Positions 1 through 64,000 of a stretch of 64,000 bases of DNA are shown piece after piece; position 1 is the first letter of the stretch, and the number at the start of each line of letters is the position of its first letter. This DNA is from Collinsella provencensis (lineage in GTDB: Bacteria; Actinomycetota; Coriobacteriia; Coriobacteriales; Coriobacteriaceae), in contig NZ_LT904908.1 in NCBI RefSeq assembly GCF_900199705.1, forward strand, positions 798,530 to 862,529, read 5' to 3'. Made by a program: the position numbers and the translations under genes. The notes below the pieces were generated by a model, which was not told where the DNA came from, did no database searches, and was given only the letters and a program-made list of their open reading frames with translations.

Positions 1-1
1 G

Positions 2-502
2 GTGGGCTTCAACCAAGACATTGAAGCGGAAGTCGACGCCGCACTTGCTAAGGAGCTGGGCGTCGACATCGTCCGGAGGCAAAGCGGCGGCGGGGCGGTC
101 TACCGCGACGAGGGGTGCGTGGCATTCTCGATGGCGGTGCCGCGTGATTTACTTCCGCGCGCCATGGAGGTTCCCGAGCGGGCCCTGATGGCCCTGGGCG
201 CGCCGGCCGTCCGAAACGACCGCAACGACGTCTACGTCGCCGGTCGCAAGGTATGCGGATGCGCATGGCAAGACGCTGGCGACCTGGTCGTGTTCCACGG
301 CAGCGTGTTGTTCGATGTGGACCTGGACGCGATGGATCGCCTGCTTGCCCCCGGCAAGAGAAAGTACTGCGGCACCGCCATGAGGTCTGTTTTCGCCCAC
401 GTGAGGAACATCAAGGATTTGGTTCCGCAGATGACAGCTGACGAGTTCCAGGGAGCACTCGAGAGAGCGCTCCTCGCCTCCGTTTCCTTGGGTGCAATGT
501 GA
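2..502 (+). CDS. Lipoate-protein ligase A family protein (5' end outside window)
   Basis: This is the C-terminal 166 residues of a lipoate/biotin ligase-fold protein; the N-terminal part, normally about 40 residues before this point, lies outside the window. The visible RRQSGGGAVYRDEG motif near residue 25 is the lipoate ligase signature (RRxSGGGxVYxD) that binds lipoyl-AMP, and a later VAGRKVCGCAW stretch matches the conserved lysine region (xGRKIxGxA). The family attaches lipoate to the E2 or GcvH lipoyl domains of 2-oxoacid dehydrogenases or the glycine cleavage system in the cytoplasm. The GTG at position 2 is probably internal rather than a start. The family call is firm; lipoate ligase versus octanoyltransferase cannot be separated here. 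Confidence 0.85.
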   Translation: MGFNQDIEAEVDAALAKELGVDIVRRQSGGGAVYRDEGCVAFSMAVPRDLLPRAMEVPERALMALGAPAVRNDRNDVYVAGRKVCGCAWQDAGDLVVFHGSVLFDVDLDAMDRLLAPGKRKYCGTAMRSVFAHVRNIKDLVPQMTADEFQGALERALLASVSLGAM

Positions 503-610
503 TTTCCGCCGGTCTCTTTCACGTGTGCCTCCGTCAGCTCCCTGACCGTGAGAAGCCTAGGGATGCGATCGCAATAAGAAAACCCCAGTTAACCGTGAAG
601 TCATGAAAAA

Positions 611-664
611 GGCCCGTGATGCCGATTTGAAGCTTGTAAAATGTTCAAATCTTTGTCACGGGCC
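611..664. terminator. Nested 54-bp palindrome, terminator-like
   Basis: GGCCCGTGA (611-619) pairs with TCACGGGCC (656-664), and inside it GATTTGAA (624-631) pairs with TTCAAATC (644-651). An A-run just upstream (605-610) gives a U-tract on the minus strand, so it could terminate minus-strand transcription. No minus-strand gene adjoins it, so it could instead be a small palindromic repeat. Confidence 0.5.
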
Positions 665-741
665 GATTGTTCAACCAGTTAGAAATAAGTAAAACCGCAG
701 GTCAGAGGCTGTTTTTCATAACCTGTAAACCACTATGGCCT

Positions 742-752
742 TACTCCCACTC
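742..752. other. att-like core TACTCCCACTC (leftmost copy)
   Basis: The 11-mer TACTCCCACTC is identical to the core overlapping the guaA stop codon (26372) and the left prophage junction (5486). On the minus strand it reads as a relic ending in Glu-Trp-Glu-stop, the same C-terminus that guaA has. AACCAC/GTGGTT arms flank it (about 727-759). It may be the scar of the oldest insertion at the guaA end, which would place 752-5484 in an earlier element. A short core could also arise by chance. Confidence 0.5.
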
Positions 753-1265
753 GGTGGTTATAGTTTTGCCGTCTCGTCACTCCAGTTGCACCCAGTTTTC
801 GGCGGCATCTCGAAGTGAGTGCCGCTGAATGACGCGACGTCGCGTTTCATCGGCTTCGGGGACAAAAGCTGGGACAACTTCAAAAACCATTTTCAAACTC
901 AGAGTATTGAGTTTTTATTTTTGTCCCAAGGGGCACGGAGAGCCGCCTTTGGAGGCTCGATATCGCCGAAAAACGCCCGTTTTGAAACTCAACCGCCTTT
1001 GAGCCTGCAAACCACCAGCTTCAACAGTAAGTGAGTCGACGCGGGTGGCTTACGAGCCGTTCACAAAACCGCAGGCCACAGGTCTTTGTCAACGATAAGC
1101 AAAGTGAATAGTCTCAGGTGGCTTGCCCATGAGTTGGCGTAAGCCTGTTTAGCAAAAGGCTAATCGGACACGACAGGCCGCCCGCATGGCGACGGCGTTT
1201 CCCGTGCGGGCACAAACAGCCCTGCGTGCCCTGTCGCGCGATATCCCAATGCGACGTTCAGAACC

Positions 1266-1457
1266 CTACCCGCCAAGCAGCCACCTCGCGAAATTCAGCA
1301 CGAGCACGCCCTCCCGGGTATGGGGCTCATGCCTCGTGCGAGTGATGAGAATCTTCGGGAATGCATCCCCGATGGATAGAATCGGCGCAATCTCCCTCTC
1401 GAGCGTCGAATCGGCGCCGATATCGTCGCTCACATACACTTTCCTTCCCGGTTTCGA
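1266..1457 (-). pseudogene. AAA ATPase (DUF4143-type) C-terminal fragment
   Basis: The minus strand encodes about 64 residues including KVYVSDDI, TLEREIAPILSIGDAFPKIL and TRTRHEP, ending FARWLLGG. This pattern is the usual C-terminal end of the large family of ATPases with a DUF4143 C-terminal domain (KIYVQVxDDIxxxxTLEREIxPLLxIxDAYPKxxIARTRH). The ATPase core and the rest of the DUF4143 domain are absent upstream, so this is a truncated, non-functional relic. Recognition is from remembered family consensus. Confidence 0.7.
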
Positions 1458-1837
1458 AACTTGGAAGGCAGTATGCGCAAGGATGCGTCGAGGTGCGATC
1501 CCAGTCGTACCATGCCAGCAGAGATGTCGAGGCACATTCGTTCATGCTGCAATGCGGGCATCGGAGATGAAAAACAGCCCGTCGGGTAGTCATGGGCGTG
1601 CGGGAGCCCGCATCAGTAACCTGCCTCCTCGGTTGTCCCTTCTTTGCATGGTCGTCTACATAAAGGAGGAACCAGCCATGCAGATCAGCATGCTTGCCCT
1701 TCTTGGGTCACGGACCGGGGAGGCGAGGGCCTCCGTCGGGACCGCCCCGAGCAACCGGCATATCCAAGGAATGACAAGGCTCGATCGCTGTGCTGGTCAG
1801 GATGCCGAAGCGGGCCGTCCGCCAATCGGAATGCGGG

Positions 1838-2040
1838 TCAGGATGCTGCAACGTGATTCCAGCTGCAGGATACGGCTCCTTTGCGGTTGCCGCAAAACCT
1901 GCTGGCAACATTCTTACTATCCGAATGATGTACGCATCCCTTGGGATCGTTTCGCCTGACCAGGGCCATCTTCAGCGCCTCATCGGCCAGCTCGGCAGGC
2001 GCCTCTTCCACGCGTAATAGCCCTGGCGGGTCACCTATGC
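1838..2040 (-). pseudogene. IS3-family transposase relic (DDE region)
   Basis: The minus strand reads ELADEALKMALVRRNDPKGCVHHSD at about 1919-1993, resembling the IS3 OrfB integrase core, in which the motif LVxDALxMAxxRRxxxxGxIHHSD precedes the second catalytic aspartate. The reading then decays where GSQYxS is expected. The remainder of the transposase and the terminal repeats are not visible. It is a degraded fragment. Confidence 0.55.
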
Positions 2041-2163
2041 AACCAAAGATACAAAAGGAATCGAAGAGGATTGCCCTTTCCGATGGTCGATTCTTGACAG
2101 GCAAACTCAAGCCTCGTTAATATTACATGGTTTGCCAGACCGAATTAACAAAGGAGGGGTGTC

Positions 2164-2199
2164 GTGGTTGGTCTTTTCCGCACGTGGATGAGCGCCTAG
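2164..2199 (+). CDS. Putative 11-residue leader peptide of the mef-msr operon
   Basis: A strong Shine-Dalgarno AAGGAGG (2151-2157) has no long gene behind it; six bases later a GTG opens a short frame encoding MVGLFRTWMSA followed by TAG. The coding end overlaps the first arm of a hairpin series leading to the efflux gene at 2263. Known mef/msr and erm operons are induced when macrolide-bound ribosomes stall on such leader peptides. The sequence lacks the classical Arg/Lys-X-Arg/Lys arrest motif but has Arg-Thr-Trp near the end. The peptide is inferred from its position and ribosome-binding site only. Confidence 0.55.
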   Translation: MVGLFRTWMSA

Positions 2200-2242
2200 A
2201 AAGCGGCGCTGTTGTGGCGTCGCGCTGTTTTTCTGCACGCCA
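2191..2242 (+). promoter_or_regulatory. Candidate transcription attenuator before mef
   Basis: Three overlapping hairpins can be drawn: AGCGCC (2191-2196) with GGCGCT (2205-2210); GCGGCGC (2203-2209) with GCGTCGC (2217-2223), followed shortly by TTTTT (2228-2232) like an intrinsic terminator; and TGGCGT (2215-2220) with ACGCCA (2237-2242). The first and second share bases, as do the second and third, so they are mutually exclusive. Position of a ribosome on the leader peptide would decide which forms. This fits attenuation, but the pairing is drawn by eye. Confidence 0.5.
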
Positions 2243-2262
2243 TTTCACGATTGGACATAACC

Positions 2263-3549
2263 ATGATATTTGAAACCTCTCGGCGCAGGTCTGTTTCGCT
2301 GTGCCATTCATGGCAATTTAAGATTTGTTTCGTATGGGGCGGGGAGCTCGTTTCGACATTGACGAGTTCGATTCTCCAAATGGGTCTTATTTGGCATCTC
2401 GCCCTCACGACAGGGTCGTCTTCTCTCCTCTCCTTAGCATCGCTGGCAGGCTTTCTGCCGATTGCTTTGTTCGGAATCCTTGCGGGCGCCGTTGTCGACA
2501 GACTGCCTTTGAAACGTGTCCTCATCGGCGCCGACCTCTTCATTGCCGCGGTGGGTGCCGCCTTGGCGATTGCCTCGTTGGCCGGCAGCTTACCTGCATG
2601 GCTAATTCTCATCGCCCTGTTTCTCCGTGCAGTTGGTACTTCGTTCTACACGCCAGCCTCCCAATCTCTCACGCCCCATCTCGCCCCGCCAGAGCATCTC
2701 GTTCGCCTATCGGGGGTGACTCAGGCGATTCAGTCCGGCGGATACATTCTTGGCGCCGCGCTTGCAGCAGTGATTTATCCCGTGGCGGGCATTACCGCTA
2801 TGATTGCCCTCGACGTGCTGGGAGCGCTTTTCGCTTCTTTAGCCGTCCTCGCCGCACAGATAGACGCAGGGGGCCTCGATGAAGCCGACCGCAGCTTGTC
2901 CTTTTCCAATAAGGTTCGAGAGCTCTTCTCTGAGATTTCGGACGGCTACAAGCTGATTAGGGAGTACAGGGGGCTGTTCGCCCTTCTTTGGTGCGGGTTC
3001 GTCTTCGCTTTCGCGTTCTCTCCGCTCGCGGCATTGTTCCCAATAATGACCTTGGGGCATTTTGGCGGTAGCACGGGGGATGCCGCTTTGGTGGAAATCC
3101 TTTTTTCTGCAGGCATGCTGGCTGGGTCCGGCATCTTGGCGGTTACGGGAGGGTTCCGCAATAGGTCGTTCACCATGGTCGCCGCGATTGCCGGCTTCGG
3201 CATTGCCGCAATCGTATCCGGATCGCTCGGCCCGTCATTGTTCGCTGCTTTCCTGCCGGTGAGCTTTCTTATGGGCGCATGCTCCCCGTTGTACGCGGGA
3301 ACCCAGACTGCCCTTATGCAGGAGCAGATACCTCCTGAGTACCTAGGCCGCGTTTTCGGCCTCTACGGAACCATCATGGCGTGGGCCATGCCCATGGGCC
3401 TCGCAGCCCCCTCCGTTTTTGCGGATCTGCTTGGAGCTCCGTTATGGTTCGTCGGCTCTGGAGCGACCATGGTACTGCTTGCGATGGCTATGCTGCTTGC
3501 TCCGAGCGTCCGAAACGCGGGGAAAAGAGATACCGGGCAGATTCAATAG
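2263..3549 (+). CDS. mef: Mef-type macrolide efflux MFS transporter
   Basis: A 428-residue major facilitator with about 12 hydrophobic segments. From LVSTLTSSILQMGLIWHLA through SLASLAGFLPIALFG, VDRLPLKRVLIGADL, LFLRAVGTSFYTPA, SLTPHLAP and ALDVLGALFASL it follows the remembered Mef(A)/Mef(E) sequence segment by segment, so it is placed in the Mef group (proton-driven export of 14- and 15-membered macrolides). The ABC-F gene at 3811 follows in the same direction, reproducing the mef-msr(D) operon. The ATG at 2263 is used, about ten residues longer than Mef(A); its ribosome-binding site is weak, in line with leader-controlled expression. Substrate and present activity are inferred. Confidence 0.82.
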   Translation: MIFETSRRRSVSLCHSWQFKICFVWGGELVSTLTSSILQMGLIWHLALTTGSSSLLSLASLAGFLPIALFGILAGAVVDRLPLKRVLIGADLFIAAVGAALAIASLAGSLPAWLILIALFLRAVGTSFYTPASQSLTPHLAPPEHLVRLSGVTQAIQSGGYILGAALAAVIYPVAGITAMIALDVLGALFASLAVLAAQIDAGGLDEADRSLSFSNKVRELFSEISDGYKLIREYRGLFALLWCGFVFAFAFSPLAALFPIMTLGHFGGSTGDAALVEILFSAGMLAGSGILAVTGGFRNRSFTMVAAIAGFGIAAIVSGSLGPSLFAAFLPVSFLMGACSPLYAGTQTALMQEQIPPEYLGRVFGLYGTIMAWAMPMGLAAPSVFADLLGAPLWFVGSGATMVLLAMAMLLAPSVRNAGKRDTGQIQ

Positions 3550-3810
3550 CCCAAGTATTCGAAAAAAAGAGGCAGCAGCCATCGGTTCAAGCGTCAGCCT
3601 TCAAGCCCTTGCGACGACGAGGTATTGCACCGACATTCCGCATCGCGCTCCTTATTCGTCGCCAACTATCATTTTCGGATTTGCCGGCTTGCGCAAGGTC
3701 AAAACGCTCGCGCCGGCAATTGGGCAAAGGCGAAAAATCGACGTGAGCAATCTTTTTTGGCATGGCTGCGCTTCCAGTAAAAGGCTAATACACAAAAGGC
3801 GGTTCAACCT

Positions 3811-5280
3811 ATGGAACTCATAGTCAAAGCTAAAGACATCTTTTTGGAATATGCCGGCCGCGATATCCTGGATATCGAAGAGTTGGAAATCTACTCCTAC
3901 GATCGCATCGGCTTGGTGGGAGACAATGGCGCAGGCAAAACCAGCCTGCTTAAAATTCTGAGCGGCAATCTTACCATTGCGGACGCCGACGTCAGGCGCT
4001 TCGGCAGCATTGCCCTCATCGGCCAACTCGATGAACTCGACCTTGATGCGGCTCAGGACAGTGGTGAGATGCTCTCCCGTCTCAACGTCGCCGGAGTGGC
4101 GCAGGAGACGATGAGCGGCGGGGAGGAAACACGCGCCAAGATTGCCTCTGCACTCTCCCAGCATGCAAGCGCGATCTTCGCCGACGAGCCTACGAGCCAC
4201 CTCGACCAAGACGGCATCCGCCTTCTCGTCGGACAACTCAAGGCATTTGATGGGGCTCTGCTCATCGTGAGCCATGACCGTCATTTTCTCGACCAGGTGG
4301 TAGACAAGATCTGGGAGCTCAAAGACGGCGGTATTTCCGAATTCTGGGGTGACTACTCCGACTATCTGCGACAGAAAGAAGAAGAGCGCAAAGCTCAGGC
4401 GACTCGATACGAAGAGGCGATGCGCGAGCGCGATCGCCTCGAAGCCGCCATCGAAAAACAACGGAAAAAAGCACGGCAGGTCGACGCCAAGCGGAAGGCT
4501 GCGAAAAAAAGCAACGAGTATGCAGGTCGATTGGGGCATCAGAAAGCAACCGGCACCAAACAGAAGAGGATGTACCAGGCGGCTAAGGACATGGAGAAGC
4601 GCCTCGAAGCGCTCGAAGGGATTGAGGCCCCAGATAGCATTCGCGCCGTGCGGTTCCGCCAGAGCAAGGCCCTGGAACTGCATAGTAAATTTCCCATCTC
4701 GGCAGACGATTTCAGCTTGAGCTTCGGCAACTGCATGCTCTATGACCACGCGAAATTCGAGATACCGCTCGGTGCCAAAGTGGCCATCACCGGTGGCAAC
4801 GGTACAGGAAAGACCAGCCTGCTGAAGGCAATCGCTCGACGCGCCGACGGTATCAACATCTCTCCCAAGGCAGAGATCGGTTACTTCGAGCAAACAGGCT
4901 ACAAGTTCGACGCCCGTCAGTCTGCGATCTCGTTCATGCAGGATGGTTGCGAGTACAGCATGACCGAAATTCGAGGCATCCTCGCCTCTATGGGAATCGG
5001 ACCGCGCGACCTGACAAAGGACGTTGGCGTTCTCTCGGGAGGCGAAGTCATCAAGCTGCTACTCGCGAAGATGCTGCTGGGCAGATACAACATCTTGCTC
5101 ATGGACGAGCCTGGAAATTACCTGGACATCAAGAGCGCCGAAGCCCTCGAGCAGATGATGAGCGCCTATGCCGGAACGATAGTGTTCGTCTCCCACGATA
5201 AGAGGCTGGTCGAGAACGTCGCAGACATTGTCTACGAAATAAAGGACACCAAGCTAGTCAAAATCTTTCAGCGCGAATAG
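3811..5280 (+). CDS. msrD: Msr(D)-like ABC-F ribosomal protection protein
   Basis: A 489-residue soluble tandem-ATPase ABC-F protein without membrane segments. It has Walker A GDNGAGKT (about residues 37-44), signature MSGGEET (about 101), Walker [11 protein letters not shown], a charged linker (about 190-290) and a second set with GGNGTGKT (about 329), VLSGGE (about 407) and [11 protein letters not shown]. The opening [10 protein letters not shown] and the segments [32 protein letters not shown] and [14 protein letters not shown] match remembered Msr(D)/Mel, which is also near 487 residues. Such proteins release macrolides from the ribosome exit tunnel. It starts 261 bases after mef behind an AAAGGCGG site. 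Asparagine replaces the usual serine/threonine in the second Walker B region (GNYLD). Confidence 0.87.
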
Positions 5281-5340
5281 CCCTAAATGAGCAAGAAATA
5301 ATCCCCGAACGGAGACAAGGGAGTAAAACGACAAAGAAAA

Positions 5341-5370
5341 AGCCTCCGTCCCAACGCGGGAACGGAGGCT
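5341..5370 (+). terminator. Intrinsic terminator after mef-msr
   Basis: AGCCTCCGT-CCC (5341-5352) pairs with GGG-A-ACGGAGGCT (5358-5370), a 12-bp stem with one bulge, 60 bases past the msrD stop. The downstream T content is modest; an A-rich run precedes it, so it may act in both directions. Confidence 0.75.
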
Positions 5371-5483
5371 CGGTTATCGTATTTACTCACCAACATCGCT
5401 GGCGGCTTTGCCATGACTCTCGTACGAAACGAAACTCAGCGGCACAGTGCGGCACTCAAAAATGCAGGTCAGAACCCTATCAG

Positions 5484-5496
5484 CCTACTCCCACTC
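5484..5496. other. attL: left prophage junction, core CCTACTCCCACTC
   Basis: The 13-mer CCTACTCCCACTC is repeated exactly at 26370-26382, where it overlaps the last codons of guaA (GAG TGG GAG TAG on the minus strand). The two copies bracket all phage genes, and the enriched heptamer CTCTTGG appears only between them. GCAGGTCAG occurs 12 bases to the left and also left of the copy at 742. Confidence 0.75.
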
Positions 5497-5590
5497 GATA
5501 AACACTCTACCACGTCTACCAGCGGTTTTCTTATTCAGAGGAGTGTGTACATCAACGGTGTACAGCATTCCAAGAGAGAAAGGAACGGCA

Positions 5591-5878
5591 ATGACAGACG
5601 TGCGGGAACGCGAAGACTTCTTCACCCACAACTATACCTTGTGGGAGTGTCGAGAGTGCCTTGAGCGAGACATTGAATCGTTCGGCACACGCTACACACT
5701 TCTAAAGAAGGCTTTGGAACTCTTGGACTACCAAGAGACGCAAGAACTCGTGCGGGAGTGGTTCGACGTTTACATGAGTGTGATTGACGAACAGTCTTAC
5801 TTGGAACTCAGTGGCAAGATGGACGAACTTGAAACCGCAATCTTGCGGGAGTGGTTCGAGAGGACTAACAAAAAGTAG
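5591..5878 (+). CDS. Unknown prophage left-end protein
   Basis: A 95-residue acidic, probably helical protein that I do not recognise. It contains a Cys-x2-Cys pair (WECRECLE, about residues 19-25), no membrane segment and no known motif. It is the first of three rightward genes at the prophage end opposite the integrase, a place where temperate phages often carry lysogenic-conversion genes. The ATG at 5591 follows GAGAGAAAGGAA. CTCTTGG and CCAAGAG copies lie inside it (5720, 5731), tying it to the phage rather than the flanking DNA. Confidence 0.6.
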   Translation: MTDVREREDFFTHNYTLWECRECLERDIESFGTRYTLLKKALELLDYQETQELVREWFDVYMSVIDEQSYLELSGKMDELETAILREWFERTNKK

Positions 5879-5938
5879 TAGCCACTGCTATCATTCGAGT
5901 TATGGTTTTTTGTTCGGCTCTTGGAAGGAGTCTTAGAA

Positions 5939-6481
5939 ATGGATTTCAAGTATCAGCAGCAAATCCACGAAGCGTTCGCCGAAGAGGTTCTTATCGCTGA
6001 ACCTCTTGCCAAGTTGAAGGCGGCTCTTGCGGACAACCCCGAACTTCTTGAGTCTATGAAGGCGAACCCATTCAACACGGCTGAGGTTGACGCAATCACT
6101 AAGGGCAACGTTGAACTCTGCGAGTATTTCGCCCTCAAGAGCGAAGAGGGTAAGGGGCTTGAGTTCAGCAAGGGTACTCACGTCAAGGACGTTGTTCAGA
6201 CTGTCCGTGCGAACGTCCAGTATTACAAGAACCTCGTTCAGTTCATCAGCGACGAAAAAGAAAAGGATTACTCGAAGATTTACGAGGCAATCAAGACTAA
6301 GTTGGATGCCTATTTCAAGCGTGCGGCGGAAGACATTCTGAATGACGTGTACGGGGATAAGTACAAGGAGTTCCACGCAAAGAAGTATGCCGAGTTGACT
6401 GAGAAGTATAAGAAGAACTCATCCACGAAGAACAAGAAGAAGGACGAAGAGCAGACTGAGGAATCCGAGAAGGCTGAGTAA
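5939..6481 (+). CDS. Unknown prophage left-end protein with charged C-terminal tail
   Basis: A 180-residue protein I do not recognise. Most of it is predicted helical, and the last 35 or so residues are a low-complexity lysine/glutamate/threonine tail typical of disordered ends. There is no signal peptide, transmembrane segment or catalytic motif. The ATG at 5939 is chosen over an upstream ATG at 5921 because GGAAGGAG precedes it at suitable spacing. Its stop overlaps the start of the next gene (TAATG), so the two are translationally coupled. Confidence 0.6.
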   Translation: MDFKYQQQIHEAFAEEVLIAEPLAKLKAALADNPELLESMKANPFNTAEVDAITKGNVELCEYFALKSEEGKGLEFSKGTHVKDVVQTVRANVQYYKNLVQFISDEKEKDYSKIYEAIKTKLDAYFKRAAEDILNDVYGDKYKEFHAKKYAELTEKYKKNSSTKNKKKDEEQTEESEKAE

Positions 6482-6678
6482 TGTCCGCCCGTGAGGATAT
6501 GTTGGCGAACTTCGTTGAATTCTTGGACGGCTTGAGCGAAGCGGAACTTGAGCGTCTGTCTTGCGAGCACTTCCGGTATCGCGACGGTGAGGTAAGCGAC
6601 GAACTCTCACTCGTACACAACACGTTCGTTTGCTCCACCGAGGACGAAGATAGCGACGTTTGGTTCATCAAGGTATAA
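6481..6678 (+). CDS. Small acidic protein, prophage left end
   Basis: A 65-residue acidic protein (MSAREDMLANFVEFLDGLSE...) without a recognised family. The start codon shares a base with the stop of the preceding gene, which argues that it is real despite its size. The C-terminal half (VCSTEDEDSDVWFIKV) looks like beta strands. It is the last gene of the rightward cassette and is followed by a strong terminator shared with the leftward tail genes. Function unknown; a moron-type role is inference from position only. Confidence 0.55.
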   Translation: MSAREDMLANFVEFLDGLSEAELERLSCEHFRYRDGEVSDELSLVHNTFVCSTEDEDSDVWFIKV

Positions 6679-6695
6679 GCCTTCGCCGCAAACGC

Positions 6696-6732
6696 AAAAA
6701 AGGGACTTACCAGATTCGGTAAGTCCCTTTTG
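6696..6732. terminator. Bidirectional terminator between convergent prophage modules
   Basis: An A-run and GGGACTTACC pair across a six-base loop with GGTAAGTCCC and a T-run, a near-perfect stem with A/T tracts on both sides. It separates the rightward left-end cassette (5591-6678) from the leftward structural operon ending at 6739. Confidence 0.9.
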
Positions 6733-6738
6733 CTATAT

Positions 6739-7506
6739 CTACGGCAAGTCGGTGTCGATTGCCGGGTCATACGGACGTGTGTTTAGGTAGATATTGCCGT
6801 CCTTGATTACGTTGTCGTACTTGCGTTCATTCTCAAGTTGCTCTTGGAGTTGCTGGTTCTGAACAACAAGGTTGGCGATAGTCGAGTTGAGCGTTGCAAT
6901 ATCGTCCGCGTTCTCGTCTATCTGCTCTTGGAGTTGTACGGCAACGTCCTCGTCCAAGAGTTGCCTAACGTTGTCGTACCACGCTTGGAAACTGGAAGTG
7001 ATAGCGTCCAAGTCGAAGCGTAGGTTTATCCAAGGGCAATCGGAGGTTCCACGTAAGTCCTCAACCATCTCGTCTGTTAGATACTGTGCATTGGCGGGAA
7101 CGGTAATCTTCGCCAAAAGCAAGTCGAACAAGGATGCTGAGCGTGCGAAAAGCGGGTTGCCCTCCCCCTCCGCACCCTCCAAGTATTTGAGGTAGACGCT
7201 TCGCTTCTCGGAGTCGAAGCGAAGTGCTATGTAGTCAACCCGCTCTTGGGCGTTGCCGTTGGATAGAGTGAACTGCTTGTCCTCCGTGTTCTGGTAGAAG
7301 CGTCCCTTGATGAAGGCGTCACCGGGGTTCACGACTACCGCGAAGGAGTTCTCGATAGGCTCAACCAAGAGTGCGGTTGAGGTGTTGGGGATAAGCCCGT
7401 CTCCCCAGAACCCCATAAACATTGCGGCGAAATCATCGGAGTTGTAAACCCTGTCTAGAGTCCCGTCTTGGCTCTGCTGAGCGTCCCAGAATAGACTTGT
7501 TTCCAT
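6739..7506 (-). CDS. Tail fibre / baseplate protein with C-terminal coiled coil
   Basis: A 255-residue protein whose N-terminal 150 residues are related to the fibre at 8275-9171: METSLFWDAQQSQDGTLDRVYNSDDFA matches MAEHYSFFDAQGAEGSYDRTYSSADLA, followed by similar aromatic and AFIKGRFYQN/AWINGYFYEL blocks. This N-terminal module is common in gut siphovirus baseplate-associated proteins. The C-terminus is a QE/N-rich coiled coil (about 185-230), suggesting a trimeric fibre. It is last in the leftward operon and probably contacts the host surface. Confidence 0.7.
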   Translation of the reverse strand: METSLFWDAQQSQDGTLDRVYNSDDFAAMFMGFWGDGLIPNTSTALLVEPIENSFAVVVNPGDAFIKGRFYQNTEDKQFTLSNGNAQERVDYIALRFDSEKRSVYLKYLEGAEGEGNPLFARSASLFDLLLAKITVPANAQYLTDEMVEDLRGTSDCPWINLRFDLDAITSSFQAWYDNVRQLLDEDVAVQLQEQIDENADDIATLNSTIANLVVQNQQLQEQLENERKYDNVIKDGNIYLNTRPYDPAIDTDLP

Positions 7507-7516
7507 AGGACACCCC

Positions 7517-8263
7517 CTAAACTACGCTGTGCGGAGAACCGTTAGCGTCATAGGCTGTGATAAGAACGTAGTGGGATTTGCCGCTTGAGTCGTAGGCTGT
7601 CACCAAACCTGTGTGCTTCTTGCCTGTCGAGTCGTAGGCGGACACGACGCCGCTTCTAACGGTAATGGACACGCTTGATTGCGTGGAGGGATAGGAGCCG
7701 TACCACTCGTGAATCTCCTTCACGGTATAGGTTGCGGTTCCGCCCTTCGCACCCGTCACGTCAGATGGTTTGACGCTCTTGGAGATTGCACTACCGCTGT
7801 AGAGTCTGGTGTTGCCCTGCCACAACTCGAACCTATCGAAGTTCGCGTTGCCCTGAGTCGCGGACTTCGCCCACGATATCGTCACGCTCTCGCCGTAGTT
7901 CGCCGTAGTCTTGCTTGCCTTGATAGTCGGGTTCCCGTGTGCAATGTACTGCCGTGCGGGGACTGTCACCCTGCAAGAGTTAGAGGTTGAGCCGCCCGCC
8001 GAACTCCAAGAGGAATCCCAAGACGCACGGCAAGTGAAGGTTCGAGCACTGCCCGCTTCTGAGATATAAAAGGTGTGCGAGAAGTAGCGTGGAGAACCGC
8101 CCTTTGGTAGGGTGATGGTTCCGCTCCAAGAGCCAACGCCATCTACTGAGATGGAGCAAGAGACACCGTAGCCGTTCCAAGTAGAACCCGTGTAAGTAGC
8201 GGCGGCACTTACGGTGATTGAGTTGGAAGTGGCAGAAGCACTTATCGTACATCCGTTAGCCAT
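7517..8263 (-). CDS. Tail protein with Ig-like domain and C-terminal YDSxGK repeats
   Basis: A 248-residue Ser/Thr-rich protein with beta-sandwich character. The central part (SGTITLPKGGSPRYFSHTFYI... YGESVTISWAKSATQGNANFDRFELWQG) resembles fibronectin/Ig-like domains of phage tails. The C-terminus has three units, AYDSTGKKHTGLVT, AYDSSGKSHYVLIT and AYDANGSPHSVV. Many phage tail proteins use such domains to bind cell-wall polysaccharide. It sits between two fibre genes and is probably an adhesin; the binding target cannot be seen. Confidence 0.65.
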   Translation of the reverse strand: MANGCTISASATSNSITVSAAATYTGSTWNGYGVSCSISVDGVGSWSGTITLPKGGSPRYFSHTFYISEAGSARTFTCRASWDSSWSSAGGSTSNSCRVTVPARQYIAHGNPTIKASKTTANYGESVTISWAKSATQGNANFDRFELWQGNTRLYSGSAISKSVKPSDVTGAKGGTATYTVKEIHEWYGSYPSTQSSVSITVRSGVVSAYDSTGKKHTGLVTAYDSSGKSHYVLITAYDANGSPHSVV

Positions 8264-8274
8264 CTAATCACCTC

Positions 8275-9171
8275 CTATAGAAGTTGGATATAGATGGTGT
8301 TAGCGGTTCCGGTTGAAGGTGCCGCACTCGTGCCAAGGGTGATTCCAAGAGCCTGTAGAGCCGCATAGGCTGTTGTCGCACCCGTGCCGCCCTGAGATAC
8401 GGGAAGGGTGCCTGAAACGTCGCTAATCGCGTGTGTGTGGCTTGCGGCGGCTGCTCCAAGATTAGTTCGTGCCTGTTCGGCGGTTGTAGCACCCGTGCCG
8501 CCCTTCTCCACTGTAAGAGTCTCTGCCATCTGCTCTTGGATAGCGGTGATTTGGTTAGCAAGATTTCCAGCGGTGTCCTCGTCAAGGATGCCTTGGATTC
8601 CCTCGAACCAAGTGTTGAACTCGGCGTCGTACTGAGAGAAGAGTCCGGTTGTGTCGATTTGCTCGACAACGCCCGTCACGAAGCCGCAAACAGTGTTGTC
8701 GGGTCGCTTGTCGGTGATATCTTCTTCGCTGAGTTCAACCGCACCCGAAGCCACGTGAACCTCAGCGAGGACTAAATCAAAGACTTCATCCTCGCGTGAG
8801 TGTGCGGGTGCTTGCGGGTTGGCACTCGCCGCACCTTGGATAACCTTGAGTTCGATAAGTCGGTTGGATAGGTTGAGCGAGCAAACAACCTTGTCGATTC
8901 GAGGGTTGTTTGCATCGCCCGTTGCGATGGTGAGTTCCTTTGCGGACTCGCTGAGTTCGTAGAAGTAGCCGTTTATCCAAGCCTTGCCAACCGCCACGTT
9001 CACCGCCATCTTGCCGTTTGCGGGTGATACCTTTAGTTGGTTGGCGGGATTCACGTAGACGCCGTTGCCGATGAATGAAGCGAAGTAAGAAGCCAAGTCG
9101 GCACTTGAGTAAGTCCTATCGTAACTTCCTTCCGCTCCCTGAGCGTCAAAGAAAGAGTAGTGTTCAGCCAT
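8275..9171 (-). CDS. Tail fibre protein with GGTGATTA repeats
   Basis: A 298-residue fibre. Residues 1-150 form the module shared with the 6739-7506 product; about residues 190-215 resemble a coiled coil; then GGTGATTAEQARTNLG and GGTGATTAYAALQALG repeats surround AASHTHAISDVSGTLPVSQ. The GGTGATTAxxAxxNLG repeat with xHTHxxSDV is widespread in phage fibres that thread through baseplates. Two fibre paralogues in one operon may give two host specificities. The start codon is preceded directly by ACAACTGAAT with AAAGGA just before. Confidence 0.8.
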   Translation of the reverse strand: MAEHYSFFDAQGAEGSYDRTYSSADLASYFASFIGNGVYVNPANQLKVSPANGKMAVNVAVGKAWINGYFYELSESAKELTIATGDANNPRIDKVVCSLNLSNRLIELKVIQGAASANPQAPAHSREDEVFDLVLAEVHVASGAVELSEEDITDKRPDNTVCGFVTGVVEQIDTTGLFSQYDAEFNTWFEGIQGILDEDTAGNLANQITAIQEQMAETLTVEKGGTGATTAEQARTNLGAAAASHTHAISDVSGTLPVSQGGTGATTAYAALQALGITLGTSAAPSTGTANTIYIQLL

Positions 9172-9189
9172 ATTCAGTTGTCCTTTCGT

Positions 9190-10275
9190 TTATAGGATTA
9201 GTCGCTGTGCCGTCAGCCCCTCGCCGATGGTGAGCGTTACCAACATCCCGTCCCCCTCGTCAATCACGTTGACTTCTGAGACGTAATCGGTTGTCTGCAC
9301 GTTGAAAGCCCTGTCGCGTAGTGTGACTTTCGCCCCAAGAGCATCCAAGGCTTGCTGTACCGTCACGACGGCTTCTGCGTCAACGGATAGGGTTGCGGGC
9401 GTTAGAGATGCCTTTGCTTCCTCTTGGAGCATCGCCAAGTAATCCTCGGCACTGATAGTCTGCGTATCGCCGTTCTCGTCCTTGTAGGTTGATTGTAGGT
9501 TCCGGCAATCCGCGAAACCCTCGCGTCTCGCAAGTCCCGTCAAGGACTCGTCCCCCACGACTGTCAATACTCGTTCGGCTCCCTCGCCCTGTCCGCCTGC
9601 CTTCACAATATTCACGAGTTCCTTTTCGGACTCGGAGTAGTTTAGGGTGGAGACGTTGTTCAAGTCGCGTGAGAAGAGCAAAGGTTCTGGACTCGTGATA
9701 GTCCTGTCCGCACCTTCCAAGAGAGTGAAGACGAACCGTTCCGCATTCTCGCAATAAACGTCGAAGCCTATTGGGTTGCCATCGGTGGAAGTGGCCGTCT
9801 CAACAACGTCCCCGATAGTATCCAAGAGGTTCGAGTAAGAGACTTGCTTATCGACTGTGGGAGTGGAGATTTGCGGTTTGTCCATGCGGCTGAACAAGGC
9901 TCGGTTGCCCTGCGTGTTCTTCTCAACCAAGTCGTTCACGTAGTCGCGGAGGTTGACTTTGCGGCTGTAGGTGTCCCATACGATTCGGTACGCGAGTATG
10001 CCTTTTAGTTCGTTGCCGTAGGCTGTGTACGTGGTTGTCCCTTCTTCGTCCGTGTCGTACTCGATGGAGTAGCACATCCCGCAAATCTGGGGATTGACGT
10101 AGATGAAGTAGCCAACCTTGAGCATCCTTTCAACCTCTTGGGTGAAGTTGCCCTTGATTGTCCAAGTCCCGCAACCCTTGAAGGACTTCGTGAAGTTGAG
10201 CGAAGCGTAGGAGTCGAGGACACCGACGCACTCTGTAGGCGTGATGCCCTCGACTTTGTAGACGTATATATTCAT
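9190..10275 (-). CDS. Tail hub protein, siphovirus Gp37-like
   Basis: A 361-residue protein with the pattern of the ReqiPepy6 Gp37-like tail family, which includes tail hubs of siphoviruses of Gram-positive hosts: an N-terminal beta domain (LDSYASLNFTKSFKGCGTWTIKG), a central LLDTIGDVVETA segment and a C-terminal domain ending in beta strands. It is just downstream of the distal tail gene, as expected for the tail-associated hub. No peptidase motif was seen, so cell-wall cleavage is not claimed. Confidence 0.7.
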   Translation of the reverse strand: MNIYVYKVEGITPTECVGVLDSYASLNFTKSFKGCGTWTIKGNFTQEVERMLKVGYFIYVNPQICGMCYSIEYDTDEEGTTTYTAYGNELKGILAYRIVWDTYSRKVNLRDYVNDLVEKNTQGNRALFSRMDKPQISTPTVDKQVSYSNLLDTIGDVVETATSTDGNPIGFDVYCENAERFVFTLLEGADRTITSPEPLLFSRDLNNVSTLNYSESEKELVNIVKAGGQGEGAERVLTVVGDESLTGLARREGFADCRNLQSTYKDENGDTQTISAEDYLAMLQEEAKASLTPATLSVDAEAVVTVQQALDALGAKVTLRDRAFNVQTTDYVSEVNVIDEGDGMLVTLTIGEGLTAQRLIL

Positions 10276-10278
10276 CCG

Positions 10279-11154
10279 TTACACCTCGATTAGTTGCGGG
10301 GTGTAGTAGACGTTGCATTCAAGGGTTCCGGTTGACTCTTCGTCGTAGTCGTAGCGGAAACTTGAGATGCCCACGGGCATTTGAAGCCAAGTTGATTCGA
10401 GGGAGACGTATTGCAACCAGTTCTCGTCAAGGGTTGTGTTGCGACAACTCTTAGTGCCGTACCCCGTGTTGACTTCTACTTCTTCGCCGCTCTCAAGAGT
10501 CGCTTCGATGGTAAGTTCCTCGCCCGTGTTCACGTTCATAAGAGTCGGGTTGATGATGGTTCCGGCTACCGCCTTGAAGGTGATAATCATTCCAGTTTCA
10601 ACCTCGGACTCGTTGCGTAAATCGACAATCTTGGAAGTGCTTCTGTGTCCAAACGTGAAGCGTTGCCCCACGGGGTTAGAGAACGGGAAGTGAAAGTCCT
10701 TTATCCAACCAGTGATAGAAGCCTGTTGCTCTTGGATAGTCTCGAAGAACGGGTTTGAGCAAGTCCCCTCGATTGTGAACTTGGTAAGCATCTCGCAGTT
10801 GAGGTACCAGTCCGTTTCGTATTGAAGGGTGCTGGTTGCCGTGATGCGGAGACGGTATCTATCATCAATCACCAAGTAGAAGTCCGTTGTGGGGACGATT
10901 ACCTTCTGTAGAGTAGCCTTGCGGCTCTTCATTTCCTCTTCGGTGTCGGCAAGGACGTAGCCTTCGATAACGACTTCTCGCGTGCCGTACTGTCGTGCGG
11001 TTATCGTCTGTCCCGCCTGTCCCGCACCCACGTAGGATGAAAGGTTCGCTTCGATTGAACCCAAGTCCAATAGGCTCTTGGTGTACGTCTTGTTGTCGAA
11101 GTTGATAGCAACCGTGCCGTCAAGGTTCGTGATGGTGTACTTGCGTTTTCTCAT
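10279..11154 (-). CDS. Distal tail protein (Dit-like)
   Basis: A 291-residue protein of the siphovirus tail family. Its N-terminal half (ITARQYGTREVVIEGYVLADTEEEMKSRKATLQK) follows the Dit pattern, in which a strand-rich ring domain is followed by xxRxxxixgxi and a helical LxxxL segment. Aromatic FHFPF and SNPVG motifs follow. It lies directly after the tape measure gene in transcription order. Dit forms the hexameric adaptor joining the tail tube to the hub and fibres. Confidence 0.75.
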   Translation of the reverse strand: MRKRKYTITNLDGTVAINFDNKTYTKSLLDLGSIEANLSSYVGAGQAGQTITARQYGTREVVIEGYVLADTEEEMKSRKATLQKVIVPTTDFYLVIDDRYRLRITATSTLQYETDWYLNCEMLTKFTIEGTCSNPFFETIQEQQASITGWIKDFHFPFSNPVGQRFTFGHRSTSKIVDLRNESEVETGMIITFKAVAGTIINPTLMNVNTGEELTIEATLESGEEVEVNTGYGTKSCRNTTLDENWLQYVSLESTWLQMPVGISSFRYDYDEESTGTLECNVYYTPQLIEV

Positions 11155-11165
11155 ATCCCTCCAAT

Positions 11166-13148
11166 CTAAGCGAGTGCGAGTTGACGAACCGAACGCTTGA
11201 ACTCGCGTGCGGAGTCCTTTTCGTTCAGCGTCTTGGGCGAGTAGTTGTTCACCACAACTGTTGTCGTGGAAGTGCTGTTGTTCGTCGTGCCGCCCTGTGA
11301 GCCGTCGAAAGCCCCTCCAAGGCGTGCATTGCTGTAGGCTCGGTAGTTGGCTTCAACGTCCGGCATATCGACTGCAAAAGCATCTGAGACGCTTGTAGCG
11401 GCGTTCTTGACTGTCTTTAGTACGCCCTTGAGTCCGCCGTTGATTCCCTCTTCCATACCAAGCATTGTGAAATCGCCGATTTCAGCGAAGACTTTCGAAG
11501 GAGAATGGATTCCAAGTAGTCCCTTCGCCCACGAGATAGCATCGTTCACGACACCGCCGATTGCGTTGATTACGCTTTGAGCACCGCTTGTGATGCCGTT
11601 CACCAAACCTTGGATGATGTTGGAGCCGACTGAAACGACACGTCCCGGTAGGCTCGCAAGCCCGTTGATTAGGTTAGACGCGAACTGAGAAGCCGCGTTG
11701 GCCGCGTTGCTCGCCATCTGCCCCACCCAAGAGGCAACACGTGAAATGACGTTGGATAGGAACGAAGCCACGCGGGAAGGAAGTTGGGTAAGGAAGTTCA
11801 CGACGTTGTTCAAGAACTGAGAACCAGCCTGCACCGCGTTGCTCGCCATACTTGAAACCCAAGAAGCGACGTTGGTTAGCACACTCATTAGGAACGATGC
11901 GATGTTCGCGGGGAGTTGGCTGAACCAAGTGAGCATGGTAGTAATAGCGTTGGGGATAGTCACCGTGAAGAAGTTCACTATCGCACCCCACACCATAGAC
12001 GCTGTTGAACTAATGGCGTTCCAAGCGTTGATAACCGCGTTGCGGAATCCCTCGTTGGTTGTCCAAAGGGTGATAAGTGCCGTAACGAGTGCGGCGATAA
12101 GGGTTGCGATAAGTACGAACGGGTTGGCGTTCATAACCGCGTTCAAAGCCGCTTGAGCGATGGTAGCCGCTTCGTTGGCAGTCTTGAAGGCGGTAATGGC
12201 TGTCGTGATGCCCTGAACGATTCCGGCGATTGTGGTAGCCGCTTGGAAGCCTAAGAACGCACCGACAACGGCTGCGATTGCGGGTGCCCACTGTAGGAAC
12301 GTGTCCTTGATTGCGGGCAAGTTGTCCTTGAACCACTGAATAGCGGGTTGGCAGTTGTTGAGTAGAGTGGTGCCGAAGTTAGTCAAGTCGGTAACGATGG
12401 GCATTAGTGCCGTACCTAAATCCGACAACGCCTGATTCATAGCGTCCTGTGCTTCACGGTAGGCGATTAGTTCCGCGTTGTTGTCGCGGTAAGCCTGTCC
12501 GGTTTCGCTGTAGAGTCCGTTGAGCGTGTCGGTGATAAGTTGGCTTCGCTCGGCTTCGGTGTTGCAAGCGGCGAGTTTCGCGTTGAACTCGTCCTCGCTT
12601 ACGCCCGCCCAGTTCAAAGCGTCTGCCAGTGAGCCTACCACGGTGCCAGTCTTAGCCGTCTCGTTGGCGGCTTCGGTGAGCGATTCGAGCGGCAGGGAAT
12701 CGCCAAAGGTTGCGAACACGCCAGCGGCTATGTTCGTCCATTGGCTAAGTTGCTCTTCGCTCGTGCATAGTTGAGCAAGGTGGTTCGATGCTTCAACGGC
12801 TGTGTCGGTTTCTCCCAAGAGTCCTACGAAGCCCCTGTAGGTGTTGCCAGCCGCTTCGGCACTCCAACCCGCTTGCTGGAAGGCCGTGTCCAGTTTCCCC
12901 ATATCCTCCTGAGTCTCGTTAGCCACGCTAACAAGGCTCGCCACGGCTGCTGTGATAGCCGCGAAGCCAACGGCGGCGGCTGTCTTGACGCTTGAGGAAA
13001 AGGAGTTCCAAGAGTCAGACATGGACTTCGTAGAAGATTCGGTTTGACTCTCGGTGTCCTGAGTTGTCTTGCGGACACCCTCAATCTCGGACTTAGCGGC
13101 TGTTGAGTCGGCTTCGATGCCGATTCGTAGTGTGCCTAAATCTAACAA
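11166..13148 (-). CDS. Tail tape measure protein
   Basis: A 660-residue protein with an N-terminal helical part, an Ala/Ile-rich hydrophobic centre with several membrane-like segments (about residues 290-370) and heptad-like ITNVASWVSSMASN repeats (about 420-500), typical of tape measures. GIHSPSKVFAEIGDFTMLGMEEGI near the C-terminus is a very common tape-measure motif (GIHSPSkvfaeiGey). At about 0.15 nm per residue it predicts a tail near 100 nm. The start is a TTG at 13148 behind AAGGCGG. Confidence 0.93.
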   Translation of the reverse strand: MLDLGTLRIGIEADSTAAKSEIEGVRKTTQDTESQTESSTKSMSDSWNSFSSSVKTAAAVGFAAITAAVASLVSVANETQEDMGKLDTAFQQAGWSAEAAGNTYRGFVGLLGETDTAVEASNHLAQLCTSEEQLSQWTNIAAGVFATFGDSLPLESLTEAANETAKTGTVVGSLADALNWAGVSEDEFNAKLAACNTEAERSQLITDTLNGLYSETGQAYRDNNAELIAYREAQDAMNQALSDLGTALMPIVTDLTNFGTTLLNNCQPAIQWFKDNLPAIKDTFLQWAPAIAAVVGAFLGFQAATTIAGIVQGITTAITAFKTANEAATIAQAALNAVMNANPFVLIATLIAALVTALITLWTTNEGFRNAVINAWNAISSTASMVWGAIVNFFTVTIPNAITTMLTWFSQLPANIASFLMSVLTNVASWVSSMASNAVQAGSQFLNNVVNFLTQLPSRVASFLSNVISRVASWVGQMASNAANAASQFASNLINGLASLPGRVVSVGSNIIQGLVNGITSGAQSVINAIGGVVNDAISWAKGLLGIHSPSKVFAEIGDFTMLGMEEGINGGLKGVLKTVKNAATSVSDAFAVDMPDVEANYRAYSNARLGGAFDGSQGGTTNNSTSTTTVVVNNYSPKTLNEKDSAREFKRSVRQLALA

Positions 13149-13164
13149 GTGTTCACCGCCTTAG

Positions 13165-13437
13165 TTAGTGTTCGAACTGTTTTCTAAGTGCGGCTCTATC
13201 GGGTTCCTGCTGTGCGAAACGCCAGCAGTTTTCGAGGTATTCCCTACCTTCGTCAGTCTCCTTGAGACGTATAACGTATGCGTCTCTAAGCAACTCGTTG
13301 AAAGTGAGGGTGTCCATCTCCATTTGCTCTGAGATGGACACCCCGAAGTAGTGAAATATGAGACTGTACCGCTCTAACCCAACAGCGAGGTAGGGTTCGC
13401 TATCTTCTTTTTGCTTGTCTGCTATTGGGTAGTGCGG
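13165..13437 (-). CDS. Tail assembly chaperone extension (-1 frame)
   Basis: A minus-strand frame overlaps the end of the chaperone at 13422-13757 and runs on for about 85 codons to a TAA at 13165-13167. It has no start codon in its first third and encodes ERYSLIFHYFGVSISEQMEMDTLTFNELLRDAYV and EGREYLENCWRFAQQEPD. It lies in the -1 frame and in the place of the lambda GT extension, before the tape measure. A -1 frame stop (TAA in GCTAAAGTC) limits the slip to the last eight or so codons of the short form. The slippery site is not canonical (possibly C-TCT-TTC). Confidence 0.72.
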   Translation of the reverse strand, partial: PHYPIADKQKEDSEPYLAVGLERYSLIFHYFGVSISEQMEMDTLTFNELLRDAYVIRLKETDEGREYLENCWRFAQQEPDRAALRKQFEH

Positions 13438-13757
13438 AAAGAGACTTTAGCAGCCACCTCTTTAGCGTAGAACTGTAGGTAATCGCCGATAACCAAGAGT
13501 GCAACGGAATAATCGTAATCATCTTCAAGTTGCTCTTGGGTGAAGGTGATTCCCTCGGTGTTGCGGTTGAGGACTCGGCAGAAGATAGCCATAGTCTCCT
13601 TCATAATCTTGGAGGAGTTCTTGGCGTCGTTGCCCATCTCCTGAAGCCGCATGATGGACTCTTGAAGAGCCTGTGTCGGACGGTTGAGGTTCAGTTCCGT
13701 ACCGTCGAATAGACGAACCTGATAGAGTTCACTAAAAGCAGCAGTCAAATCGAGCAT
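13422..13757 (-). CDS. Tail assembly chaperone, short form (gpG-like)
   Basis: A 111-residue helical protein between the major tail gene and the tape measure, the position of gpG-type chaperones. It opens MLDLTAAFSELYQVRLFDGTELNLNRPTQALQESIMRL, a pattern shared by chaperones of Gram-positive siphoviruses. It binds the tape measure during tail assembly. ACAACTGACTAAGGAG precedes the start, and the 3' end is read in two frames (see 13165-13437). Confidence 0.75.
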   Translation of the reverse strand: MLDLTAAFSELYQVRLFDGTELNLNRPTQALQESIMRLQEMGNDAKNSSKIMKETMAIFCRVLNRNTEGITFTQEQLEDDYDYSVALLVIGDYLQFYAKEVAAKVSFRTTQ

Positions 13758-13790
13758 GTGTTTCTCCTTAGTCAGTTGTTTTGGTAAAAG

Positions 13791-13823
13791 AAAAAAGGGG
13801 CAAGGGACTAATCCCCCGCCCCT
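13791..13823 (-). terminator. Terminator between major tail gene and chaperone
   Basis: On the minus strand GGGGC-GGGGGA pairs with TCCCTT-GCCCC across TTAG and is followed by TTTTTT. It lies just after the major tail gene and before the chaperone; it may lower expression of the later genes relative to the abundant tail tube subunit. Confidence 0.8.
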
Positions 13824-13845
13824 GTCGGTTTTTCGAAGTGTCGGC

Positions 13846-14403
13846 CTACTCAGTCTTGCCGGTTACGCTCGCGTCTTCCTCTTCGTAGATAATGAGAGTG
13901 CCATCATCGTCAATCGGGAACGCGGTGAACTCGGCGTCGATTACTGTCTCCTCGTCCTTAGTGAAGGCAATCTCGAAGCCCGCTTCGTTGGAGCCAACGA
14001 TAGTAATGCGGATATCACCCTCAGCCGCGTCCTCGTGGACGAAGCGGAGAACGTACTTCTTGCCGTCGTAGTTGCCGACACCGCCAATCTTGACGATTCG
14101 CTTGCCAGCGGTGTCCTCGTCAACACGTCCGGTGTTCACGAGTTTCTGTAGAGTCTTGCCGTTCCAAGTCATGATGCCGGATTGAAGGGTTACGTTCTCG
14201 TTCGTAATCATCTTCTTTACGGCGATGCCTAAGTCATCGGAAGCGGTGTAGAACTCAGGCTCGTAGGTGAGTGTCGCACCACCGCTGATTAGTCCGAGGA
14301 TGTTATCATCAACCTCAAGGGTGGAGTCCTCGGGGATGGTGTCGGTGAACTCTGTTGCGTAGAGTTTTCCGCTACCGAGTACAATCTTCTTGTTGATAGC
14401 CAT
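13846..14403 (-). CDS. Major tail protein
   Basis: A 185-residue, strand-rich protein beginning MAINKKIVLGSGKLYATEF, a common opening for tail tube subunits of siphoviruses of Firmicutes and Actinobacteria. It contains GGATLTYEPEFYTASDDLGIAVKKMIT, where the tube fold normally has LxGGxxLxYxxE, and an acidic C-terminus. Its position between head-completion genes and the chaperone fits. ACAACTGAATAA and AAAGGAG precede the ATG. Confidence 0.8.
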   Translation of the reverse strand: MAINKKIVLGSGKLYATEFTDTIPEDSTLEVDDNILGLISGGATLTYEPEFYTASDDLGIAVKKMITNENVTLQSGIMTWNGKTLQKLVNTGRVDEDTAGKRIVKIGGVGNYDGKKYVLRFVHEDAAEGDIRITIVGSNEAGFEIAFTKDEETVIDAEFTAFPIDDDGTLIIYEEEDASVTGKTE

Positions 14404-14446
14404 CTATTCAACTCCTTTGCGTTATTCAGTTGTGAAGTCGTGGAGC

Positions 14447-14788
14447 CTAATGCTTGGCTACCACGTCGAAGTAGGTGAGGACTTGCGGGGTGTTGGTGTC
14501 GGCGTCGAGCAACGCACCGCCCCCGTTCGAAGAGATTGAGCAACCGAACTTGGTAGAGTCCCCAAGAGTCACTAACGAGTCGGTTATCTTCTGCTCAACC
14601 TCTACCGCCTGTTCCTGAGTCTTTGCGAACACTCGCGTTTGCAGACGGTATGTGGCTACCGCACCGTTGTCCGTGGCACGGTAGAAGGAATATGTGATAG
14701 CGGGCTTTCCCGCCTTCTCTGTCATATATGCTTGCGGGGCTATTCCTGTAGCCTGTTGGATAGCCCCCAATAGGCTTGAAAGTATCAT
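14447..14788 (-). CDS. Tail terminator protein
   Basis: A 113-residue protein of the mixed alpha/beta tail terminator type (PAITYSFYRATDNGAVATYRLQTRVFAKTQEQAVEVEQKITDSL, a pattern shared with lambda gpU-like terminators of Gram-positive phages). It directly follows the HK97 gp10-like gene (stop TAG then ATG) and precedes the major tail gene. It would cap the tail tube and join it to the head. Confidence 0.65.
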   Translation of the reverse strand: MILSSLLGAIQQATGIAPQAYMTEKAGKPAITYSFYRATDNGAVATYRLQTRVFAKTQEQAVEVEQKITDSLVTLGDSTKFGCSISSNGGGALLDADTNTPQVLTYFDVVAKH

Positions 14789-15190
14789 CTAAAACAACCC
14801 CTCGAACTTCTTTGTAATGTCTGATTGCTTCTCTCGTGCGGCTGGTTCCAAGAAGGGTTGCGGCTCGTTGCCGCTCGTCGTAACCCAGCCGTGCGAACCC
14901 TCGTATCTCCAAGGCGTCTTGCGTCCGTTGCCCTTGCTTGAGTGGATGCCCGTGCCGACTTCGACATATGGTGCGTACTCGACGTTCGAGAAGACAACGC
15001 CCTCTCGCCCATCGTCCTCTACCTCGAAGTCTATGGAACGTCTCAAGTTGCCCGTGTCGGACGGACACTTCTCTCTCGCCGCACCCTGAACCTCCGCACA
15101 CGCTTCCGCCATCGCCCGTTTGAGGTAGTTGGGTAAGTCCTTGTGTATGAACTCGCTAAGGTTCTGTGATACCTCGTGATTACTGGGCAT
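14789..15190 (-). CDS. HK97 gp10-like head-tail connector protein
   Basis: A 133-residue protein with the HK97 gp10/minor tail pattern: an N-terminal helix, AREKCPSDTGNLRRSIDFEVEDDG, VEYAPYVEVGTGIHSSKGNG and a C-terminal PQPFLEPAAREKQSDI. The (P)DTGxLrxSI and YxxxxExGTG motifs are diagnostic of the family. The start overlaps the end of the upstream gene. It takes part in joining head and tail. Confidence 0.85.
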   Translation of the reverse strand: MPSNHEVSQNLSEFIHKDLPNYLKRAMAEACAEVQGAAREKCPSDTGNLRRSIDFEVEDDGREGVVFSNVEYAPYVEVGTGIHSSKGNGRKTPWRYEGSHGWVTTSGNEPQPFLEPAAREKQSDITKKFEGLF

Positions 15191-15488
15191 TGGCGTTTCC
15201 GATTCGCTTTAGTTCAAGTACCCACTCGCACCCTTTGAAGGGTGTGGAAGTCTCAACCGTGAACTCTTCGTCTATGAGGGTGCCTTGTGGCAAGTCCTCA
15301 AGCGAGAAGCCAACCGCGTCGTAACGGGTGGTGATTAGTTCGTTCTGGTTGAATGTGCTTTGGGTGGGCGTGGTTATGTAGAGGGCAACGGCTCGGGATT
15401 CGTCGTAATCATCGAAAGCGAATCCCAAGCCGTCTGTTTTCCTGATTGGCTCTTGGATTGAGTGCTCAGTCATTCGTGAACGGAACAT
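15180..15488 (-). CDS. Head closure / connector protein
   Basis: A 102-residue protein between the DNA-packaging connector and the gp10-like gene, the place of SPP1 gp16-like head-closure proteins. The predicted strands (VALYITTPTQSTFNQNELITTRYDAVGFS, LIDEEFTVETSTPFKGCEWVLELKRI) fit that small beta-barrel. The ATG at 15488 is chosen over an upstream GTG because of its spacing from AGGGG. Confidence 0.6.
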   Translation of the reverse strand: MFRSRMTEHSIQEPIRKTDGLGFAFDDYDESRAVALYITTPTQSTFNQNELITTRYDAVGFSLEDLPQGTLIDEEFTVETSTPFKGCEWVLELKRIGNANAQ

Positions 15489-15500
15489 AGGCACTCACCC

Positions 15501-15785
15501 CTAAGCGGTGCGTATACGCTTGTGCTTGTTGAGTGATGCGTAGATAGCGGGGCTGTAGTCGCTCGTATAGGAAAGCGAGACACCGCCCGCCGATTCGCTC
15601 GATAAGCCCTGTGAATCCAACTTCGTCAAGTCCTCTTGGACAATCTTGAAGATAGTCGCGTTGAGCGAACTGTCTACCTCGTCCAAATGGCAGTAGTCGC
15701 ATACGAAGTCGGTTGCGTTCTCCAAGAGAAGTGAGAGAAGTTCGTCAGAGAGTGCGGGGTATAGGATTTTGAGTTTACTTAGCAT
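15501..15785 (-). CDS. Head-tail adaptor (gp6/gp15-like)
   Basis: A 94-residue helical protein (MLSKLKILYPALSDELLSLLLENATDFVCDYCHLDEV) matching the short phage connector family that docks under the portal: helices opening with LxxLLxxA and a DFVxxYCxxxxV core. It lies immediately after the capsid gene. ACAACCGAATAAAGAG precedes the ATG. Confidence 0.7.
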   Translation of the reverse strand: MLSKLKILYPALSDELLSLLLENATDFVCDYCHLDEVDSSLNATIFKIVQEDLTKLDSQGLSSESAGGVSLSYTSDYSPAIYASLNKHKRIRTA

Positions 15786-15816
15786 CTATAGCCCCTCTCT
15801 TTATTCGGTTGTATGA

Positions 15817-16626
15817 CTAAGCAGCGGCAGTGTTGAAGTTGATGATGCAAGACTCGGTATCGTCAACGAGTGCGATAAGTCCGTGGCGTTCGTAGACAAC
15901 GAGGTTGTCTTTAGTCTCGATATCTCTGTCCTGCTCTACGGTACCCTCACGCTTGACGAAGAAGCGTACAGCGTCCTTCTTGGTTGCGTAGACGGTGTTG
16001 GCGGGAACGAGTTTGGAGAAGATTACGGGAACGCCGCAAACTGTGCCGAACTGTCCGGTGTAAACGATATCGCCTTGACGGCTTGCAATGAAGTCAGCGT
16101 CCTTGCGGATAGCGGCCTTGCCGTCACCGCCCATAAGTAGGAAGAGGTTGTCTTCGTTCTCAACGCCGATTTCCTGTAGAGCATCAACGATTGCGTCATA
16201 GGTGAGTGCGGTTGTAACGTCAACGGAGTTGCTAATCTTGGCGAGTTCGGTGAAGTATTCGGTGCGGATTTCGTTAGCCATAGCCTTGGCCGCACCATCG
16301 GCGAACACGTCTTGGATGGTTGGGTCAGTCATAACGTCAATGTCGTTGAACTTGTAGGACTGCTGGTAACGCTTGACTGTGTAATCAGTCTCTTCCATAT
16401 CAATGGAGCCGTACTTGGTGTTCTTGGCACCCTTGGCGAGTGCTTCGACGGTGCCGGAATAGGTGTACTTGTGTACCTTCTTGGTGAGTCCAGCGTCGGT
16501 TGTGAGGGTGGTGTCGAGAGTCATAAGAGAGTTCACGTCAAGAAGGGAGTTGACGGTATCGGTAATCTTGTTCTCGACTACGAAGTTGGAATATAAATCA
16601 ATGGTTCCGGCGGTAGGTTCAGCCAT
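15817..16626 (-). CDS. Major capsid protein
   Basis: A 269-residue protein in the HK97-fold position, following scaffold and preceding connectors. Features include VNSLLDVNSLMTLDTTLTTDAGLTKKVHKYTYSG, QQSYKFNDIDVMTDPTIQDVF and a C-terminal DNLVVYERHGLIALVDDT, all common in short capsid proteins of gut siphoviruses. There is no N-terminal delta domain; scaffolding is supplied by the separate gene at 16663. ACAACTGAATAAGGAG precedes the ATG at 16626. Confidence 0.85.
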   Translation of the reverse strand: MAEPTAGTIDLYSNFVVENKITDTVNSLLDVNSLMTLDTTLTTDAGLTKKVHKYTYSGTVEALAKGAKNTKYGSIDMEETDYTVKRYQQSYKFNDIDVMTDPTIQDVFADGAAKAMANEIRTEYFTELAKISNSVDVTTALTYDAIVDALQEIGVENEDNLFLLMGGDGKAAIRKDADFIASRQGDIVYTGQFGTVCGVPVIFSKLVPANTVYATKKDAVRFFVKREGTVEQDRDIETKDNLVVYERHGLIALVDDTESCIINFNTAAA

Positions 16627-16662
16627 GTTTGATTCTCCTTATTCAGTTGTAGGGTTGGTTTA

Positions 16663-17244
16663 TCAGCCACGCCCCGAAAGCGTCTTATATAGTTCGGGGT
16701 TGGACTTGTAGAGTGCGTTCTGTTGAGACAACGGCATTGCTCGGAACTGCTCTTGGGTGATGTGCGTGTCAAGAGGTAGGTTCTTCTTCGGAGTCTTGGT
16801 TGCAAGACGCTTCTCTACTTCTGCTTTGACGGAAGCCTTGAAAGCGTTGTCCAGACGGTTGATGTTGTCCATCATCTCGTCCGCGTCCTCGGCAACAACC
16901 ATGTCCACGAGTTGAGCGGAAATGCCCCTGTCGGCGAGGATTTGAGAAGCGGTAGCCTTGTTCTCTGCGAGTGCGAGTTCCTTTTCCTTGGCTTCGATTG
17001 CCTTCTCTCGCTGCTCAAGTTCATACTGGAACTTCTGCTCCTCGTTCATCTGTGCGAGTTTTGCGGCTTCCTTTATCTTCGCTTGGCTCTTTCGCTCAGC
17101 CTTCTTCATCGCTTCGGAGACTCGCTTATCGCCCTCCTTCTGTAGGAGTTCGCGGACTTCCTCTTCCGTATAGGTGTGGGGTGTGGATTCCTGAGTCTCG
17201 GTTGCCTGAGTCTCTTGGGACTGGTTCACGGCTTCGTTTTCCAT
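16663..17244 (-). CDS. Capsid scaffolding protein (DUF4355-like)
   Basis: A 193-residue, strongly charged coiled-coil protein (about residues 45-110 rich in K, E, A, R, Q) with a short C-terminal region, directly upstream of the capsid gene. This matches phage scaffolding proteins annotated as DUF4355: Thr/Glu/Gln-rich N-terminus, YTEEEVRELLQKEGDKRVSEA and a coiled coil. The ATG at 17244 is preferred to the one at 17250 for spacing from AAAGGA. The 40-nt block at 17341 lies just upstream. Confidence 0.78.
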   Translation of the reverse strand: MENEAVNQSQETQATETQESTPHTYTEEEVRELLQKEGDKRVSEAMKKAERKSQAKIKEAAKLAQMNEEQKFQYELEQREKAIEAKEKELALAENKATASQILADRGISAQLVDMVVAEDADEMMDNINRLDNAFKASVKAEVEKRLATKTPKKNLPLDTHITQEQFRAMPLSQQNALYKSNPELYKTLSGRG

Positions 17245-17340
17245 AGTCATTTCCTTTCATTCGAGTTGCGGCGATACACCGCCCCTGCTAAATCAAAAGA
17301 GAGTTGAAGCGTTCTGCTCCCCCTCTCGTTCGTTCATCTG

Positions 17341-17380
17341 TATTTGAAAAAAGCGGGCTGTCTTTTATCGGGTTTAGCCC
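17341..17380 (-). repeat. Prophage 40-nt intergenic block, copy A
   Basis: One of four 40-nt blocks in prophage intergenic DNA (also 22187, 22754, 24251). On the minus strand it begins GGGC, carries GATAAAAG near the middle and ends TTTTTTCAAATA. TTGAAG lies 16 bases before GATAAA in this copy, so a promoter is possible. It precedes the scaffold-capsid operon. Confidence 0.6.
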
Positions 17381-17796
17381 TAACCCTTCAATGGAAGTTG
17401 TTCCAAGTCCCGCATGAGTTCGTGGACATACGAGTTTCCGCCCATCTTCTCGTAGGCTCGGAACTGAGCCTGTAGGTAGTCCAAGGTGCGGTAGTCGATG
17501 TATCCGAGTTCCATATACTCCTTGTGTCTATCGACTATCTTGCCTTTGATGCGGGAAATGCTCGCTTCCTTGAGGACTTGTGTATCCTCCTCGTTCTTCT
17601 CAACCTTCTCCAAGAGAGAGTCGAGTTTGGAGTTCAAGTTGTCTATCTTCGTCTTCTTCGTCTCTACGAAGTGGAACTGCTCGTTGAGGTAGCCAAGGAA
17701 CTTCACGATAGCGGCGATACAACCCGCCAATATCGAGCAAAATCCTATGAACTCCCCAAGAGTGTAGGTAGATATGAGTTCGAGCACGCTAATCAC
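17380..17796 (-). CDS. Small phage membrane protein, possibly holin-like
   Basis: A 138-residue protein with one N-terminal membrane segment (FIGFCSILAGCIAAIVKFLGYL, about residues 16-37), a charged coiled coil (about 45-85) and a conserved-looking C-terminus (YMELGYIDYRTLDYLQAQFRAYEKMGGNSYVHELM). The C-terminal pattern GYIxxxxLxxxxxxxxxYxxxGGNxYVxxL is found in small holin-like membrane proteins of Gram-positive phages. It overlaps the minor head gene by 8 bases, an odd place for lysis. A GTG at 17787 behind AGGTGA is an alternative start. Confidence 0.5.
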   Translation of the reverse strand: MISVLELISTYTLGEFIGFCSILAGCIAAIVKFLGYLNEQFHFVETKKTKIDNLNSKLDSLLEKVEKNEEDTQVLKEASISRIKGKIVDRHKEYMELGYIDYRTLDYLQAQFRAYEKMGGNSYVHELMRDLEQLPLKG

Positions 17797-18598
17797 CTAC
17801 AAGCGTGTAAGTGCAGGTGCAACGCGGGTGTACTGGTAGAAGTTTCTCAAGTTCCTCTAACGTGTATATCTCGCCGTTGTGCTCTTGGCACTCGTGGCAG
17901 CAAGTAGGAGACGCTAAGAACTTGCCCTTGGTGAAGCCGTACTCCTTGTATCGTTGAGTCTGTGCGTAGACTTGGGCGTGTGCGGTTTCCGTGCGTACAA
18001 GGCGGAATGCGTTCTCGCGGCTAACCTCAAGTTTGTCGCTCATTGCCTTCGCTATCTCCCAATGGGACTTGCCTTGAACTAAAGCGTCTGAGAGTGCCTT
18101 CTTGATTTGGGGCATTAGTTTCTGCTTGTCGTTCCAAACCCTATCTGAGAAGTTCTTGCCATCCAGACACCATACTTGGTTGACTATCTGCTTGCCGTCT
18201 ATGGCGTGGGCGTTCATAAGTGCCGTGTTGACGGCTGATGTAGTGGCTACGATGTTGGAATCAACTATGTCCAGCGTCTCTTGGTACGCCTTGACTATCG
18301 CTGGTTCCGTGATTCGTATCTGCTCGCGTCCGAGTACCTTTAGACGCTCGTTTATCTCCTCCAAGAGTTCCCAATAACGACGGTTGCGGTACAAGTCGTT
18401 CGCTTGGATAGGCTCGCCCGCTTCCTTCTGGGACTCAATCTTTGCGAACACCTCAAGTATCGAGTTGCGGAGTGCGGTTGCCTGTTCGTGATAGATAGCG
18501 GCTAGTTCCCTCTCGGTGTCCTTGTTGAGCCGATTGTAGGAGTTCTCTTGCTCTTCCTTGATTCTCTCCTGCCAGTAGTTATTCCGTCTCTTCGCCAT
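17789..18598 (-). CDS. Minor head protein, SPP1 gp7 / Mu F family
   Basis: A 269-residue protein. Its last 100 residues carry the phage Mu gpF/SPP1 gp7 signature: ISxAxxxAxRLVRTETAHAQVYAQTQRYKEYG, then CCHECQEHNGEIYTLEEL and PVHPRCTCTYTLV, whose cysteines and histidine probably bind metal. Such proteins bind the portal and are packaged in the capsid. It overlaps the end of the portal gene by 20 bases. Confidence 0.85.
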   Translation of the reverse strand: MAKRRNNYWQERIKEEQENSYNRLNKDTERELAAIYHEQATALRNSILEVFAKIESQKEAGEPIQANDLYRNRRYWELLEEINERLKVLGREQIRITEPAIVKAYQETLDIVDSNIVATTSAVNTALMNAHAIDGKQIVNQVWCLDGKNFSDRVWNDKQKLMPQIKKALSDALVQGKSHWEIAKAMSDKLEVSRENAFRLVRTETAHAQVYAQTQRYKEYGFTKGKFLASPTCCHECQEHNGEIYTLEELEKLLPVHPRCTCTYTLVGD

Positions 18599-19931
18599 TA
18601 GCCATCACCTGTTCAGCGGTGCCGTATGGGTCGAGATACGGTTCGTTCTGCTTCTCGATACGCTCAAGTTCCTGTGTAACGTCCTTGATGAACGGGATTT
18701 GAGAGAGTAGGGTTTCGTCGCTAACGAGTCCGCGTAGGCTGTTCACCATGTTCACAGTATCGAGGATGCTTGTTGGTAGGTTGTGCTTGAAGGAAACCTC
18801 CACGGGGCAAGCATCCGTATCAACGAGTTCGAGAATCGTGTTGATAAGCGAGATACGCTTCTGCAACGCCTTGCGGAAACGTGCTTCGATGTTCGAAGCG
18901 ATGTTGTTGAAGCCAACCAACTTGAACTGTAGTGCGATGCCGGAACTAACGCCGTTGTTGAACTCCTCGCTTGAGAAGTCCGGCGAGTTGCTAACCGTGT
19001 GAATGGAAGAGTTGATGTTGTCTAATAGGTTCTGGATTTGGGTGTCGCTGATGTTCTTGGTGAGATAGGAAACGTCGCTCTCGCCGTCGATGATGATTGT
19101 GCGGTTCGCCTTCATCTCAGCCAAGTCCTCAGATGTGGCGTCGAGGTTCTTGAGAACCATGTAGGCGTCAACGAACGCCGCGAAGTCGTTCACCTCGTCG
19201 GATAGGAGTGCGTTGTAGGCGTCCTGTAGCGAGATGATGGGTTCGAAGATGGGCGTGTTCTCCTTGTTCAAGTCGAATACTACGAACGGTACCTCCTTGA
19301 AGTAGTGCGGTTCGACTTCCAAGAGGGTGAAGTTGTTGAACGTGTTGGTGCTCTCGTAATGGTAGATATCGGAGTCGGTGTAAACGTCAACGCCCCAAAC
19401 CTCGGGTGCCGTCTCGTCCTGCCAGTTCTGAATCGGGTAATAGTAGATTGCGAAGAGCAAGTCTTCATCCAAGTCGTTCGAGTAGATTGGAACGACTGAG
19501 CGTGCGTCCACGTTCTTGAAACGGTTCTCGTTGTCCTCGTTCACGTAGCAGAGTTCAAACGCGATGCCGTTTACAAGAGCATCTTGTAAGAACTCGGAGT
19601 CCGTGTTGATTACGTCGTTGCCGTTGAGAACGTCTTGGATGTTGCTAATATCCGCCCTGTCAATCCCAACGTAGGAGACGGGATTGCCAGTTAGATATCC
19701 TTGGAAGTTCTCAACGATAGTCTTGCAGTAGTTCTTTACGATTCTGTTGTTGGGACGGGATGGGTCTGGGTTCGTGCGGTTCATGATAGCCTGTCCGCGT
19801 CCCTCGAAGTACCCGTTGGCACGTTCGAGCATTGGAACTACCTTCTCTTGGTGCTTGCGGATTACCTTGCCGATGATTTGCGGGGTGAGTTCATCACCCT
19901 TGTCGAATAGAATCTTGTAAATCGTTCTCAC
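18579..19931 (-). CDS. Portal protein, SPP1 gp6 family
   Basis: A 450-residue portal with the family pattern: NRIVKNYCKTIVENFQGYLTGNPVSY near the N-terminus, ANDxxxFLQDALVNGIAFELCYVN, PHYFKEVPFVVFDLNKE, DAYNALLSDEVNDFAAFVDAYMVL and SGIALQFKLVGFNNIAS. It forms the dodecameric ring through which DNA is packaged. The start is a GTG three bases after the terminase stop; AAGGG abuts the start codon, so initiation probably depends on translational coupling to the terminase. Confidence 0.92.
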   Translation of the reverse strand: MRTIYKILFDKGDELTPQIIGKVIRKHQEKVVPMLERANGYFEGRGQAIMNRTNPDPSRPNNRIVKNYCKTIVENFQGYLTGNPVSYVGIDRADISNIQDVLNGNDVINTDSEFLQDALVNGIAFELCYVNEDNENRFKNVDARSVVPIYSNDLDEDLLFAIYYYPIQNWQDETAPEVWGVDVYTDSDIYHYESTNTFNNFTLLEVEPHYFKEVPFVVFDLNKENTPIFEPIISLQDAYNALLSDEVNDFAAFVDAYMVLKNLDATSEDLAEMKANRTIIIDGESDVSYLTKNISDTQIQNLLDNINSSIHTVSNSPDFSSEEFNNGVSSGIALQFKLVGFNNIASNIEARFRKALQKRISLINTILELVDTDACPVEVSFKHNLPTSILDTVNMVNSLRGLVSDETLLSQIPFIKDVTQELERIEKQNEPYLDPYGTAEQVMANGEETE

Positions 19932-19934
19932 CCC

Positions 19935-21173
19935 TTATAACGAGTATTTCGGTAGTGTCTTTAGACGGTGCTTGTGCTCGCAACATTGGAGCGAGTACCT
20001 AAGTGCGTCTATGGCGTGGTTGTAGGCGTCTATAGGCTCGTTCACGTACTCGCCCGTTGACTTGTCCTTCTTCCACGAATAGTTCTCCAACTCTTCCAAG
20101 AGGTTGAAGCAGGAAGAGTCAACTACTATCTCGTATTGCTGTAGTTTCTGGATGCCCTGTAGAACTGAGCCTTGTCCTTTGGCGGCGGGCTTGATGCGGG
20201 TTATCCCCGCACGCTTTATTTCCTCTATAGACTTCATCTCAGCGGAGTCAGCGACGATGGTTGACTTGGATAGCCCCATCACTTTTAGTTGTGCGGCTAT
20301 CTCGTCGTTCAGAAGCCCAGTCTTGAAGAACTCTCGGATTACGTAGAGTTTGGAGTTGTCTTCGTCCAATAGGCAATCGACAATGGCTGTCGGGTCGTTG
20401 ACGAAGCCGAAGTCCAAGCCTACGAGATGCTGATATCCGTGCTTGCTCAGTTCCGCTATATCAAGTTCTTCTGAGCGGTAGTTGGTGATTATCTGCTTCG
20501 ATAGCGAACCCCATTCCCCGAGAGTGTAGACGCGGTAGTAATAGGGATTCGTCCGCTCATAGTTTTCAAGTGTCTCGATTGTCTCTTGGTTGAGAAAGGG
20601 ATTGTCCTTGTAAGTCGTGCGGCTGATGATACAGTTGGGTTCTCTACAACCGTCTTCGAAGAAGTGCTTGAAGAGCCAGTTGGCTTTCGATACGGGGTTG
20701 CTCATAAGAACGACTTGATTGAGCAACTTACCCTTTCCACGGGTACGCTGTAGCAACTGTGAGTAATCGTCAAAGGTTATCTCAGACGCTTCCTCAATGA
20801 GAATGTCGTTGATATCGGGTATCGACTTGACTTTCTCGAAATCGTCAAGCCCCATCAAGAGGAAACGGCTACCGTTGGTAAGTCGCACCTCCATAGTCGT
20901 TTGGTTGATGGTGCAAAGTTGCTTTACCTTGAACTGTCCAAGAGTCCTGAGCAAGTCTTCCCAACAAGAGCGGCGAACGTCAACCGCACTCTTGCGGACA
21001 ATCAATATCTTTCTGTTGGGTTCGGACAACGCACGGTACACGGCTCTCTGAAACGAGAAGTAGGACTTGCCTGAGCCGCCACCGCCTAAGAGTAGTATTA
21101 CCCTGTGTTCGTTGTCCAAGAGCAAGGGTAGAAAAGCCGGTGCGAACACTCGGCGGGATATTCTGATGTTCAT
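19935..21173 (-). CDS. Terminase large subunit (PBSX family)
   Basis: A 412-residue terminase with Walker A LLGGGGSGKSY (about residues 29-39), Walker B DILIEEASE, a coupling motif VLMSNPVSKANWLFKHFF and C-terminal nuclease aspartates (VGLDFGFVNDPTAIVDC and NHAIDALRYSLQ). It pumps DNA into the prohead and cuts the concatemer. The ATG at 21173 is chosen over an in-frame TTG at 21179. It follows the small subunit after 11 bases. Confidence 0.95.
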   Translation of the reverse strand: MNIRISRRVFAPAFLPLLLDNEHRVILLLGGGGSGKSYFSFQRAVYRALSEPNRKILIVRKSAVDVRRSCWEDLLRTLGQFKVKQLCTINQTTMEVRLTNGSRFLLMGLDDFEKVKSIPDINDILIEEASEITFDDYSQLLQRTRGKGKLLNQVVLMSNPVSKANWLFKHFFEDGCREPNCIISRTTYKDNPFLNQETIETLENYERTNPYYYRVYTLGEWGSLSKQIITNYRSEELDIAELSKHGYQHLVGLDFGFVNDPTAIVDCLLDEDNSKLYVIREFFKTGLLNDEIAAQLKVMGLSKSTIVADSAEMKSIEEIKRAGITRIKPAAKGQGSVLQGIQKLQQYEIVVDSSCFNLLEELENYSWKKDKSTGEYVNEPIDAYNHAIDALRYSLQCCEHKHRLKTLPKYSL

Positions 21174-21184
21174 AGGCAACGCCC

Positions 21185-21616
21185 TTAGTCCGTAAGCGTT
21201 ACCTCTATGGTTGAGTTGGAATCAACCTTGTAGTTCTCGGTGTAGAATCCGCCCATCTTGTTGAGCAGGTCGATAGCCTTGAGCCTGTCGCTGTTGGAGT
21301 TCTCTTCGTTGAACGCAATCTCTCTGAGATTGAAGATTGTCTCGTTGCGGCGGATGGTTTGCGATTCCTCCACCTTCTTCTCCAACTTCTCAATCTGCTT
21401 TTGGACGGCTGGTTTGTGGCGGTACTCGTATGCTTGGCTTCTGATTGTCGTGGTACTCGGTAAGTCGGATTCATCCCTGTCGGGGTGAATCTCCAACCAA
21501 AGTCGGCGGTATGCGGCACTCGCGTTATAGCCGCACTCCAAGACATATAGTTCCGCAAACCGCTTGTTCTTCCTCGCGGTAGTCCAATCGTTCAAAGTGC
21601 TTTTGGTTCCTGCCAA
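21185..21616 (-). CDS. Terminase small subunit
   Basis: A 143-residue protein with an N-terminal DNA-binding region (RFAELYVLECGYNASAAYRRL) of the terminase small subunit type, in which a helix-turn-helix follows xxFxxxYxxxxNAxxAYxxAG, and a long coiled coil (KQIEKLEKKVEESQTIRRNETIFNLREIAF). A TTG start at 21616 is preferred because AGGAGG lies eight bases before it. Located directly upstream of the large subunit; it would recognise the packaging site. Confidence 0.8.
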   Translation of the reverse strand: MAGTKSTLNDWTTARKNKRFAELYVLECGYNASAAYRRLWLEIHPDRDESDLPSTTTIRSQAYEYRHKPAVQKQIEKLEKKVEESQTIRRNETIFNLREIAFNEENSNSDRLKAIDLLNKMGGFYTENYKVDSNSTIEVTLTD

Positions 21617-21633
21617 TCGCCGCACCTCCTAAC

Positions 21634-22086
21634 TTAGTATTCGTATACCTCGAAGCACTCTTGGTACTTCCAATAGGGCAATAGGTAGAGGGAAATGTAC
21701 TTATAACCATCGTCCTTCGTCACCTTGCGGAACGATTCGAACCTAACCAAGTGGCGTAAGTTCTCCGCACTTATGGCGATGAACCTGTCAGTTTGGTTCG
21801 GGTCAACGAAGCAGAAGTAATCGGCCTTGGAAGTCCAAAGCCAACTCTTATGGGTGCCGTAGTAGTTCGTGACGCTATCCTCCAACGCGAGGTTTCCGGT
21901 TTCAGCGAAGCGGTAATCAGTCTTCACTTCGTATGTAAGCCCGTCTGCGGCTATCAAATCAACGTCTTGGGCTTGGTACTCGGATTCCTCGCTCAAGTCT
22001 CTTATTTCGGCTCCTATGGCTTCGAAGTATCCCTTTACAACTCTCTCGCCAACCTTGCCCCTCTTCTTATCATCTGTAAAAGACAT
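21634..22086 (-). CDS. PD-(D/E)XK-type nuclease-like phage protein
   Basis: A 150-residue protein with GKVGERVVKGYFEAIGAEIRDLS, YQAQDVDLIAADGLTYEVKTDYRFAETGNLALE, which matches the restriction-endonuclease-like fold: a glutamate in the first helix, then D-V-D and E-V-K. Related small proteins in phages are often annotated Holliday-junction-resolvase-like. It is next to the terminase and may help resolve concatemers for packaging. The ATG at 22086 follows AAGGAGAAAC; a longer upstream frame is not supported. Confidence 0.65.
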   Translation of the reverse strand: MSFTDDKKRGKVGERVVKGYFEAIGAEIRDLSEESEYQAQDVDLIAADGLTYEVKTDYRFAETGNLALEDSVTNYYGTHKSWLWTSKADYFCFVDPNQTDRFIAISAENLRHLVRFESFRKVTKDDGYKYISLYLLPYWKYQECFEVYEY

Positions 22087-22123
22087 CTCAATGTTTCTCC
22101 TTTTCCTTTTTCCTGAGCAATAG

Positions 22124-22153
22124 AAAAGGGCAGAGGTGTTAGCCCCTGCCCTC
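22124..22153 (-). terminator. Terminator upstream of the nuclease gene
   Basis: On the minus strand AGGGCAGGGG pairs with CCTCTGCCCT and is followed by TTTT. It lies between block B (22187) and the nuclease ribosome-binding site, so transcripts starting at the block meet it before the gene. Confidence 0.8.
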
Positions 22154-22186
22154 TCCAAGAGAAACAGCAGATATGACTGCTGTACC

Positions 22187-22226
22187 TATTTGAAAAAACT
22201 AGACTTGCTTTTATCGACTATCGCCC
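22187..22226 (-). repeat. Prophage 40-nt intergenic block, copy B
   Basis: It shares TATTTGAAAAAA and CTTTTATCG at the same spacing with copy A (plus-strand reading), and GCCC at the end. It overlaps the last codons of the ribbon-helix-helix gene at 22218 and is followed, in the leftward direction, by a terminator and then the nuclease gene. Confidence 0.6.
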
Positions 22227-22619
22227 GTTTAGGCAGTGAGCCACGCGGGCGGCATAGGAGTGCTTGACGCTCGGGTTCTCACGCTTGTTCTTCTCGAAAT
22301 CGTTCTTGAGGTGTAGTTCACGCTCCCCAAGAGTACGCCAGTAATCGGGTTCCTTTGAGAGTCCGTCGCGGTAGGACTCGTAGAACTTGGCCGCGTCATC
22401 GAGCGTGGCGGGTTCGATTTCATCGAGTGCGTTGAAGCCTACGGACTTTAGGAACTTCACGAAGTCGCTTGCGGCGAATACCGTCTCCTTGCGGTTGAGT
22501 TCCATGGAGATAAGGTTGCGGCACGCTTCGCTTACGTTCATCTCGTTTGCCTGTGCGAACGCTTCAATCTTCGCCTTCATGGAGTCGGATACGCGGAGTT
22601 GGATAGTGTTGTTCATCAT
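22218..22619 (-). CDS. Ribbon-helix-helix domain protein
   Basis: A 133-residue protein whose first 45 residues (NTIQLRVSDSMKAKIEAFAQANEMNVSEACRNLISMELN) form a ribbon-helix-helix DNA-binding domain of the CopG/Arc type. The remaining 85 residues are helical and charged without a recognised domain. The ATG at 22619 is used; an upstream extension overlaps a terminator and has no ribosome-binding site. It may be a regulator of prophage genes and one candidate to bind the repeated DNA motifs here. Confidence 0.7.
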   Translation of the reverse strand: MMNNTIQLRVSDSMKAKIEAFAQANEMNVSEACRNLISMELNRKETVFAASDFVKFLKSVGFNALDEIEPATLDDAAKFYESYRDGLSKEPDYWRTLGERELHLKNDFEKNKRENPSVKHSYAARVAHCLNGR

Positions 22620-22667
22620 CGTTTCTTTCCTTTCGCTGTAGTGATTTGTATTACCTCTTTCCCCCAA

Positions 22668-22702
22668 ATAAAAAGGAAGGACGGCGGTGAAACCGTCCCT
22701 CC
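22668..22702 (-). terminator. Terminator between block C and the RHH gene
   Basis: On the minus strand GGAGGGACGG pairs with CCGTCCTTCC (one G-U pair) across an eight-base loop and is followed by TTTTT. It lies 40 to 50 bases after block C and before the 22619 start. Confidence 0.85.
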
Positions 22703-22753
22703 CCAACAGAAAGGAAAGAGGTAAATAGCAAATGGCAGTTCGCTATTCACTTA

Positions 22754-22793
22754 TATATGAAAGTTGGGCTATGTTTTTTAGCCTGTTATGCCC
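22754..22793 (-). repeat. Prophage 40-nt intergenic block, copy C
   Basis: It shares TGAAAGTTGGGCTATG and a following T-run with copy D. In this copy AAAGTTGGGC pairs with GCCCAACTTT, so it can also fold as a hairpin with a 22-base loop. Located between the PH-like gene (22845) and the RHH gene. Confidence 0.65.
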
Positions 22794-22844
22794 AACTTTT
22801 CTGAACTTTTTTCCAAGAGACTCAAGTAGTAAGTCCCCGTGCGG

Positions 22845-23291
22845 CTAAGCCTTCTTCATGAGTTGGCGTGCCTTCATAACGAGTCGTTGGGCTTCGCTAA
22901 CCTTCTTGCGTCCAACCTCCAACGCCCAGAGGAAGTCTTCACCTTCGACGGTGATGAACTTGTTTCCGCCCGTCTTCTTCTTGGCGGCGAAAGCGAACAC
23001 GCCAAGCATGAGCAAGCGGGTAGCCGTCACGCGGGACTGTAGTTCCTCCCCGTCCTCAAGCGTGATTGACTGGATTTCGCCCCAAGTTGCGATACCGGAC
23101 TCTTCTTCGTTGTTAGTCACCTTGTACTCGATACCGTTCTCGCGGAGGAACAAGGTTGCAGTCATATCGTCGCTGAACATGAACTGGACAACCTTGCCGT
23201 ACTTCTCAACCTTCTCCAACTCACCCTGTTTCTTGGCTTCTTTGCGGGCTTGCTTCTCCTCGCGTGACTCCTTGTTTCCGAATAGTCCCAT
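22845..23291 (-). CDS. Prophage protein with PH-like domain
   Basis: A 148-residue protein: a Lys/Glu-rich helical N-terminus (about 1-30), then a strand-rich domain ending VTATRLLMLGVFAFAAKKKTGGNKFITVEGEDFLWALEVGRKK. The TRLxxLGVFAxAxKKKtG...ltve...f pattern appears in bacterial proteins with PH-like domains. The helix LLMLGVFAFAA may touch membrane. The ATG at 23291 follows GGAAGG. Function unknown. Confidence 0.6.
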   Translation of the reverse strand: MGLFGNKESREEKQARKEAKKQGELEKVEKYGKVVQFMFSDDMTATLFLRENGIEYKVTNNEEESGIATWGEIQSITLEDGEELQSRVTATRLLMLGVFAFAAKKKTGGNKFITVEGEDFLWALEVGRKKVSEAQRLVMKARQLMKKA

Positions 23292-23307
23292 AATCGTTTC
23301 CTTCCCT

Positions 23308-23922
23308 CTAATAGACGTAGTTTCCAAACCCTATTTGATTGGCTTGCGTAGCAAGCCCCGCTTTCGGCTTGTCCGAAAGCGAATAAACAGTCTCATTATA
23401 AGTCTCAGTCTCAGTTTCAGTATCAGTCAAAGTATCAGTACCAGTCTCAGTATCAGTTACAGTATCAGTATCAGTTACATATGTTGGACAAGTTGGACAG
23501 TTGGACACCTCGTTTGATAGTAGTTCTGGGTAATCCTTCTTGATAATCCCAAGTCTGTAAGAGACGGTGCTCTTAGGGATATCGAGTTGTTGTTCGATTT
23601 CCCGCACGCTCATACCCTCGTTGACAAGTTCGGCTATTTCGTCAAGCCGCAAATCCTTTGCTTTGTACTCTCTTTTGGATTCCCTACTCAACTCGTATCT
23701 TTCTTGGTTCTTTAGTGCGGACTGTTGGAGTTGCTTTAGCATCACCTTTATCATCTTGTTGTCCGTGGTGGTGTCCCCGCTCAAGACTGTCTGTATCGCC
23801 GCGATTGCGAACTCCCCTGCGAGTTCCGTATCGTCCTCGTAGAGCATTTCAATCTGTTCGAGGACGGAACTATATATAACCGCACTGTCGCGGCAAGCGT
23901 CTAAGTTGAAGTCAGTAATCAT
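23308..23922 (-). CDS. Phage protein with HTH domain and Thr-Asp/Glu repeat tail
   Basis: A 204-residue protein. Residues 1-85 resemble the DUF6291-type N-terminus of phage replication or regulatory proteins (IYSSVLEQIEMLYEDDTELAGEFAIAAIQTVLSGD). Residues about 85-135 contain a helix-turn-helix (LDEIAELVNEGMSVREIEQQLDIPKSTVSYRLG). Then comes a Thr-Asp/Glu dipeptide tract from imperfect CAGTNT-type DNA repeats (23400-23481) and a short end. It could regulate early genes or open an origin. ACAACTGAATATAGGAAGG precedes the start. Confidence 0.65.
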   Translation of the reverse strand: MITDFNLDACRDSAVIYSSVLEQIEMLYEDDTELAGEFAIAAIQTVLSGDTTTDNKMIKVMLKQLQQSALKNQERYELSRESKREYKAKDLRLDEIAELVNEGMSVREIEQQLDIPKSTVSYRLGIIKKDYPELLSNEVSNCPTCPTYVTDTDTVTDTETGTDTLTDTETETETYNETVYSLSDKPKAGLATQANQIGFGNYVY

Positions 23923-23963
23923 TACCCGTTTCCTTCCTATATTCAGTTGTCAATATTCGGTTG

Positions 23964-24134
23964 TTAGTCGGCTAAGCGTTCACGGATAGCACGGCGGATG
24001 AACTCACCGCTTGAGATTCCCTCTTGCTTTGCGGCTTCACGAACTTCCTCTCTCAACTCTCTTGGAAGTTCGACGGAGAGACTGATTAGTTTCTCGTAAC
24101 GCTTCGCCCAGTATTCCTTCTGCTTCTCGTTCAT
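23964..24134 (-). CDS. Small ribbon-helix-helix protein
   Basis: A 56-residue protein, MNEKQKEYWAKRYEKLISLS then VELPRELREEVREAAKQEGI and SSGEFIRRAIRERLAD. The ISLSVELPRELREEVREAA strand-helix and the SxGEFIRRAIRERL second helix are a classical CopG/Arc fold. The ATG at 24134 is preceded by GAAAGGAGAAAC. It follows block D and a terminator. It is the only gene in the prophage that resembles a small stand-alone repressor. Confidence 0.75.
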   Translation of the reverse strand: MNEKQKEYWAKRYEKLISLSVELPRELREEVREAAKQEGISSGEFIRRAIRERLAD

Positions 24135-24177
24135 TGCTGTTTCTCCTTTCGGTATTTGCCCAAAGTTTCCAGCCTGA

Positions 24178-24212
24178 AAAAAAAAGAGGAAGTCCCGAAA
24201 CGAGACTCCCCC
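24178..24212 (-). terminator. Terminator between block D and the small RHH gene
   Basis: On the minus strand GGGAGTCTCG pairs with CGGGACTTCC across TTT, followed by nine T residues. It lies about 40 bases after block D and 45 bases before the RHH start. Confidence 0.85.
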
Positions 24213-24250
24213 TTCTCAGGAAGGAAAAGGCATATTTGGTTGTTCACTAT

Positions 24251-24290
24251 GTATTGAAAGTTGGGCTATGGTTTTTATACTGTCTTGCCC
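24251..24290 (-). repeat. Prophage 40-nt intergenic block, copy D
   Basis: Nearly identical to copy C over TTGAAAGTTGGGCTATGG-type sequence (plus-strand reading). On the minus strand TTGAGA lies 16 bases before TATAAA, so in this copy a promoter is plausible. It sits after the terminator of the 24405 gene and before that of the small RHH gene. Confidence 0.65.
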
Positions 24291-24374
24291 AGAAATCTCA
24301 AACTTTTTTTCTAAGTCTATTCTACCCAGCGGGGTTTCAAGTGCCAACCGTGAAACGGGTACCTACGATAAGAG

Positions 24375-24398
24375 AAGGGGGCGTTGCCGCCCCCTCTT
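24375..24398 (-). terminator. Terminator after the integrase operon
   Basis: On the minus strand GGGGGCG pairs with CGCCCCC around GCAA, with flanking AGAG/CTCT pairing, seven bases past the stop of the 24405-24998 gene. There is no long T-run, so it may be weak. Confidence 0.65.
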
Positions 24399-24404
24399 CA
24401 AGAA

Positions 24405-24998
24405 CTAAAACTCGCTCGGTTTCTCTCTTGCTTCGAGCGTGCGGGCAACCACCCGCAACGAGTCCGGTATATTCCTGCCGTCGCGGTTGAGCCTATCAAC
24501 GTAGTCCATCGCGTACCAAATCATTTCCTCCACGAAGTCCCAAGAGTAACTTTGAAGTCTCTGAGCCATAATGTCCCCAACCTCGCCCATTGAGAGTTCG
24601 GGGTTTTTTTCCTGAGTCTGCTTCATCCACTCAACGAAGCCGCACACGGCAATAGGCTCAATCAAAGCCCAGTCAACTTCACTCGCTTCCTCGTTCTCTC
24701 TTGGAAGAAACCAACGGACTAAGTAGGAACGTGTATCTTCGTCCCTGTCCTCAAGGTACATTCGAACGTCTCGCACTTGCTCCTCGTTCACCTCTTGGCG
24801 TATGTCCGCGTCGCTCAGGATGTACCTATCATCACTCACACGCTTGTACCAAGGCTTCACAATCGAATAGCAGAGCATTTCGCCGCTCAGCATCTTTTCC
24901 AACTTGAACTTTCCAAGAGAGTCGAAGAGTTCTTCGTGTAGCGAGTTGTAGGAGTCGAAAACCCATTTGGTGAACTCGTCGCGGCTCTCGCTAATCAT
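24405..24998 (-). CDS. Unknown prophage protein coupled to the integrase
   Basis: A 197-residue soluble, acidic, mainly helical protein that I do not recognise. Its ATG overlaps the integrase stop by eight bases (ATGATTAG), so it is translated with the integrase. No membrane segment, nucleotide-binding loop or DNA-binding motif is evident. Position suggests a role in integration or the lysogeny decision, but this is inference. Confidence 0.6.
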   Translation of the reverse strand: MISESRDEFTKWVFDSYNSLHEELFDSLGKFKLEKMLSGEMLCYSIVKPWYKRVSDDRYILSDADIRQEVNEEQVRDVRMYLEDRDEDTRSYLVRWFLPRENEEASEVDWALIEPIAVCGFVEWMKQTQEKNPELSMGEVGDIMAQRLQSYSWDFVEEMIWYAMDYVDRLNRDGRNIPDSLRVVARTLEAREKPSEF

Positions 24999-26217
24999 CC
25001 CGCTCCATCCTCTCTTCGAACGCCTTGGATATAAGTTCCATACTCTGATACTTCAAGTCATCGTCACCAACGCCCGCGTAGGTGTCCATAACCATAGACA
25101 CCGTATCACCGAGAATGGCGGCAAGCGTCTTGATATCAACCACCTTCTCTTGGACTGCCACGGTTGCGAACGTATGCCTAAGTCCGTGCATAGTCAGATA
25201 GGTACCGTCGCTTGCCTTGACGTTGTTTCTCCTACAGAACCTACCGAAGTTCTGAGTCACCCATTGGGGCTTGCGGAACTCTTCTTTGTCCCCGACTACA
25301 TACCAGTTCGGTTCTGGTTCGTCTACGCCCTCCATCCAACAGACTCTTCTCTTCCACTCAACCAACTTCTCCTTGAGCCTTGGGGCTATTGGGATGATGC
25401 GTTCGGAGTTCTTAGTCTTGGGACTCTTGGCGTAAGGCTCGTTGCCGTTGCGTGCTATGGCGTTGCGTATCGCCAACTTGTCTTGCGAGAGGTACACGTC
25501 CCTCCAACGAAGCCCGCATATCTCCTGCCCTCTCATACCCGTGTACAAGGCGAGGAAATAGCACATCGCGTGTACGTCCCCGCGTTCCCTCTTCCAACGC
25601 CTTTCAAGGGCTTCTGTGAGCCTACGGAGTGATTCGTCCGTGGCGAAAGCCTTCTCACGCTTGCCCGCCTTGGGGGACTTCAAGAAGCGGAAGGGCGTGT
25701 CCTCAATCTTCTCTCGCTCAATGTCGAAGTTGTAGACTCGCCGCAAAAGAGAGTACGGGATTCCAAGAGTTCCGGTAGAGATACCCTTGCCCTCAAGCAT
25801 ACGGGTTTCCCACTCTTCTATGTCGCTCTTGGAGAGTTTGGTATAGGACTTGTCGGCTATTGGGTCGGGGAAGATATAGAGGTTGGCAACCTGCCATTTG
25901 GCAGTGAGCGTCGATTGCTCGTAAGTCCCTTTCGATACCTCGTGCTGTAGGTAGTCGAGGTATTCACGCAGACGCTCGCCAACTGTCTTGCGGTTGGTGT
26001 CCTTCACCGTTTCCATCGGGTTCGTGGTTCGTGCCTTGCGGTTCAACTCGTGCTTCCAGTCCTCGAAGAGGGCTTGGGACTCACGCTTCTTGGCGGTGAA
26101 CAACTTCGATTTCTGGTGTCTCTTGCCGTCAGAGTCGTACCAGTAGAGGTTGCCTTGCCACTTGCCCTTGTTATCACGCCAGACGATGCCCGTACCCGTG
26201 TAGAAGTCCCTAGCCAT
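24991..26217 (-). CDS. int: Tyrosine-type phage integrase
   Basis: A 408-residue integrase: an N-terminal AP2-like arm-binding domain (GIVWRDNKGKWQGNLYWYDSDGKRHQKSK), a SAM-like core-binding domain (about 85-175) and a catalytic domain with YTGMRGQEICGLRWRDV (Arg), HGLRHTFATVAVQE (His-x-x-Arg) and MDTYAGVGDDD (Tyr). The ATG at 26217 follows GAAAGGGG. It is transcribed away from guaA, and the attachment core overlaps the guaA stop, so this enzyme presumably inserted the prophage there. Confidence 0.95.
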   Translation of the reverse strand: MARDFYTGTGIVWRDNKGKWQGNLYWYDSDGKRHQKSKLFTAKKRESQALFEDWKHELNRKARTTNPMETVKDTNRKTVGERLREYLDYLQHEVSKGTYEQSTLTAKWQVANLYIFPDPIADKSYTKLSKSDIEEWETRMLEGKGISTGTLGIPYSLLRRVYNFDIEREKIEDTPFRFLKSPKAGKREKAFATDESLRRLTEALERRWKRERGDVHAMCYFLALYTGMRGQEICGLRWRDVYLSQDKLAIRNAIARNGNEPYAKSPKTKNSERIIPIAPRLKEKLVEWKRRVCWMEGVDEPEPNWYVVGDKEEFRKPQWVTQNFGRFCRRNNVKASDGTYLTMHGLRHTFATVAVQEKVVDIKTLAAILGDTVSMVMDTYAGVGDDDLKYQSMELISKAFEERMERDD

Positions 26218-26247
26218 AGCAAAAGCCCCTTTCAATGGCTCGTGATG

Positions 26248-26258
26248 TACTCCCACTC
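26248..26258. other. Internal att-like core copy next to int
   Basis: TACTCCCACTC followed by GATA, so 15 bases are identical to the left junction (5486-5500), two more than that junction shares with guaA. It lies 31 bases before the int start and 124 bases from the guaA copy. It could be an integrase arm or core site, or the scar of another insertion between 26258 and 26372. Confidence 0.55.
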
Positions 26259-26369
26259 GATATTCGGGATTGTACATCATCTGTCCATCAAAAGGGGCTT
26301 GATATTTGCCTTTGATGTACCTACACTGTTGCTAAGCCGCTGGTAGATGGTGGTGGGGTTCCGGTATTT

Positions 26370-26382
26370 CCTACTCCCACTC
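26370..26382. other. attR at the guaA 3' end
   Basis: CCTACTCCCACTC overlaps the final codons of guaA (Glu-Trp-Glu-stop on the minus strand), so integration leaves the gene intact. This matches the left junction at 5484-5496. The 3' end of guaA is a recognised integration site for genomic islands and phages in several bacteria. Confidence 0.8.
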
Positions 26383-27978
26383 TATGGTCGCGGGGGGCTT
26401 GCTGGTTATGTCGTAGGCCACGCGGTTCACGCCGGGGACCTCGGCCACGATGCGTCCGGAAATGCGCGCGAGCACCTCGTAGGGCAGGCGCGCCCAGTCC
26501 GCCGTCATGGCGTCGCTACTCTCCACCGCGCGCAGGATCACCGGGCGCGCGTAGGTGCGCTCGTCACCCATCACTCCTACGCTCTTGATATCCGGCAGCA
26601 CGCAGAAGTACTGCCAGCAGGAGTGCTCGCTGTTGCGCTCGCCGGTCTGCTCGAACAGGCGCTGGTTGTACTCGTCCAGCTCCTCGCGCACGATGGCGTC
26701 GGCGTTCTTGAGAATCCCGAGCTTCTCGGGGCTCACCGCACCGATGATGCGGATCGCCAGGCCCGGCCCCGGAAACGGCTGGCGATACACAATCGCCTCG
26801 GGCAGGCCAAGCGCCAAGCCAAGTTCGCGCACCTCATCCTTGAAGAAATGGTCGAGGGGCTCCACCAGGTCAAACGACACACCCTCGGGGAAAGGAATCA
26901 GGTTGTGGTGGCTCTTGATGGTCGACGCCTTACCACCCGTCTTACGCGCACCGCTCTCGATGATATCCGGGTAGATCGTGCCCTGCGCCAGGTACTTCAC
27001 CGGGCGCCCGTCCTGCTCGAGCCGCTGTGCCACGGCGAAGAATTCCTTCCAGAACTGCGTGCCGATGATCCGGCGCTTCTGCTCCGGCTCGGTCACGCCC
27101 GCCAGCAGCGCGGCATAACGTTCCTCGGCGTGCACGTGGATGAAGTCCACGTCGAACTGCTTAGTGAAGACCTCCTCCACCTGCTCGGGCTCGCCCTTGC
27201 GCAGCAAGCCGTGGTTGATGAACACGCAGGTCATTTGCTTGCCCACGGCACGAGCTCCAAGCGCGGCGACCACACTCGAGTCCACACCGCCCGAAAGTGC
27301 GAGAATCACGCGGTTACCGCCCACCTGCGCACAAAAATCCGCGGTCATGGTCTCGACGAGATTGTCCATGGTCCACGTGGGCTCGAGCCCGCAGATGTCG
27401 AACAAGAAGTTGCTCAGCAACTGCTGGCCGAACTCGGTGTGCCTCACTTCGGGATGGAACTGCGTGGTGTAGATGCGACGCTCGGGGTTTTCCATCGCCG
27501 CAACCGGACACACGCTCGTGCTGGCCGTCACCGTGAAGCCCTCTGGCACGCGCGCCACAGCATCGCGGTGGCTCATCCACACGGTCTGCTTGAGCGGTGT
27601 GGAGTTAAACAAAGCGCTCTCGCGATCACGTTCGATGGTTGCCGGGCCGTACTCGCCCACCTCGGAATGACCGACCTCGCCTCCCAAAGCGACGGCCGTG
27701 ACCTGGTGTCCGTAGCAGAAACCCAGCACGGGGATGCCAAGCTCGAAAATAGCCGGGTCGATGTTCGGAGCGTCCTCAGCATACACGGAGGCAGGGCCGC
27801 CTGAAAGGATGAGCGCCGCGGGGGCGAGCGCGCGCACCTCGTCTGCCGTCAAATCGCACGGCACGATTTCGGAGTACACGTGCAAATCGCGCACGCGGCG
27901 GGCGATGAGCTGCCCGTACTGCGCGCCGAAATCAAAAACCAAAACCTTCTGCCTCACCTGAGGATCAACCTGTCCCAT
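26371..27978 (-). CDS. guaA: GMP synthase (glutamine-hydrolysing)
   Basis: A 535-residue enzyme that aminates XMP to GMP. The N-terminal class I amidotransferase has the GFCYGHQ nucleophile elbow (Cys88) and the HPEVRHT catalytic histidine; the ATP pyrophosphatase domain has the P-loop ALSGGVDSSVVA (about residues 240-250); the C-terminal dimerisation domain ends PPATIEWE. The ATG at 27978 follows AGAGGGG; an upstream frame adds 38 residues without homology. The prophage attachment core lies on its last codons. Full length and intact. Confidence 0.97.
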   Translation of the reverse strand: MGQVDPQVRQKVLVFDFGAQYGQLIARRVRDLHVYSEIVPCDLTADEVRALAPAALILSGGPASVYAEDAPNIDPAIFELGIPVLGFCYGHQVTAVALGGEVGHSEVGEYGPATIERDRESALFNSTPLKQTVWMSHRDAVARVPEGFTVTASTSVCPVAAMENPERRIYTTQFHPEVRHTEFGQQLLSNFLFDICGLEPTWTMDNLVETMTADFCAQVGGNRVILALSGGVDSSVVAALGARAVGKQMTCVFINHGLLRKGEPEQVEEVFTKQFDVDFIHVHAEERYAALLAGVTEPEQKRRIIGTQFWKEFFAVAQRLEQDGRPVKYLAQGTIYPDIIESGARKTGGKASTIKSHHNLIPFPEGVSFDLVEPLDHFFKDEVRELGLALGLPEAIVYRQPFPGPGLAIRIIGAVSPEKLGILKNADAIVREELDEYNQRLFEQTGERNSEHSCWQYFCVLPDIKSVGVMGDERTYARPVILRAVESSDAMTADWARLPYEVLARISGRIVAEVPGVNRVAYDITSKPPATIEWE

Positions 27979-28423
27979 AATCCCCTCTTCCAAAAACAAA
28001 CGCGCCTCCGAGCGGACGATGCGCATGCGCTTTTTCGACCGATTTATGGTACTCGCACACAAAAAGATCGTCACCGCAATCGAAAACATCAATCACTTTT
28101 TAACAGAACGTGCGGAGAGGGCGACATCAACACCCTTCTCCGCCCCAAATTGACGAAAGTGTGGAACCTTTTGACAATTGCAAAAGTAGACAGCGACTTT
28201 GCTCTAAGAAACCGCAGGTATTTAATCTGCATGTATTCGGTCTACTCAAAGAGACACCAGAGACTGCTGCACTTTCGTCAATTTGGGGCGCTGCAGTCAA
28301 ACCCGAGACACAATCGTGTGACATTTCACCCGCAAAATACTGTCATGCGTCATCCGCGGCCGTCTCTCTTCCCCGTTTTCACTCCCCTGCTCTACAATGG
28401 TGCAAACACCGAGGAAACGGATT
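27979..28423. other. Intergenic region between guaA and the asparaginase gene
   Basis: No gene is supported in this 445-bp divergent region. It contains the 150-bp nested inverted-repeat element (28141-28290). Promoters for both genes must lie here. GATTTATGGTACTC (about 28041-28054) may form part of the guaA promoter, but no clear consensus pair was found. Confidence 0.5.
28141..28290. repeat. 150-bp palindromic (MITE-like) element
   Basis: A 21-bp perfect terminal inverted repeat (28141-28161, starting CGCCCCAAATTGACG, and 28270-28290) encloses a core with its own nested repeat AGTAGAC (28185-28191) / GTCTACT (28240-28246) and, inside that, GCAG/CTGC. There is no coding potential. The layout suits a miniature inverted-repeat element or a large cruciform. 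No target-site duplication is obvious. Confidence 0.65.
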
Positions 28424-29446
28424 ATGCGCATGAAGAACATCCTGCTCATCGCCACCGGCGGCACCATCGCATCCGCCGAGGACGGCAACGGCCTCTCGCC
28501 CGCACTCACCGGCGAGGAGCTCGCCCGCAGCGTCCCCGAAATCGAGAGCCTGTGCAATCTCGACATCGTGCAGCCCATGAACATCGACAGCACCAACATG
28601 CGCCCCGCCGATTGGCTGCGCATCGCCGAGGTCGTTCGCGAGGGTTACGACACACACGACGGCTTTGTAATCCTGCACGGCACCGACACTATGGCCTACA
28701 CCGCAGCGGCACTGTCCTACCTCATCCAAAACAGCCCCAAGCCCATCGTCCTCACCGGATCGCAGCAACCCATGGGCAATCCGTTCACCGATGCGAAAAT
28801 CAACCTCTACCAGAGCCTGGCCTATGCCGTAGACGACCGATCGCGCGACGTGTGCATCGTCTTTGGCGGCTACGCAATCGCCGGTACGCGCGCCCGCAAG
28901 CAACGGACCATGAGCTTCAACGCGTTTTGCAGCGTGAACTACCCCGTATTGGCTTACCTGCGCCAGAATAAGATCATCCGCAGCGGTTCACCGGCAACAA
29001 GCCCCAGCGAGGACAACGCACCGCGGTTCTACTCCCAACTCGACCACCGCGTCTGCACGCTCAAGCTCACACCGGGCCTCACGCCCGACATCTTCCGCCT
29101 TCTCATGCCCGACTACGACGCCGTCATCCTTGAGACCTTCGGCGTGGGAGGCGTGCCCGAGCTCGGCTCCGACGACGCCTCGTTCCAGGAGGCGATCTTC
29201 AATTGGGTTGACTCAGGGCGAACCGTCGTGATGACCACTCAGGTCCCCGAAGAGGGCCTTGACCTGGGCGTCTATGAAGTCGGCCGTGCATATGCCGAGC
29301 ATCCGGGCGTCCTTAAGGGTGGCGACATGACCACCGAGGCGCTCGTGGCGAAGACGATGTGGGCGCTGGGGCAAACGCGCGAACCCAAAAAGCTGCAGGA
29401 GCTGTTCTATCGCGTCGTCAACCACGACCGTATGAACGAGTGGTAA
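28424..29446 (+). CDS. Asparaginase
   Basis: A 340-residue asparaginase/glutaminase-family enzyme that hydrolyses asparagine to aspartate and ammonia. The first catalytic motif LLIATGGTIAS (threonine nucleophile) and the second HGTDTMAYTAAAL (Thr-Asp) are intact, with VLTGSQQPM following. No signal peptide is present, so it is cytoplasmic, of the AnsA type. The ATG at 28424 follows GAGGAAAC; an ATG at 28430 is also possible. No downstream operon partner is apparent. Confidence 0.92.
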   Translation: MRMKNILLIATGGTIASAEDGNGLSPALTGEELARSVPEIESLCNLDIVQPMNIDSTNMRPADWLRIAEVVREGYDTHDGFVILHGTDTMAYTAAALSYLIQNSPKPIVLTGSQQPMGNPFTDAKINLYQSLAYAVDDRSRDVCIVFGGYAIAGTRARKQRTMSFNAFCSVNYPVLAYLRQNKIIRSGSPATSPSEDNAPRFYSQLDHRVCTLKLTPGLTPDIFRLLMPDYDAVILETFGVGGVPELGSDDASFQEAIFNWVDSGRTVVMTTQVPEEGLDLGVYEVGRAYAEHPGVLKGGDMTTEALVAKTMWALGQTREPKKLQELFYRVVNHDRMNEW

Positions 29447-29552
29447 GACCCAATTCAAGAAATCCGCAATGAATGAGCGAAAAATCTTGGATTACCTGTG
29501 CGAATGGCGCAAGACGTAAACTGTAGTTTACATTCCACATCGAACACACGGC

Positions 29553-29774
29553 ATGCTCGATGCCATGGAAAAGAGCATTCAACAGATACTCGGCGACAAC
29601 ATCTTCGCCATTCGCACGGACGCCGACCTCTCGAAGGTCGAATTTGCACTGCAGCTGGGTATTAGTCGCGTTGAACTCGACCTTATCGAAAACGGCAAAT
29701 CAAACCCCAAGCTCAAAACCTTGGAAAAACTCGCCCGCAATCTCGGAAAAGAACCCTGGGAGCTCCTCCGGTAG
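29553..29774 (+). CDS. Small XRE-family transcriptional regulator
   Basis: A 73-residue single-domain helix-turn-helix protein: NIFAIRTDADLSKVEFALQLGISRVELDLIENGKSNPKLKTLEKLARNLG is the HTH_3 fold, with helix 3 in RVELDLIENG. An ATG at 29565 is an alternative start. It stands alone between the asparaginase and ychF, with palindromes downstream (29864-29952). Targets cannot be inferred. Confidence 0.8.
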   Translation: MLDAMEKSIQQILGDNIFAIRTDADLSKVEFALQLGISRVELDLIENGKSNPKLKTLEKLARNLGKEPWELLR

Positions 29775-29863
29775 CCAAATTGCCTGCATAGCCGGATATG
29801 ATTCCCGCCTGATACATCAAACATCTCGTCGTTGCGGAAGACATTGCTCGCGCACAACGACCC

Positions 29864-29952
29864 CAATGGTCAAAAGCATCGATTCGCGCATCAATTTGAC
29901 CATTGACGAGGAGTCATAGACGCGCGACGCCCCTTTCGAAACGTCGCGCGTC
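29864..29952. repeat. Two consecutive palindromes between the XRE gene and ychF
   Basis: CAATGGTCAAA (29864-29874) pairs with TTTGACCATTG (29895-29905), then GACGCGCGACG (29919-29929) pairs with CGTCGCGCGTC (29942-29952). Neither has a clear T-run. They sit between convergent genes and may terminate both. Confidence 0.6.
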
Positions 29953-30005
29953 ATAAACCTTGAATTTGGATGTGTGCGGCAACCGCATACCGCACATGAA
30001 GCAAC

Positions 30006-31082
30006 TTACACGTTGAAGCGGAAGTGCATCACATCGCCGTCGTGCACGATGTACTCCTTGCCTTCCATACGCAGCTTGCCGGCCGCTTTGGCGCCCTGCT
30101 CGCCACCCAGCTCGATGTAGTCGTCATACGCGATGGTCTCTGCCTTGATGAAACCACGCTCGAAGTCGGTGTGAATCACGCCCGCCGCCTGCGGCGCCGT
30201 CGCTCCGCAACGCACGGTCCAAGCCTTGACCTCCATCTCACCGGCAGTGAAGAAGCTCTGCAGACCGAGCAGCTTGTAGGCGGCCTGAGCGAGAGTCTCC
30301 AGGCCAGAGCGCTCGAGACCCAGGTCGGCCAGGAACATCTCGGCTTCCTCGGGGTCGAGCTCGGAGAGCTCGGCCTCCACCTTGGCGCAGATGGGGATCG
30401 GGGTCACGCCGTCGATGGGCTCGAGATCCTCGCCCAGCATATCCTCGTCCACGTTCGCCACATACAGCATCGGTTTCATGGTGAGCAGGAACAGCCCCTT
30501 GGCGGCCGCGCGCTCGTCGTCCGTCATCTCCATGGCAGCGGCGCGGTTGCCTTCGTTCAGCCACTCGACCAGGCGCTTTGCCACGTTGAGCTTGGGCATG
30601 AGGTCCTTGTCGCGCTTCGCCTCTTTTTCGAGCTTGGGCAGTTGCTTTTCGAGCGTTTGAATGTCGGCGAGAATGAGCTCGGTCATGATGGTCTCGGCGT
30701 CGGCCATGGGGTCCACGAACTCGTCGGCACGGCCGGCCTCGCGCAGCACGTTGGGGTCCTTGAAGTAGCGCACGACCTCGCAGATCGCGTCGGTCTCGCG
30801 GATGTTGGCAAGGAACTGGTTGCCCAGGCCCTCGCCCGCGTTCGCGCCCTTCACCAGGCCGGCGATGTCAACGAACTCAACGGTAGCGGGCACGATGCGG
30901 CCCGGATGCACGATGTCCGCGAGCGCCTGAAGGCGGTCGTCGGGCACATCGACGATGCCCACGTTGGGGTCGATCGTGGCAAACGGGTAGTTGGCGGCAA
31001 GACCGCCCTTTTTGGTGAGTGCCGTGAACAGCGTGGACTTGCCCACGTTGGGCAGGCCGACGATACCGATGGAGAGTGCCAT
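30006..31082 (-). CDS. ychF: Redox/ribosome-associated ATPase YchF
   Basis: A 358-residue Obg-family P-loop protein, full length. It has [11 protein letters not shown] (residues 8-18), the [20 protein letters not shown] switch region, a coiled-coil insertion ([24 protein letters not shown]) and the C-terminal domain ending [19 protein letters not shown]. The family binds ATP more than GTP and associates with ribosomes and the stress response. The ATG at 31082 is a canonical start. Confidence 0.97.
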
Positions 31083-31264
31083 GAGGTTCCTTTACATGCA
31101 ATCGCTCTATGCGAGGGGATTTGACCAGTCTATCTAGTATAGCCCGATACGCCCGTGCGCGCATGGGCTCCGAAGGCACCACACGAACGCCGCTCCACCG
31201 CCGCGGCAGATTGACGGGCAACCGGGCTGGAGCCAACCCGCCATCTTCACGAACTTGCACGAAC

Positions 31265-32131
31265 CTACATGAATGCCTTGATCTCGTCCAAACGACGTGT
31301 TGCCTCCTGACGTCCCTGCAGGTAAAGCTCGAGCAGCTTGACAGGGTCGTGCTCCACATGACCCACCTCGACTGGCTTGGGCGGCGCCAGCACCAATGCG
31401 CGCCCCGATCGCTCGTACTCCCAGATGTGCTCGCGCTGCTCGTTATAACGCTCGTGGCGGTTCTCCATGGCATCGAGCAAGTACGGGTAGCCGGCGTACA
31501 TACGGCGGACAAGCGCCATCTGGCTCGACGGCTGCTTCACATAGCTGCGGTCCTGCGTGAGCACCACGATCGCACGGTCGAAACCCGCATCCTCGAGCAC
31601 ATGCTCCACCGGAACCGAATCGGCGGTGCCGCCGTCCAGGTACAGGTGACCGTCGATCTCAACGGGCTTGGTTACCAGCGGCAACGACGTCGTGGCGCGC
31701 AGGTAATCCACATCGAGCGTAGCATTGCGCACGGGCAGGTACGCGGCGGTGCCGAATACGATGTCCGTGGCACATGCCCACATCTCCATGGGGTTGGCCA
31801 AAAAGGCGTCGTTATCAAACGGGTCGAGGCGATCCTGCACGTCGTTGAGCATAAAGTCGTAGCCGACCATGCTGCCGGTCGAGATGAGCGACTGCGCTCC
31901 CATATAGCGGGAATCGTTGCAAAACGCGAGGTTGACGCGATTTGCGCGACCAATCTGACGGCTCTTGTAGTTAAGGCCGTTGAGCGCGCCGGCGGAGGTT
32001 CCGTAGCACGCGGCGACCTCGATGCCATGCTCCATCATCACGTCGAGCACGCCCGCCGTAAACTGCCCGCGAAAGCTGCCGCCCTCAAGAACCAGCGCAA
32101 CTTTTCCGGCATTCTTCGCCTTGTCTTCCAT
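31265..32131 (-). CDS. Patatin-like phospholipase
   Basis: A 288-residue serine lipase-fold protein. The oxyanion loop LEGGSFRGQFTAGVL (residues 15-29), nucleophile elbow YGTSAGALNG (Ser46) and catalytic aspartate YLDGGTADSVP (about residue 170) are all present, giving the Ser-Asp dyad of patatins. There is no signal peptide or membrane segment. The ATG at 32131 is preferred to an upstream in-frame ATG because similarity starts there. Substrate unknown; related bacterial proteins act on phospholipids or lysophospholipids. Confidence 0.9.
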   Translation of the reverse strand: MEDKAKNAGKVALVLEGGSFRGQFTAGVLDVMMEHGIEVAACYGTSAGALNGLNYKSRQIGRANRVNLAFCNDSRYMGAQSLISTGSMVGYDFMLNDVQDRLDPFDNDAFLANPMEMWACATDIVFGTAAYLPVRNATLDVDYLRATTSLPLVTKPVEIDGHLYLDGGTADSVPVEHVLEDAGFDRAIVVLTQDRSYVKQPSSQMALVRRMYAGYPYLLDAMENRHERYNEQREHIWEYERSGRALVLAPPKPVEVGHVEHDPVKLLELYLQGRQEATRRLDEIKAFM

Positions 32132-32629
32132 TCGTGCCCCTCCACATCGAACAATGGGTCTCGCAGATGCCGAGGCCCCGCGGCCCCGCTTCGCATTTGA
32201 TACTCGCAATTCCTTCTACCACATGCTTCGTCATCTCAAACGGTCGGTGAACAAATGCCCGATAAGCGGAGCCGAACATGCCCGCTCGTTCAACGAACAA
32301 CATGTAAGACCCCGGCAAATGCCCAACAGGCAGAGCAATGACGACCTGCCCGCTGAACAGAATGCAAAAGCCCTACCGCCCCTGACGAACAGCATCACAT
32401 CCGAATAACGCGCAGCAAAACGTGGTAGAATACCTATCCACGGATGACAGGTTCTTTTCAAGAGCCGAGCCATTGGGTTCTTTGACAGGTCGAGTGAGCT
32501 GAGACTTTGGGTCTTTGCGCGGGCGGTCTTTGAGTTGCTTCAAAATGCGGGTTTGGTTGTCAAATCCACGCCGCGTCACATGTCTTAAGTCTCAATCGCG
32601 AAAGCGGGCTCACGCCGACCCCCATCAAT
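32132..32629. other. Noncoding region upstream of ssrA
   Basis: No gene is supported. TAGAAT at about 32427 and TTGACA at 32482 are possible promoter parts for ssrA, but no ideally spaced pair is seen close to the mature 5' end at 32630. The sequence between is likely the ssrA promoter and precursor leader. Confidence 0.45.
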
Positions 32630-32997
32630 GGGGGCAACTGGTTTCGACATGATAGTTCTGAGAGAGGAAGCAGGCCGTGGTCTCCTCGCCACGTTAAACA
32701 GGGGTACCGTCAAAATGAATTGACAAGAATTCTTCTTTTGAGCCCCAGCTGGCTCTCGCTGCTTAAATAATTAGCGGCGCGTCAACCCGGTGATTTCCCC
32801 GACACCGGCGCGACGTCATTTCAGGGGAATGCGCTTTGGCACGTAATCGGTATGGTCAAAGCTAAGATTGAACCGATTGGGACGCAGCGAGCGTGTCGCT
32901 TCGCGCAATGCGTCCGAGATTAAATAAGCGACTGAGCTTGGAGATGCCGATCAGGGAGCTGTTATGGACCGGAGTTCGATTCTCCGTGCCTCCACCA
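32630..32997 (+). ncRNA. ssrA: tmRNA
   Basis: The 5' GGGGGCA pairs with the 3' TGCCTCC before A-CCA, giving the tRNA-like acceptor stem, and GGAGTTCGATTCTCC near the end is the T arm. The GGGGCAACTGGTTTCGAC start is the classical tmRNA 5' sequence. The internal tag frame reads ...DKNSSFEPQLALAA-stop, ending in the ALAA degron for ClpXP; the exact resume codon is uncertain. About 368 nt. It rescues stalled ribosomes. A mobilisable element begins shortly downstream, and ssrA 3' ends are frequent insertion sites. Confidence 0.97.
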
Positions 32998-33056
32998 AAA
33001 GAGGAAGCGTCGAACTCTTCTTCATCAAGAATGAGTTCGCGCTTGTGTATAGATTT

Positions 33057-33082
33057 GGGGATGCCCTTTAGGGCGTCCCCTT
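33057..33082 (+). terminator. Terminator downstream of ssrA
   Basis: GGGGATGCCC pairs with GGGCGTCCCC around TTTA and is followed by TTTTCG. It lies 60 bases after the tmRNA CCA end and is its likely terminator. Confidence 0.9.
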
Positions 33083-33123
33083 TTCGTTTTCCTGACGTCG
33101 TATTTTGCGTTTTAAGACGTTTT

Positions 33124-33160
33124 AAGCCCGAAGAGGTACTCGTCTACCCTTCGGGCTTTT
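33124..33160 (+). terminator. Second hairpin terminator
   Basis: AAGCCCGAAG (33124-33133) pairs with CTTCGGGCTT (33149-33158) followed by TTCTG. It is either a back-up terminator for ssrA or the outer terminator of a lost gene at the edge of the mobilisable element. Confidence 0.75.
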
Positions 33161-33285
33161 CTGTGGCTTAAAACGGCTTTTAGGGCATTCTGAAGAGGAT
33201 GTGGGAGCACAACCTGCATCTCGCTTCGCTCGATGCGCTTTATGGACTGGATACGTGGGAAAGATGATGTATTCAAGAGATTGTT

Positions 33286-33625
33286 GTTCCATTTTGTTCC
33301 AAAAAAGTTGGAACAGACATTTCCCGCAATTCCTCGGTGCCCCAGCCCGATTTGAAAAATCCTGTTCCATTTCTCAAAACAAAATTGGAACAGACGAAAC
33401 CCGCATATTCTCGGGGCATTTCTTCGATTGTTCCATTTGTTCCACTTTTTTATAAACCTTTATTTACGCGAGAAGAAAAAAGAGAAATCCGTATATATAA
33501 AAAAGTTTGTTGAAAAAAACCGGAACAATTGGAACAACGGCGTTTCGGGTCGAGAACCATCGGGAAATCAGCGTTCCATTTTGCCTGAAAAAACTGGAAC
33601 AAAAGTGGAACAAAACTGGAACATT
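33286..33625. repeat. Iteron-like cluster of GGAACA / TGTTCC repeats
   Basis: About 13 copies of a seven-base motif close to TGGAACA (or TGTTCCA on the other strand) occur in 340 bp, several as facing pairs (GTTCC...TTGTTCC, GGAACAATTGGAACAA) and three in tandem at the right end. The DNA is very AT-rich (33440-33520). No protein gene is supported. Such an array next to a primase-helicase gene suggests a replication origin; a regulator-binding array is the alternative. Confidence 0.65.
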
Positions 33626-33744
33626 TACCTGAGAGCACCCCTCTTCCCCCTGTACCGCGATTTTTTTGCATACTGTTTCCGCTCATTTATGGCGGGAAAC
33701 AGCGTCGGACAAGCCCCTGACCTGCAATTATATGACGTTTGCTA

Positions 33745-33773
33745 TTGCTTTCCGTCATTTCATGTTGTATAAT
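33745..33773 (+). promoter_or_regulatory. Strong sigma-70-type promoter for the structured RNA
   Basis: TTGCTT (33745-33750), a 17-base spacer and TATAAT (33768-33773). A transcript would begin near 33780, at the left edge of the structured RNA. Confidence 0.75.
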
Positions 33774-33779
33774 ATCCAT

Positions 33780-34022
33780 ATATTCGCGACATGATTGCCG
33801 ATGGATAGCGGCCGGGATATACCGACGTGAGCCTATCCGAGACCGAGCCTTAGGCTCGGGAGGAAGCCGATGAGGGTCCGCCCTCGAAACTGCGTCGGTC
33901 TGACGAGCCGATGCGGGAGGCAACAGCGTCTATCCGTCCAAATAGGACGGCAATCGCACGAACGTGACGAGCGGCGAATCAGATTTCAGCTTGATTGCTG
34001 GATTCTGGTTCGCCGCTTTTTT
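33780..34022 (+). ncRNA. Candidate structured RNA / leader of the mobilisable element
   Basis: A region of about 245 nt with a consensus promoter in front and a terminator at its end. It contains many potential stems: GGATAG/CTATCC (about 33798 and 33832), CCGAGCC-TTA-GGCTCGG, GAGGG-TCCG-CCCTC, and a long-range TTGCC/GGCAA that would close the whole fold (33790s with 33910s). GCCGATG occurs three times. No protein is encoded. I do not recognise the RNA. It may be a riboswitch-like leader for the xis-rep operon, a replication-control RNA, or an independent ncRNA. Confidence 0.6.
33971..34022 (+). terminator. Terminator at the end of the structured leader
   Basis: GCGGCGAATCAGA (33971-33983) pairs with TCTGGTTCGCCGC (34004-34016), 13 bp with one G-U pair, then six T residues. 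It lies 33 bases before the excisionase gene, so it either ends the RNA or works as an attenuator. Confidence 0.9.
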
Positions 34023-34054
34023 GCGTTTATAGGCAGGAAAAAGGAGGTTGCTTT

Positions 34055-34333
34055 ATGGCAAATGCAAAACAGAAGAAGGGGTTCACGAAGAAGATTCTCG
34101 GCGGGAGCGAGCTGACGATGGAGGAATACGCGGCCTACATCACGGCTCTGAAGGCGAAGCCGTTCCTGACGAGTGCCGAGGCGTCGACCCTGTTCGAAAT
34201 AGGAATCGGGCGCGTGCGTTCGCTGATGAAGGCCGATGACGCGGACTTCGTAGTGATGACCGACACGATTCGAAGTCGCCGTATTCACCGCGAGACGTTC
34301 GAGAAATATCTGGTGTCTCACGGGATTCATTAA
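34055..34333 (+). CDS. Excisionase-like DNA-binding protein
   Basis: A 92-residue basic protein: a Lys-rich N-terminus, then FLTSAEASTLFEIGIGRVRSLMKADDADFVVMTDTIRSRRIHRETFEKYL. This is the winged-helix Tn916-Xis/MerR-like pattern (LTxxEAxxxFxIGxxrIrxLxk...fv...g..ri.r..fe.yl). The ATG at 34055 follows AAAAAGGAGG. It probably assists excision by the serine recombinase or controls the operon that starts here. Confidence 0.75.
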   Translation: MANAKQKKGFTKKILGGSELTMEEYAAYITALKAKPFLTSAEASTLFEIGIGRVRSLMKADDADFVVMTDTIRSRRIHRETFEKYLVSHGIH

Positions 34334-34345
34334 GGAGGTGAGGTT

Positions 34346-36157
34346 ATGAGGCAAAAAGAAAACCGCCCCGGCGCTGGCGACGCTTACGGGACGGTACCAT
34401 TTAATTGTATTAATGATACCACAGATATGAGCGAATTTCAAGACTTAACATACAACGGGCTGCTCAAGGCGGTCACGGACGATTATCTGGACGGCCTCGA
34501 CGAGGACGCCGACCTGCCGTTCGAGAGCATCGAGGCGGAGCTTCTTCAGGCGACCAACAACGCAATCGAGGAATACAACCTCGGTCCCCGCGACCCGAAC
34601 GCCCCTATGGGAGCGCCCATCAAGGACGCGTACCCGAACGCGAAAGCCCCTGCTGACCGCGTACGGAAACTGAAGGCCCTGACGCCTTGGCAGGTGGCGA
34701 GCGTGATAATTCGCCTGTACCACGCGGTCGGAATCCGCCTGAACGGTCAGGAGGGTGACGGAAATTTCGATGTGGGGGTCTACCAATCCCACGGGGAACG
34801 GCGAGGGCTGTACGACACCCGCACCGAGACGGTCCGGAGGTTGATTACGGCTCTCCACCCGGGAATCAGCGATGTGGACATGCGCAACACCGAGAACAAG
34901 CTGCGCGTCCTCGTGCCGAAGGTGGAGCCTTGCAAAGACAAGGCACTCGTTCCCGTGAACAACGGAATCTTCGACTACGAGAACAAGATTCTGCTGGATT
35001 TCGACCCGAAGTACGTGTTCACCAGCAAGTCGAACGTGGATTTCGTCCCGAACGCCCGGAATCCGGTCATCCACAACGACCAAGACGGAACGGATTGGGA
35101 CGTGGTCTCGTGGATGGAGGAGCTTTCCGACGACCCCGAGGTTGTCAAGGTTCTCTGGGAGGTGCTGGGGGCTTCCCTGCGTCCGAACATGCCGTGGAAC
35201 AAATCCGTCTGGCTGTACTCCACTCAGGGCAACAACGGAAAGGGCACGTTCTGCGCCCTCGTCCGGAACCTGCTCGGGAAAGGCTCTTGGGCCTCGATTC
35301 CCCTGAAGGATTTCGGGCAGGATTTCATGCTTGAGGAGCTTACCCGCGTACAGGCGATTATCACGGACGAGAACGACGTCGGAACGTATATCGACAAGGC
35401 GGCCACGCTCAAGTCGGTCATCACGGGAGACCCGTTCCTGCTCAACCGCAAGTACAAGGCTCCAATGCCGTGCCTTTTCCGCGGGCTGATGATTCAATGC
35501 GTGAACGAGATTCCGAAGCTCAAGGACAAGTCGGAATCCATGTACAGGCGATTGCTCGTGATTCCGTTCGAGAAGCGATTCGAGGGCTGCGAGCGGAAAT
35601 ACATCAAGGACGATTATCTGGGACGAAAGGATGTCCTCGAATACGTCCTGTTCCACACCCTGTACGAGATGGATTTCGACGAGTTCAGCGTTCCCGAAGC
35701 ATCCGAGAAGTCGCTGGACGTGTTCCGAGTCGACAACGACCCTCTTCGCCAGTTCGCGGACGAGGTGTTCGACCAAGCCGCATGGGACCTGCTCCCTTGC
35801 AAGTTTCTATACGATTTGTACCGCTACTGGTTCCAGACGAACGTCCCTCAGGGAAAGATGCTGAGCCGGAACTCCTTCTATTCCTCGCTCGAACTGATTG
35901 CACCGGAATACGGATGGCAGTTACAGGACAAGGTCCGCTCGGCGAACCGGATGGATGTCCCCGAGATGCTGATTCTCGAATATCAGGTGCAGGAGTGGAT
36001 GAATCACGACTACCGGGGAAACGACAAGATGCGTCTGGCGCAGCCCGACGTGAAGGACAGCTATCGAGGCTATGTGCGGAACAAGGTGGGGTCGATTCCG
36101 GCGTACATGGTGTCCGGAGAAACGACCGCAAGTGAAGAGATAGATTCAAATAGATAA
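34346..36157 (+). CDS. Phage/plasmid primase-helicase (D5/P4 type, SF3)
   Basis: A 603-residue protein. The C-terminal half is an SF3 helicase: Walker A STQGNNGKGTF (about residues 291-301), Walker B AIITDEND, and motif C LMIQCVNEIPKLKDKSESMYRRLLVIPF with the asparagine and arginine finger. A D5_N-like domain precedes it (YVFTSKSNVDFVPNARNP). Clear primase catalytic acids were not identified in the N-terminal 180 residues. It would open and replicate the excised circle, with the upstream repeats as likely origin. GGAGG precedes the ATG. Confidence 0.88.
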   Translation: MRQKENRPGAGDAYGTVPFNCINDTTDMSEFQDLTYNGLLKAVTDDYLDGLDEDADLPFESIEAELLQATNNAIEEYNLGPRDPNAPMGAPIKDAYPNAKAPADRVRKLKALTPWQVASVIIRLYHAVGIRLNGQEGDGNFDVGVYQSHGERRGLYDTRTETVRRLITALHPGISDVDMRNTENKLRVLVPKVEPCKDKALVPVNNGIFDYENKILLDFDPKYVFTSKSNVDFVPNARNPVIHNDQDGTDWDVVSWMEELSDDPEVVKVLWEVLGASLRPNMPWNKSVWLYSTQGNNGKGTFCALVRNLLGKGSWASIPLKDFGQDFMLEELTRVQAIITDENDVGTYIDKAATLKSVITGDPFLLNRKYKAPMPCLFRGLMIQCVNEIPKLKDKSESMYRRLLVIPFEKRFEGCERKYIKDDYLGRKDVLEYVLFHTLYEMDFDEFSVPEASEKSLDVFRVDNDPLRQFADEVFDQAAWDLLPCKFLYDLYRYWFQTNVPQGKMLSRNSFYSSLELIAPEYGWQLQDKVRSANRMDVPEMLILEYQVQEWMNHDYRGNDKMRLAQPDVKDSYRGYVRNKVGSIPAYMVSGETTASEEIDSNR

Positions 36158-36170
36158 GGAGTGATTGATT

Positions 36171-36512
36171 ATGGCTATAAAGAGATTCGATGACATAGAC
36201 AAGAAGGCGCGTGAGCTTGAGGCTCAGGCGAAGAAGTTGCGCCGCGAGAAGCAGGCCGCGAAGACCAAGGCGTACGCAGATGCCCTCGTGGCGGTCTTCC
36301 CCGAAGTGAAGGAAATGGGTTCCGCCGAAGAGGTGCTCGCGTTCGTCAAGACGCTGCGCAGGGACGCCGGACATGGAAACGGCGGAAATCCTTCCGATGG
36401 GTTTCAGAACGCAGTCGTGCGCGGACCTGCGGGCGACGCCGATTCTTCGGACGGCGGCCGCGGTTCTCTCGGCGTCGAGGGCTTCAATCCCGAGCGCCGT
36501 CCCTTCGATTAA
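36171..36512 (+). CDS. Small coiled-coil protein of the mobilisation region
   Basis: A 113-residue protein: residues 1-65 are helical and charged (DDIDKKARELEAQAKKLRREKQAAKTKAYADALVAVFPEVKEM), and the last 45 are Gly/Asp/Asn-rich and disordered. Short coiled-coil proteins with this opening often lie between replication and Mob genes in small mobilisable elements. The ATG follows AAGGAGTGATTG. Function unknown; an auxiliary relaxosome role is inference. Confidence 0.6.
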   Translation: MAIKRFDDIDKKARELEAQAKKLRREKQAAKTKAYADALVAVFPEVKEMGSAEEVLAFVKTLRRDAGHGNGGNPSDGFQNAVVRGPAGDADSSDGGRGSLGVEGFNPERRPFD

Positions 36513-36792
36513 AACGCGCCGGAGGTTCGGACATGGGGAGTCGTCCCCGTGTCCGACATTCGGTCGCGTGGTTCTGTCGGACAGAACATGTTGAGTCGGA
36601 GGGGACAGATTCGGGGGTTCGAAGGGGACGGCAAAGCCGCCCCCTCGCAAGCTGACCATGGCGGAAAAATGCGATATTCGCATTTTGTACGTACATGGTC
36701 AATGCTTGCTCCCTTCCCCGTTTCGCAGATTGCAGCAAAGTGCGACGAGAAATGAGCATCGCATTTGGATTGCGAATAAGGAGGTGTTTTGC
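36513..36792. other. Hairpin-rich region, candidate origin of transfer
   Basis: Between the rep and mob genes are a long hairpin (TCGGACATGGGGA with TCCCCGTGTCCGA, about 36527-36556), GTTCTGTCGGACAGAAC (about 36571), a GGGGACGGC/GCCGCCCC stem (about 36620-36650) and palindromic AAAATGCGATATTCGCATTTT-like sequence near 36664-36684. AAAGTGCG (36737-36744) resembles the TAAGTGCG or TAAATGCG nick regions of MOBP-type plasmids. Position directly before mobC fits an oriT. The nick site is a guess. Confidence 0.5.
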
Positions 36793-37236
36793 ATGGCAAA
36801 AGAAGTTGAGAAGAGAAGCGGCAAGGCGACCCGCCAGCACTACAAGAAGGACCGTCGCGAGACTGTTATTCAGGTGCGCATGAACGCCGAGGAGCTTGCC
36901 CTTTTGGATGGGAAGAGAGGCGGACGCACGCGCTCGAATTATCTGCGTGGCGCGCTGTACGGTTCCGCCGGTTCCCACACGGAGCACGAGGTCGTTGCGG
37001 ACACTCCGCAGCTCGACCGGATGCTGATGGAATTGAACCGAATCGGCGTGAACATCAACCAGATTGCACGGGCCTTCAACGCCCGCGTGAAAGGGATGGG
37101 CATGCTTGAGGAAATCAAGATGGAACCGGACAAGAAGGCGTTCGAGAGCCTGCGGGAATCCATCGACGGATTGTCGGACGAGGTCAAGGGGCTTCGAGCC
37201 GATTTGCATGGCGGAATCACGGGAGGTGATGTCTGA
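36793..37236 (+). CDS. mobC: MobC-like relaxosome accessory protein
   Basis: A 147-residue protein with an N-terminal ribbon-helix-helix region (ETVIQVRMNAEELALLDGKRGGRTRSNYLRGALYG) and the hallmark LMELNRIGVNINQIARAFNARV of MobC/BacMobC proteins, then a C-terminal coiled coil. It helps the relaxase bind or open oriT. The ATG at 36793 follows AAGGAGG. Its stop overlaps the relaxase start (TGATG). Confidence 0.88.
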   Translation: MAKEVEKRSGKATRQHYKKDRRETVIQVRMNAEELALLDGKRGGRTRSNYLRGALYGSAGSHTEHEVVADTPQLDRMLMELNRIGVNINQIARAFNARVKGMGMLEEIKMEPDKKAFESLRESIDGLSDEVKGLRADLHGGITGGDV

Positions 37237-38750
37237 TGTCGACGACGTATGTGCAGGCATTGCCCGACGTCCGGGGCCGCATGTCCTACACCGAGTTCGG
37301 AGAGGGAAAGCGCAGACGCGACCATCTGCGAAACGGGACGGACCGCATCGCCGCCCAGATGGGCGACATGCCCTCCCGAGGTGAGTTCATCGCGTACTGC
37401 AACGGGCTTCATGCCGTCCATCCGAACATGGTCAACGAGGGTTACGAGCTTCGCGTCTCATGGGCGCTCGACGAGTTGAATCCGGGCAATCCCGACGATG
37501 TGCAGAGGGGCATGGAGCACGCCTACCTGCTCTGCCATGAACTCGCCCCCGACTCCCCGTGTTGGGTGACCATGCACGTGGACGGCGAGGGCGGATGCGT
37601 CCACGCCCACGCGACAATCGCGAACCACGATTGCCGCACCGGGCAGGTCATCAACAAGGACGACACGAGCCTGTTCGCCCCGCGCGTGCAGGCGGTGAAC
37701 GACGAGCTGAGCCGCGAGTGGGGCCTGTCCGTGATTGGAGCGGACAAGGACAAGTCGACGTGGGCGGAGAAACGGGACTCGTTCGAGCACGATTCCTTCG
37801 ACCGCCATCTCGGCGATGCGGTGGCAAAAGCAAGGGACGACGCCAGCGATATTGATGATTTCAAGCAGCGTCTTGCGTTCGCCGGAGTGACCCTCAATGA
37901 GACATCGAAAGTCGACAAGAAGACGGGCGAGAAGTCCGTCGGATGGTCTTACAGGATGCGGGACGAATGGGGTCCGAAGCGTAGGACCCGGAAGCGCCGT
38001 GCCTCCAACCTCGCAGACGACCTGACGAAGGAAGGCGTCGAGCGGTTCTTCGAGGAGAAGCAGGGACAGCAGGCCCGCGAGGAACTGAAGACAGCGCCGG
38101 CCCCGAATCAGGATTCCCAGATGGTCGGCATGGAGGATACGCAGCAGGATTCCCCTGCCCAGCATGATTTTGACATGTACGAACCGAGCGAGTCCGACGT
38201 GAGGGACATGGCCTCCGATTTGAAGAACGTGTACGCCCGCCGCAGGAAGAGCGAGGGCATGCCTATCGCCGGGGAGCAGTACGAGGCGCTCGCGAATGCA
38301 GAGAACGACCCGGAAGACGCCCTCGCCCAGCTCCGCGCCGATGTGGAACGCGCCCGCAGGGAGTTCCGCGATTCCAGGGAGGCACGAGACGCCCTGAAGG
38401 GAGCCTGCCCGAGCCTCGCGATGGGATTCGGGCTGTACACGCTGGCGAGCAGGACCGGGACCGACCCCGTCTCCCGCATGATGTCGGACATGATGGCCCG
38501 GATGTTCCGCATGATGATGCTCCAGTTCATGGAGGACCAGCGCCGCAGGATGCAGGAGGATGCCGAGCGTCGTCTCTACGAATCCCGAGGCAACATGTGG
38601 GACGCCGAGAAGCGCCTGAAGGCCGCCGAGGAGGCTCTGGACAACGAGGCCGCCCGCACCGTCAAGCATCGCGGCGTCACGCCGAAGATGCAGCAGACGG
38701 CCGAGGCGACGGAGCGCGTGCGCGACGAGGACAAGTACCTCGGGGAGTAA
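37236..38750 (+). CDS. Relaxase (MOBP-like, MobA/VirD2 superfamily)
   Basis: A 504-residue relaxase. The N-terminal third carries the metal-binding histidine motif GGCVHAHATIANHDCRTGQV (about residues 120-138) and a tyrosine-rich start (YVQALPDVRGRMSYTEFG); the residues between resemble MobA/MobL folds. The C-terminal 250 residues are charged, helical and contain a Met-rich hydrophobic stretch (MMSDMMARMFRMMMLQF, about 414-430), unusual for a relaxase. It nicks oriT and pilots the strand to the recipient with the help of a conjugative element in trans. Confidence 0.85.
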   Translation: MSTTYVQALPDVRGRMSYTEFGEGKRRRDHLRNGTDRIAAQMGDMPSRGEFIAYCNGLHAVHPNMVNEGYELRVSWALDELNPGNPDDVQRGMEHAYLLCHELAPDSPCWVTMHVDGEGGCVHAHATIANHDCRTGQVINKDDTSLFAPRVQAVNDELSREWGLSVIGADKDKSTWAEKRDSFEHDSFDRHLGDAVAKARDDASDIDDFKQRLAFAGVTLNETSKVDKKTGEKSVGWSYRMRDEWGPKRRTRKRRASNLADDLTKEGVERFFEEKQGQQAREELKTAPAPNQDSQMVGMEDTQQDSPAQHDFDMYEPSESDVRDMASDLKNVYARRRKSEGMPIAGEQYEALANAENDPEDALAQLRADVERARREFRDSREARDALKGACPSLAMGFGLYTLASRTGTDPVSRMMSDMMARMFRMMMLQFMEDQRRRMQEDAERRLYESRGNMWDAEKRLKAAEEALDNEAARTVKHRGVTPKMQQTAEATERVRDEDKYLGE

Positions 38751-38784
38751 AAAAATGGCGGCTCCCTTGCGGGAACCGTCATTC

Positions 38785-39063
38785 TCAGCGAATCTCGGGG
38801 GCGGGCACGCAGTCCCAGCCTGTACCGAAGTGGGTGATTCCCCAGACGTACAGGTCGAGTTCCTCGTCATGGAACACCGGCTCGTCCGTGTGCTCCATCA
38901 GGAAGTCGGGGTAGCTGATGATGTACCACTGGAATATCTCGTCCCATGGTGCGAAATCCCCGCTCACGAATTCCAGCGGACGATGCGCCATCTCGTTGGC
39001 GAGGACCATCCCGCCGACCGTCTTGGCCAAATCCGCATAGGTCTCGATGCCGTAGCCGTTCAT
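38785..39063 (-). CDS. Small acidic/aromatic protein of the mobilisable element
   Basis: A 92-residue protein (MNGYGIETYADLAKTVGGMV...) on the opposite strand to its neighbours. It is rich in Trp, Tyr, Phe, Asp and Glu and has no membrane segment or known motif. The ATG at 39063 follows AAGGGAG, and an upstream in-frame extension is rejected. Its 3' end faces the relaxase gene. Function unknown. Confidence 0.55.
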   Translation of the reverse strand: MNGYGIETYADLAKTVGGMVLANEMAHRPLEFVSGDFAPWDEIFQWYIISYPDFLMEHTDEPVFHDEELDLYVWGITHFGTGWDCVPAPEIR

Positions 39064-39399
39064 CTCTCGTCTCCCTTTCTTTCGGGCCTTCTCCTTCACG
39101 CGCCGACCCGATGCCGAAGGCATATCGACGGTCGAGAGCGCGGGTGGGCTTGAGATGGGCTTGGAAAAGACCTTTCAAGGGTCTCTCCCCGAAAGAGGCG
39201 GAAACGTCGAAAAATCGACTTCGGCTCGTCTATGGGACGATTCCCGAAAATCGTTCCGAAAGGGGTCTAGGGATGATGGAACGGTGGGCTTCAGAAAGCC
39301 CCTCGGAGGGTCTCAGGCGTCTTCGCCTATGCCATGAGTCGTATCGCGATAGTTTGGCGGGCATCCGCCGTACCGCCTGTGGCGGAGAATTGAAAAAAA
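39064..39399. other. Hairpin-dense noncoding region
   Basis: No convincing gene. At least six small stems follow each other: CCTTTCAAGG, CCGAAAGAGG-type, CGTCGAAAAATCGACTTCGG, GGGACGATTCCC, GGGCTTCAGAAAGCCC, GGCGTCTTCGCC, then GGCGGGCATCCGCC and CCGCCTGTGGCGG. The density suggests a structured RNA or a recombination/transfer site rather than spacer. Direction and ends are unknown. Confidence 0.5.
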
Positions 39400-39443
39400 A
39401 AATACGGCTATGCCGTTCCCCCGTGAGGGGTCTGGCATAGCCG
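39400..39443 (-). terminator. Terminator of the lipoprotein gene
   Basis: On the minus strand GGCTATGCC pairs with GGCATAGCC, with CCCC/GGGG pairing inside, followed by a long T-run. It lies 20 to 60 bases past the lipoprotein stop. Confidence 0.92.
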
Positions 39444-39461
39444 TGGTATGGACAGTTGTGA

Positions 39462-40580
39462 TTAACGGCGGGCACCGCAGTCGCAGTATTCGTAGTCGAC
39501 ATAGGTTTCGTTGTGACCATGGTCTTCCTGATGGGAACCGACCTGAACCTGTTTTTCCTCGTAGATGGTTTCCGTACGGTAATTACCGATATAACCAGCT
39601 TTAATAAGCTCCTTAGCGTGAGCCTTTGCGTCGTTGATGTTACTTGCGACATATCCGTCTTCAGCGAAGATGAAGTTTGTTCCTACAGCGACCTTCTGGG
39701 TTTCATAGTCGGGAACCGTCACCATGTTGGACACCCACTTCTGTGCGGTGTGCTGTTTCCACGAATGCTGGTGAGCAGGTTTGCTCGGCTTGTCGGAACC
39801 GCCAGAGTTTCCGGTGTTGCTGGAAGAGCCGGAGTTGGAACCGCTGTTTCCAGAGTTTCCAGAGTTGGAATTTCCAGAGTTGGAGCTGGAAGAGTTGGCG
39901 TTTCCGTCGGAAGGCTTGTCAGCAGGCTTGCTGGTAGTGTCGGCAGGTTCGCTGTCGACATTGACTTCCTCGTCGGCTTTGGAAGCGTCTTCCTTCGTCT
40001 CGTCAGAGGCGTTCGGGTTGGCGTTCACATTGCTATCGAGCTTGTCGAGGATAGCCTTTCCGTTGTCACCCTTGAGGGTGGAGTCGCCGTTCTCAACGGC
40101 GGTCTTCGTGTCGGTTACGATTGCCTTGAGCATATCGTCCGTCACCTTGTCTGCGGAGATGAAGGTCATCTGGCAGTCGACAGTGACTTCGTCCTGTTCG
40201 TCGGAGATTGCGACTTCTGTCGCATCGCCGGTGTCGAATAGCTCGTAGGCTGAGCCGTCCTTATTGACAGGGCTGATGACATCGATGTCGTAGCGTCCCT
40301 TGTCAACTTCTACTTCGGATGTGCCCTTGTTCCCGTCCTTATCAGCCTTCACGGCGTGATAGAAGTCAACGGAAGCGTTGTCCTCATCAAGCCCCTTGAT
40401 GTGGACGATGGCAGGCGTGGAATTCTCGTCCCAGCCCTTGTCCGCCGTGATGGTCAATGTGATTCGATGGCCCGGCGCTTCTTCCCCCGTTTTAGCGGTT
40501 CCGCATGCGGCCAGTGATAAAGCCATGGCGAGGGACGCCGTCACGGCAAGCAGGCGCTTGACGGTCGGTGTTAGAGTCAT
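39462..40580 (-). CDS. Surface lipoprotein of the mobilisable element
   Basis: A 372-residue protein with a lipoprotein signal peptide (lipobox LAAC, cysteine at residue 26). The domain after it (about 35-150) is strand-rich; a disordered Asp/Glu/Ala region (about 185-215) and a Ser/Gly/Asn linker (about 225-265) follow. The C-terminal 100 residues contain HQHSWKQHTAQ, repeated ETQKV/ETIYEEKQV and a final CDCGARR, a His/Cys-bearing pattern seen at the ends of some Gram-positive surface proteins. It is the only clear cargo gene. Entry exclusion, adhesion or host interaction are possible; none is shown. Confidence 0.75.
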   Translation of the reverse strand: MTLTPTVKRLLAVTASLAMALSLAACGTAKTGEEAPGHRITLTITADKGWDENSTPAIVHIKGLDEDNASVDFYHAVKADKDGNKGTSEVEVDKGRYDIDVISPVNKDGSAYELFDTGDATEVAISDEQDEVTVDCQMTFISADKVTDDMLKAIVTDTKTAVENGDSTLKGDNGKAILDKLDSNVNANPNASDETKEDASKADEEVNVDSEPADTTSKPADKPSDGNANSSSSNSGNSNSGNSGNSGSNSGSSSNTGNSGGSDKPSKPAHQHSWKQHTAQKWVSNMVTVPDYETQKVAVGTNFIFAEDGYVASNINDAKAHAKELIKAGYIGNYRTETIYEEKQVQVGSHQEDHGHNETYVDYEYCDCGARR

Positions 40581-40670
40581 ATGAAAGAACCTCCTTTTAT
40601 GTGTAAGCTGCCACTCTCACTTTTGGTGCGGCAGGCCGCACCTCATTGTCAGAGCAAAATCCAACATATT

Positions 40671-40707
40671 ATTATATAATTATATATAAAATCTGCACGT
40701 AAATCAA
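40671..40707 (-). promoter_or_regulatory. Lipoprotein promoter with AT palindrome operator
   Basis: On the minus strand TTGATT (40702-40707 in plus coordinates), a 17-base spacer and TATAAT (40679-40684) lie 100 bases upstream of the lipoprotein start. ATTATATAATTATATA overlaps the -10. The same palindrome covers the promoter at 40762-40798. Confidence 0.7.
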
Positions 40708-40761
40708 GGGATTTCCCGGTCGGCGCACATTATCACGCTGTCCGGTGCCTCCCGCCGGAGA

Positions 40762-40798
40762 TTGACACTCTTGCGTTGCAATTATATAATTATATAAA
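40762..40798 (+). promoter_or_regulatory. Consensus promoter of the RHH-recombinase operon with AT operator
   Basis: TTGACA (40762-40767), a 17-base spacer and TATAAT (40785-40790) are perfect consensus. ATTATATAATTATATA (40781-40796) covers the -10, an identical 16-mer to that at 40671-40686. A DNA-binding protein on this palindrome would block both divergent promoters; the RHH protein encoded next is the obvious candidate. Confidence 0.8.
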
Positions 40799-40821
40799 GT
40801 TTACCTAGGGAGGGAGTACGG

Positions 40822-41001
40822 ATGGATGGGACCAAGAGTGGAGCCGCCCCCGAGAGGACGATTCTCTCGCTTTCCATAACGGTGGAGGACAAGAGAAAGC
40901 TGAAGATTATGGCAGCAGAGAGGAACACGACCATCGCGGCAATCATCCACGGGTGGGTGAAGGAGCATTGTTCCGACAAGTCGGAAGAAAGCACAAATTG
41001 A
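40822..41001 (+). CDS. Small ribbon-helix-helix regulator
   Basis: A 59-residue protein, MDGTKSGAAPERTILSLSIT then VEDKRKLKIMAAERNTTIAA and IIHGWVKEHCSDK. ILSLSITVEDKRKLKIMAAERNTTIAAIIHGWV is the Arc/CopG fold: a beta strand, a first helix and a second helix after the TTIAA turn. GGGAGGGAG precedes the ATG at 40822. It is 80 bases before the recombinase and 25 bases after the operator-promoter, so it probably represses its own operon and the lipoprotein gene. Confidence 0.78.
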   Translation: MDGTKSGAAPERTILSLSITVEDKRKLKIMAAERNTTIAAIIHGWVKEHCSDKSEESTN

Positions 41002-41080
41002 GCATTTGCGGACTAATCAAAAAGCATTTAATCAATTGAGATTGAAATAGAAAGTGTCTAAACGAATGGAGGTGATTCAT

Positions 41081-42670
41081 TTGGCGAGAAAGAAATCAAA
41101 GCTCAACGACAACAACCTCGCCATCGCGTACTATCGCTACTCCTCCCACTCGCAGAACGAGGCGAGCATCGAACAGCAGCGCGAGCTTGCCCACGAATGG
41201 GCGGACGCGCACGGGCTGAAAATCGTCCGAGAGTACGAGGACGCGGCCATATCCGGCACGAAGGAAGACCGTCCGGGATTCCAGCTGATGTTGTCGGAGG
41301 TCGCAAAAATCCGTCCGAACACCCTCATCGCGTGGAAGACCGACCGTCTGGGTCGCGATAAGTACGTGCTGGCGATGGCGAAGAAGACGATTCGCGACGC
41401 GGGGTGCGAGATACACCTGCTGGCGGAGAACATCCCGACGGACACCGCCGAGGGAATCCTCATCGAGGGGCTGATGGAGGCTCTGGCGGAGTATTACAGC
41501 CGGAACCTGTCCGTGCACATCCAACGAGGGATGGACTTCAACGCCGAGCACGCGAACTTCAACGGCCATAAGGTGTTCGGCTTCAAGACGGAGAAGGTGG
41601 ACAAGAAGCGCAAGTACGTCATAGACCCCGATACCGCGCCGTTCGTGCAGTTGATGTTCACGAAGTACGCCGAAGGAGAACCCATGCAGTCCATCTGCGA
41701 CGAGTTCAACGAGGCCGGTCTGCGTACGTCGAGGGGTAACCCCTTCGGTGTGAAGACGATGCACAGGATGCTCAAGAACCGCGCGTACATCGGCGAGTAC
41801 AGGCACGGCGAGTTCGTCGTTCCCGGCGGGATGCCCGCTCTGGTCGACGGGGAGACGTTCGACAGGGCGCAGAAGCGCCTCGCCGAGAACAAGCGCAAGG
41901 GTTCCCAGAGGGCGCGAGGAATGGATGAGGATGGCGCTCCTCGCTACTGGCTGACCGGGAAGCTGTACTGCGGCGAGTGTGGGGAGACGATGCAAGGTGT
42001 CTCGGGCACGAGCAAGACGGGGCGCACGTATTACTACTACTATTGCTCCGCCCAGCGGAAGAAGCTGTGCACGAAGAAGAAGGTCAAGAAGGACTGGATT
42101 GAGGACCTCGTGACCGACGTCCTGAGGTACATCATCGACGACTCGGAGAACCTGATGTCCCTTGCGGTGGACGCCGCCGTGTACTACAAGGAGCATTACA
42201 AGGAGACGGGGTACCTCGAAGGTCTGGAGGCGAAGCGCAAGGAGGTCGAGAAGGGCATCGCGAACCTGATGAAGGCAATCGAGGGCGGTGCGCTCAGCGA
42301 CACCCTCATAGAGCGCCTGAACCAGCTTGAGGCGCAGAAGGCATCCCTGAACGACGCGATACAGGCCGAGAACGTCAAGGTCTCGCTGTGCGAGGACGAG
42401 CACAGCATCAAGGCGTACTTCGAGAAGTTCCTTCACGCGGACTTCGACAACCCGGAGACGCGCGATAAGATATTGGAATATTTCGTCGATAAGATTTATC
42501 TCTACGACGAGAAGCTGGTCGTGACCTCGTGGTATTCGGAGGATAAGACTGAAATCACGTGGGATATGCTGAAAGGAGCGGACGGCGACCCTTTTGTTAA
42601 AGGGGAAGCCGCCGAGTTCGACTGCTTCCCCTTAGGCTCCACCATAGGAGAATTAGGCGAACACCTTTAG
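41081..42670 (+). CDS. Large serine recombinase
   Basis: A 529-residue integrase of the large serine family. The resolvase domain has YYRYSSHSQNEASIEQQ (Ser21 nucleophile) and WKTDRLGRDKY (catalytic arginines); the recombinase domain has GFKTEKVDKKRKYVIDPDTAPFVQLMF and GNPFGVKTMHRMLKNRAYIGEYRHGEF; a zinc ribbon follows (CGECGETMQG ... CSAQRKKLC), then a coiled coil (about 350-420). The start is TTG at 41081 with GGAGGTG six bases before; upstream ATGs lack such a site. It would integrate and excise the element at this locus. Confidence 0.93.
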   Translation: MARKKSKLNDNNLAIAYYRYSSHSQNEASIEQQRELAHEWADAHGLKIVREYEDAAISGTKEDRPGFQLMLSEVAKIRPNTLIAWKTDRLGRDKYVLAMAKKTIRDAGCEIHLLAENIPTDTAEGILIEGLMEALAEYYSRNLSVHIQRGMDFNAEHANFNGHKVFGFKTEKVDKKRKYVIDPDTAPFVQLMFTKYAEGEPMQSICDEFNEAGLRTSRGNPFGVKTMHRMLKNRAYIGEYRHGEFVVPGGMPALVDGETFDRAQKRLAENKRKGSQRARGMDEDGAPRYWLTGKLYCGECGETMQGVSGTSKTGRTYYYYYCSAQRKKLCTKKKVKKDWIEDLVTDVLRYIIDDSENLMSLAVDAAVYYKEHYKETGYLEGLEAKRKEVEKGIANLMKAIEGGALSDTLIERLNQLEAQKASLNDAIQAENVKVSLCEDEHSIKAYFEKFLHADFDNPETRDKILEYFVDKIYLYDEKLVVTSWYSEDKTEITWDMLKGADGDPFVKGEAAEFDCFPLGSTIGELGEHL

Positions 42671-42685
42671 GTGCTCGCCTTTTTT
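42656..42685 (+). terminator. Terminator overlapping the recombinase stop
   Basis: GGCGAACACC pairs with GGTGCTCGCC around TTTA, followed by TTTTTT. The 5' arm lies in the last codons of the recombinase gene. Confidence 0.92.
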
Positions 42686-43000
42686 GTTTGACTCACCTAT
42701 TGCCTATGTCGTCTATCTGTCGCCTATACGACCTGCACCGTTCTTCCAGCCTCCTGTCATCGCCTATAGTCTCACTCCATCGACCATAGCCCAGCAGTGT
42801 TATCCATGCAAAATTTGTGAATCGGTTAACAATGGAACTGGTTTGCCTTTCATAAGACCACCGTGGGTAAAATCGACCTGTCGTTTCCGGCACCATGCCG
42901 TTGCAGGCCACCTGTATGCAGCAATGCAGCATTACAGCGCAGGCGTTTTGCAACATGAAGCCATTGCGGCGCAACTACAAACGAAAACAGGAGGTTCACT
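42686..43000. other. Noncoding junction between the recombinase and glmS
   Basis: No gene is supported. The first 100 bases contain repeated TGCCTAT/CGCCTAT motifs (TTGCCTATG near 42709, TCGCCTATA near 42730, TCGCCTATAG near 42758), possibly recombinase-binding or attachment sequence at the element end. GGAGG before 43001 is the glmS ribosome-binding site. Confidence 0.5.
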
Positions 43001-44851
43001 ATGTGCGGCATCGTTGGCTACACCGGCAACCACCAGGCCCAACCATTTTTGCTCGACGGACTCGCATCCCTTGAGTATCGCGGCTACGACTCGGCGGGCA
43101 TCGAAGTCCTCTCCCCCGACGGATCGCTTCACGGCGTCAAATGCTCGGGTCGCGTCGAAATCCTCGCGCAACGCTGCGCCACGGCAAACCTCGTGGGAAC
43201 ATCGGGCATCGCCCATACCAGATGGGCCACACACGGCGCCCCTTCCGACCGCAACGCCCATCCGCATACCGATTGCTCAGGCCGTATCGCAATTGTCCAC
43301 AACGGCATCATCGAAAACTTCCGACAGCTACGCTCCCAGCTTATCGCCGCTGGTCATGAGTTCAAAAGCGATACCGACTCAGAGGTTATCGCCCACCTGA
43401 TCGAGGACTCTTGGAACGGCCCCGCCAAGGGCAACCTGCTCGAGGCGGTCCGCATCGCCGTCTCCCGTTGCGAGGGCTCCTGGGCGCTGGCGGTCTTGTG
43501 CGCCGACATGCCCGGCCAAATCGTCTGCGCTCGCAGACGCTCGCCGCTCGTCATCGCTACCACTGCAAACGGCTGCTACGTCTCTTCCGACATCACGGCC
43601 CTGGCTGGCAAAGCCAAGGAAGTCATCCAGCTCGACGATGGACAGCTGGCGATCCTGAGTCCACAGGGCACCTGCTCGGTTTTCGACGAGGACGGCAATT
43701 CCGTCAACTCCCCGACCACCATGACCGTGGATTGGGACGCCTCGGCCGCCACCCTGGGCGGCTATCCCGATTTCATGGCAAAGGAAATCGCAGAACAGCC
43801 TGAGGCGATTCGCCGCCTGCTCCAAAACCGCCTTGGCAAACACGGTATCGAACTCGACGAGCTCACTCTCACCAAAGAGGAGATGGCCGCCATCGACAAG
43901 GTCTACGTCGTGGCCTGCGGCACCTCGTACCATGTCGGCCTCATCGCCCGCGACTTCATCGAGAACTGGGCAAAGGTCCCGGTCGTCGTCGAACAGGCCT
44001 CCGAGCTCAACTACAAGGAATCGGTCCTGGTAACCCCCAACACCCTTTGCGTCATCATCACCCAATCCGGCGAAACAGCCGACACCCTTACCGCCGCGCG
44101 CCGCATGCGCGGCCTGGGCTGCAAGATCTTTGCCATCACGAACGTTCTCGGCTCGACGGCCGCACGCGAGTCGGACGGCACCCTGTACATCCAAGCTGGC
44201 CCCGAAGTTTGCGTCTGCTCGACCAAGGCTTACACGGCGCAAATGGTCGGCGCCGCCTTCCTCGCCCTGCGCCTCGCCCAAGCACGCGGCACCATGACGA
44301 GGGAAGAGGTCGAGAAGAAGTTCCATGAGCTGGAAACCGTTCCCAATCTCATCGACCAGGTTCTCCAGAGAAGCTGGCAGGATAAGGAGGCGTCTCGCGC
44401 CTTCCGCCGCGCTCATTCGTCGCTCTTCCTGGGACGCGGTGTAAACTCAACCGCTGCCGCCGAGGGCGCCCTCAAACTCAAGGAGATCAGCTACCTACAT
44501 GCCGAGGCATATGCGGCAGGCGAGATGAAGCACGGACCGATCGCCCTGCTCGAGCCCGGCTTCCCCGTTGTGGCGATCGTGCCGCAGGGCCATGTGCACG
44601 ACAAAACGATTTCCAACATCCAGGAATGCATCGCCCGCGGTGCCACGGTCATCGGCGTTGCCACCGATGGAGACGAGGACGTTGCGACGATCTGCAGCAA
44701 TGTTTTGTGGGTGCCGCCTGTGACGGACGAATTCCTCGTTCCCCTTGTGGTCGCCGTACATCTCCAGATGCTGGCACGCTACGTTGCAATCGACCGCGGC
44801 TACGACGTGGACAAGCCGCGCAACCTCGCAAAATCGGTCACGGTCGAATAA
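43001..44851 (+). CDS. glmS: Glucosamine-fructose-6-phosphate aminotransferase
   Basis: A 616-residue enzyme converting fructose-6-phosphate and glutamine to glucosamine-6-phosphate, the first step of UDP-GlcNAc and peptidoglycan synthesis. MCGIVGYTG gives the Cys2 nucleophile; HTRWATHGAP and HNGIIENF belong to the glutaminase domain; two SIS domains (ITQSGETADTLTAAR; SSLFLGRG) follow; the end is DKPRNLAKSVTVE as in all GlmS. The ATG follows CAGGAGGTTCACT. No glmS ribozyme features were seen upstream. Confidence 0.98.
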   Translation: MCGIVGYTGNHQAQPFLLDGLASLEYRGYDSAGIEVLSPDGSLHGVKCSGRVEILAQRCATANLVGTSGIAHTRWATHGAPSDRNAHPHTDCSGRIAIVHNGIIENFRQLRSQLIAAGHEFKSDTDSEVIAHLIEDSWNGPAKGNLLEAVRIAVSRCEGSWALAVLCADMPGQIVCARRRSPLVIATTANGCYVSSDITALAGKAKEVIQLDDGQLAILSPQGTCSVFDEDGNSVNSPTTMTVDWDASAATLGGYPDFMAKEIAEQPEAIRRLLQNRLGKHGIELDELTLTKEEMAAIDKVYVVACGTSYHVGLIARDFIENWAKVPVVVEQASELNYKESVLVTPNTLCVIITQSGETADTLTAARRMRGLGCKIFAITNVLGSTAARESDGTLYIQAGPEVCVCSTKAYTAQMVGAAFLALRLAQARGTMTREEVEKKFHELETVPNLIDQVLQRSWQDKEASRAFRRAHSSLFLGRGVNSTAAAEGALKLKEISYLHAEAYAAGEMKHGPIALLEPGFPVVAIVPQGHVHDKTISNIQECIARGATVIGVATDGDEDVATICSNVLWVPPVTDEFLVPLVVAVHLQMLARYVAIDRGYDVDKPRNLAKSVTVE

Positions 44852-44978
44852 AGGCTGTTGAGGAACTCGAAAAGCGCACGCCAAGTTTACGTAACAAGCA
44901 AGAATCCACGCTAATCCTTCAATTCAGAAGTAATCGCGTCTCTCGCCTTACCGGAAAAGCTCTTGCGCGAAAGCAACC

Positions 44979-45012
44979 AAAAAGGGCACGCCCTGCAGGA
45001 CGTGCCCCTTCG
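44979..45012 (+). terminator. Terminator downstream of glmS
   Basis: GGGCACG (44984-44990) pairs with CGTGCCC (45001-45007), flanked by A-run and CTT. It lies between convergent glmS and PTS genes and may serve both. Confidence 0.8.
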
Positions 45013-45097
45013 CTGTTAGTATCGGCAGCTAGCCGTCACGATGTATCCAATAGGATCACACAAACGTGTTTTCTTCTCTTCCCAAGAGACTTAACCG

Positions 45098-46474
45098 CTA
45101 TTTCTTCAGCGGGGTCTTCCACAGGAAGAAGCTCAACGCTGCGGCAATCAGCCAGGTGGCACCAATACACACCACGATCATGATGAGGTTCATCGGATCG
45201 CCCGAAGGATCGGCATATACCGGCAGCGAGGTAATACCAGGCATCACGAAGCCGAAGCACTTCGCGCTCAGAATCACGGTCAACGCACCGCCAATGCCAT
45301 TCGCGACCATCGCGGAGATGAGAGGCGTGCGGTTTGGAACCTGGACCGTAAACAGCGCCGGCTCGGAAATGCCCATGAATGCGGAGAATGCGCAGGTAAA
45401 TGCGGCAGACTTGAGCTTCTGGTCCTTCATGCGCAGCGCAGCGCCAAAAGCCGCGCCAGACTCGGCAAGGTTATGGCAGAACGAAACAGGCAACAGGTAG
45501 TCGTATCCAAGCGTGGCGATGTTGGAAATCTGAATGGGGCTCGTGGACTGGTGCATGCCGAACAGCACGATAAGCGGCATGAAGAAGCCCAGCAGGAAAC
45601 CGGCGATCGGGCCAAGCGTGGAGAACAGCCACACGATGCCGTTTGCCAATCCGATGCCGCACCAGGCACCAATGGGCGCAAGCAGCATGAGGTTGATCGG
45701 CAGAACGATAGCAAGCGACAGCGCCGGAACCACTACGAGCTTGAAGAGGTCGGGCACGACCTTATCAATCGCACGGTACACGAAAGACAGGCCAATGACG
45801 CCAAAGATGACCGGGAACACCGAGCTCGCATAGGAGAACACGGGTACCGCCATACCGAAAAGCGTGAGCGGCGTTTCTCCTGTACCCACTGCGTTCACGA
45901 TGGTTGGATACATAAGCGAACCGGCGACGCACAGGGCGAGCGAACGGTTCACCTTGAATTTATCTGCAGTGGAAACAGCCAACAAAAACGGCAGGAAGTA
46001 GAACGGGATATCGGAGATCATATTGAAGATCGCCCAGTCACCGGAACCCGTATCGATGCCAAACGCTGCGATCGCAGCCAGGATGCCCTTGACGATACCG
46101 CCCGCGACCAGCGCCGGAATAATGCTCGAGAAGATGCCTGTAATGATATCGAAAACGCGGGCGCTCCCCTTGGGTGCAAGCTCCTCCTGGTCGGCATCGG
46201 CGTCAACGCTGCCTGCAAGTTTGTCGGCACCCAGCAGGGGCTCGAGCTCGTTGTACACCGAGTCGACGCCGGGGCCGATAATGATCTGCCACTGTCCGTC
46301 CTTAATCTGCGCACCGAGCGCTCCATCGAGCTTGCCAAGCGCCTCGATATCGCCCAGAGAATCATCCTTGAGGTTCAGGCGCAAACGCGTGATGCAATGC
46401 GTTGCCGTTGCCACGTTGTCTGCACCACCCACCAGCTTGAGAACGTTGGCGGCCAATTCTTGTTTCGAGCTCAT
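45098..46474 (-). CDS. PTS beta-glucoside-type EIIBC permease
   Basis: A 458-residue PTS transporter: the EIIB domain (residues 1-90) has the phosphorylated cysteine in ATHCITRLRL (Cys27), and the EIIC domain has about ten membrane segments with GMHQSTSPIQISNI and GISEPALFTVQVPNR, characteristic of the glucose-glucoside superfamily. There is no fused EIIA; the separate glucose-type EIIA at 53823 may supply phosphate. Eleven bases separate it from the 6-phospho-beta-glucosidase upstream, forming one operon for uptake and cleavage of beta-glucosides. Confidence 0.92.
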   Translation of the reverse strand: MSSKQELAANVLKLVGGADNVATATHCITRLRLNLKDDSLGDIEALGKLDGALGAQIKDGQWQIIIGPGVDSVYNELEPLLGADKLAGSVDADADQEELAPKGSARVFDIITGIFSSIIPALVAGGIVKGILAAIAAFGIDTGSGDWAIFNMISDIPFYFLPFLLAVSTADKFKVNRSLALCVAGSLMYPTIVNAVGTGETPLTLFGMAVPVFSYASSVFPVIFGVIGLSFVYRAIDKVVPDLFKLVVVPALSLAIVLPINLMLLAPIGAWCGIGLANGIVWLFSTLGPIAGFLLGFFMPLIVLFGMHQSTSPIQISNIATLGYDYLLPVSFCHNLAESGAAFGAALRMKDQKLKSAAFTCAFSAFMGISEPALFTVQVPNRTPLISAMVANGIGGALTVILSAKCFGFVMPGITSLPVYADPSGDPMNLIMIVVCIGATWLIAAALSFFLWKTPLKK

Positions 46475-46484
46475 CCTTGTCTCC

Positions 46485-47999
<1,515 letters not shown>

Positions 48000-48111
48000 T
48001 CATCCTACTGAAGAGAAAAAAGCGGTAATATCGCATAGAACGGTTAGATTCCTAACATATTTACAGACTTCCTCCGTTTAAACGAGAAAAGCTGCCGTTT
48101 GGAGAATTGCC

Positions 48112-49125
48112 ATGCCCACCAAGAAACTCGAGCAACTCCTATACCAAGTCACCGAATCGGAGTGCTGGCACCTCATTCATCCCGACGAGCCGAGTCCACG
48201 GTTCAAGGGCGTCGAACGCACGGTCATCGACGGACAGGAATACATGGTCTTCGATTGGAGCAACACGCTGCACGAGCGTTCTTTTGGTATGATTCGCGAA
48301 ACGCGTTTCACCAATATCCCGCCGCATATCAACCGAGATATGGAGCTGAGTGTCATCTATAGCGGGTCATGCGATTTTGTCGTCAACGGACGGCCGCTTC
48401 ACCTCACTAGCGGTGACGTGCTCATTTGCGACGCCAATGTGGTGCGTAGCTCTCCGAGTGTCAAAAGCGAAAACGATATCGTAATCTCAATGGTCTTTCG
48501 CAAGGAGTTCTTCGACTCCGTGTTTCTCAGCCACCTACCCGGCTCCAGCCTGCTCACCAACCTGCTGTTCGATGTAATCGCCCGCAATCGTGCACACGAC
48601 CAATATTTGATGCTGCCGGCTGCATACGCAACCCATGCACGAACTTATATTGAGTTGTTGTTTGAGGAATATCACTTTTCGGGAATGTATAGCACGGAAC
48701 TCTTCCGAGCCCAGGTTACCTGCCTGTTCCTTGAACTTATCCGCGGGTTGTACCATCGTGCAGAACACACCGGCAACACGGCATTTGGCGACCGAAACAC
48801 CAGAAGCATTCTGGCCTACATCGAGCAGAATTACAAAGAGTGTACCTTGACCTCAACTGCTCGGGAATTTGGTTACAGCCCCAACTACCTGGGAAATCTA
48901 TTAAAACGCCAGACCGGCCGTTCATTTTCGGAAATCAAGCTCGAACAGCAGCTCTCTGAAGCAGCGTATTTGCTGGCCAACACACGCCGCTCCATCGAGC
49001 GCATCGCCAATAAGGTTGGAATCTCGAACATGACATATTTCTACCGCAAGTTTGAAGCAAAATACCATGTCACGCCTCGTGTTTTTCGTCTGCAGGCAGC
49101 AGGGGAACACGAGAATCCACGCTGA
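48112..49125 (+). CDS. AraC-family transcriptional regulator
   Basis: A 337-residue regulator with an N-terminal cupin-like sensing domain (NRDMELSVIYSGSCDFVVNGRPLHLTSGDVLICD, about residues 85-125) and two C-terminal helix-turn-helix motifs (TSTAREFGYSPNYLGNLLKRQTGRSF and SIERIANKVGISNMTYFYRKFEAKYHVTP). It is transcribed divergently from the beta-glucoside genes across a 148-bp gap, so it is probably their local regulator with a sugar ligand. Confidence 0.93.
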   Translation: MPTKKLEQLLYQVTESECWHLIHPDEPSPRFKGVERTVIDGQEYMVFDWSNTLHERSFGMIRETRFTNIPPHINRDMELSVIYSGSCDFVVNGRPLHLTSGDVLICDANVVRSSPSVKSENDIVISMVFRKEFFDSVFLSHLPGSSLLTNLLFDVIARNRAHDQYLMLPAAYATHARTYIELLFEEYHFSGMYSTELFRAQVTCLFLELIRGLYHRAEHTGNTAFGDRNTRSILAYIEQNYKECTLTSTAREFGYSPNYLGNLLKRQTGRSFSEIKLEQQLSEAAYLLANTRRSIERIANKVGISNMTYFYRKFEAKYHVTPRVFRLQAAGEHENPR

Positions 49126-49183
49126 TTATTGCCGTTTGCGTCTGTTGCCTTTGGCGAGGGGTCTTCACCTATGGTGAAGAGCC

Positions 49184-49240
49184 GTTGCCTATGACTTCCC
49201 GCGCATAATAAGTCTAAAATTGCAGAAAACCATAGGTAAC
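49184..49240. repeat. 57-bp palindromic repeat, copy 1
   Basis: Begins GTTGCCTATG and ends CATAGGTAAC, its reverse complement with one change. The interior is AT-rich. Same length and about three quarters identical to copy 2 at 49640. Outside it, TGCCGTTTGCG and ACGGCAAACG extend the symmetry. Confidence 0.65.
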
Positions 49241-49639
49241 GGCAAACGTTCATAGATAACTGCAGCCAACCACGAATCAAAAAACGGTATCAACCTGCAC
49301 CGAGAAGACTTTTCCGTACGCAAGTTATCTTCTGCTGCGGTAGAACGCATCCCCACCCCGCCGCGTTTTGGAAAAGTGGTCAATTTACCCCCAGATTGGG
49401 GTGTTCAGAACCCCAAAACGACCGGAAAAGGAGTCCTCTTCCGCCGTGGGGCAATCATCCACCAACAAAACCGCAGGATTCATTTCTCGCGCATCTCCAA
49501 AAAACACGAATCGGACCCTCCGAACACCCCAGCCTGGCACCATTTTGACCATAATCTCAATACTCGACCAATCTGAGGAGCTTGAATCCCCCTTGAAGAG
49601 TGGTTGGTTCTCTTTTCCGCAAAATCACATTGTTCGTCT

Positions 49640-49696
49640 GTTACCTATGATTTCCTGTGAAATAAAGGTCCCAAAACGCAAAAAACCATAGGCAAC
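49640..49696. repeat. 57-bp palindromic repeat, copy 2
   Basis: Begins GTTACCTATG and ends CATAGGCAAC, spacing identical to copy 1. Conserved inside are TTTCC/CTTCCC-type and AAAACCATAGG segments. Both copies keep pairing arms although the bases differ, which points to selection on structure. Confidence 0.65.
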
Positions 49697-49790
49697 AACA
49701 AGTGGTTGTGAGCAATTGCGACTAGCTATAAGGAAATCAGACATTCCCTATTTGAAGAACAAGGATGCAGGAACACCTCGGACACTTATA

Positions 49791-49822
49791 AAAAAACGCC
49801 CCCGCCAGAAACGACGGGGGCG
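49791..49822 (-). terminator. Terminator of the gat operon
   Basis: On the minus strand CGCCCCCGTCG...CGGGGGCG forms a GC-rich stem followed by TTTTTT, 30 to 60 bases past the gatB stop. Confidence 0.92.
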
Positions 49823-49853
49823 TTCCAATTCGCGCATCACAAAGCGCACTCGA

Positions 49854-51533
49854 TTACTCCTCAAGCGCCTTGCGCAGCAACTCGTTGAAGAGCTTGGGAT
49901 TGCCCTTGCCCTTGCTGGCCTTCATGCACTGACCCACCAAGAAGCCAATCACCTTCTGGTTGCCATCGCGATACTGTTGCGCCTGATCGGTACACGCAGC
50001 AAGCACCTGGTCGACGATGGGCTGCAACGCACCGGTGTCGTTCACCTGGCGCATGCCGCGCGCATCCACAATCGCCTCGGGGCTCTCGCCGCTCTCGGCC
50101 ATGGCTTGGAGCACCTCGGGCGCCTGATTACTCGCAATCGCACCTTCTGCCAGCAGCTTTGCAAGCGACGCCACCTGTTCGGGTTTGATGCCGCTCTCCC
50201 CCAGCGCCACGCCGGCGCCCTTGAGATACGCGGCCATCTCGTTCACCACGAGGTTCGCCACAGCTTGCGCCGCCTTGCCCGCAAGTCCACTTGCCGCCTG
50301 CTCAAAGAACACAGATGTCTCGGGGTCGCCCGCAAGCTGCTCGGCGTCGGCACGCTTGATGCCGAAATCACGCTCAAAACGCTCGCGCTTCGCATCGGGC
50401 AACTCGGGCAACTCGGCGCGGCAATGCTCGATAAACTCGTCGCTCAAATCGAACGGCGCCAAGTCGGGGTCGGGGAACAAGCGGTAATCGTCCGCCGTTT
50501 CCTTCACGCGCATCACCACGGTACGCTTGCGGCCCGGCTCCCAATGACGCGTTTCCTGGTAGATGATGCCACCCTGCTCAAGCACCTCCGCCTGACGGCA
50601 AATCTCATAGGCAAGACCGTCGTGCAGGCTCTTGAACGAGTTGAGGTTCTTGAGCTCGGTTTTGGTCCCCAAACGTGTCTCGCCGCGACGACGCAGGCTC
50701 ACGTTGCCGTCGCAACGCATGGATCCCTTTTCCATCGAGCAATCGGAGATGCCGATGGTGAGGAAGATGCGGCGCAGCTTTTCCATGAACAAGCGTGCCT
50801 CTTCGGGCGTGCGCAGGTCGGGCTCAGTCACGAGCTCGATGAGCGGTGTGCCGCAGCGGTTGTAGTCGATCAGGCTCTCGGAGGCCGCCGTGATACGCCC
50901 CTCGGCACCGCCCAGATGTACCATCTTGGCAGCGTCTTCCTCCATGTGGATGCGCAGGATGCGGATGGGAACCGTGTAGGAACCGTCCTCGTGGCGCTCC
51001 GCCACGGCCAGCTCGCTCGCATCGTAGGAGGACATACCGGCAAGCGCGCCGCCCTTCTCGGGCAGCTGCTCGGCCATCTGGCGCGAAAGCCCGTCGGCAT
51101 GCGCCGAAGCGCTCGCAAGGCTCTCGGCTTCAGCGGACCCAAAAGCGCAGGTAGGACGCTCTGCGGCGCCTTTACCCGTCACTTCAAGGTCGAGGCGTCC
51201 ATGCATGCAAAATGCCACAGGGCCCTGTGTGGTCTGGAAGTTCTTGGCCATGTCCGGATAAAAGTAATGCTTGCGATAGAACATCGAATGCTTCTGGATC
51301 TCGCAGTTGGTCGCAAGTCCCGCCTTCACGATGCTCTCGATCGCGCGCTTGTTCGGAACGGGCAATGCGCCGGGAAGACCCAGGCACACAGGGCACACGT
51401 TGGTGTTGGGTTCGTCTTCGTGGCTGAGCTTGCAGCCGCAGAACATCTTGGTGTCGAGCGTCGTGAGCTCGGTATGGATCTCAAGGCCGATCACGGCCTC
51501 CCAGTCTTTCAAAACTTCGGAGAGCTCCTTCAT
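49854..51533 (-). CDS. gatB: Aspartyl/glutamyl-tRNA amidotransferase subunit B
   Basis: A 559-residue GatB, which activates misacylated Glu-tRNA(Gln) or Asp-tRNA(Asn) and accepts ammonia from GatA. Conserved parts include VIGLEIHTEL, CPVCLGLPGALPVPNKRA with zinc-type cysteines, RKHYFYPDMAKNFQ, HMEEDA, DYNRCGTPLIELVTEPD, SMRCDGNVS, TKTELKNLNSF, DDYRLFPDPDL and the tail GFLVGQCMKASKGKGNPKLFNELL. It is about 80 residues longer than usual: an Ala/Glu-rich insert of about 65 residues (about 118-185) sits before HMEEDA. It overlaps gatA by four bases. Confidence 0.97.
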   Translation of the reverse strand: MKELSEVLKDWEAVIGLEIHTELTTLDTKMFCGCKLSHEDEPNTNVCPVCLGLPGALPVPNKRAIESIVKAGLATNCEIQKHSMFYRKHYFYPDMAKNFQTTQGPVAFCMHGRLDLEVTGKGAAERPTCAFGSAEAESLASASAHADGLSRQMAEQLPEKGGALAGMSSYDASELAVAERHEDGSYTVPIRILRIHMEEDAAKMVHLGGAEGRITAASESLIDYNRCGTPLIELVTEPDLRTPEEARLFMEKLRRIFLTIGISDCSMEKGSMRCDGNVSLRRRGETRLGTKTELKNLNSFKSLHDGLAYEICRQAEVLEQGGIIYQETRHWEPGRKRTVVMRVKETADDYRLFPDPDLAPFDLSDEFIEHCRAELPELPDAKRERFERDFGIKRADAEQLAGDPETSVFFEQAASGLAGKAAQAVANLVVNEMAAYLKGAGVALGESGIKPEQVASLAKLLAEGAIASNQAPEVLQAMAESGESPEAIVDARGMRQVNDTGALQPIVDQVLAACTDQAQQYRDGNQKVIGFLVGQCMKASKGKGNPKLFNELLRKALEE

Positions 51534-53041
51534 GCAAGCTCACCTCCCTTCCCCGCAAAATCGGGTGCAACACGGCAACCCGCCGCACCCGTCGTGGCCT
51601 CAAAGCCACGCTCGACGGCGCGGGCAAACGTCAGCAAGTTGCGGTCGTCAAACGCCTTGCCCACCAGTTGCGCCGCCACGGGCATGCCGGAGGCGGAGCC
51701 AACACCCAGCGGTACCGTGATGCCGCCGTTACCGGCAATGTTGATCGAGATTGTGAACAGGTCGGACAGGTACATCTGCGTGGGGTCGGACAGCTCGCCG
51801 AACTTGAACGCCGTGGTGGGGCTGGCGGGCATGAGCAGCACGTCGGCCGCCTCATAGGCGCGCTCATAATCGTTCACGATAAGCGTACGGGCCTTCTGAG
51901 CTGCGTAATAGTACTTGTCATACACACCCGAGGACAGCAGGTAGGCGCCGAGCATCTGACGACGCTTCGCCTCAGCACCAAAGCCCTTCGCACGGGAACG
52001 GGCGGTCTGCATGGCCAGATTGGGGCAGCCCGGCTCCTGATACCCGTAGCGCACGCCGTCAAAACGGGCGAGGTTGGAGAACGCCTCGGCGGGGCCGATC
52101 ACGTAATAGGCCGCGATGGCGGCATCCAGATGCGGGAGCTCGACTTCAACCAGCTCCGCGCCCTGATCTTGCAGCACGTGGGCAGCGAGCTCGACGGCTT
52201 CTTTGACCTCGGAAGTCAAACCGGGTGCATTCATGAACGAGGGGATGATGCCCACGCGCTTGCCCGCAATATCGCCCTCGAGTCCGGCAGCGAAACTATC
52301 CGCGCAATCCACGCTCGTGCTATCACGCTCGTCGCGGCCGCCCGCGCACAGCGCGTCCATGGCACGCGCTACGTCTTCGACGGTGCGCCCAAACGGACCC
52401 ACCTGGTCGAGTGAGGAGCCAAAGGCCACCACACCGTAGCGCGAAACCGTGCCATACGTGGGCTTCATGCCCACCACGCCGCACAGCGCAGCGGGCTGGC
52501 GAATGGATCCGCCCGTGTCGGAACCCAGGGAGAGCGTGACCTCACCCGCTGCAACCGCAGCCGCGGATCCGCCCGACGAACCTCCGGGCACGCGCTCGAG
52601 GTCCCACGGGTTGTTCGTGCGGAAAAACGCCGAGCTCTCGGTGGATGAACCGAAGGCGAACTCGTCCATGTTGGCCTTGCCCACCGGCAGACAGCCCGCA
52701 TCCAACATGCGCTGCACGCAGGTGGCGGTAAAGGGCGACTCATACGTCTCAAGCATGCGGGAAGCACAGGTGGTACGCGTTCCCACCAGGTTCATGTTGT
52801 CCTTGACGGCCAAAGGCACACCCGCAAGCGGGGGCAGTACCTCACCCGCCGCGCGAGCAGCGTCCACGCGAGCGGCGGCCTCAAGCGTCAACTCGGGCGT
52901 GACCTGCAAAAAAGCCTGCACAGCGCCGTCGCGCGCTTCAACTGCATCCAGAGCGGCGCGGGCGACTTCGGTGGCCGAGAAATCTCCAGCGGCAACGCCG
53001 GCGGCAATCTGCGCGGCAGTCAACTCGTCGATGAACGCCAT
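51530..53041 (-). CDS. gatA: Aspartyl/glutamyl-tRNA amidotransferase subunit A
   Basis: A 503-residue amidase-signature enzyme. The catalytic triad is visible: Lys in LAVKDNMNL, Ser in GSDTGGSIRQPAA (cis-Ser and nucleophile) with PGGSSGGSAAAVAAG before it. It hydrolyses glutamine and sends ammonia to GatB. The start overlaps the gatC stop (TAATG), and the end overlaps gatB, so gatCAB form one operon. Confidence 0.98.
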   Translation of the reverse strand: MAFIDELTAAQIAAGVAAGDFSATEVARAALDAVEARDGAVQAFLQVTPELTLEAAARVDAARAAGEVLPPLAGVPLAVKDNMNLVGTRTTCASRMLETYESPFTATCVQRMLDAGCLPVGKANMDEFAFGSSTESSAFFRTNNPWDLERVPGGSSGGSAAAVAAGEVTLSLGSDTGGSIRQPAALCGVVGMKPTYGTVSRYGVVAFGSSLDQVGPFGRTVEDVARAMDALCAGGRDERDSTSVDCADSFAAGLEGDIAGKRVGIIPSFMNAPGLTSEVKEAVELAAHVLQDQGAELVEVELPHLDAAIAAYYVIGPAEAFSNLARFDGVRYGYQEPGCPNLAMQTARSRAKGFGAEAKRRQMLGAYLLSSGVYDKYYYAAQKARTLIVNDYERAYEAADVLLMPASPTTAFKFGELSDPTQMYLSDLFTISINIAGNGGITVPLGVGSASGMPVAAQLVGKAFDDRNLLTFARAVERGFEATTGAAGCRVAPDFAGKGGELA

Positions 53042-53349
53042 TACTGCTCACCTCCGCCCAAAATCGAAGGCACGCGGAATTGACGCTCACGCGAGGCGGC
53101 GGCATTGGACAGCGCCGCGTCGATCGGCAACGCACGAACGGTATCCACCGCGTCATCGCGCATGACGTTCGACAACGTGCCGATGGGATGGAACGTGGGC
53201 TCCACATCCTCTGCGGTGTAATTCAAAATCGGCTCAACCATCTCAACGGCGTCATTGAGATAGCTGGTCATCTGCTCAAGCTCTTCGCCCTCTAGGGCAA
53301 TGCACGCGTAATCGGCAATCGCGTGCACGTCATCTTGGGTGAGTGCCAT
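53041..53349 (-). CDS. gatC: Aspartyl/glutamyl-tRNA amidotransferase subunit C
   Basis: A 102-residue GatC (ALTQDDVHAIADYACIALEGEELEQMTSYLNDAVEMVEPI, ... EPTFHPIGTLSNVMRDDAV) that stabilises the GatA-GatB complex. The ATG at 53349 follows AAGGAGG; a longer upstream frame is not supported. First gene of the gat operon. Confidence 0.95.
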   Translation of the reverse strand: MALTQDDVHAIADYACIALEGEELEQMTSYLNDAVEMVEPILNYTAEDVEPTFHPIGTLSNVMRDDAVDTVRALPIDAALSNAAASRERQFRVPSILGGGEQ

Positions 53350-53393
53350 GCGGTGCCTCCTTCTTCCCAGTAGATATAGCCCTCTTAGTGTAT

Positions 53394-53422
53394 AAAAAAG
53401 GCCGCCCCCAAACGAGGCGGCC
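53394..53422 (-). terminator. Terminator between HPr and gatC
   Basis: On the minus strand GGCCGCC pairs with GGCGGCC across nine bases and is followed by TTTTTT. It separates the HPr gene from the gat operon. Confidence 0.9.
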
Positions 53423-53448
53423 CGAAAGAAACCCAACTTGTTACAGCA

Positions 53449-53700
53449 CTAGAAGGTGAATACCTCACGCAGGGCATCGGCGCAGGCGAGTTCATCGGGG
53501 CCCTCGACGACAACCCGAAGCGTCTCTCCCTTGCGAGCGTCGAGCGCCATGAGTCCCACAAAGTCCGTCGCAACACTGGAACGCTCACCCGCGTATACCG
53601 TCACCGTGCTCTCAAATGCGCGGGCAGATGTGCAAATCTGAACGACCGGCCGTGCGTGGAGTCCCTCAAAACCGGCGATGACATGAGAAAGCTCAATCAT
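53449..53700 (-). CDS. HPr-family phosphocarrier protein
   Basis: An 83-residue HPr. The PEP-dependent phosphorylation site is His15 in GLHARP; Arg17 and Pro18 are conserved. The regulatory site, normally Ser46 in KSIMGVMSLG, reads TDFVGLMALD, so residue 46 is Asp. The ATG at 53700 follows GGAAGG. It is next to the glucose-type EIIA gene and would pass phosphate from EI to PTS permeases such as the one at 45098. With Asp46 it cannot be phosphorylated there by HPr kinase and may resemble the Ser-P state permanently. Confidence 0.88.
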   Translation of the reverse strand: MIELSHVIAGFEGLHARPVVQICTSARAFESTVTVYAGERSSVATDFVGLMALDARKGETLRVVVEGPDELACADALREVFTF

Positions 53701-53822
53701 AGAGACCTTCCTGGCAATAGGACGGCAGCGCGCAACGGGAAAGCGGCGCCTCTGGGGCGGGCGCCCAACTTGGAGCAATCGTCACACCTAGGGCAAACGC
53801 CACGCCAAAGGCAAAATCGCTC

Positions 53823-54359
53823 TTACTTGCGCGTCACCGTAACCACGGCGTCGCCGGCGGCAACCTCAGCGTCTGCCTCGACGGCAAGCTCGACTGCTGC
53901 GAACTCGGCGGTGTTGGACACGGCGAGCACCACGCAATCCTTGTAACCCGCCTCGGCGATAACGGAGCGGTCCATTTTGAGCACAGGCTGGCCGGCTACG
54001 ACCTTGTCGCCCTGCTTCACGTAGCCCGTGAAACCCTTGCCCTGCAGGTTGACGGTGTCAACGCCCACATGCACGAGCACTTCGATACCGCTCTCGCCCA
54101 TGATGCCCACGGCATGACCCATGGTAACGGTGACCTCGCCGCTCACAGGAGCATACACGGTATCGTCCCCGGGCCAAATGGCGCAGCCCTTGCCCAGAAT
54201 CTCGCCGGAGAACACCGGATCGGGGACTTCGGTCATCTTGATGACCTTGCCCGTCACCGGAGCGCACAGCACATCGGCACCAGCCTGTGCCTCGACGTTC
54301 GCCGGAACGGCGGGGGCGGCAGGCGCCTCTTTTTTCTTAAATACGTCAAACAGACCCAT
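53823..54359 (-). CDS. PTS glucose-type EIIA component
   Basis: A 178-residue free-standing EIIA(Glc): a short Lys-rich N-terminus and an Ala/Pro linker, then LCAPVTGKVIKMTEVPDPVFSGEILGKGCAI, GHAVGI and the active-site VLVHVGVDTVNLQG (His97). It accepts phosphate from HPr and donates it to EIIB domains lacking their own EIIA, such as the beta-glucoside permease at 45098. The ATG at 54359 follows AAGGAGGGTCC. Confidence 0.95.
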   Translation of the reverse strand: MGLFDVFKKKEAPAAPAVPANVEAQAGADVLCAPVTGKVIKMTEVPDPVFSGEILGKGCAIWPGDDTVYAPVSGEVTVTMGHAVGIMGESGIEVLVHVGVDTVNLQGKGFTGYVKQGDKVVAGQPVLKMDRSVIAEAGYKDCVVLAVSNTAEFAAVELAVEADAEVAAGDAVVTVTRK

Positions 54360-54448
54360 GTGGACCCTCCTTGTTACCTTGAGCACCCGTGCACTCAATT
54401 CAGTAGGTTTATTCTACCGCAGGTAAATCAGCGCACTTGTCGATTCGC

Positions 54449-55378
54449 CTAGAACAAAACTAAACCGATGCCCAGCAAACACGGCATCGTGATGAGCGAA
54501 AGCAGCGTGGAAGACGACACCAATCCGGCTCCAAAACGATAGTCCCTACCGAACATCTGGGGGAAAATCGCCGTAACCGTGCCACAAGGCGCCGCAAATG
54601 CAATAAGCAGCGCCAACTTGATGGGCGTGGGCAGCGGCAAAGGAAGCATGCAAATCACGATCAACAGCGGAACCACCAGCAGGCGCAAAAAGTTGGTGAG
54701 GTACAAGTTCTTGTTGCGCAAAATGCCGCGGATATCCGCCTGGGCAAGGTAGGAGCCGAGCACGAGCATCGCAAGACCCGTGTTGAGCCCCGCCAACCCC
54801 GAAGCCGTGGACTCCACCACACCGGGAAGATGAACGGAGCCCAGGAACAGCAGCACACCCACGAACACCGCGGCAACGGCCGGATTGGTCAGAACGCGCC
54901 GAGGTGAGACCTCCTCCTTGTCCTGGGAGATGAGCCAAATGCCATAGGAAAACGTAATGGGCACCTGTGCAGCGATGCAAGCCGTGACGTAGAACACGTA
55001 CTCCTCGCCCAGCACCGCCTGGACGAGCGGAATGCCCACGAATCCCATGTTCGAAATCATGATGCCAAGCTGCGAAATACGTTGGCGCTCGCGATAGACA
55101 AACCACCCGATTGCGGCGGCGACAAAGGTGAAAGCCCACGTGAGGACCATGCAAATGGCACCGTCGATGAGCTTTTCCATCTCAAACGTAGTGGCGAAGG
55201 CCGTGATGGTGATAGCAGGGTTCGCAACGTAGAGCGCCACGTTTGCCATCTGTGCAGCACCATGATTATCCAGGTACTTCGCCTTCACGAGCACCACGCC
55301 CACGCCCATCATCAGGAACATGGCGACGGTCTGCGTCACCATAATCGGCATCGTCTCGGAAAGCGAAATCCCCGGCAT
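54449..55378 (-). CDS. AEC-family transporter
   Basis: A 309-residue membrane protein with about ten hydrophobic segments in the two-fold repeat of the auxin efflux carrier family. ISNMGFVGIPLVQAVLG, LNTGLAMLVLGSYLAQ and FAAPCGTVTAIFPQMFG are conserved family motifs. Bacterial members export or import organic acids such as malate. The ATG at 55378 behind GGAGAGA is preferred to an upstream one. Substrate unknown. Confidence 0.88.
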   Translation of the reverse strand: MPGISLSETMPIMVTQTVAMFLMMGVGVVLVKAKYLDNHGAAQMANVALYVANPAITITAFATTFEMEKLIDGAICMVLTWAFTFVAAAIGWFVYRERQRISQLGIMISNMGFVGIPLVQAVLGEEYVFYVTACIAAQVPITFSYGIWLISQDKEEVSPRRVLTNPAVAAVFVGVLLFLGSVHLPGVVESTASGLAGLNTGLAMLVLGSYLAQADIRGILRNKNLYLTNFLRLLVVPLLIVICMLPLPLPTPIKLALLIAFAAPCGTVTAIFPQMFGRDYRFGAGLVSSSTLLSLITMPCLLGIGLVLF

Positions 55379-55427
55379 ACTGTCTCTCTCCACCCCGCAC
55401 GCGCACGGCATGCGTCTTCTCGATTCC

Positions 55428-56711
55428 CTACTCCTGAACTCGCTCGGACTCGACTAAACGGTCGATTTCGCGTTTGCGCAGTATCAGGATCAGCAACGGG
55501 ATAACCGTCACCAACACCGCAGCCGCCACCAGCGTGCCTTGGACGCCAAAGATGTGCGCCAAAATGGGCGCACACAGCAGCGGGAACGCACCGGCCATAT
55601 TGTAGCCCGCGCCCATGGCCGCGTTCACGCGACCGATGCGATCAAGCGGAGTATGAACCTGGACGAGTGTGTCTTTAATGGGCCCGAACGCCGAAAACGC
55701 CGCACCGAGCGCAAACTGACCGATTGCGGCCACCAAAACGAAGGGCGTGGACACGTACACAAAGCTCCCCAGGCCCGTCGCCATAAGCACCACCAGCAAG
55801 GCGCGCACGTTGATGAACCGCGGGGGCATGACGCCGGCAAACACCGCACCAACGATGCCGCCCACACCTGACAGGGCAGACAGCCAGCCCATCCACTCCG
55901 CGCCGACCTTGAGGACGTCGCGGTAAAACAGCGACTCAAGCGGGTCAAACGCACCGTAGCCCATAAACGAGATGAGAGTTGCCCAAAAGAGCAGGGACAG
56001 CACGCTGCTACCGAATATCTCGGAAAAACCGGCGTAAATCGAATTGCGCGGACGACTGCCGGGGGCTGCCGCGGGATCCAAAGCTTCGGGAGTATCGAGC
56101 TCGTCGCGCGCAGGTGTACGCAAGGCGTGGAATCCCCAACCGGGAACGTACGCCAGCGCCGAGCAGGCTGACATGAACAGGAACACCGCCTGTGTGGGAG
56201 CGACAAGTGTGATCATGCCACCCACGATAGGGCCGATCACGATGGAAATATTGCCCGTCAGTGTGACAAGCGCGTTGATGCGCTTGAGCTCATCAAGGTC
56301 GTCGGTGAGATAAGGCGGGAAGGAACGCGCCACAACGTCGGCCATACCCCATGCGAGGCCGAAAACCGCCGCACCTGCGAACACGCCCACGATGCTCGTG
56401 CCGACGACCTGGTACAAAAGACCGCTAAACGTCAGGAATCCCGCGCAAAAACGCAGGTACGTGCGCGGACCGATGCGATCGAGCAAGCTGCCACCGAACA
56501 TGCCGCCAATCACGAGCAGCAGATTGAGTAGGCCGACGGCGACCGCGTTATCAACCACGTCCGCGCCCATGGCAAACGTGAGCGTGCCCATAACGCCGAT
56601 GAAATAGCTCGACATGGCGCCGACATACAACAGCAAGCGCACGGAAATCAGGCGAAGAACCTGGCGGGTAAGTTGCGGCGAGGAATACGTAAAATACTGA
56701 CGCAAATTCAT
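55428..56711 (-). CDS. MFS transporter
   Basis: A 427-residue major facilitator with about 12 membrane segments and typical loops (SLLDRIGPRTYLRFCAGF between segments 2 and 3; LDRIGRVNAAMGAGYN in the second half). It is distant from the Mef protein at 2263. Members of this type export drugs or small metabolites; no substrate can be assigned. GGAGCTCCTTATG holds its ribosome-binding site. It is divergent from the nucleosidase gene. Confidence 0.88.
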   Translation of the reverse strand: MNLRQYFTYSSPQLTRQVLRLISVRLLLYVGAMSSYFIGVMGTLTFAMGADVVDNAVAVGLLNLLLVIGGMFGGSLLDRIGPRTYLRFCAGFLTFSGLLYQVVGTSIVGVFAGAAVFGLAWGMADVVARSFPPYLTDDLDELKRINALVTLTGNISIVIGPIVGGMITLVAPTQAVFLFMSACSALAYVPGWGFHALRTPARDELDTPEALDPAAAPGSRPRNSIYAGFSEIFGSSVLSLLFWATLISFMGYGAFDPLESLFYRDVLKVGAEWMGWLSALSGVGGIVGAVFAGVMPPRFINVRALLVVLMATGLGSFVYVSTPFVLVAAIGQFALGAAFSAFGPIKDTLVQVHTPLDRIGRVNAAMGAGYNMAGAFPLLCAPILAHIFGVQGTLVAAAVLVTVIPLLILILRKREIDRLVESERVQE

Positions 56712-57018
56712 AAGGAGCTCCTAATTTGAGATAGCAAGAGGGGCAGCGCGGACGCAACCGCGTGGCAGACGAACGTAAACGATGTCCCTACTTGATACTC
56801 AATCCTCGCTCCTTCAAGCGTCCGAATCGTTGACACACCAGTGTAGCAGAGCGCTTTTCCTGCGCCAACTTTGGCCGCGCGCGAAACATGCCGTTCAAAT
56901 CCGCCTGAAAACCTGCGCAGACGTCCGCTTTGTTCGTGTACGACCATCCGCAGGGTCTGTGATGCCATTCTTTTCCCTGCTAGAATATGCTGCGTTCAAC
57001 TTGCATGATTGGAGCGTT
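56712..57018. other. Divergent promoter region, MFS / nucleosidase
   Basis: No gene is supported. TAGAAT at 56981-56986 is a likely -10 for the nucleosidase. The leftward MFS gene begins 308 bases away. Nothing else structured was seen. Confidence 0.45.
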
Positions 57019-57837
57019 ATGACACCCACCATCGCAATCATCGGCGCACTCGAAAAAGAGGTGCGCCACATTTATGCTGCCCTGGAAAACGGCACCACGG
57101 TCGATGAGGCCGGTCTCCACATCGCGAGCGGCACGTATCACGGGCTCAACATCGTCGCCACTGTCGCCGGCATGGGAACGGTCAACGCCGCCGCCGCAAC
57201 GCAGCACCTCATCAGCGCGTATGGCGCAAACACCGTCATCTTTTCGGGCATTGCAGGCGGGCTCAATCCCGCCCTGCACATCGCCGATGTGGTCATCGGC
57301 GAGCGCCTGCGCTACCTGGACACCGACACGGCCCTCATCGCCGAATCGACGCCCGGCCTCGAAGAATTTGCAAGCAGCGACTACCTGGTCGACCTTGCCG
57401 AAGAAGCCCTTCGCGAGCACGGCTATGTGAATGCGGCCGGTGCTGACTCCCCCGCTGACAAAGGGGCAAGCAGGGCAGTCGTCAAAGACGCGAAGACCCC
57501 TGACGCCGACCCCAAGCAATACCTGCGCGGCACCATCGCGTCTGGCGACCGCTTCATCACGGGCGCCGAAGTCAAAAATGCCGTTATCGCTGCCACGCAT
57601 GCGGATTGCGTTGAGATGGAGGGTGCCGCAATCGCGCACATCGCCGCTAAAAACGGCGCGGATTGCCTTGTGCTGCGCGCGATTTCCGACAACTGCGACG
57701 AGGAGTACGACGCCTTCTCGACCCGCGTGTTCGACCTTGATGAGTATGCGCAAAGTGCCAGCGTTCTCGTGCTCTCCCTCATCCAACGCTTATCCACTCA
57801 GCTTGACGCCAAGGCAAACGACGAGCTCGACGCGTAG
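57019..57837 (+). CDS. mtnN: 5'-methylthioadenosine/S-adenosylhomocysteine nucleosidase
   Basis: A 272-residue nucleoside phosphorylase-fold enzyme that splits MTA and SAH to adenine and the ribose thioether, recycling SAM by-products. IIGALEKEV carries the catalytic Glu12; FSGIAGGLNPALHIADVVIG, VEMEGAAIAHIA and LRAISDNCDEE (Asp) are diagnostic. It is about 40 residues longer than usual owing to a low-complexity Ala/Asp/Lys insert (about residues 140-170). The ATG at 57019 follows GGAGCG; an upstream frame is not supported. Confidence 0.94.
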   Translation: MTPTIAIIGALEKEVRHIYAALENGTTVDEAGLHIASGTYHGLNIVATVAGMGTVNAAAATQHLISAYGANTVIFSGIAGGLNPALHIADVVIGERLRYLDTDTALIAESTPGLEEFASSDYLVDLAEEALREHGYVNAAGADSPADKGASRAVVKDAKTPDADPKQYLRGTIASGDRFITGAEVKNAVIAATHADCVEMEGAAIAHIAAKNGADCLVLRAISDNCDEEYDAFSTRVFDLDEYAQSASVLVLSLIQRLSTQLDAKANDELDA

Positions 57838-57852
57838 CCCGTATTCTCCATC

Positions 57853-57940
57853 ACGAAAGGCAACCCCATGGCAGCCAGCAGCACGAAAGGCCGTCGTTGG
57901 GAAGCCGCGCTCTCTACTACGAAAGGCAACCCCATGGCAG
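57853..57940 (+). repeat. Duplicated ribosome-binding site and start of engB
   Basis: A 22-bp exact direct repeat beginning ACGAAAGGCAACCCCATGG occurs at 57853-57874 and 57919-57940. Each copy holds a GAAAGG site and an ATG, 66 bases apart and in frame. Translation could start at 57868 (231 residues) or 57934 (209). Confidence 0.85.
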
Positions 57941-58563
57941 AGGACATCAACTACAACAAGGTGCATTTTGTCGCCAGCTACGGCAAGGCGTCGCAGATTC
58001 CGCCTTCGACCTGCCCGGAAGTCAGCTTTGTAGGCCGCTCGAATGTGGGCAAGTCCTCCATCATGAACAAGCTGTTCAACCGCCGCAGCTTGGTCAAGGT
58101 GTCGAGCACGCCCGGCAAGACGTCCAACATCAACTTCTTCGAGGCAGACGGCGTGCACTTCGTCGACCTTCCTGGCTACGGCTTTGCGCAGCGCAGCAAG
58201 GGCGAGCGTGAACGCTGGGCCAACCTGATCGGCGACTTCCTCGAGTCGGAGCGAAGCTTCAACCTGGTGGTTTCATTAGTGGACATCCGCCACGACCCAA
58301 GCAAGCTCGACCTGCAGATGATCGACTACCTGCAGGAAAACGGCTTCAACTTCGTCGTTGCCCTCACCAAAGCGGACAAGCTTTCCAAAGGCGCGCAGGG
58401 CAAGCAGCTTGCCTCCATCAGAAAACAGCTGCACGTTCCTGCCGACCGCATTTTTGTGACGAGCAGCCAAACGGGCCAAGGTATCGATCACCTCAAGCAG
58501 CTCATCGTCGACTACTGTCTGGGTGAAGATGACGGGGTCGAAGCGCTCGAGGAATCCGAGTAG
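57934..58563 (+). CDS. engB: Ribosome biogenesis GTP-binding protein YsxC/EngB
   Basis: A 209-residue GTPase for 50S subunit maturation: G1 GRSNVGKSSIMN, G2 TPGKT, G3 DLPGYGFAQ, G4 LTKADK and G5 VTSSQTGQGI are all present. The start at 57934 gives the normal length; a duplicated in-frame start lies 66 bases upstream. It follows mtnN after a short gap and is probably cotranscribed with it. Confidence 0.96.
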   Translation: MAEDINYNKVHFVASYGKASQIPPSTCPEVSFVGRSNVGKSSIMNKLFNRRSLVKVSSTPGKTSNINFFEADGVHFVDLPGYGFAQRSKGERERWANLIGDFLESERSFNLVVSLVDIRHDPSKLDLQMIDYLQENGFNFVVALTKADKLSKGAQGKQLASIRKQLHVPADRIFVTSSQTGQGIDHLKQLIVDYCLGEDDGVEALEESE

Positions 58564-58740
58564 CTTCCTGCGGAGCCAACGCCCAGACCAACAAACAAGA
58601 ACCGGCGGCAAGCAAGCGCGCCGCCCATGCCCGCAAACCCCTCTCACGCCAATGCATATCCACAATTGAGATCCACCCGAGTAACGGGTGGTTTTCTCGT
58701 GTCGCGCTACGCGCGCCGCAGGGTTGAGGACCCTCTAAGC

Positions 58741-58772
58741 AAATGGTCCGCCTCAACGACGGACCATTTTTT
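58741..58772. terminator. Terminator between engB and ligA
   Basis: AAATGGTCCG (58741-58750) pairs with CGGACCATTT across nine to ten bases, followed by TTTT. The A- and T-tracts on both sides let it serve the convergent engB and ligA. Confidence 0.92.
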
Positions 58773-58794
58773 CGAACGTTATTATTCTCGAGAA

Positions 58795-61056
<2,262 letters not shown>

Positions 61057-61066
61057 CTACAGGGTA

Positions 61067-61330
61067 CCATCCCGCACGGACGACAAGCCGCATGGATATC
61101 GGACGTAACGACCAGCTCCCGCCCGCGCCATCCCACGTGGATAACAGGCGACAAATCGGTCCCTCCCTGATGCGCGACCCAGCCGCCCCATCCCGCGTGA
61201 ACGGTGGGAGGCGGGTCGATCTCCGCCTCAATGCGCGGTCCAGCCGTGCCATCCCACGTGGACGGTGAGCGGCAGGTCGACATCCACCTCGACGCGCTGC
61301 CCAGCCGAACCATCCCACGCAAACGGCGAG
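61067..61330. repeat. Tandem array of ~61-bp imperfect repeats (five units)
   Basis: CCATCCCRCG recurs at 61067, 61128, 61188, 61249 and 61310, spacings 61, 60, 61 and 61. Units share CCATCCCACGTGGA, GGTCGA and GCGACCCAGCC-like blocks, with units 3 and 4 the most alike. The period is not a multiple of three and no single frame is kept, so it is not coding. Confidence 0.8.
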
Positions 61331-61576
61331 AAATCATAGAGTGCCAAAATGGTGTACTTAGCGATGCTGAAAAATTGAACCGAATTCATTACTCCCAGCG
61401 CTCGTTCTTCCTGCATTTTGATGAATTTCAGTCACGAATTCGGTCCAATTTTTCGACTCTTCAAGTAGACCACCACTTTGGACTCAAAAGCATCGCCTCG
61501 AACCGCACCAAAAAGCCCGGCATACATGTAGGAGCGGGAACATCGACAATGCGAACCCCATCGCCTCAGACCGCAC

Positions 61577-61618
61577 CAAAAAGCCCGGCATGCGAAACTG
61601 CGCATGCCGGGCTAAAAA
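61577..61618 (-). terminator. Terminator of htrA
   Basis: AGCCCGGCATGCG (61582-61594) pairs with CGCATGCCGGGCT (61601-61613), 13 bp, with a T-run on the minus strand. It lies 25 bases past the htrA stop. A similar CCAAAAAGCCCGGCAT half-site at about 61507 may be a decayed copy. Confidence 0.92.
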
Positions 61619-61642
61619 GGAAAGGACAATCAACCGCTTGCC

Positions 61643-63181
61643 TTATGGCCTGTTCTCCCGATTCCGCAGCTCCTCGAAGTAGCGGATGATGTCTTCTTCC
61701 GTAATCTCATCGTTGCCGCCGGAGTTGCTGTTGGAGTCGTCGCTCGTATCCTCCTGCTCGGCTTGCAGCGCCTCGTCGGAGCCAAGCGTCACCTCAATCT
61801 GAAGTTCCTTCTTGCCGCGGACAACCGTAAGCGTAACCTCTTCGCCAACCTCGTGCTCGCGCAGGGCGATGATAAGGCCGTCGGCAGAGGCAATTTCCTT
61901 GCCATTCAGGGCAGTCACAATGTCACCCGGTTCAACATCTGCCTCATCGGCAGGACCGTCGTCCACAACCTCGACCACGTACGCCCCGCTGTCAACCGCC
62001 AAGTCCTCTCGATTCGCAATCGAGGCGTTCACGCTCGTGAGCGAAACTCCCAGGTAAGGATGGACCGGGACCTCGCCGTCGATAATCTGGTTAGCGATGT
62101 TGATGGCGTAGTTGGAAGGAATGGCAAAACCCACGCTCGAGCTGGAGCCCGAATAGGATTCAAGCATCGAGCAGATGCCGATAAGCTTGCCTTCAGAGTT
62201 AACCAGCGCACCACCGGAATTGCCAGGGTTAATGGCTGCGTCGGTCTGAATCATGTTGGCATAAATCGCAATGCCGTCGTCATTCATGAGCGCAGTGGAT
62301 CGATAGAGCGCGGAGACGATACCAGCGGAAACAGACTGCTCATTGCCGAAGGGACTGCCCACGGTCATAGCCCACTCGCCCACCACAACATCGTTGGAGT
62401 CGGCGACCTCGATAGGCACGAGCTGAACGTCATCGATTCCCTGGAGCTGAATAACGGCAAGGTCGCTCGATGCGTCGGTACCTACGACCTCCGCCTCATA
62501 GCTCGCACCGTCGTCGGTTGAGACGACAAGCGTGGTCGCGCCCTCGATGACGTGGTAGTTCGTAAGAATATTACCGTCTTCGTCGAGAATCACACCCGAG
62601 CCCACGCCGCCTTCGCCGCTTTCCTCGTCCATAGCGGTAATGGAAACCACCGAAGGCAGCGCCTTTGTGGCCACGGCCTCAGAGAGCGTTGTGTCTTCAG
62701 GGTCGATCTTAATTGACGTGATAGCGGAGCCAACAGGGTCGTTCGTGCTTTCGATGTTCTGTTCGGTAATGCGGAAAACACCAGACATCACGAGCGCGAT
62801 GACGAGCACCGCACCGGCGACCAAGCCGACAAAGGAAGCCAAAAACACCGGAAGCTTTTTTGTTTTCGTCTTTACGACCGTGCGTGTCTCGGTATGCGTG
62901 TGGGACGCGACGTTGCCAGGCACAGGGGGAACCTGCTGCGAGGTGCCGCCACCAGATTGCTGATAGTGCCCGCCAGGAACGCCCTCAGACGCACCAGACG
63001 CAGTACCTGCCTGATCGTAAGACGTGCCAGCAGTCGTCGAATCAAAAGCAGAGGTTGCCCCCGCCGCATACTCCGTAGGCGGAACGGGCGTGGGTTCGAC
63101 CTCAAGGCGCGGCATCGAACCGGTACGCTGGGGTTCCTCGTTTAGGCCGTCGGGACGGCGGGGGATGTTGTCATCACTCAT
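61643..63181 (-). CDS. HtrA/DegP-type serine protease
   Basis: A 512-residue membrane-anchored protease. A long disordered N-terminus rich in Ser, Thr, Gly and Pro (1-105) is cytoplasmic; one membrane segment follows (about 111-133); the trypsin-like domain has His210 (NYHVIEG), Asp240 (SSDLAVIQ) and Ser322 (NPGNSGGALVN); a PDZ domain (about 375-470) and an acidic Ser/Asp/Glu tail end it. It degrades or refolds damaged proteins at the cell surface. The ATG follows AAAGGAA. Confidence 0.95.
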   Translation of the reverse strand: MSDDNIPRRPDGLNEEPQRTGSMPRLEVEPTPVPPTEYAAGATSAFDSTTAGTSYDQAGTASGASEGVPGGHYQQSGGGTSQQVPPVPGNVASHTHTETRTVVKTKTKKLPVFLASFVGLVAGAVLVIALVMSGVFRITEQNIESTNDPVGSAITSIKIDPEDTTLSEAVATKALPSVVSITAMDEESGEGGVGSGVILDEDGNILTNYHVIEGATTLVVSTDDGASYEAEVVGTDASSDLAVIQLQGIDDVQLVPIEVADSNDVVVGEWAMTVGSPFGNEQSVSAGIVSALYRSTALMNDDGIAIYANMIQTDAAINPGNSGGALVNSEGKLIGICSMLESYSGSSSSVGFAIPSNYAINIANQIIDGEVPVHPYLGVSLTSVNASIANREDLAVDSGAYVVEVVDDGPADEADVEPGDIVTALNGKEIASADGLIIALREHEVGEEVTLTVVRGKKELQIEVTLGSDEALQAEQEDTSDDSNSNSGGNDEITEEDIIRYFEELRNRENRP

Positions 63182-63421
63182 AGGGTTCCTTTCGAACGTA
63201 TGTGTCTCGCCAACTGCCTATACGGGCAAAGCGAGCCTCAAATTCACTCCGTTACGTTGTACCCCATACCGTCCCTGCAAAGACAGGGCAAGCCAAAACC
63301 TTAATCGAGTCCTAAGTTAAACGTATGAGAACTTAAGAGATTTGATCGTCATCTATTATAGATGCCACGATATCGGAATACCGCTTCGGTATGCTCCCGA
63401 ACAAACGAGCAGGTGAATCCA

Positions 63422-64000
63422 GTGGATCAGAAGAACGATATACGGAAATACATCGAACGTCACAAGCGTCGTCACGGCATTCGGCCCGCAGGCGATCGAG
63501 CGCTGTGGCAGGTGCAGCGTTTCCTGCGCCGCACCCTCAACATCCGCGAAGGCCGTGCATCCTACAACACGATTCGCAAGCGCTTTGTCAACGGCGCGCG
63601 CCTCACAGGCACCCACTTGTGCATTCTCGTCGCTGCGATGCTCGTGGCCTGCATCGGCCTCGACACGGACTCCGATATCGCCATCATCGGAGCCATGCTC
63701 ATCTGCCCGCTCATGGGATCCGTGCTCGCCATCGCGTACGGACTTGCCACGTTGGATCGCGCCGTTATGCGCGACGCCCTAAGCGGACTTGTGCTTCAAA
63801 TGGCGTTTTGCCTGGCAACTTCAGCGGTGTATTTCTCCCTCTCCCCCATCGCAGAGTTCACGAACGCGCTGATAGAGAACTCGAACCCCACCGCGTGGGA
63901 CCTGCTTGTCGCACTCATCGGCGGCTTTGCGGGCGCGCTAGGCAACTCGCGCGACCAGGAGCCCGCCACGCTCATCTCCGGCGTTGCCGTGGCAACCGCG
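63422..64000 (+). CDS. DUF389 family membrane protein (3' end outside window)
   Basis: A GTG at 63422 opens a frame that continues past the window end (193 codons visible). After a basic N-terminus (about 65 residues) come at least four membrane segments: LCILVAAMLVACIGL, DIAIIGAMLICPLMGSVLAIAYGLA, MAFCLATSAVYFSL and LLVALIGGFAGALG. IIGAMLICPLMGxxLxxxxGLA is the DUF389 signature, and a second family motif is just reached. Function of the family is unknown. AGCAGGTG serves as ribosome-binding site. Confidence 0.88.
   Translation, partial: MDQKNDIRKYIERHKRRHGIRPAGDRALWQVQRFLRRTLNIREGRASYNTIRKRFVNGARLTGTHLCILVAAMLVACIGLDTDSDIAIIGAMLICPLMGSVLAIAYGLATLDRAVMRDALSGLVLQMAFCLATSAVYFSLSPIAEFTNALIENSNPTAWDLLVALIGGFAGALGNSRDQEPATLISGVAVATA

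Follow-up and report, generated by a model that had tools for sequence, protein, structure and literature searches.

We find that a structured RNA of about 240 nt, referred to here as the type A leader, probably acts in cis as a conditional transcription terminator that gates the xis-rep operon of a mobile element integrated in Collinsella provencensis. The element lies in the window, the whole 64,000-nucleotide stretch of DNA that we analyzed. We favor this reading of the sequence because stems of the RNA covary between homologues, because natural cassette swaps link the RNA to xis, and because related elements have, at the same place, leaders that are built alike but unrelated in sequence (types B, C, and D).

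The element spans positions 32986-42646 (about 9.7 kb) and has the 3' end of the tmRNA gene ssrA as its integration site; the ssrA gene next to it is complete. Its att sequence, CTCCACCA, is repeated within the 3' end of a gene for a CcrB/XisF-like serine recombinase (41054-42670), where it forms the right att site. The directly repeated att sequence, the recombinase, the mobilization genes, and an empty integration site visible in a congener (L167) identify the element as an integrative mobilizable element; the MobC and NikA matches lie above the Pfam cut-off, and the relaxase match lies below it. The element includes a likely origin with iterons, the leader RNA, xis, rep, mobC, and a relaxase-like gene. 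The likely replication origin holds 12 copies of an iteron-like TGGAAC/GTTCCA repeat (33286-33622). The xis gene (34055-34333, plus strand) encodes a 92-residue protein of the Tn916-Xis family, and rep (34346-36157, plus strand) encodes a P4-family primase-helicase that matches TIGR01613 (E = 2.5e-56), DUF5906, and D5. A 372-residue open reading frame on the minus strand (39462-40580), which is lipoprotein-like and has a low-complexity Ser/Asn/Gly stretch, is a probable cargo gene of the element. The tmRNA (32630-32997) scores 142 bits against Rfam and was missed by ARAGORN, and an azaaromatic (yjdF) riboswitch at 1557-1656 scores barely over the cut-off for RF01764. The ssrA islands of Dehalococcoides likewise combine integration at the ssrA 3' end with a CcrB-like serine recombinase gene that overlaps att, but their gene content differs, and neither a primase nor a leader RNA is described for them in the passages cited here (PMC3146451).

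Transcription of the leader would start from a TTGCTT-17-TATAAT promoter on the plus strand (33745-33773; -35 at 33745-33750, -10 at 33768-33773), which the initial annotation had already recognized. Divergent homologues have a promoter-like pair in the equivalent position, namely TTGCGT/TTGCTT-17-TATAAT in L004, L026, and L028 and, by eye, the weaker TTGCGT-17-TATGAT in L029 and TTGCAT-18-TATTAT in L030. The RNA itself (33780-34022, plus strand; about 243 nt with its terminator) is close in length to the transcript of about 245 nt that had been proposed. It folds with a z-score of -6.5 with the terminator and -3.4 without it, and in either case none of 200 shuffled sequences matched its folding. 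Five local hairpins, P3 (33803-33838; GGAUAG/CUAUCC with an inner CGG/CCG), P4 (33843-33859), P5 (33872-33885), P6 (33892-33914), and P7 (33934-33950), are closed by two long-range stems. In P1, UCGCG of the 5' strand UUCGCG (33783-33788) pairs with CGUGA (33962-33967 region), and in P2, GAUUGCCG (33793-33800) pairs with CGGCAAUC (33948-33955). The RNA ends in an intrinsic terminator (33969-34022) with a 14-bp stem, one mismatch, a further 6 bp, the loop UUGAUU, and T6; a terminator had thus been correctly predicted, but its stem is longer than the 13 bp given. As had also been stated, it stands directly before the xis-rep operon, with only 33 nt between its end and the xis ATG. This gap holds a ribosome-binding site and no recognizable promoter, so transcription of xis must cross the terminator, whether it comes from the leader promoter or from farther upstream. 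A leader between promoter and terminator, directly 5' of the gene to be controlled, is the layout of an attenuator or riboswitch.

The three GCCGATG copies noted in the initial annotation are present (33797, 33866, and 33907), but they are not one conserved repeated motif. The second belongs to a ribosome-binding site and ATG, and the third forms the 3' arm of P6 and is replaced in L030 through compensatory changes. A hammerhead-like CCGAUGA...GAAAC string seen by eye in the leader was dropped because a stem pairs through its core.

A scan for Rep proteins, together with a covariance-model scan, located three further copies of the type A RNA, each 5' of xis. Those in Massilioclostridium coli (L024) and Longicatena caecimuris (L025) are 97% and 98% identical to the RNA in the window, and the third, in a Ruminiclostridium MAG (L030), is 80% identical; these copies represent only two truly distinct type A lineages. 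L030 is the informative copy, and we compared its structure with that of the window. Among the 48 base pairs of P1-P7, 38 are unchanged, 7 carry double changes, 2 carry one-sided changes to G-U, and 1 is broken. When the same number of substitutions is placed randomly, the mean is 0.63 double changes and 12.5 broken pairs, and 0 of 20000 simulations reached the observed outcome. The double changes fall in P3 (U-A to C-G), P4 (A-U to G-C), P5 (two), P6 (two, along with one one-sided change and a broken pair at its edge), and P7 (U-A to C-G), and the terminator has two more. The junction bases are identical at 46 of 48 positions and the RNA is 80% identical, whereas the adjacent xis retains only 39% protein and 70% DNA identity. 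Covariation in a homologue, of the kind that the initial annotation had proposed to seek, thus supports the local stems P3-P7 and the conclusion, drawn from sequence comparison, that the leader is a structured RNA under selection. The closing long-range stem that had been predicted can be formed; neither P1 nor P2 varies between the window and L030, so that covariation speaks neither for nor against them. The sequence of P2 is unchanged in the window, L025, and L030, and one of its pairs is mismatched in L024.

The RNA matches no known class, as had been suspected. In a search of Rfam 15 (4227 families), the copies in the window, L024, L025, and L030 reach no gathering cut-off, and their sub-threshold matches look chance-like; we also found no description of the RNA in the literature searched. 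A covariance-model search (R1) of about 760 genomes, in which each taxon was sampled (396 genomes of the class, 6 of hosts, and 158, 115, and 87 of three families), returned the four known copies only. Two weak hits of this model, G1496 and G357, appeared chance-like on inspection, and L161 sits in a coding gene. Plasmids and phages contained no DNA similar to the leader, viral contigs contained no conserved stretches of the RNA or only chance 15-mer matches, and none of these three collections contained relatives of Xis.

Related elements have exchanged parts in ways that separate the leader from rep. The window and L025 are 98-99% identical from a palindrome, TTTCCGCTCATTTATGGCGGGAAA, which with the motif CTGACCTGC (33676-33725, plus strand) marks the upstream border of the swapped cassette, to the first codons of rep; their iterons differ, and their rep genes are about 60% identical. 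Conversely, L028 and L030 are mostly 95-100% identical in origin and rep, with 82-86% identity in a few bins of 100 bp; yet the type A RNA of L030 is paired with a xis of the Tn916 type, whereas L028 has a type B RNA with a xis of the HTH_17 type, a type determined on L004, to whose xis that of L028 is nearly identical by eye. The iterons track rep and not the RNA, with TGGAAC/GTTCCA replaced by TTGTGCC in L025 and by GTGTGTC in L028. At the level of sequence, these swaps show that the leader RNA travels with xis rather than with rep or the iterons. Therefore, the RNA appears to be functionally tied to xis or to the input of the operon and not to rep-specific copy control. The origin regions of relatives also repeat CGAGGAAGCCGATGAA-like motifs (L026 5240; L028 5114 and 5192; L029 5312; L030 4970 and 5048), which contain GGAAGCCGATG, a sequence shared with the leader junction J4/5.

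The type B leaders (L004 1035-1226; L026 5533-5720; L028 5530-5717; L029 5551-5737) also start from a promoter at this place and comprise a 5' hairpin domain, which is conserved, and a 3' terminator; their sequence is unrelated to type A. An Rfam scan that covered L004, L026, and L029 gave no match. In type B, an upstream UCACGGG can pair with CCCGUGG of the terminator as a candidate antiterminator, and in L029 the two strands have changed together to UCACAGG/CCUGUGG; the pairing rests on this one double change, and shuffling alone does not place it above chance. The 5' part of type B by itself folds no better than shuffles (z = -0.7). We read the type B RNA, likewise from its sequence, as a cis-acting conditional terminator that gates xis-rep. 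Two further leaders, type C (L023 1128-1441) and type D (L050, reverse complement, about 895-1155, minus strand), are unrelated and also place a promoter and a terminator before the operon. A covariance-model search found no distant homology between type A and types B and C; the L023 terminator has GCGGCGAATC in common with that of the window. Reps that lack the N-terminal extension (L003, L005, and L031-L033; L003 and L027 are loci from a MAG of Collinsella, the genus of the window) have neither the RNA nor xis in front of them. They show that the element family can dispense with the RNA, which counts against our main reading.

The following model of a conditional terminator would account for the type A leader. 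RNA polymerase would start at the promoter at 33745, and the nascent RNA would fold into a multi-helix domain in which P3-P7 are closed by P1 and P2. Most transcripts would end at the terminator, so that excision and replication would stay off in the integrated element. Readthrough, and with it the production of Xis and Rep, would be favored when the folded domain receives a signal, which may be a small molecule, a protein, or translation of a short open reading frame that starts at 33870; Rep would then be limited by a second RNA, antisense to the start of its gene. We infer that termination is regulated, that such a signal exists in one of these forms, and that the integrated element is off by default. 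No alternative antiterminator pairing in type A stood above chance by shuffling; the best, AUUCGC (33782-33787) with GCGAAU of the terminator arm (33974-33979), has 6 bp, is present in all four copies, and would exclude P1.

That the leader is a riboswitch or a protein-sensing leader, as the initial annotation proposed, is plausible. Like riboswitches and other cis-regulatory attenuators, it has a promoter-proximal multi-helix domain, conserved junctions, and a terminator with a ribosome-binding site behind it, and in type B a candidate antiterminator helix would exclude the terminator helix. Unlike the cis-regulatory riboswitches in Rfam, it has no match there and no known ligand, and all its known copies precede xis-rep in mobile elements. 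The sequence comparisons also allow a broader and more tentative proposal, which may hold but on which we would not yet insist: the type A RNA would represent a sensor RNA of a new class, which times excision and replication and can be swapped together with xis, type B and probably types C and D would be unrelated sensors that replace it, and the leaders would be interchangeable input modules.

Translation of the leader itself is a real rival to a sensing domain, if an unlikely one, because the invariant junction J4/5, GGGAGGAAGCCGATG (33858-33872, plus strand), contains a strong Shine-Dalgarno sequence and an ATG at 33870 and because the resulting open reading frame ends at the terminator in L024 and L030. 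Under this explanation, ribosomes would initiate at this ATG, and the position at which they stop or stall would decide whether the terminator forms. All four type A copies have GGAGG, the 6-nt spacing, and the ATG, and about 6% of shuffled leaders contain an equal site; translation would explain the invariance of J4/5. In L024 and L030 the frame has 32 codons and stops within the 3' strand of P1, just 5' of the terminator, where a ribosome would cover the 5' arm of the terminator. However, in the window and L025 the frame runs for 81 codons through the terminator, and neither frame nor peptide is conserved across the four copies. Furthermore, an equivalent ribosome-binding site and ATG are absent from types B, C, and D, and coupling to translation leaves the other invariant junctions unexplained.

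The CI immunity of phage P4 relies on Rho-dependent termination and requires target sites in the leader of the alpha operon that are complementary to the small RNA. This satellite phage silences its replication operon by base pairing of the CI RNA to the leader (PMC4825925), and the element shares with it a structured untranslated leader, premature termination, and an operon for a P4-family primase, here also in an integrated element. By analogy, a terminated or processed leader RNA would pair in trans with the leader of its own operon, force termination, and silence an incoming element. We consider this improbable, since termination is intrinsic here, since complementarity between the terminator arm and the upstream leader does not exceed that in shuffles (a test in which the exact P4 arrangement is not represented), and since a predicted antisense RNA of the element pairs with the leader no better than chance. 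The element also differs from P4 in having no detectable seqA/seqC-like complementarity and in having xis as its first gene. The IsrK RNA of Gifsy-1 is similar in that one promoter of a mobile element gives both a short terminated RNA and a readthrough mRNA, but its sequence is unrelated, and IsrK exerts its effect in trans, on the long form of its own RNA (PMC4825925).

It is considerably less probable still that the leader resembles put or EAR RNAs, in which the folded leader binds RNA polymerase, which then ignores its own and downstream terminators. A promoter-proximal RNA with highly conserved junctions and a terminator immediately behind it would suit such a function, but the leader has no Rfam match whatever.

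The antisense RNA just mentioned lies over the start of rep. Its promoter, TTGAAA-17-TATCAT (34413-34441, minus strand), sits in the 5' end of rep, at the same position in all eight loci of this layout, with 9-10 of 12 promoter matches, and in each of these loci it is followed by a terminator. The predicted RNA is about 50-53 nt long; in the window it has about 53 nt (34354-34406, minus strand), ends in a terminator (CCGUCCCG...CGGGGCGG) with a T-rich tail, and is complementary to rep codons from about 4 to 20. As a small predicted RNA that lies over the beginning of rep and is equipped with a promoter and a terminator, it has the features of a countertranscript. Antisense RNAs that cover the translation start of Rep have similarly been proposed for plasmids of the pC194 type (PMC5703833). 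Such an RNA would account for the unusual KENRP extension at the N terminus of these reps. On sequence grounds, it is the better candidate for copy control.

Copy control by the leader, which the initial annotation had also suggested, is not borne out: variation in the leader does not track that in rep or the iterons, and no antisense promoter facing it is conserved. A leader of the pT181/pIP501 type, in which the terminator before rep forms in response to an antisense RNA that opposes the leader, is accordingly among the two least probable explanations. The element does have a terminator in a long leader 5' of the rep operon and a conserved predicted antisense RNA nearby in the same module. 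Its anatomy largely refutes the analogy, however, as the antisense promoter lies in rep, downstream of both the terminator and xis, and the RNA ends at 34354, over the coding start of rep and not over the leader; in addition, the leader does not follow rep in the swaps. Equally doubtful is a DNA feature only, an origin or a binding region for Xis or Rep whose inverted repeats fold as RNA by chance: the segment directly follows the likely origin, and the 11-base GGAAGCCGATG is common to relatives' origin regions, but a consensus promoter and a U-tract terminator on one strand, which unrelated leaders have as well, the covariation in short hairpins with conserved junctions, and the related reps that occur without the segment all argue against it.

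To our knowledge, how excision and replication are restrained in mobilizable elements of gut Firmicutes and Actinobacteria is mostly unknown. A single element of 9.7 kb offers two separable RNA controls, a terminated leader before xis and a predicted antisense RNA on rep, and natural swaps already assign which part goes with which gene. Should the leader prove to be a sensor, the signal that sets the element off would be its ligand.
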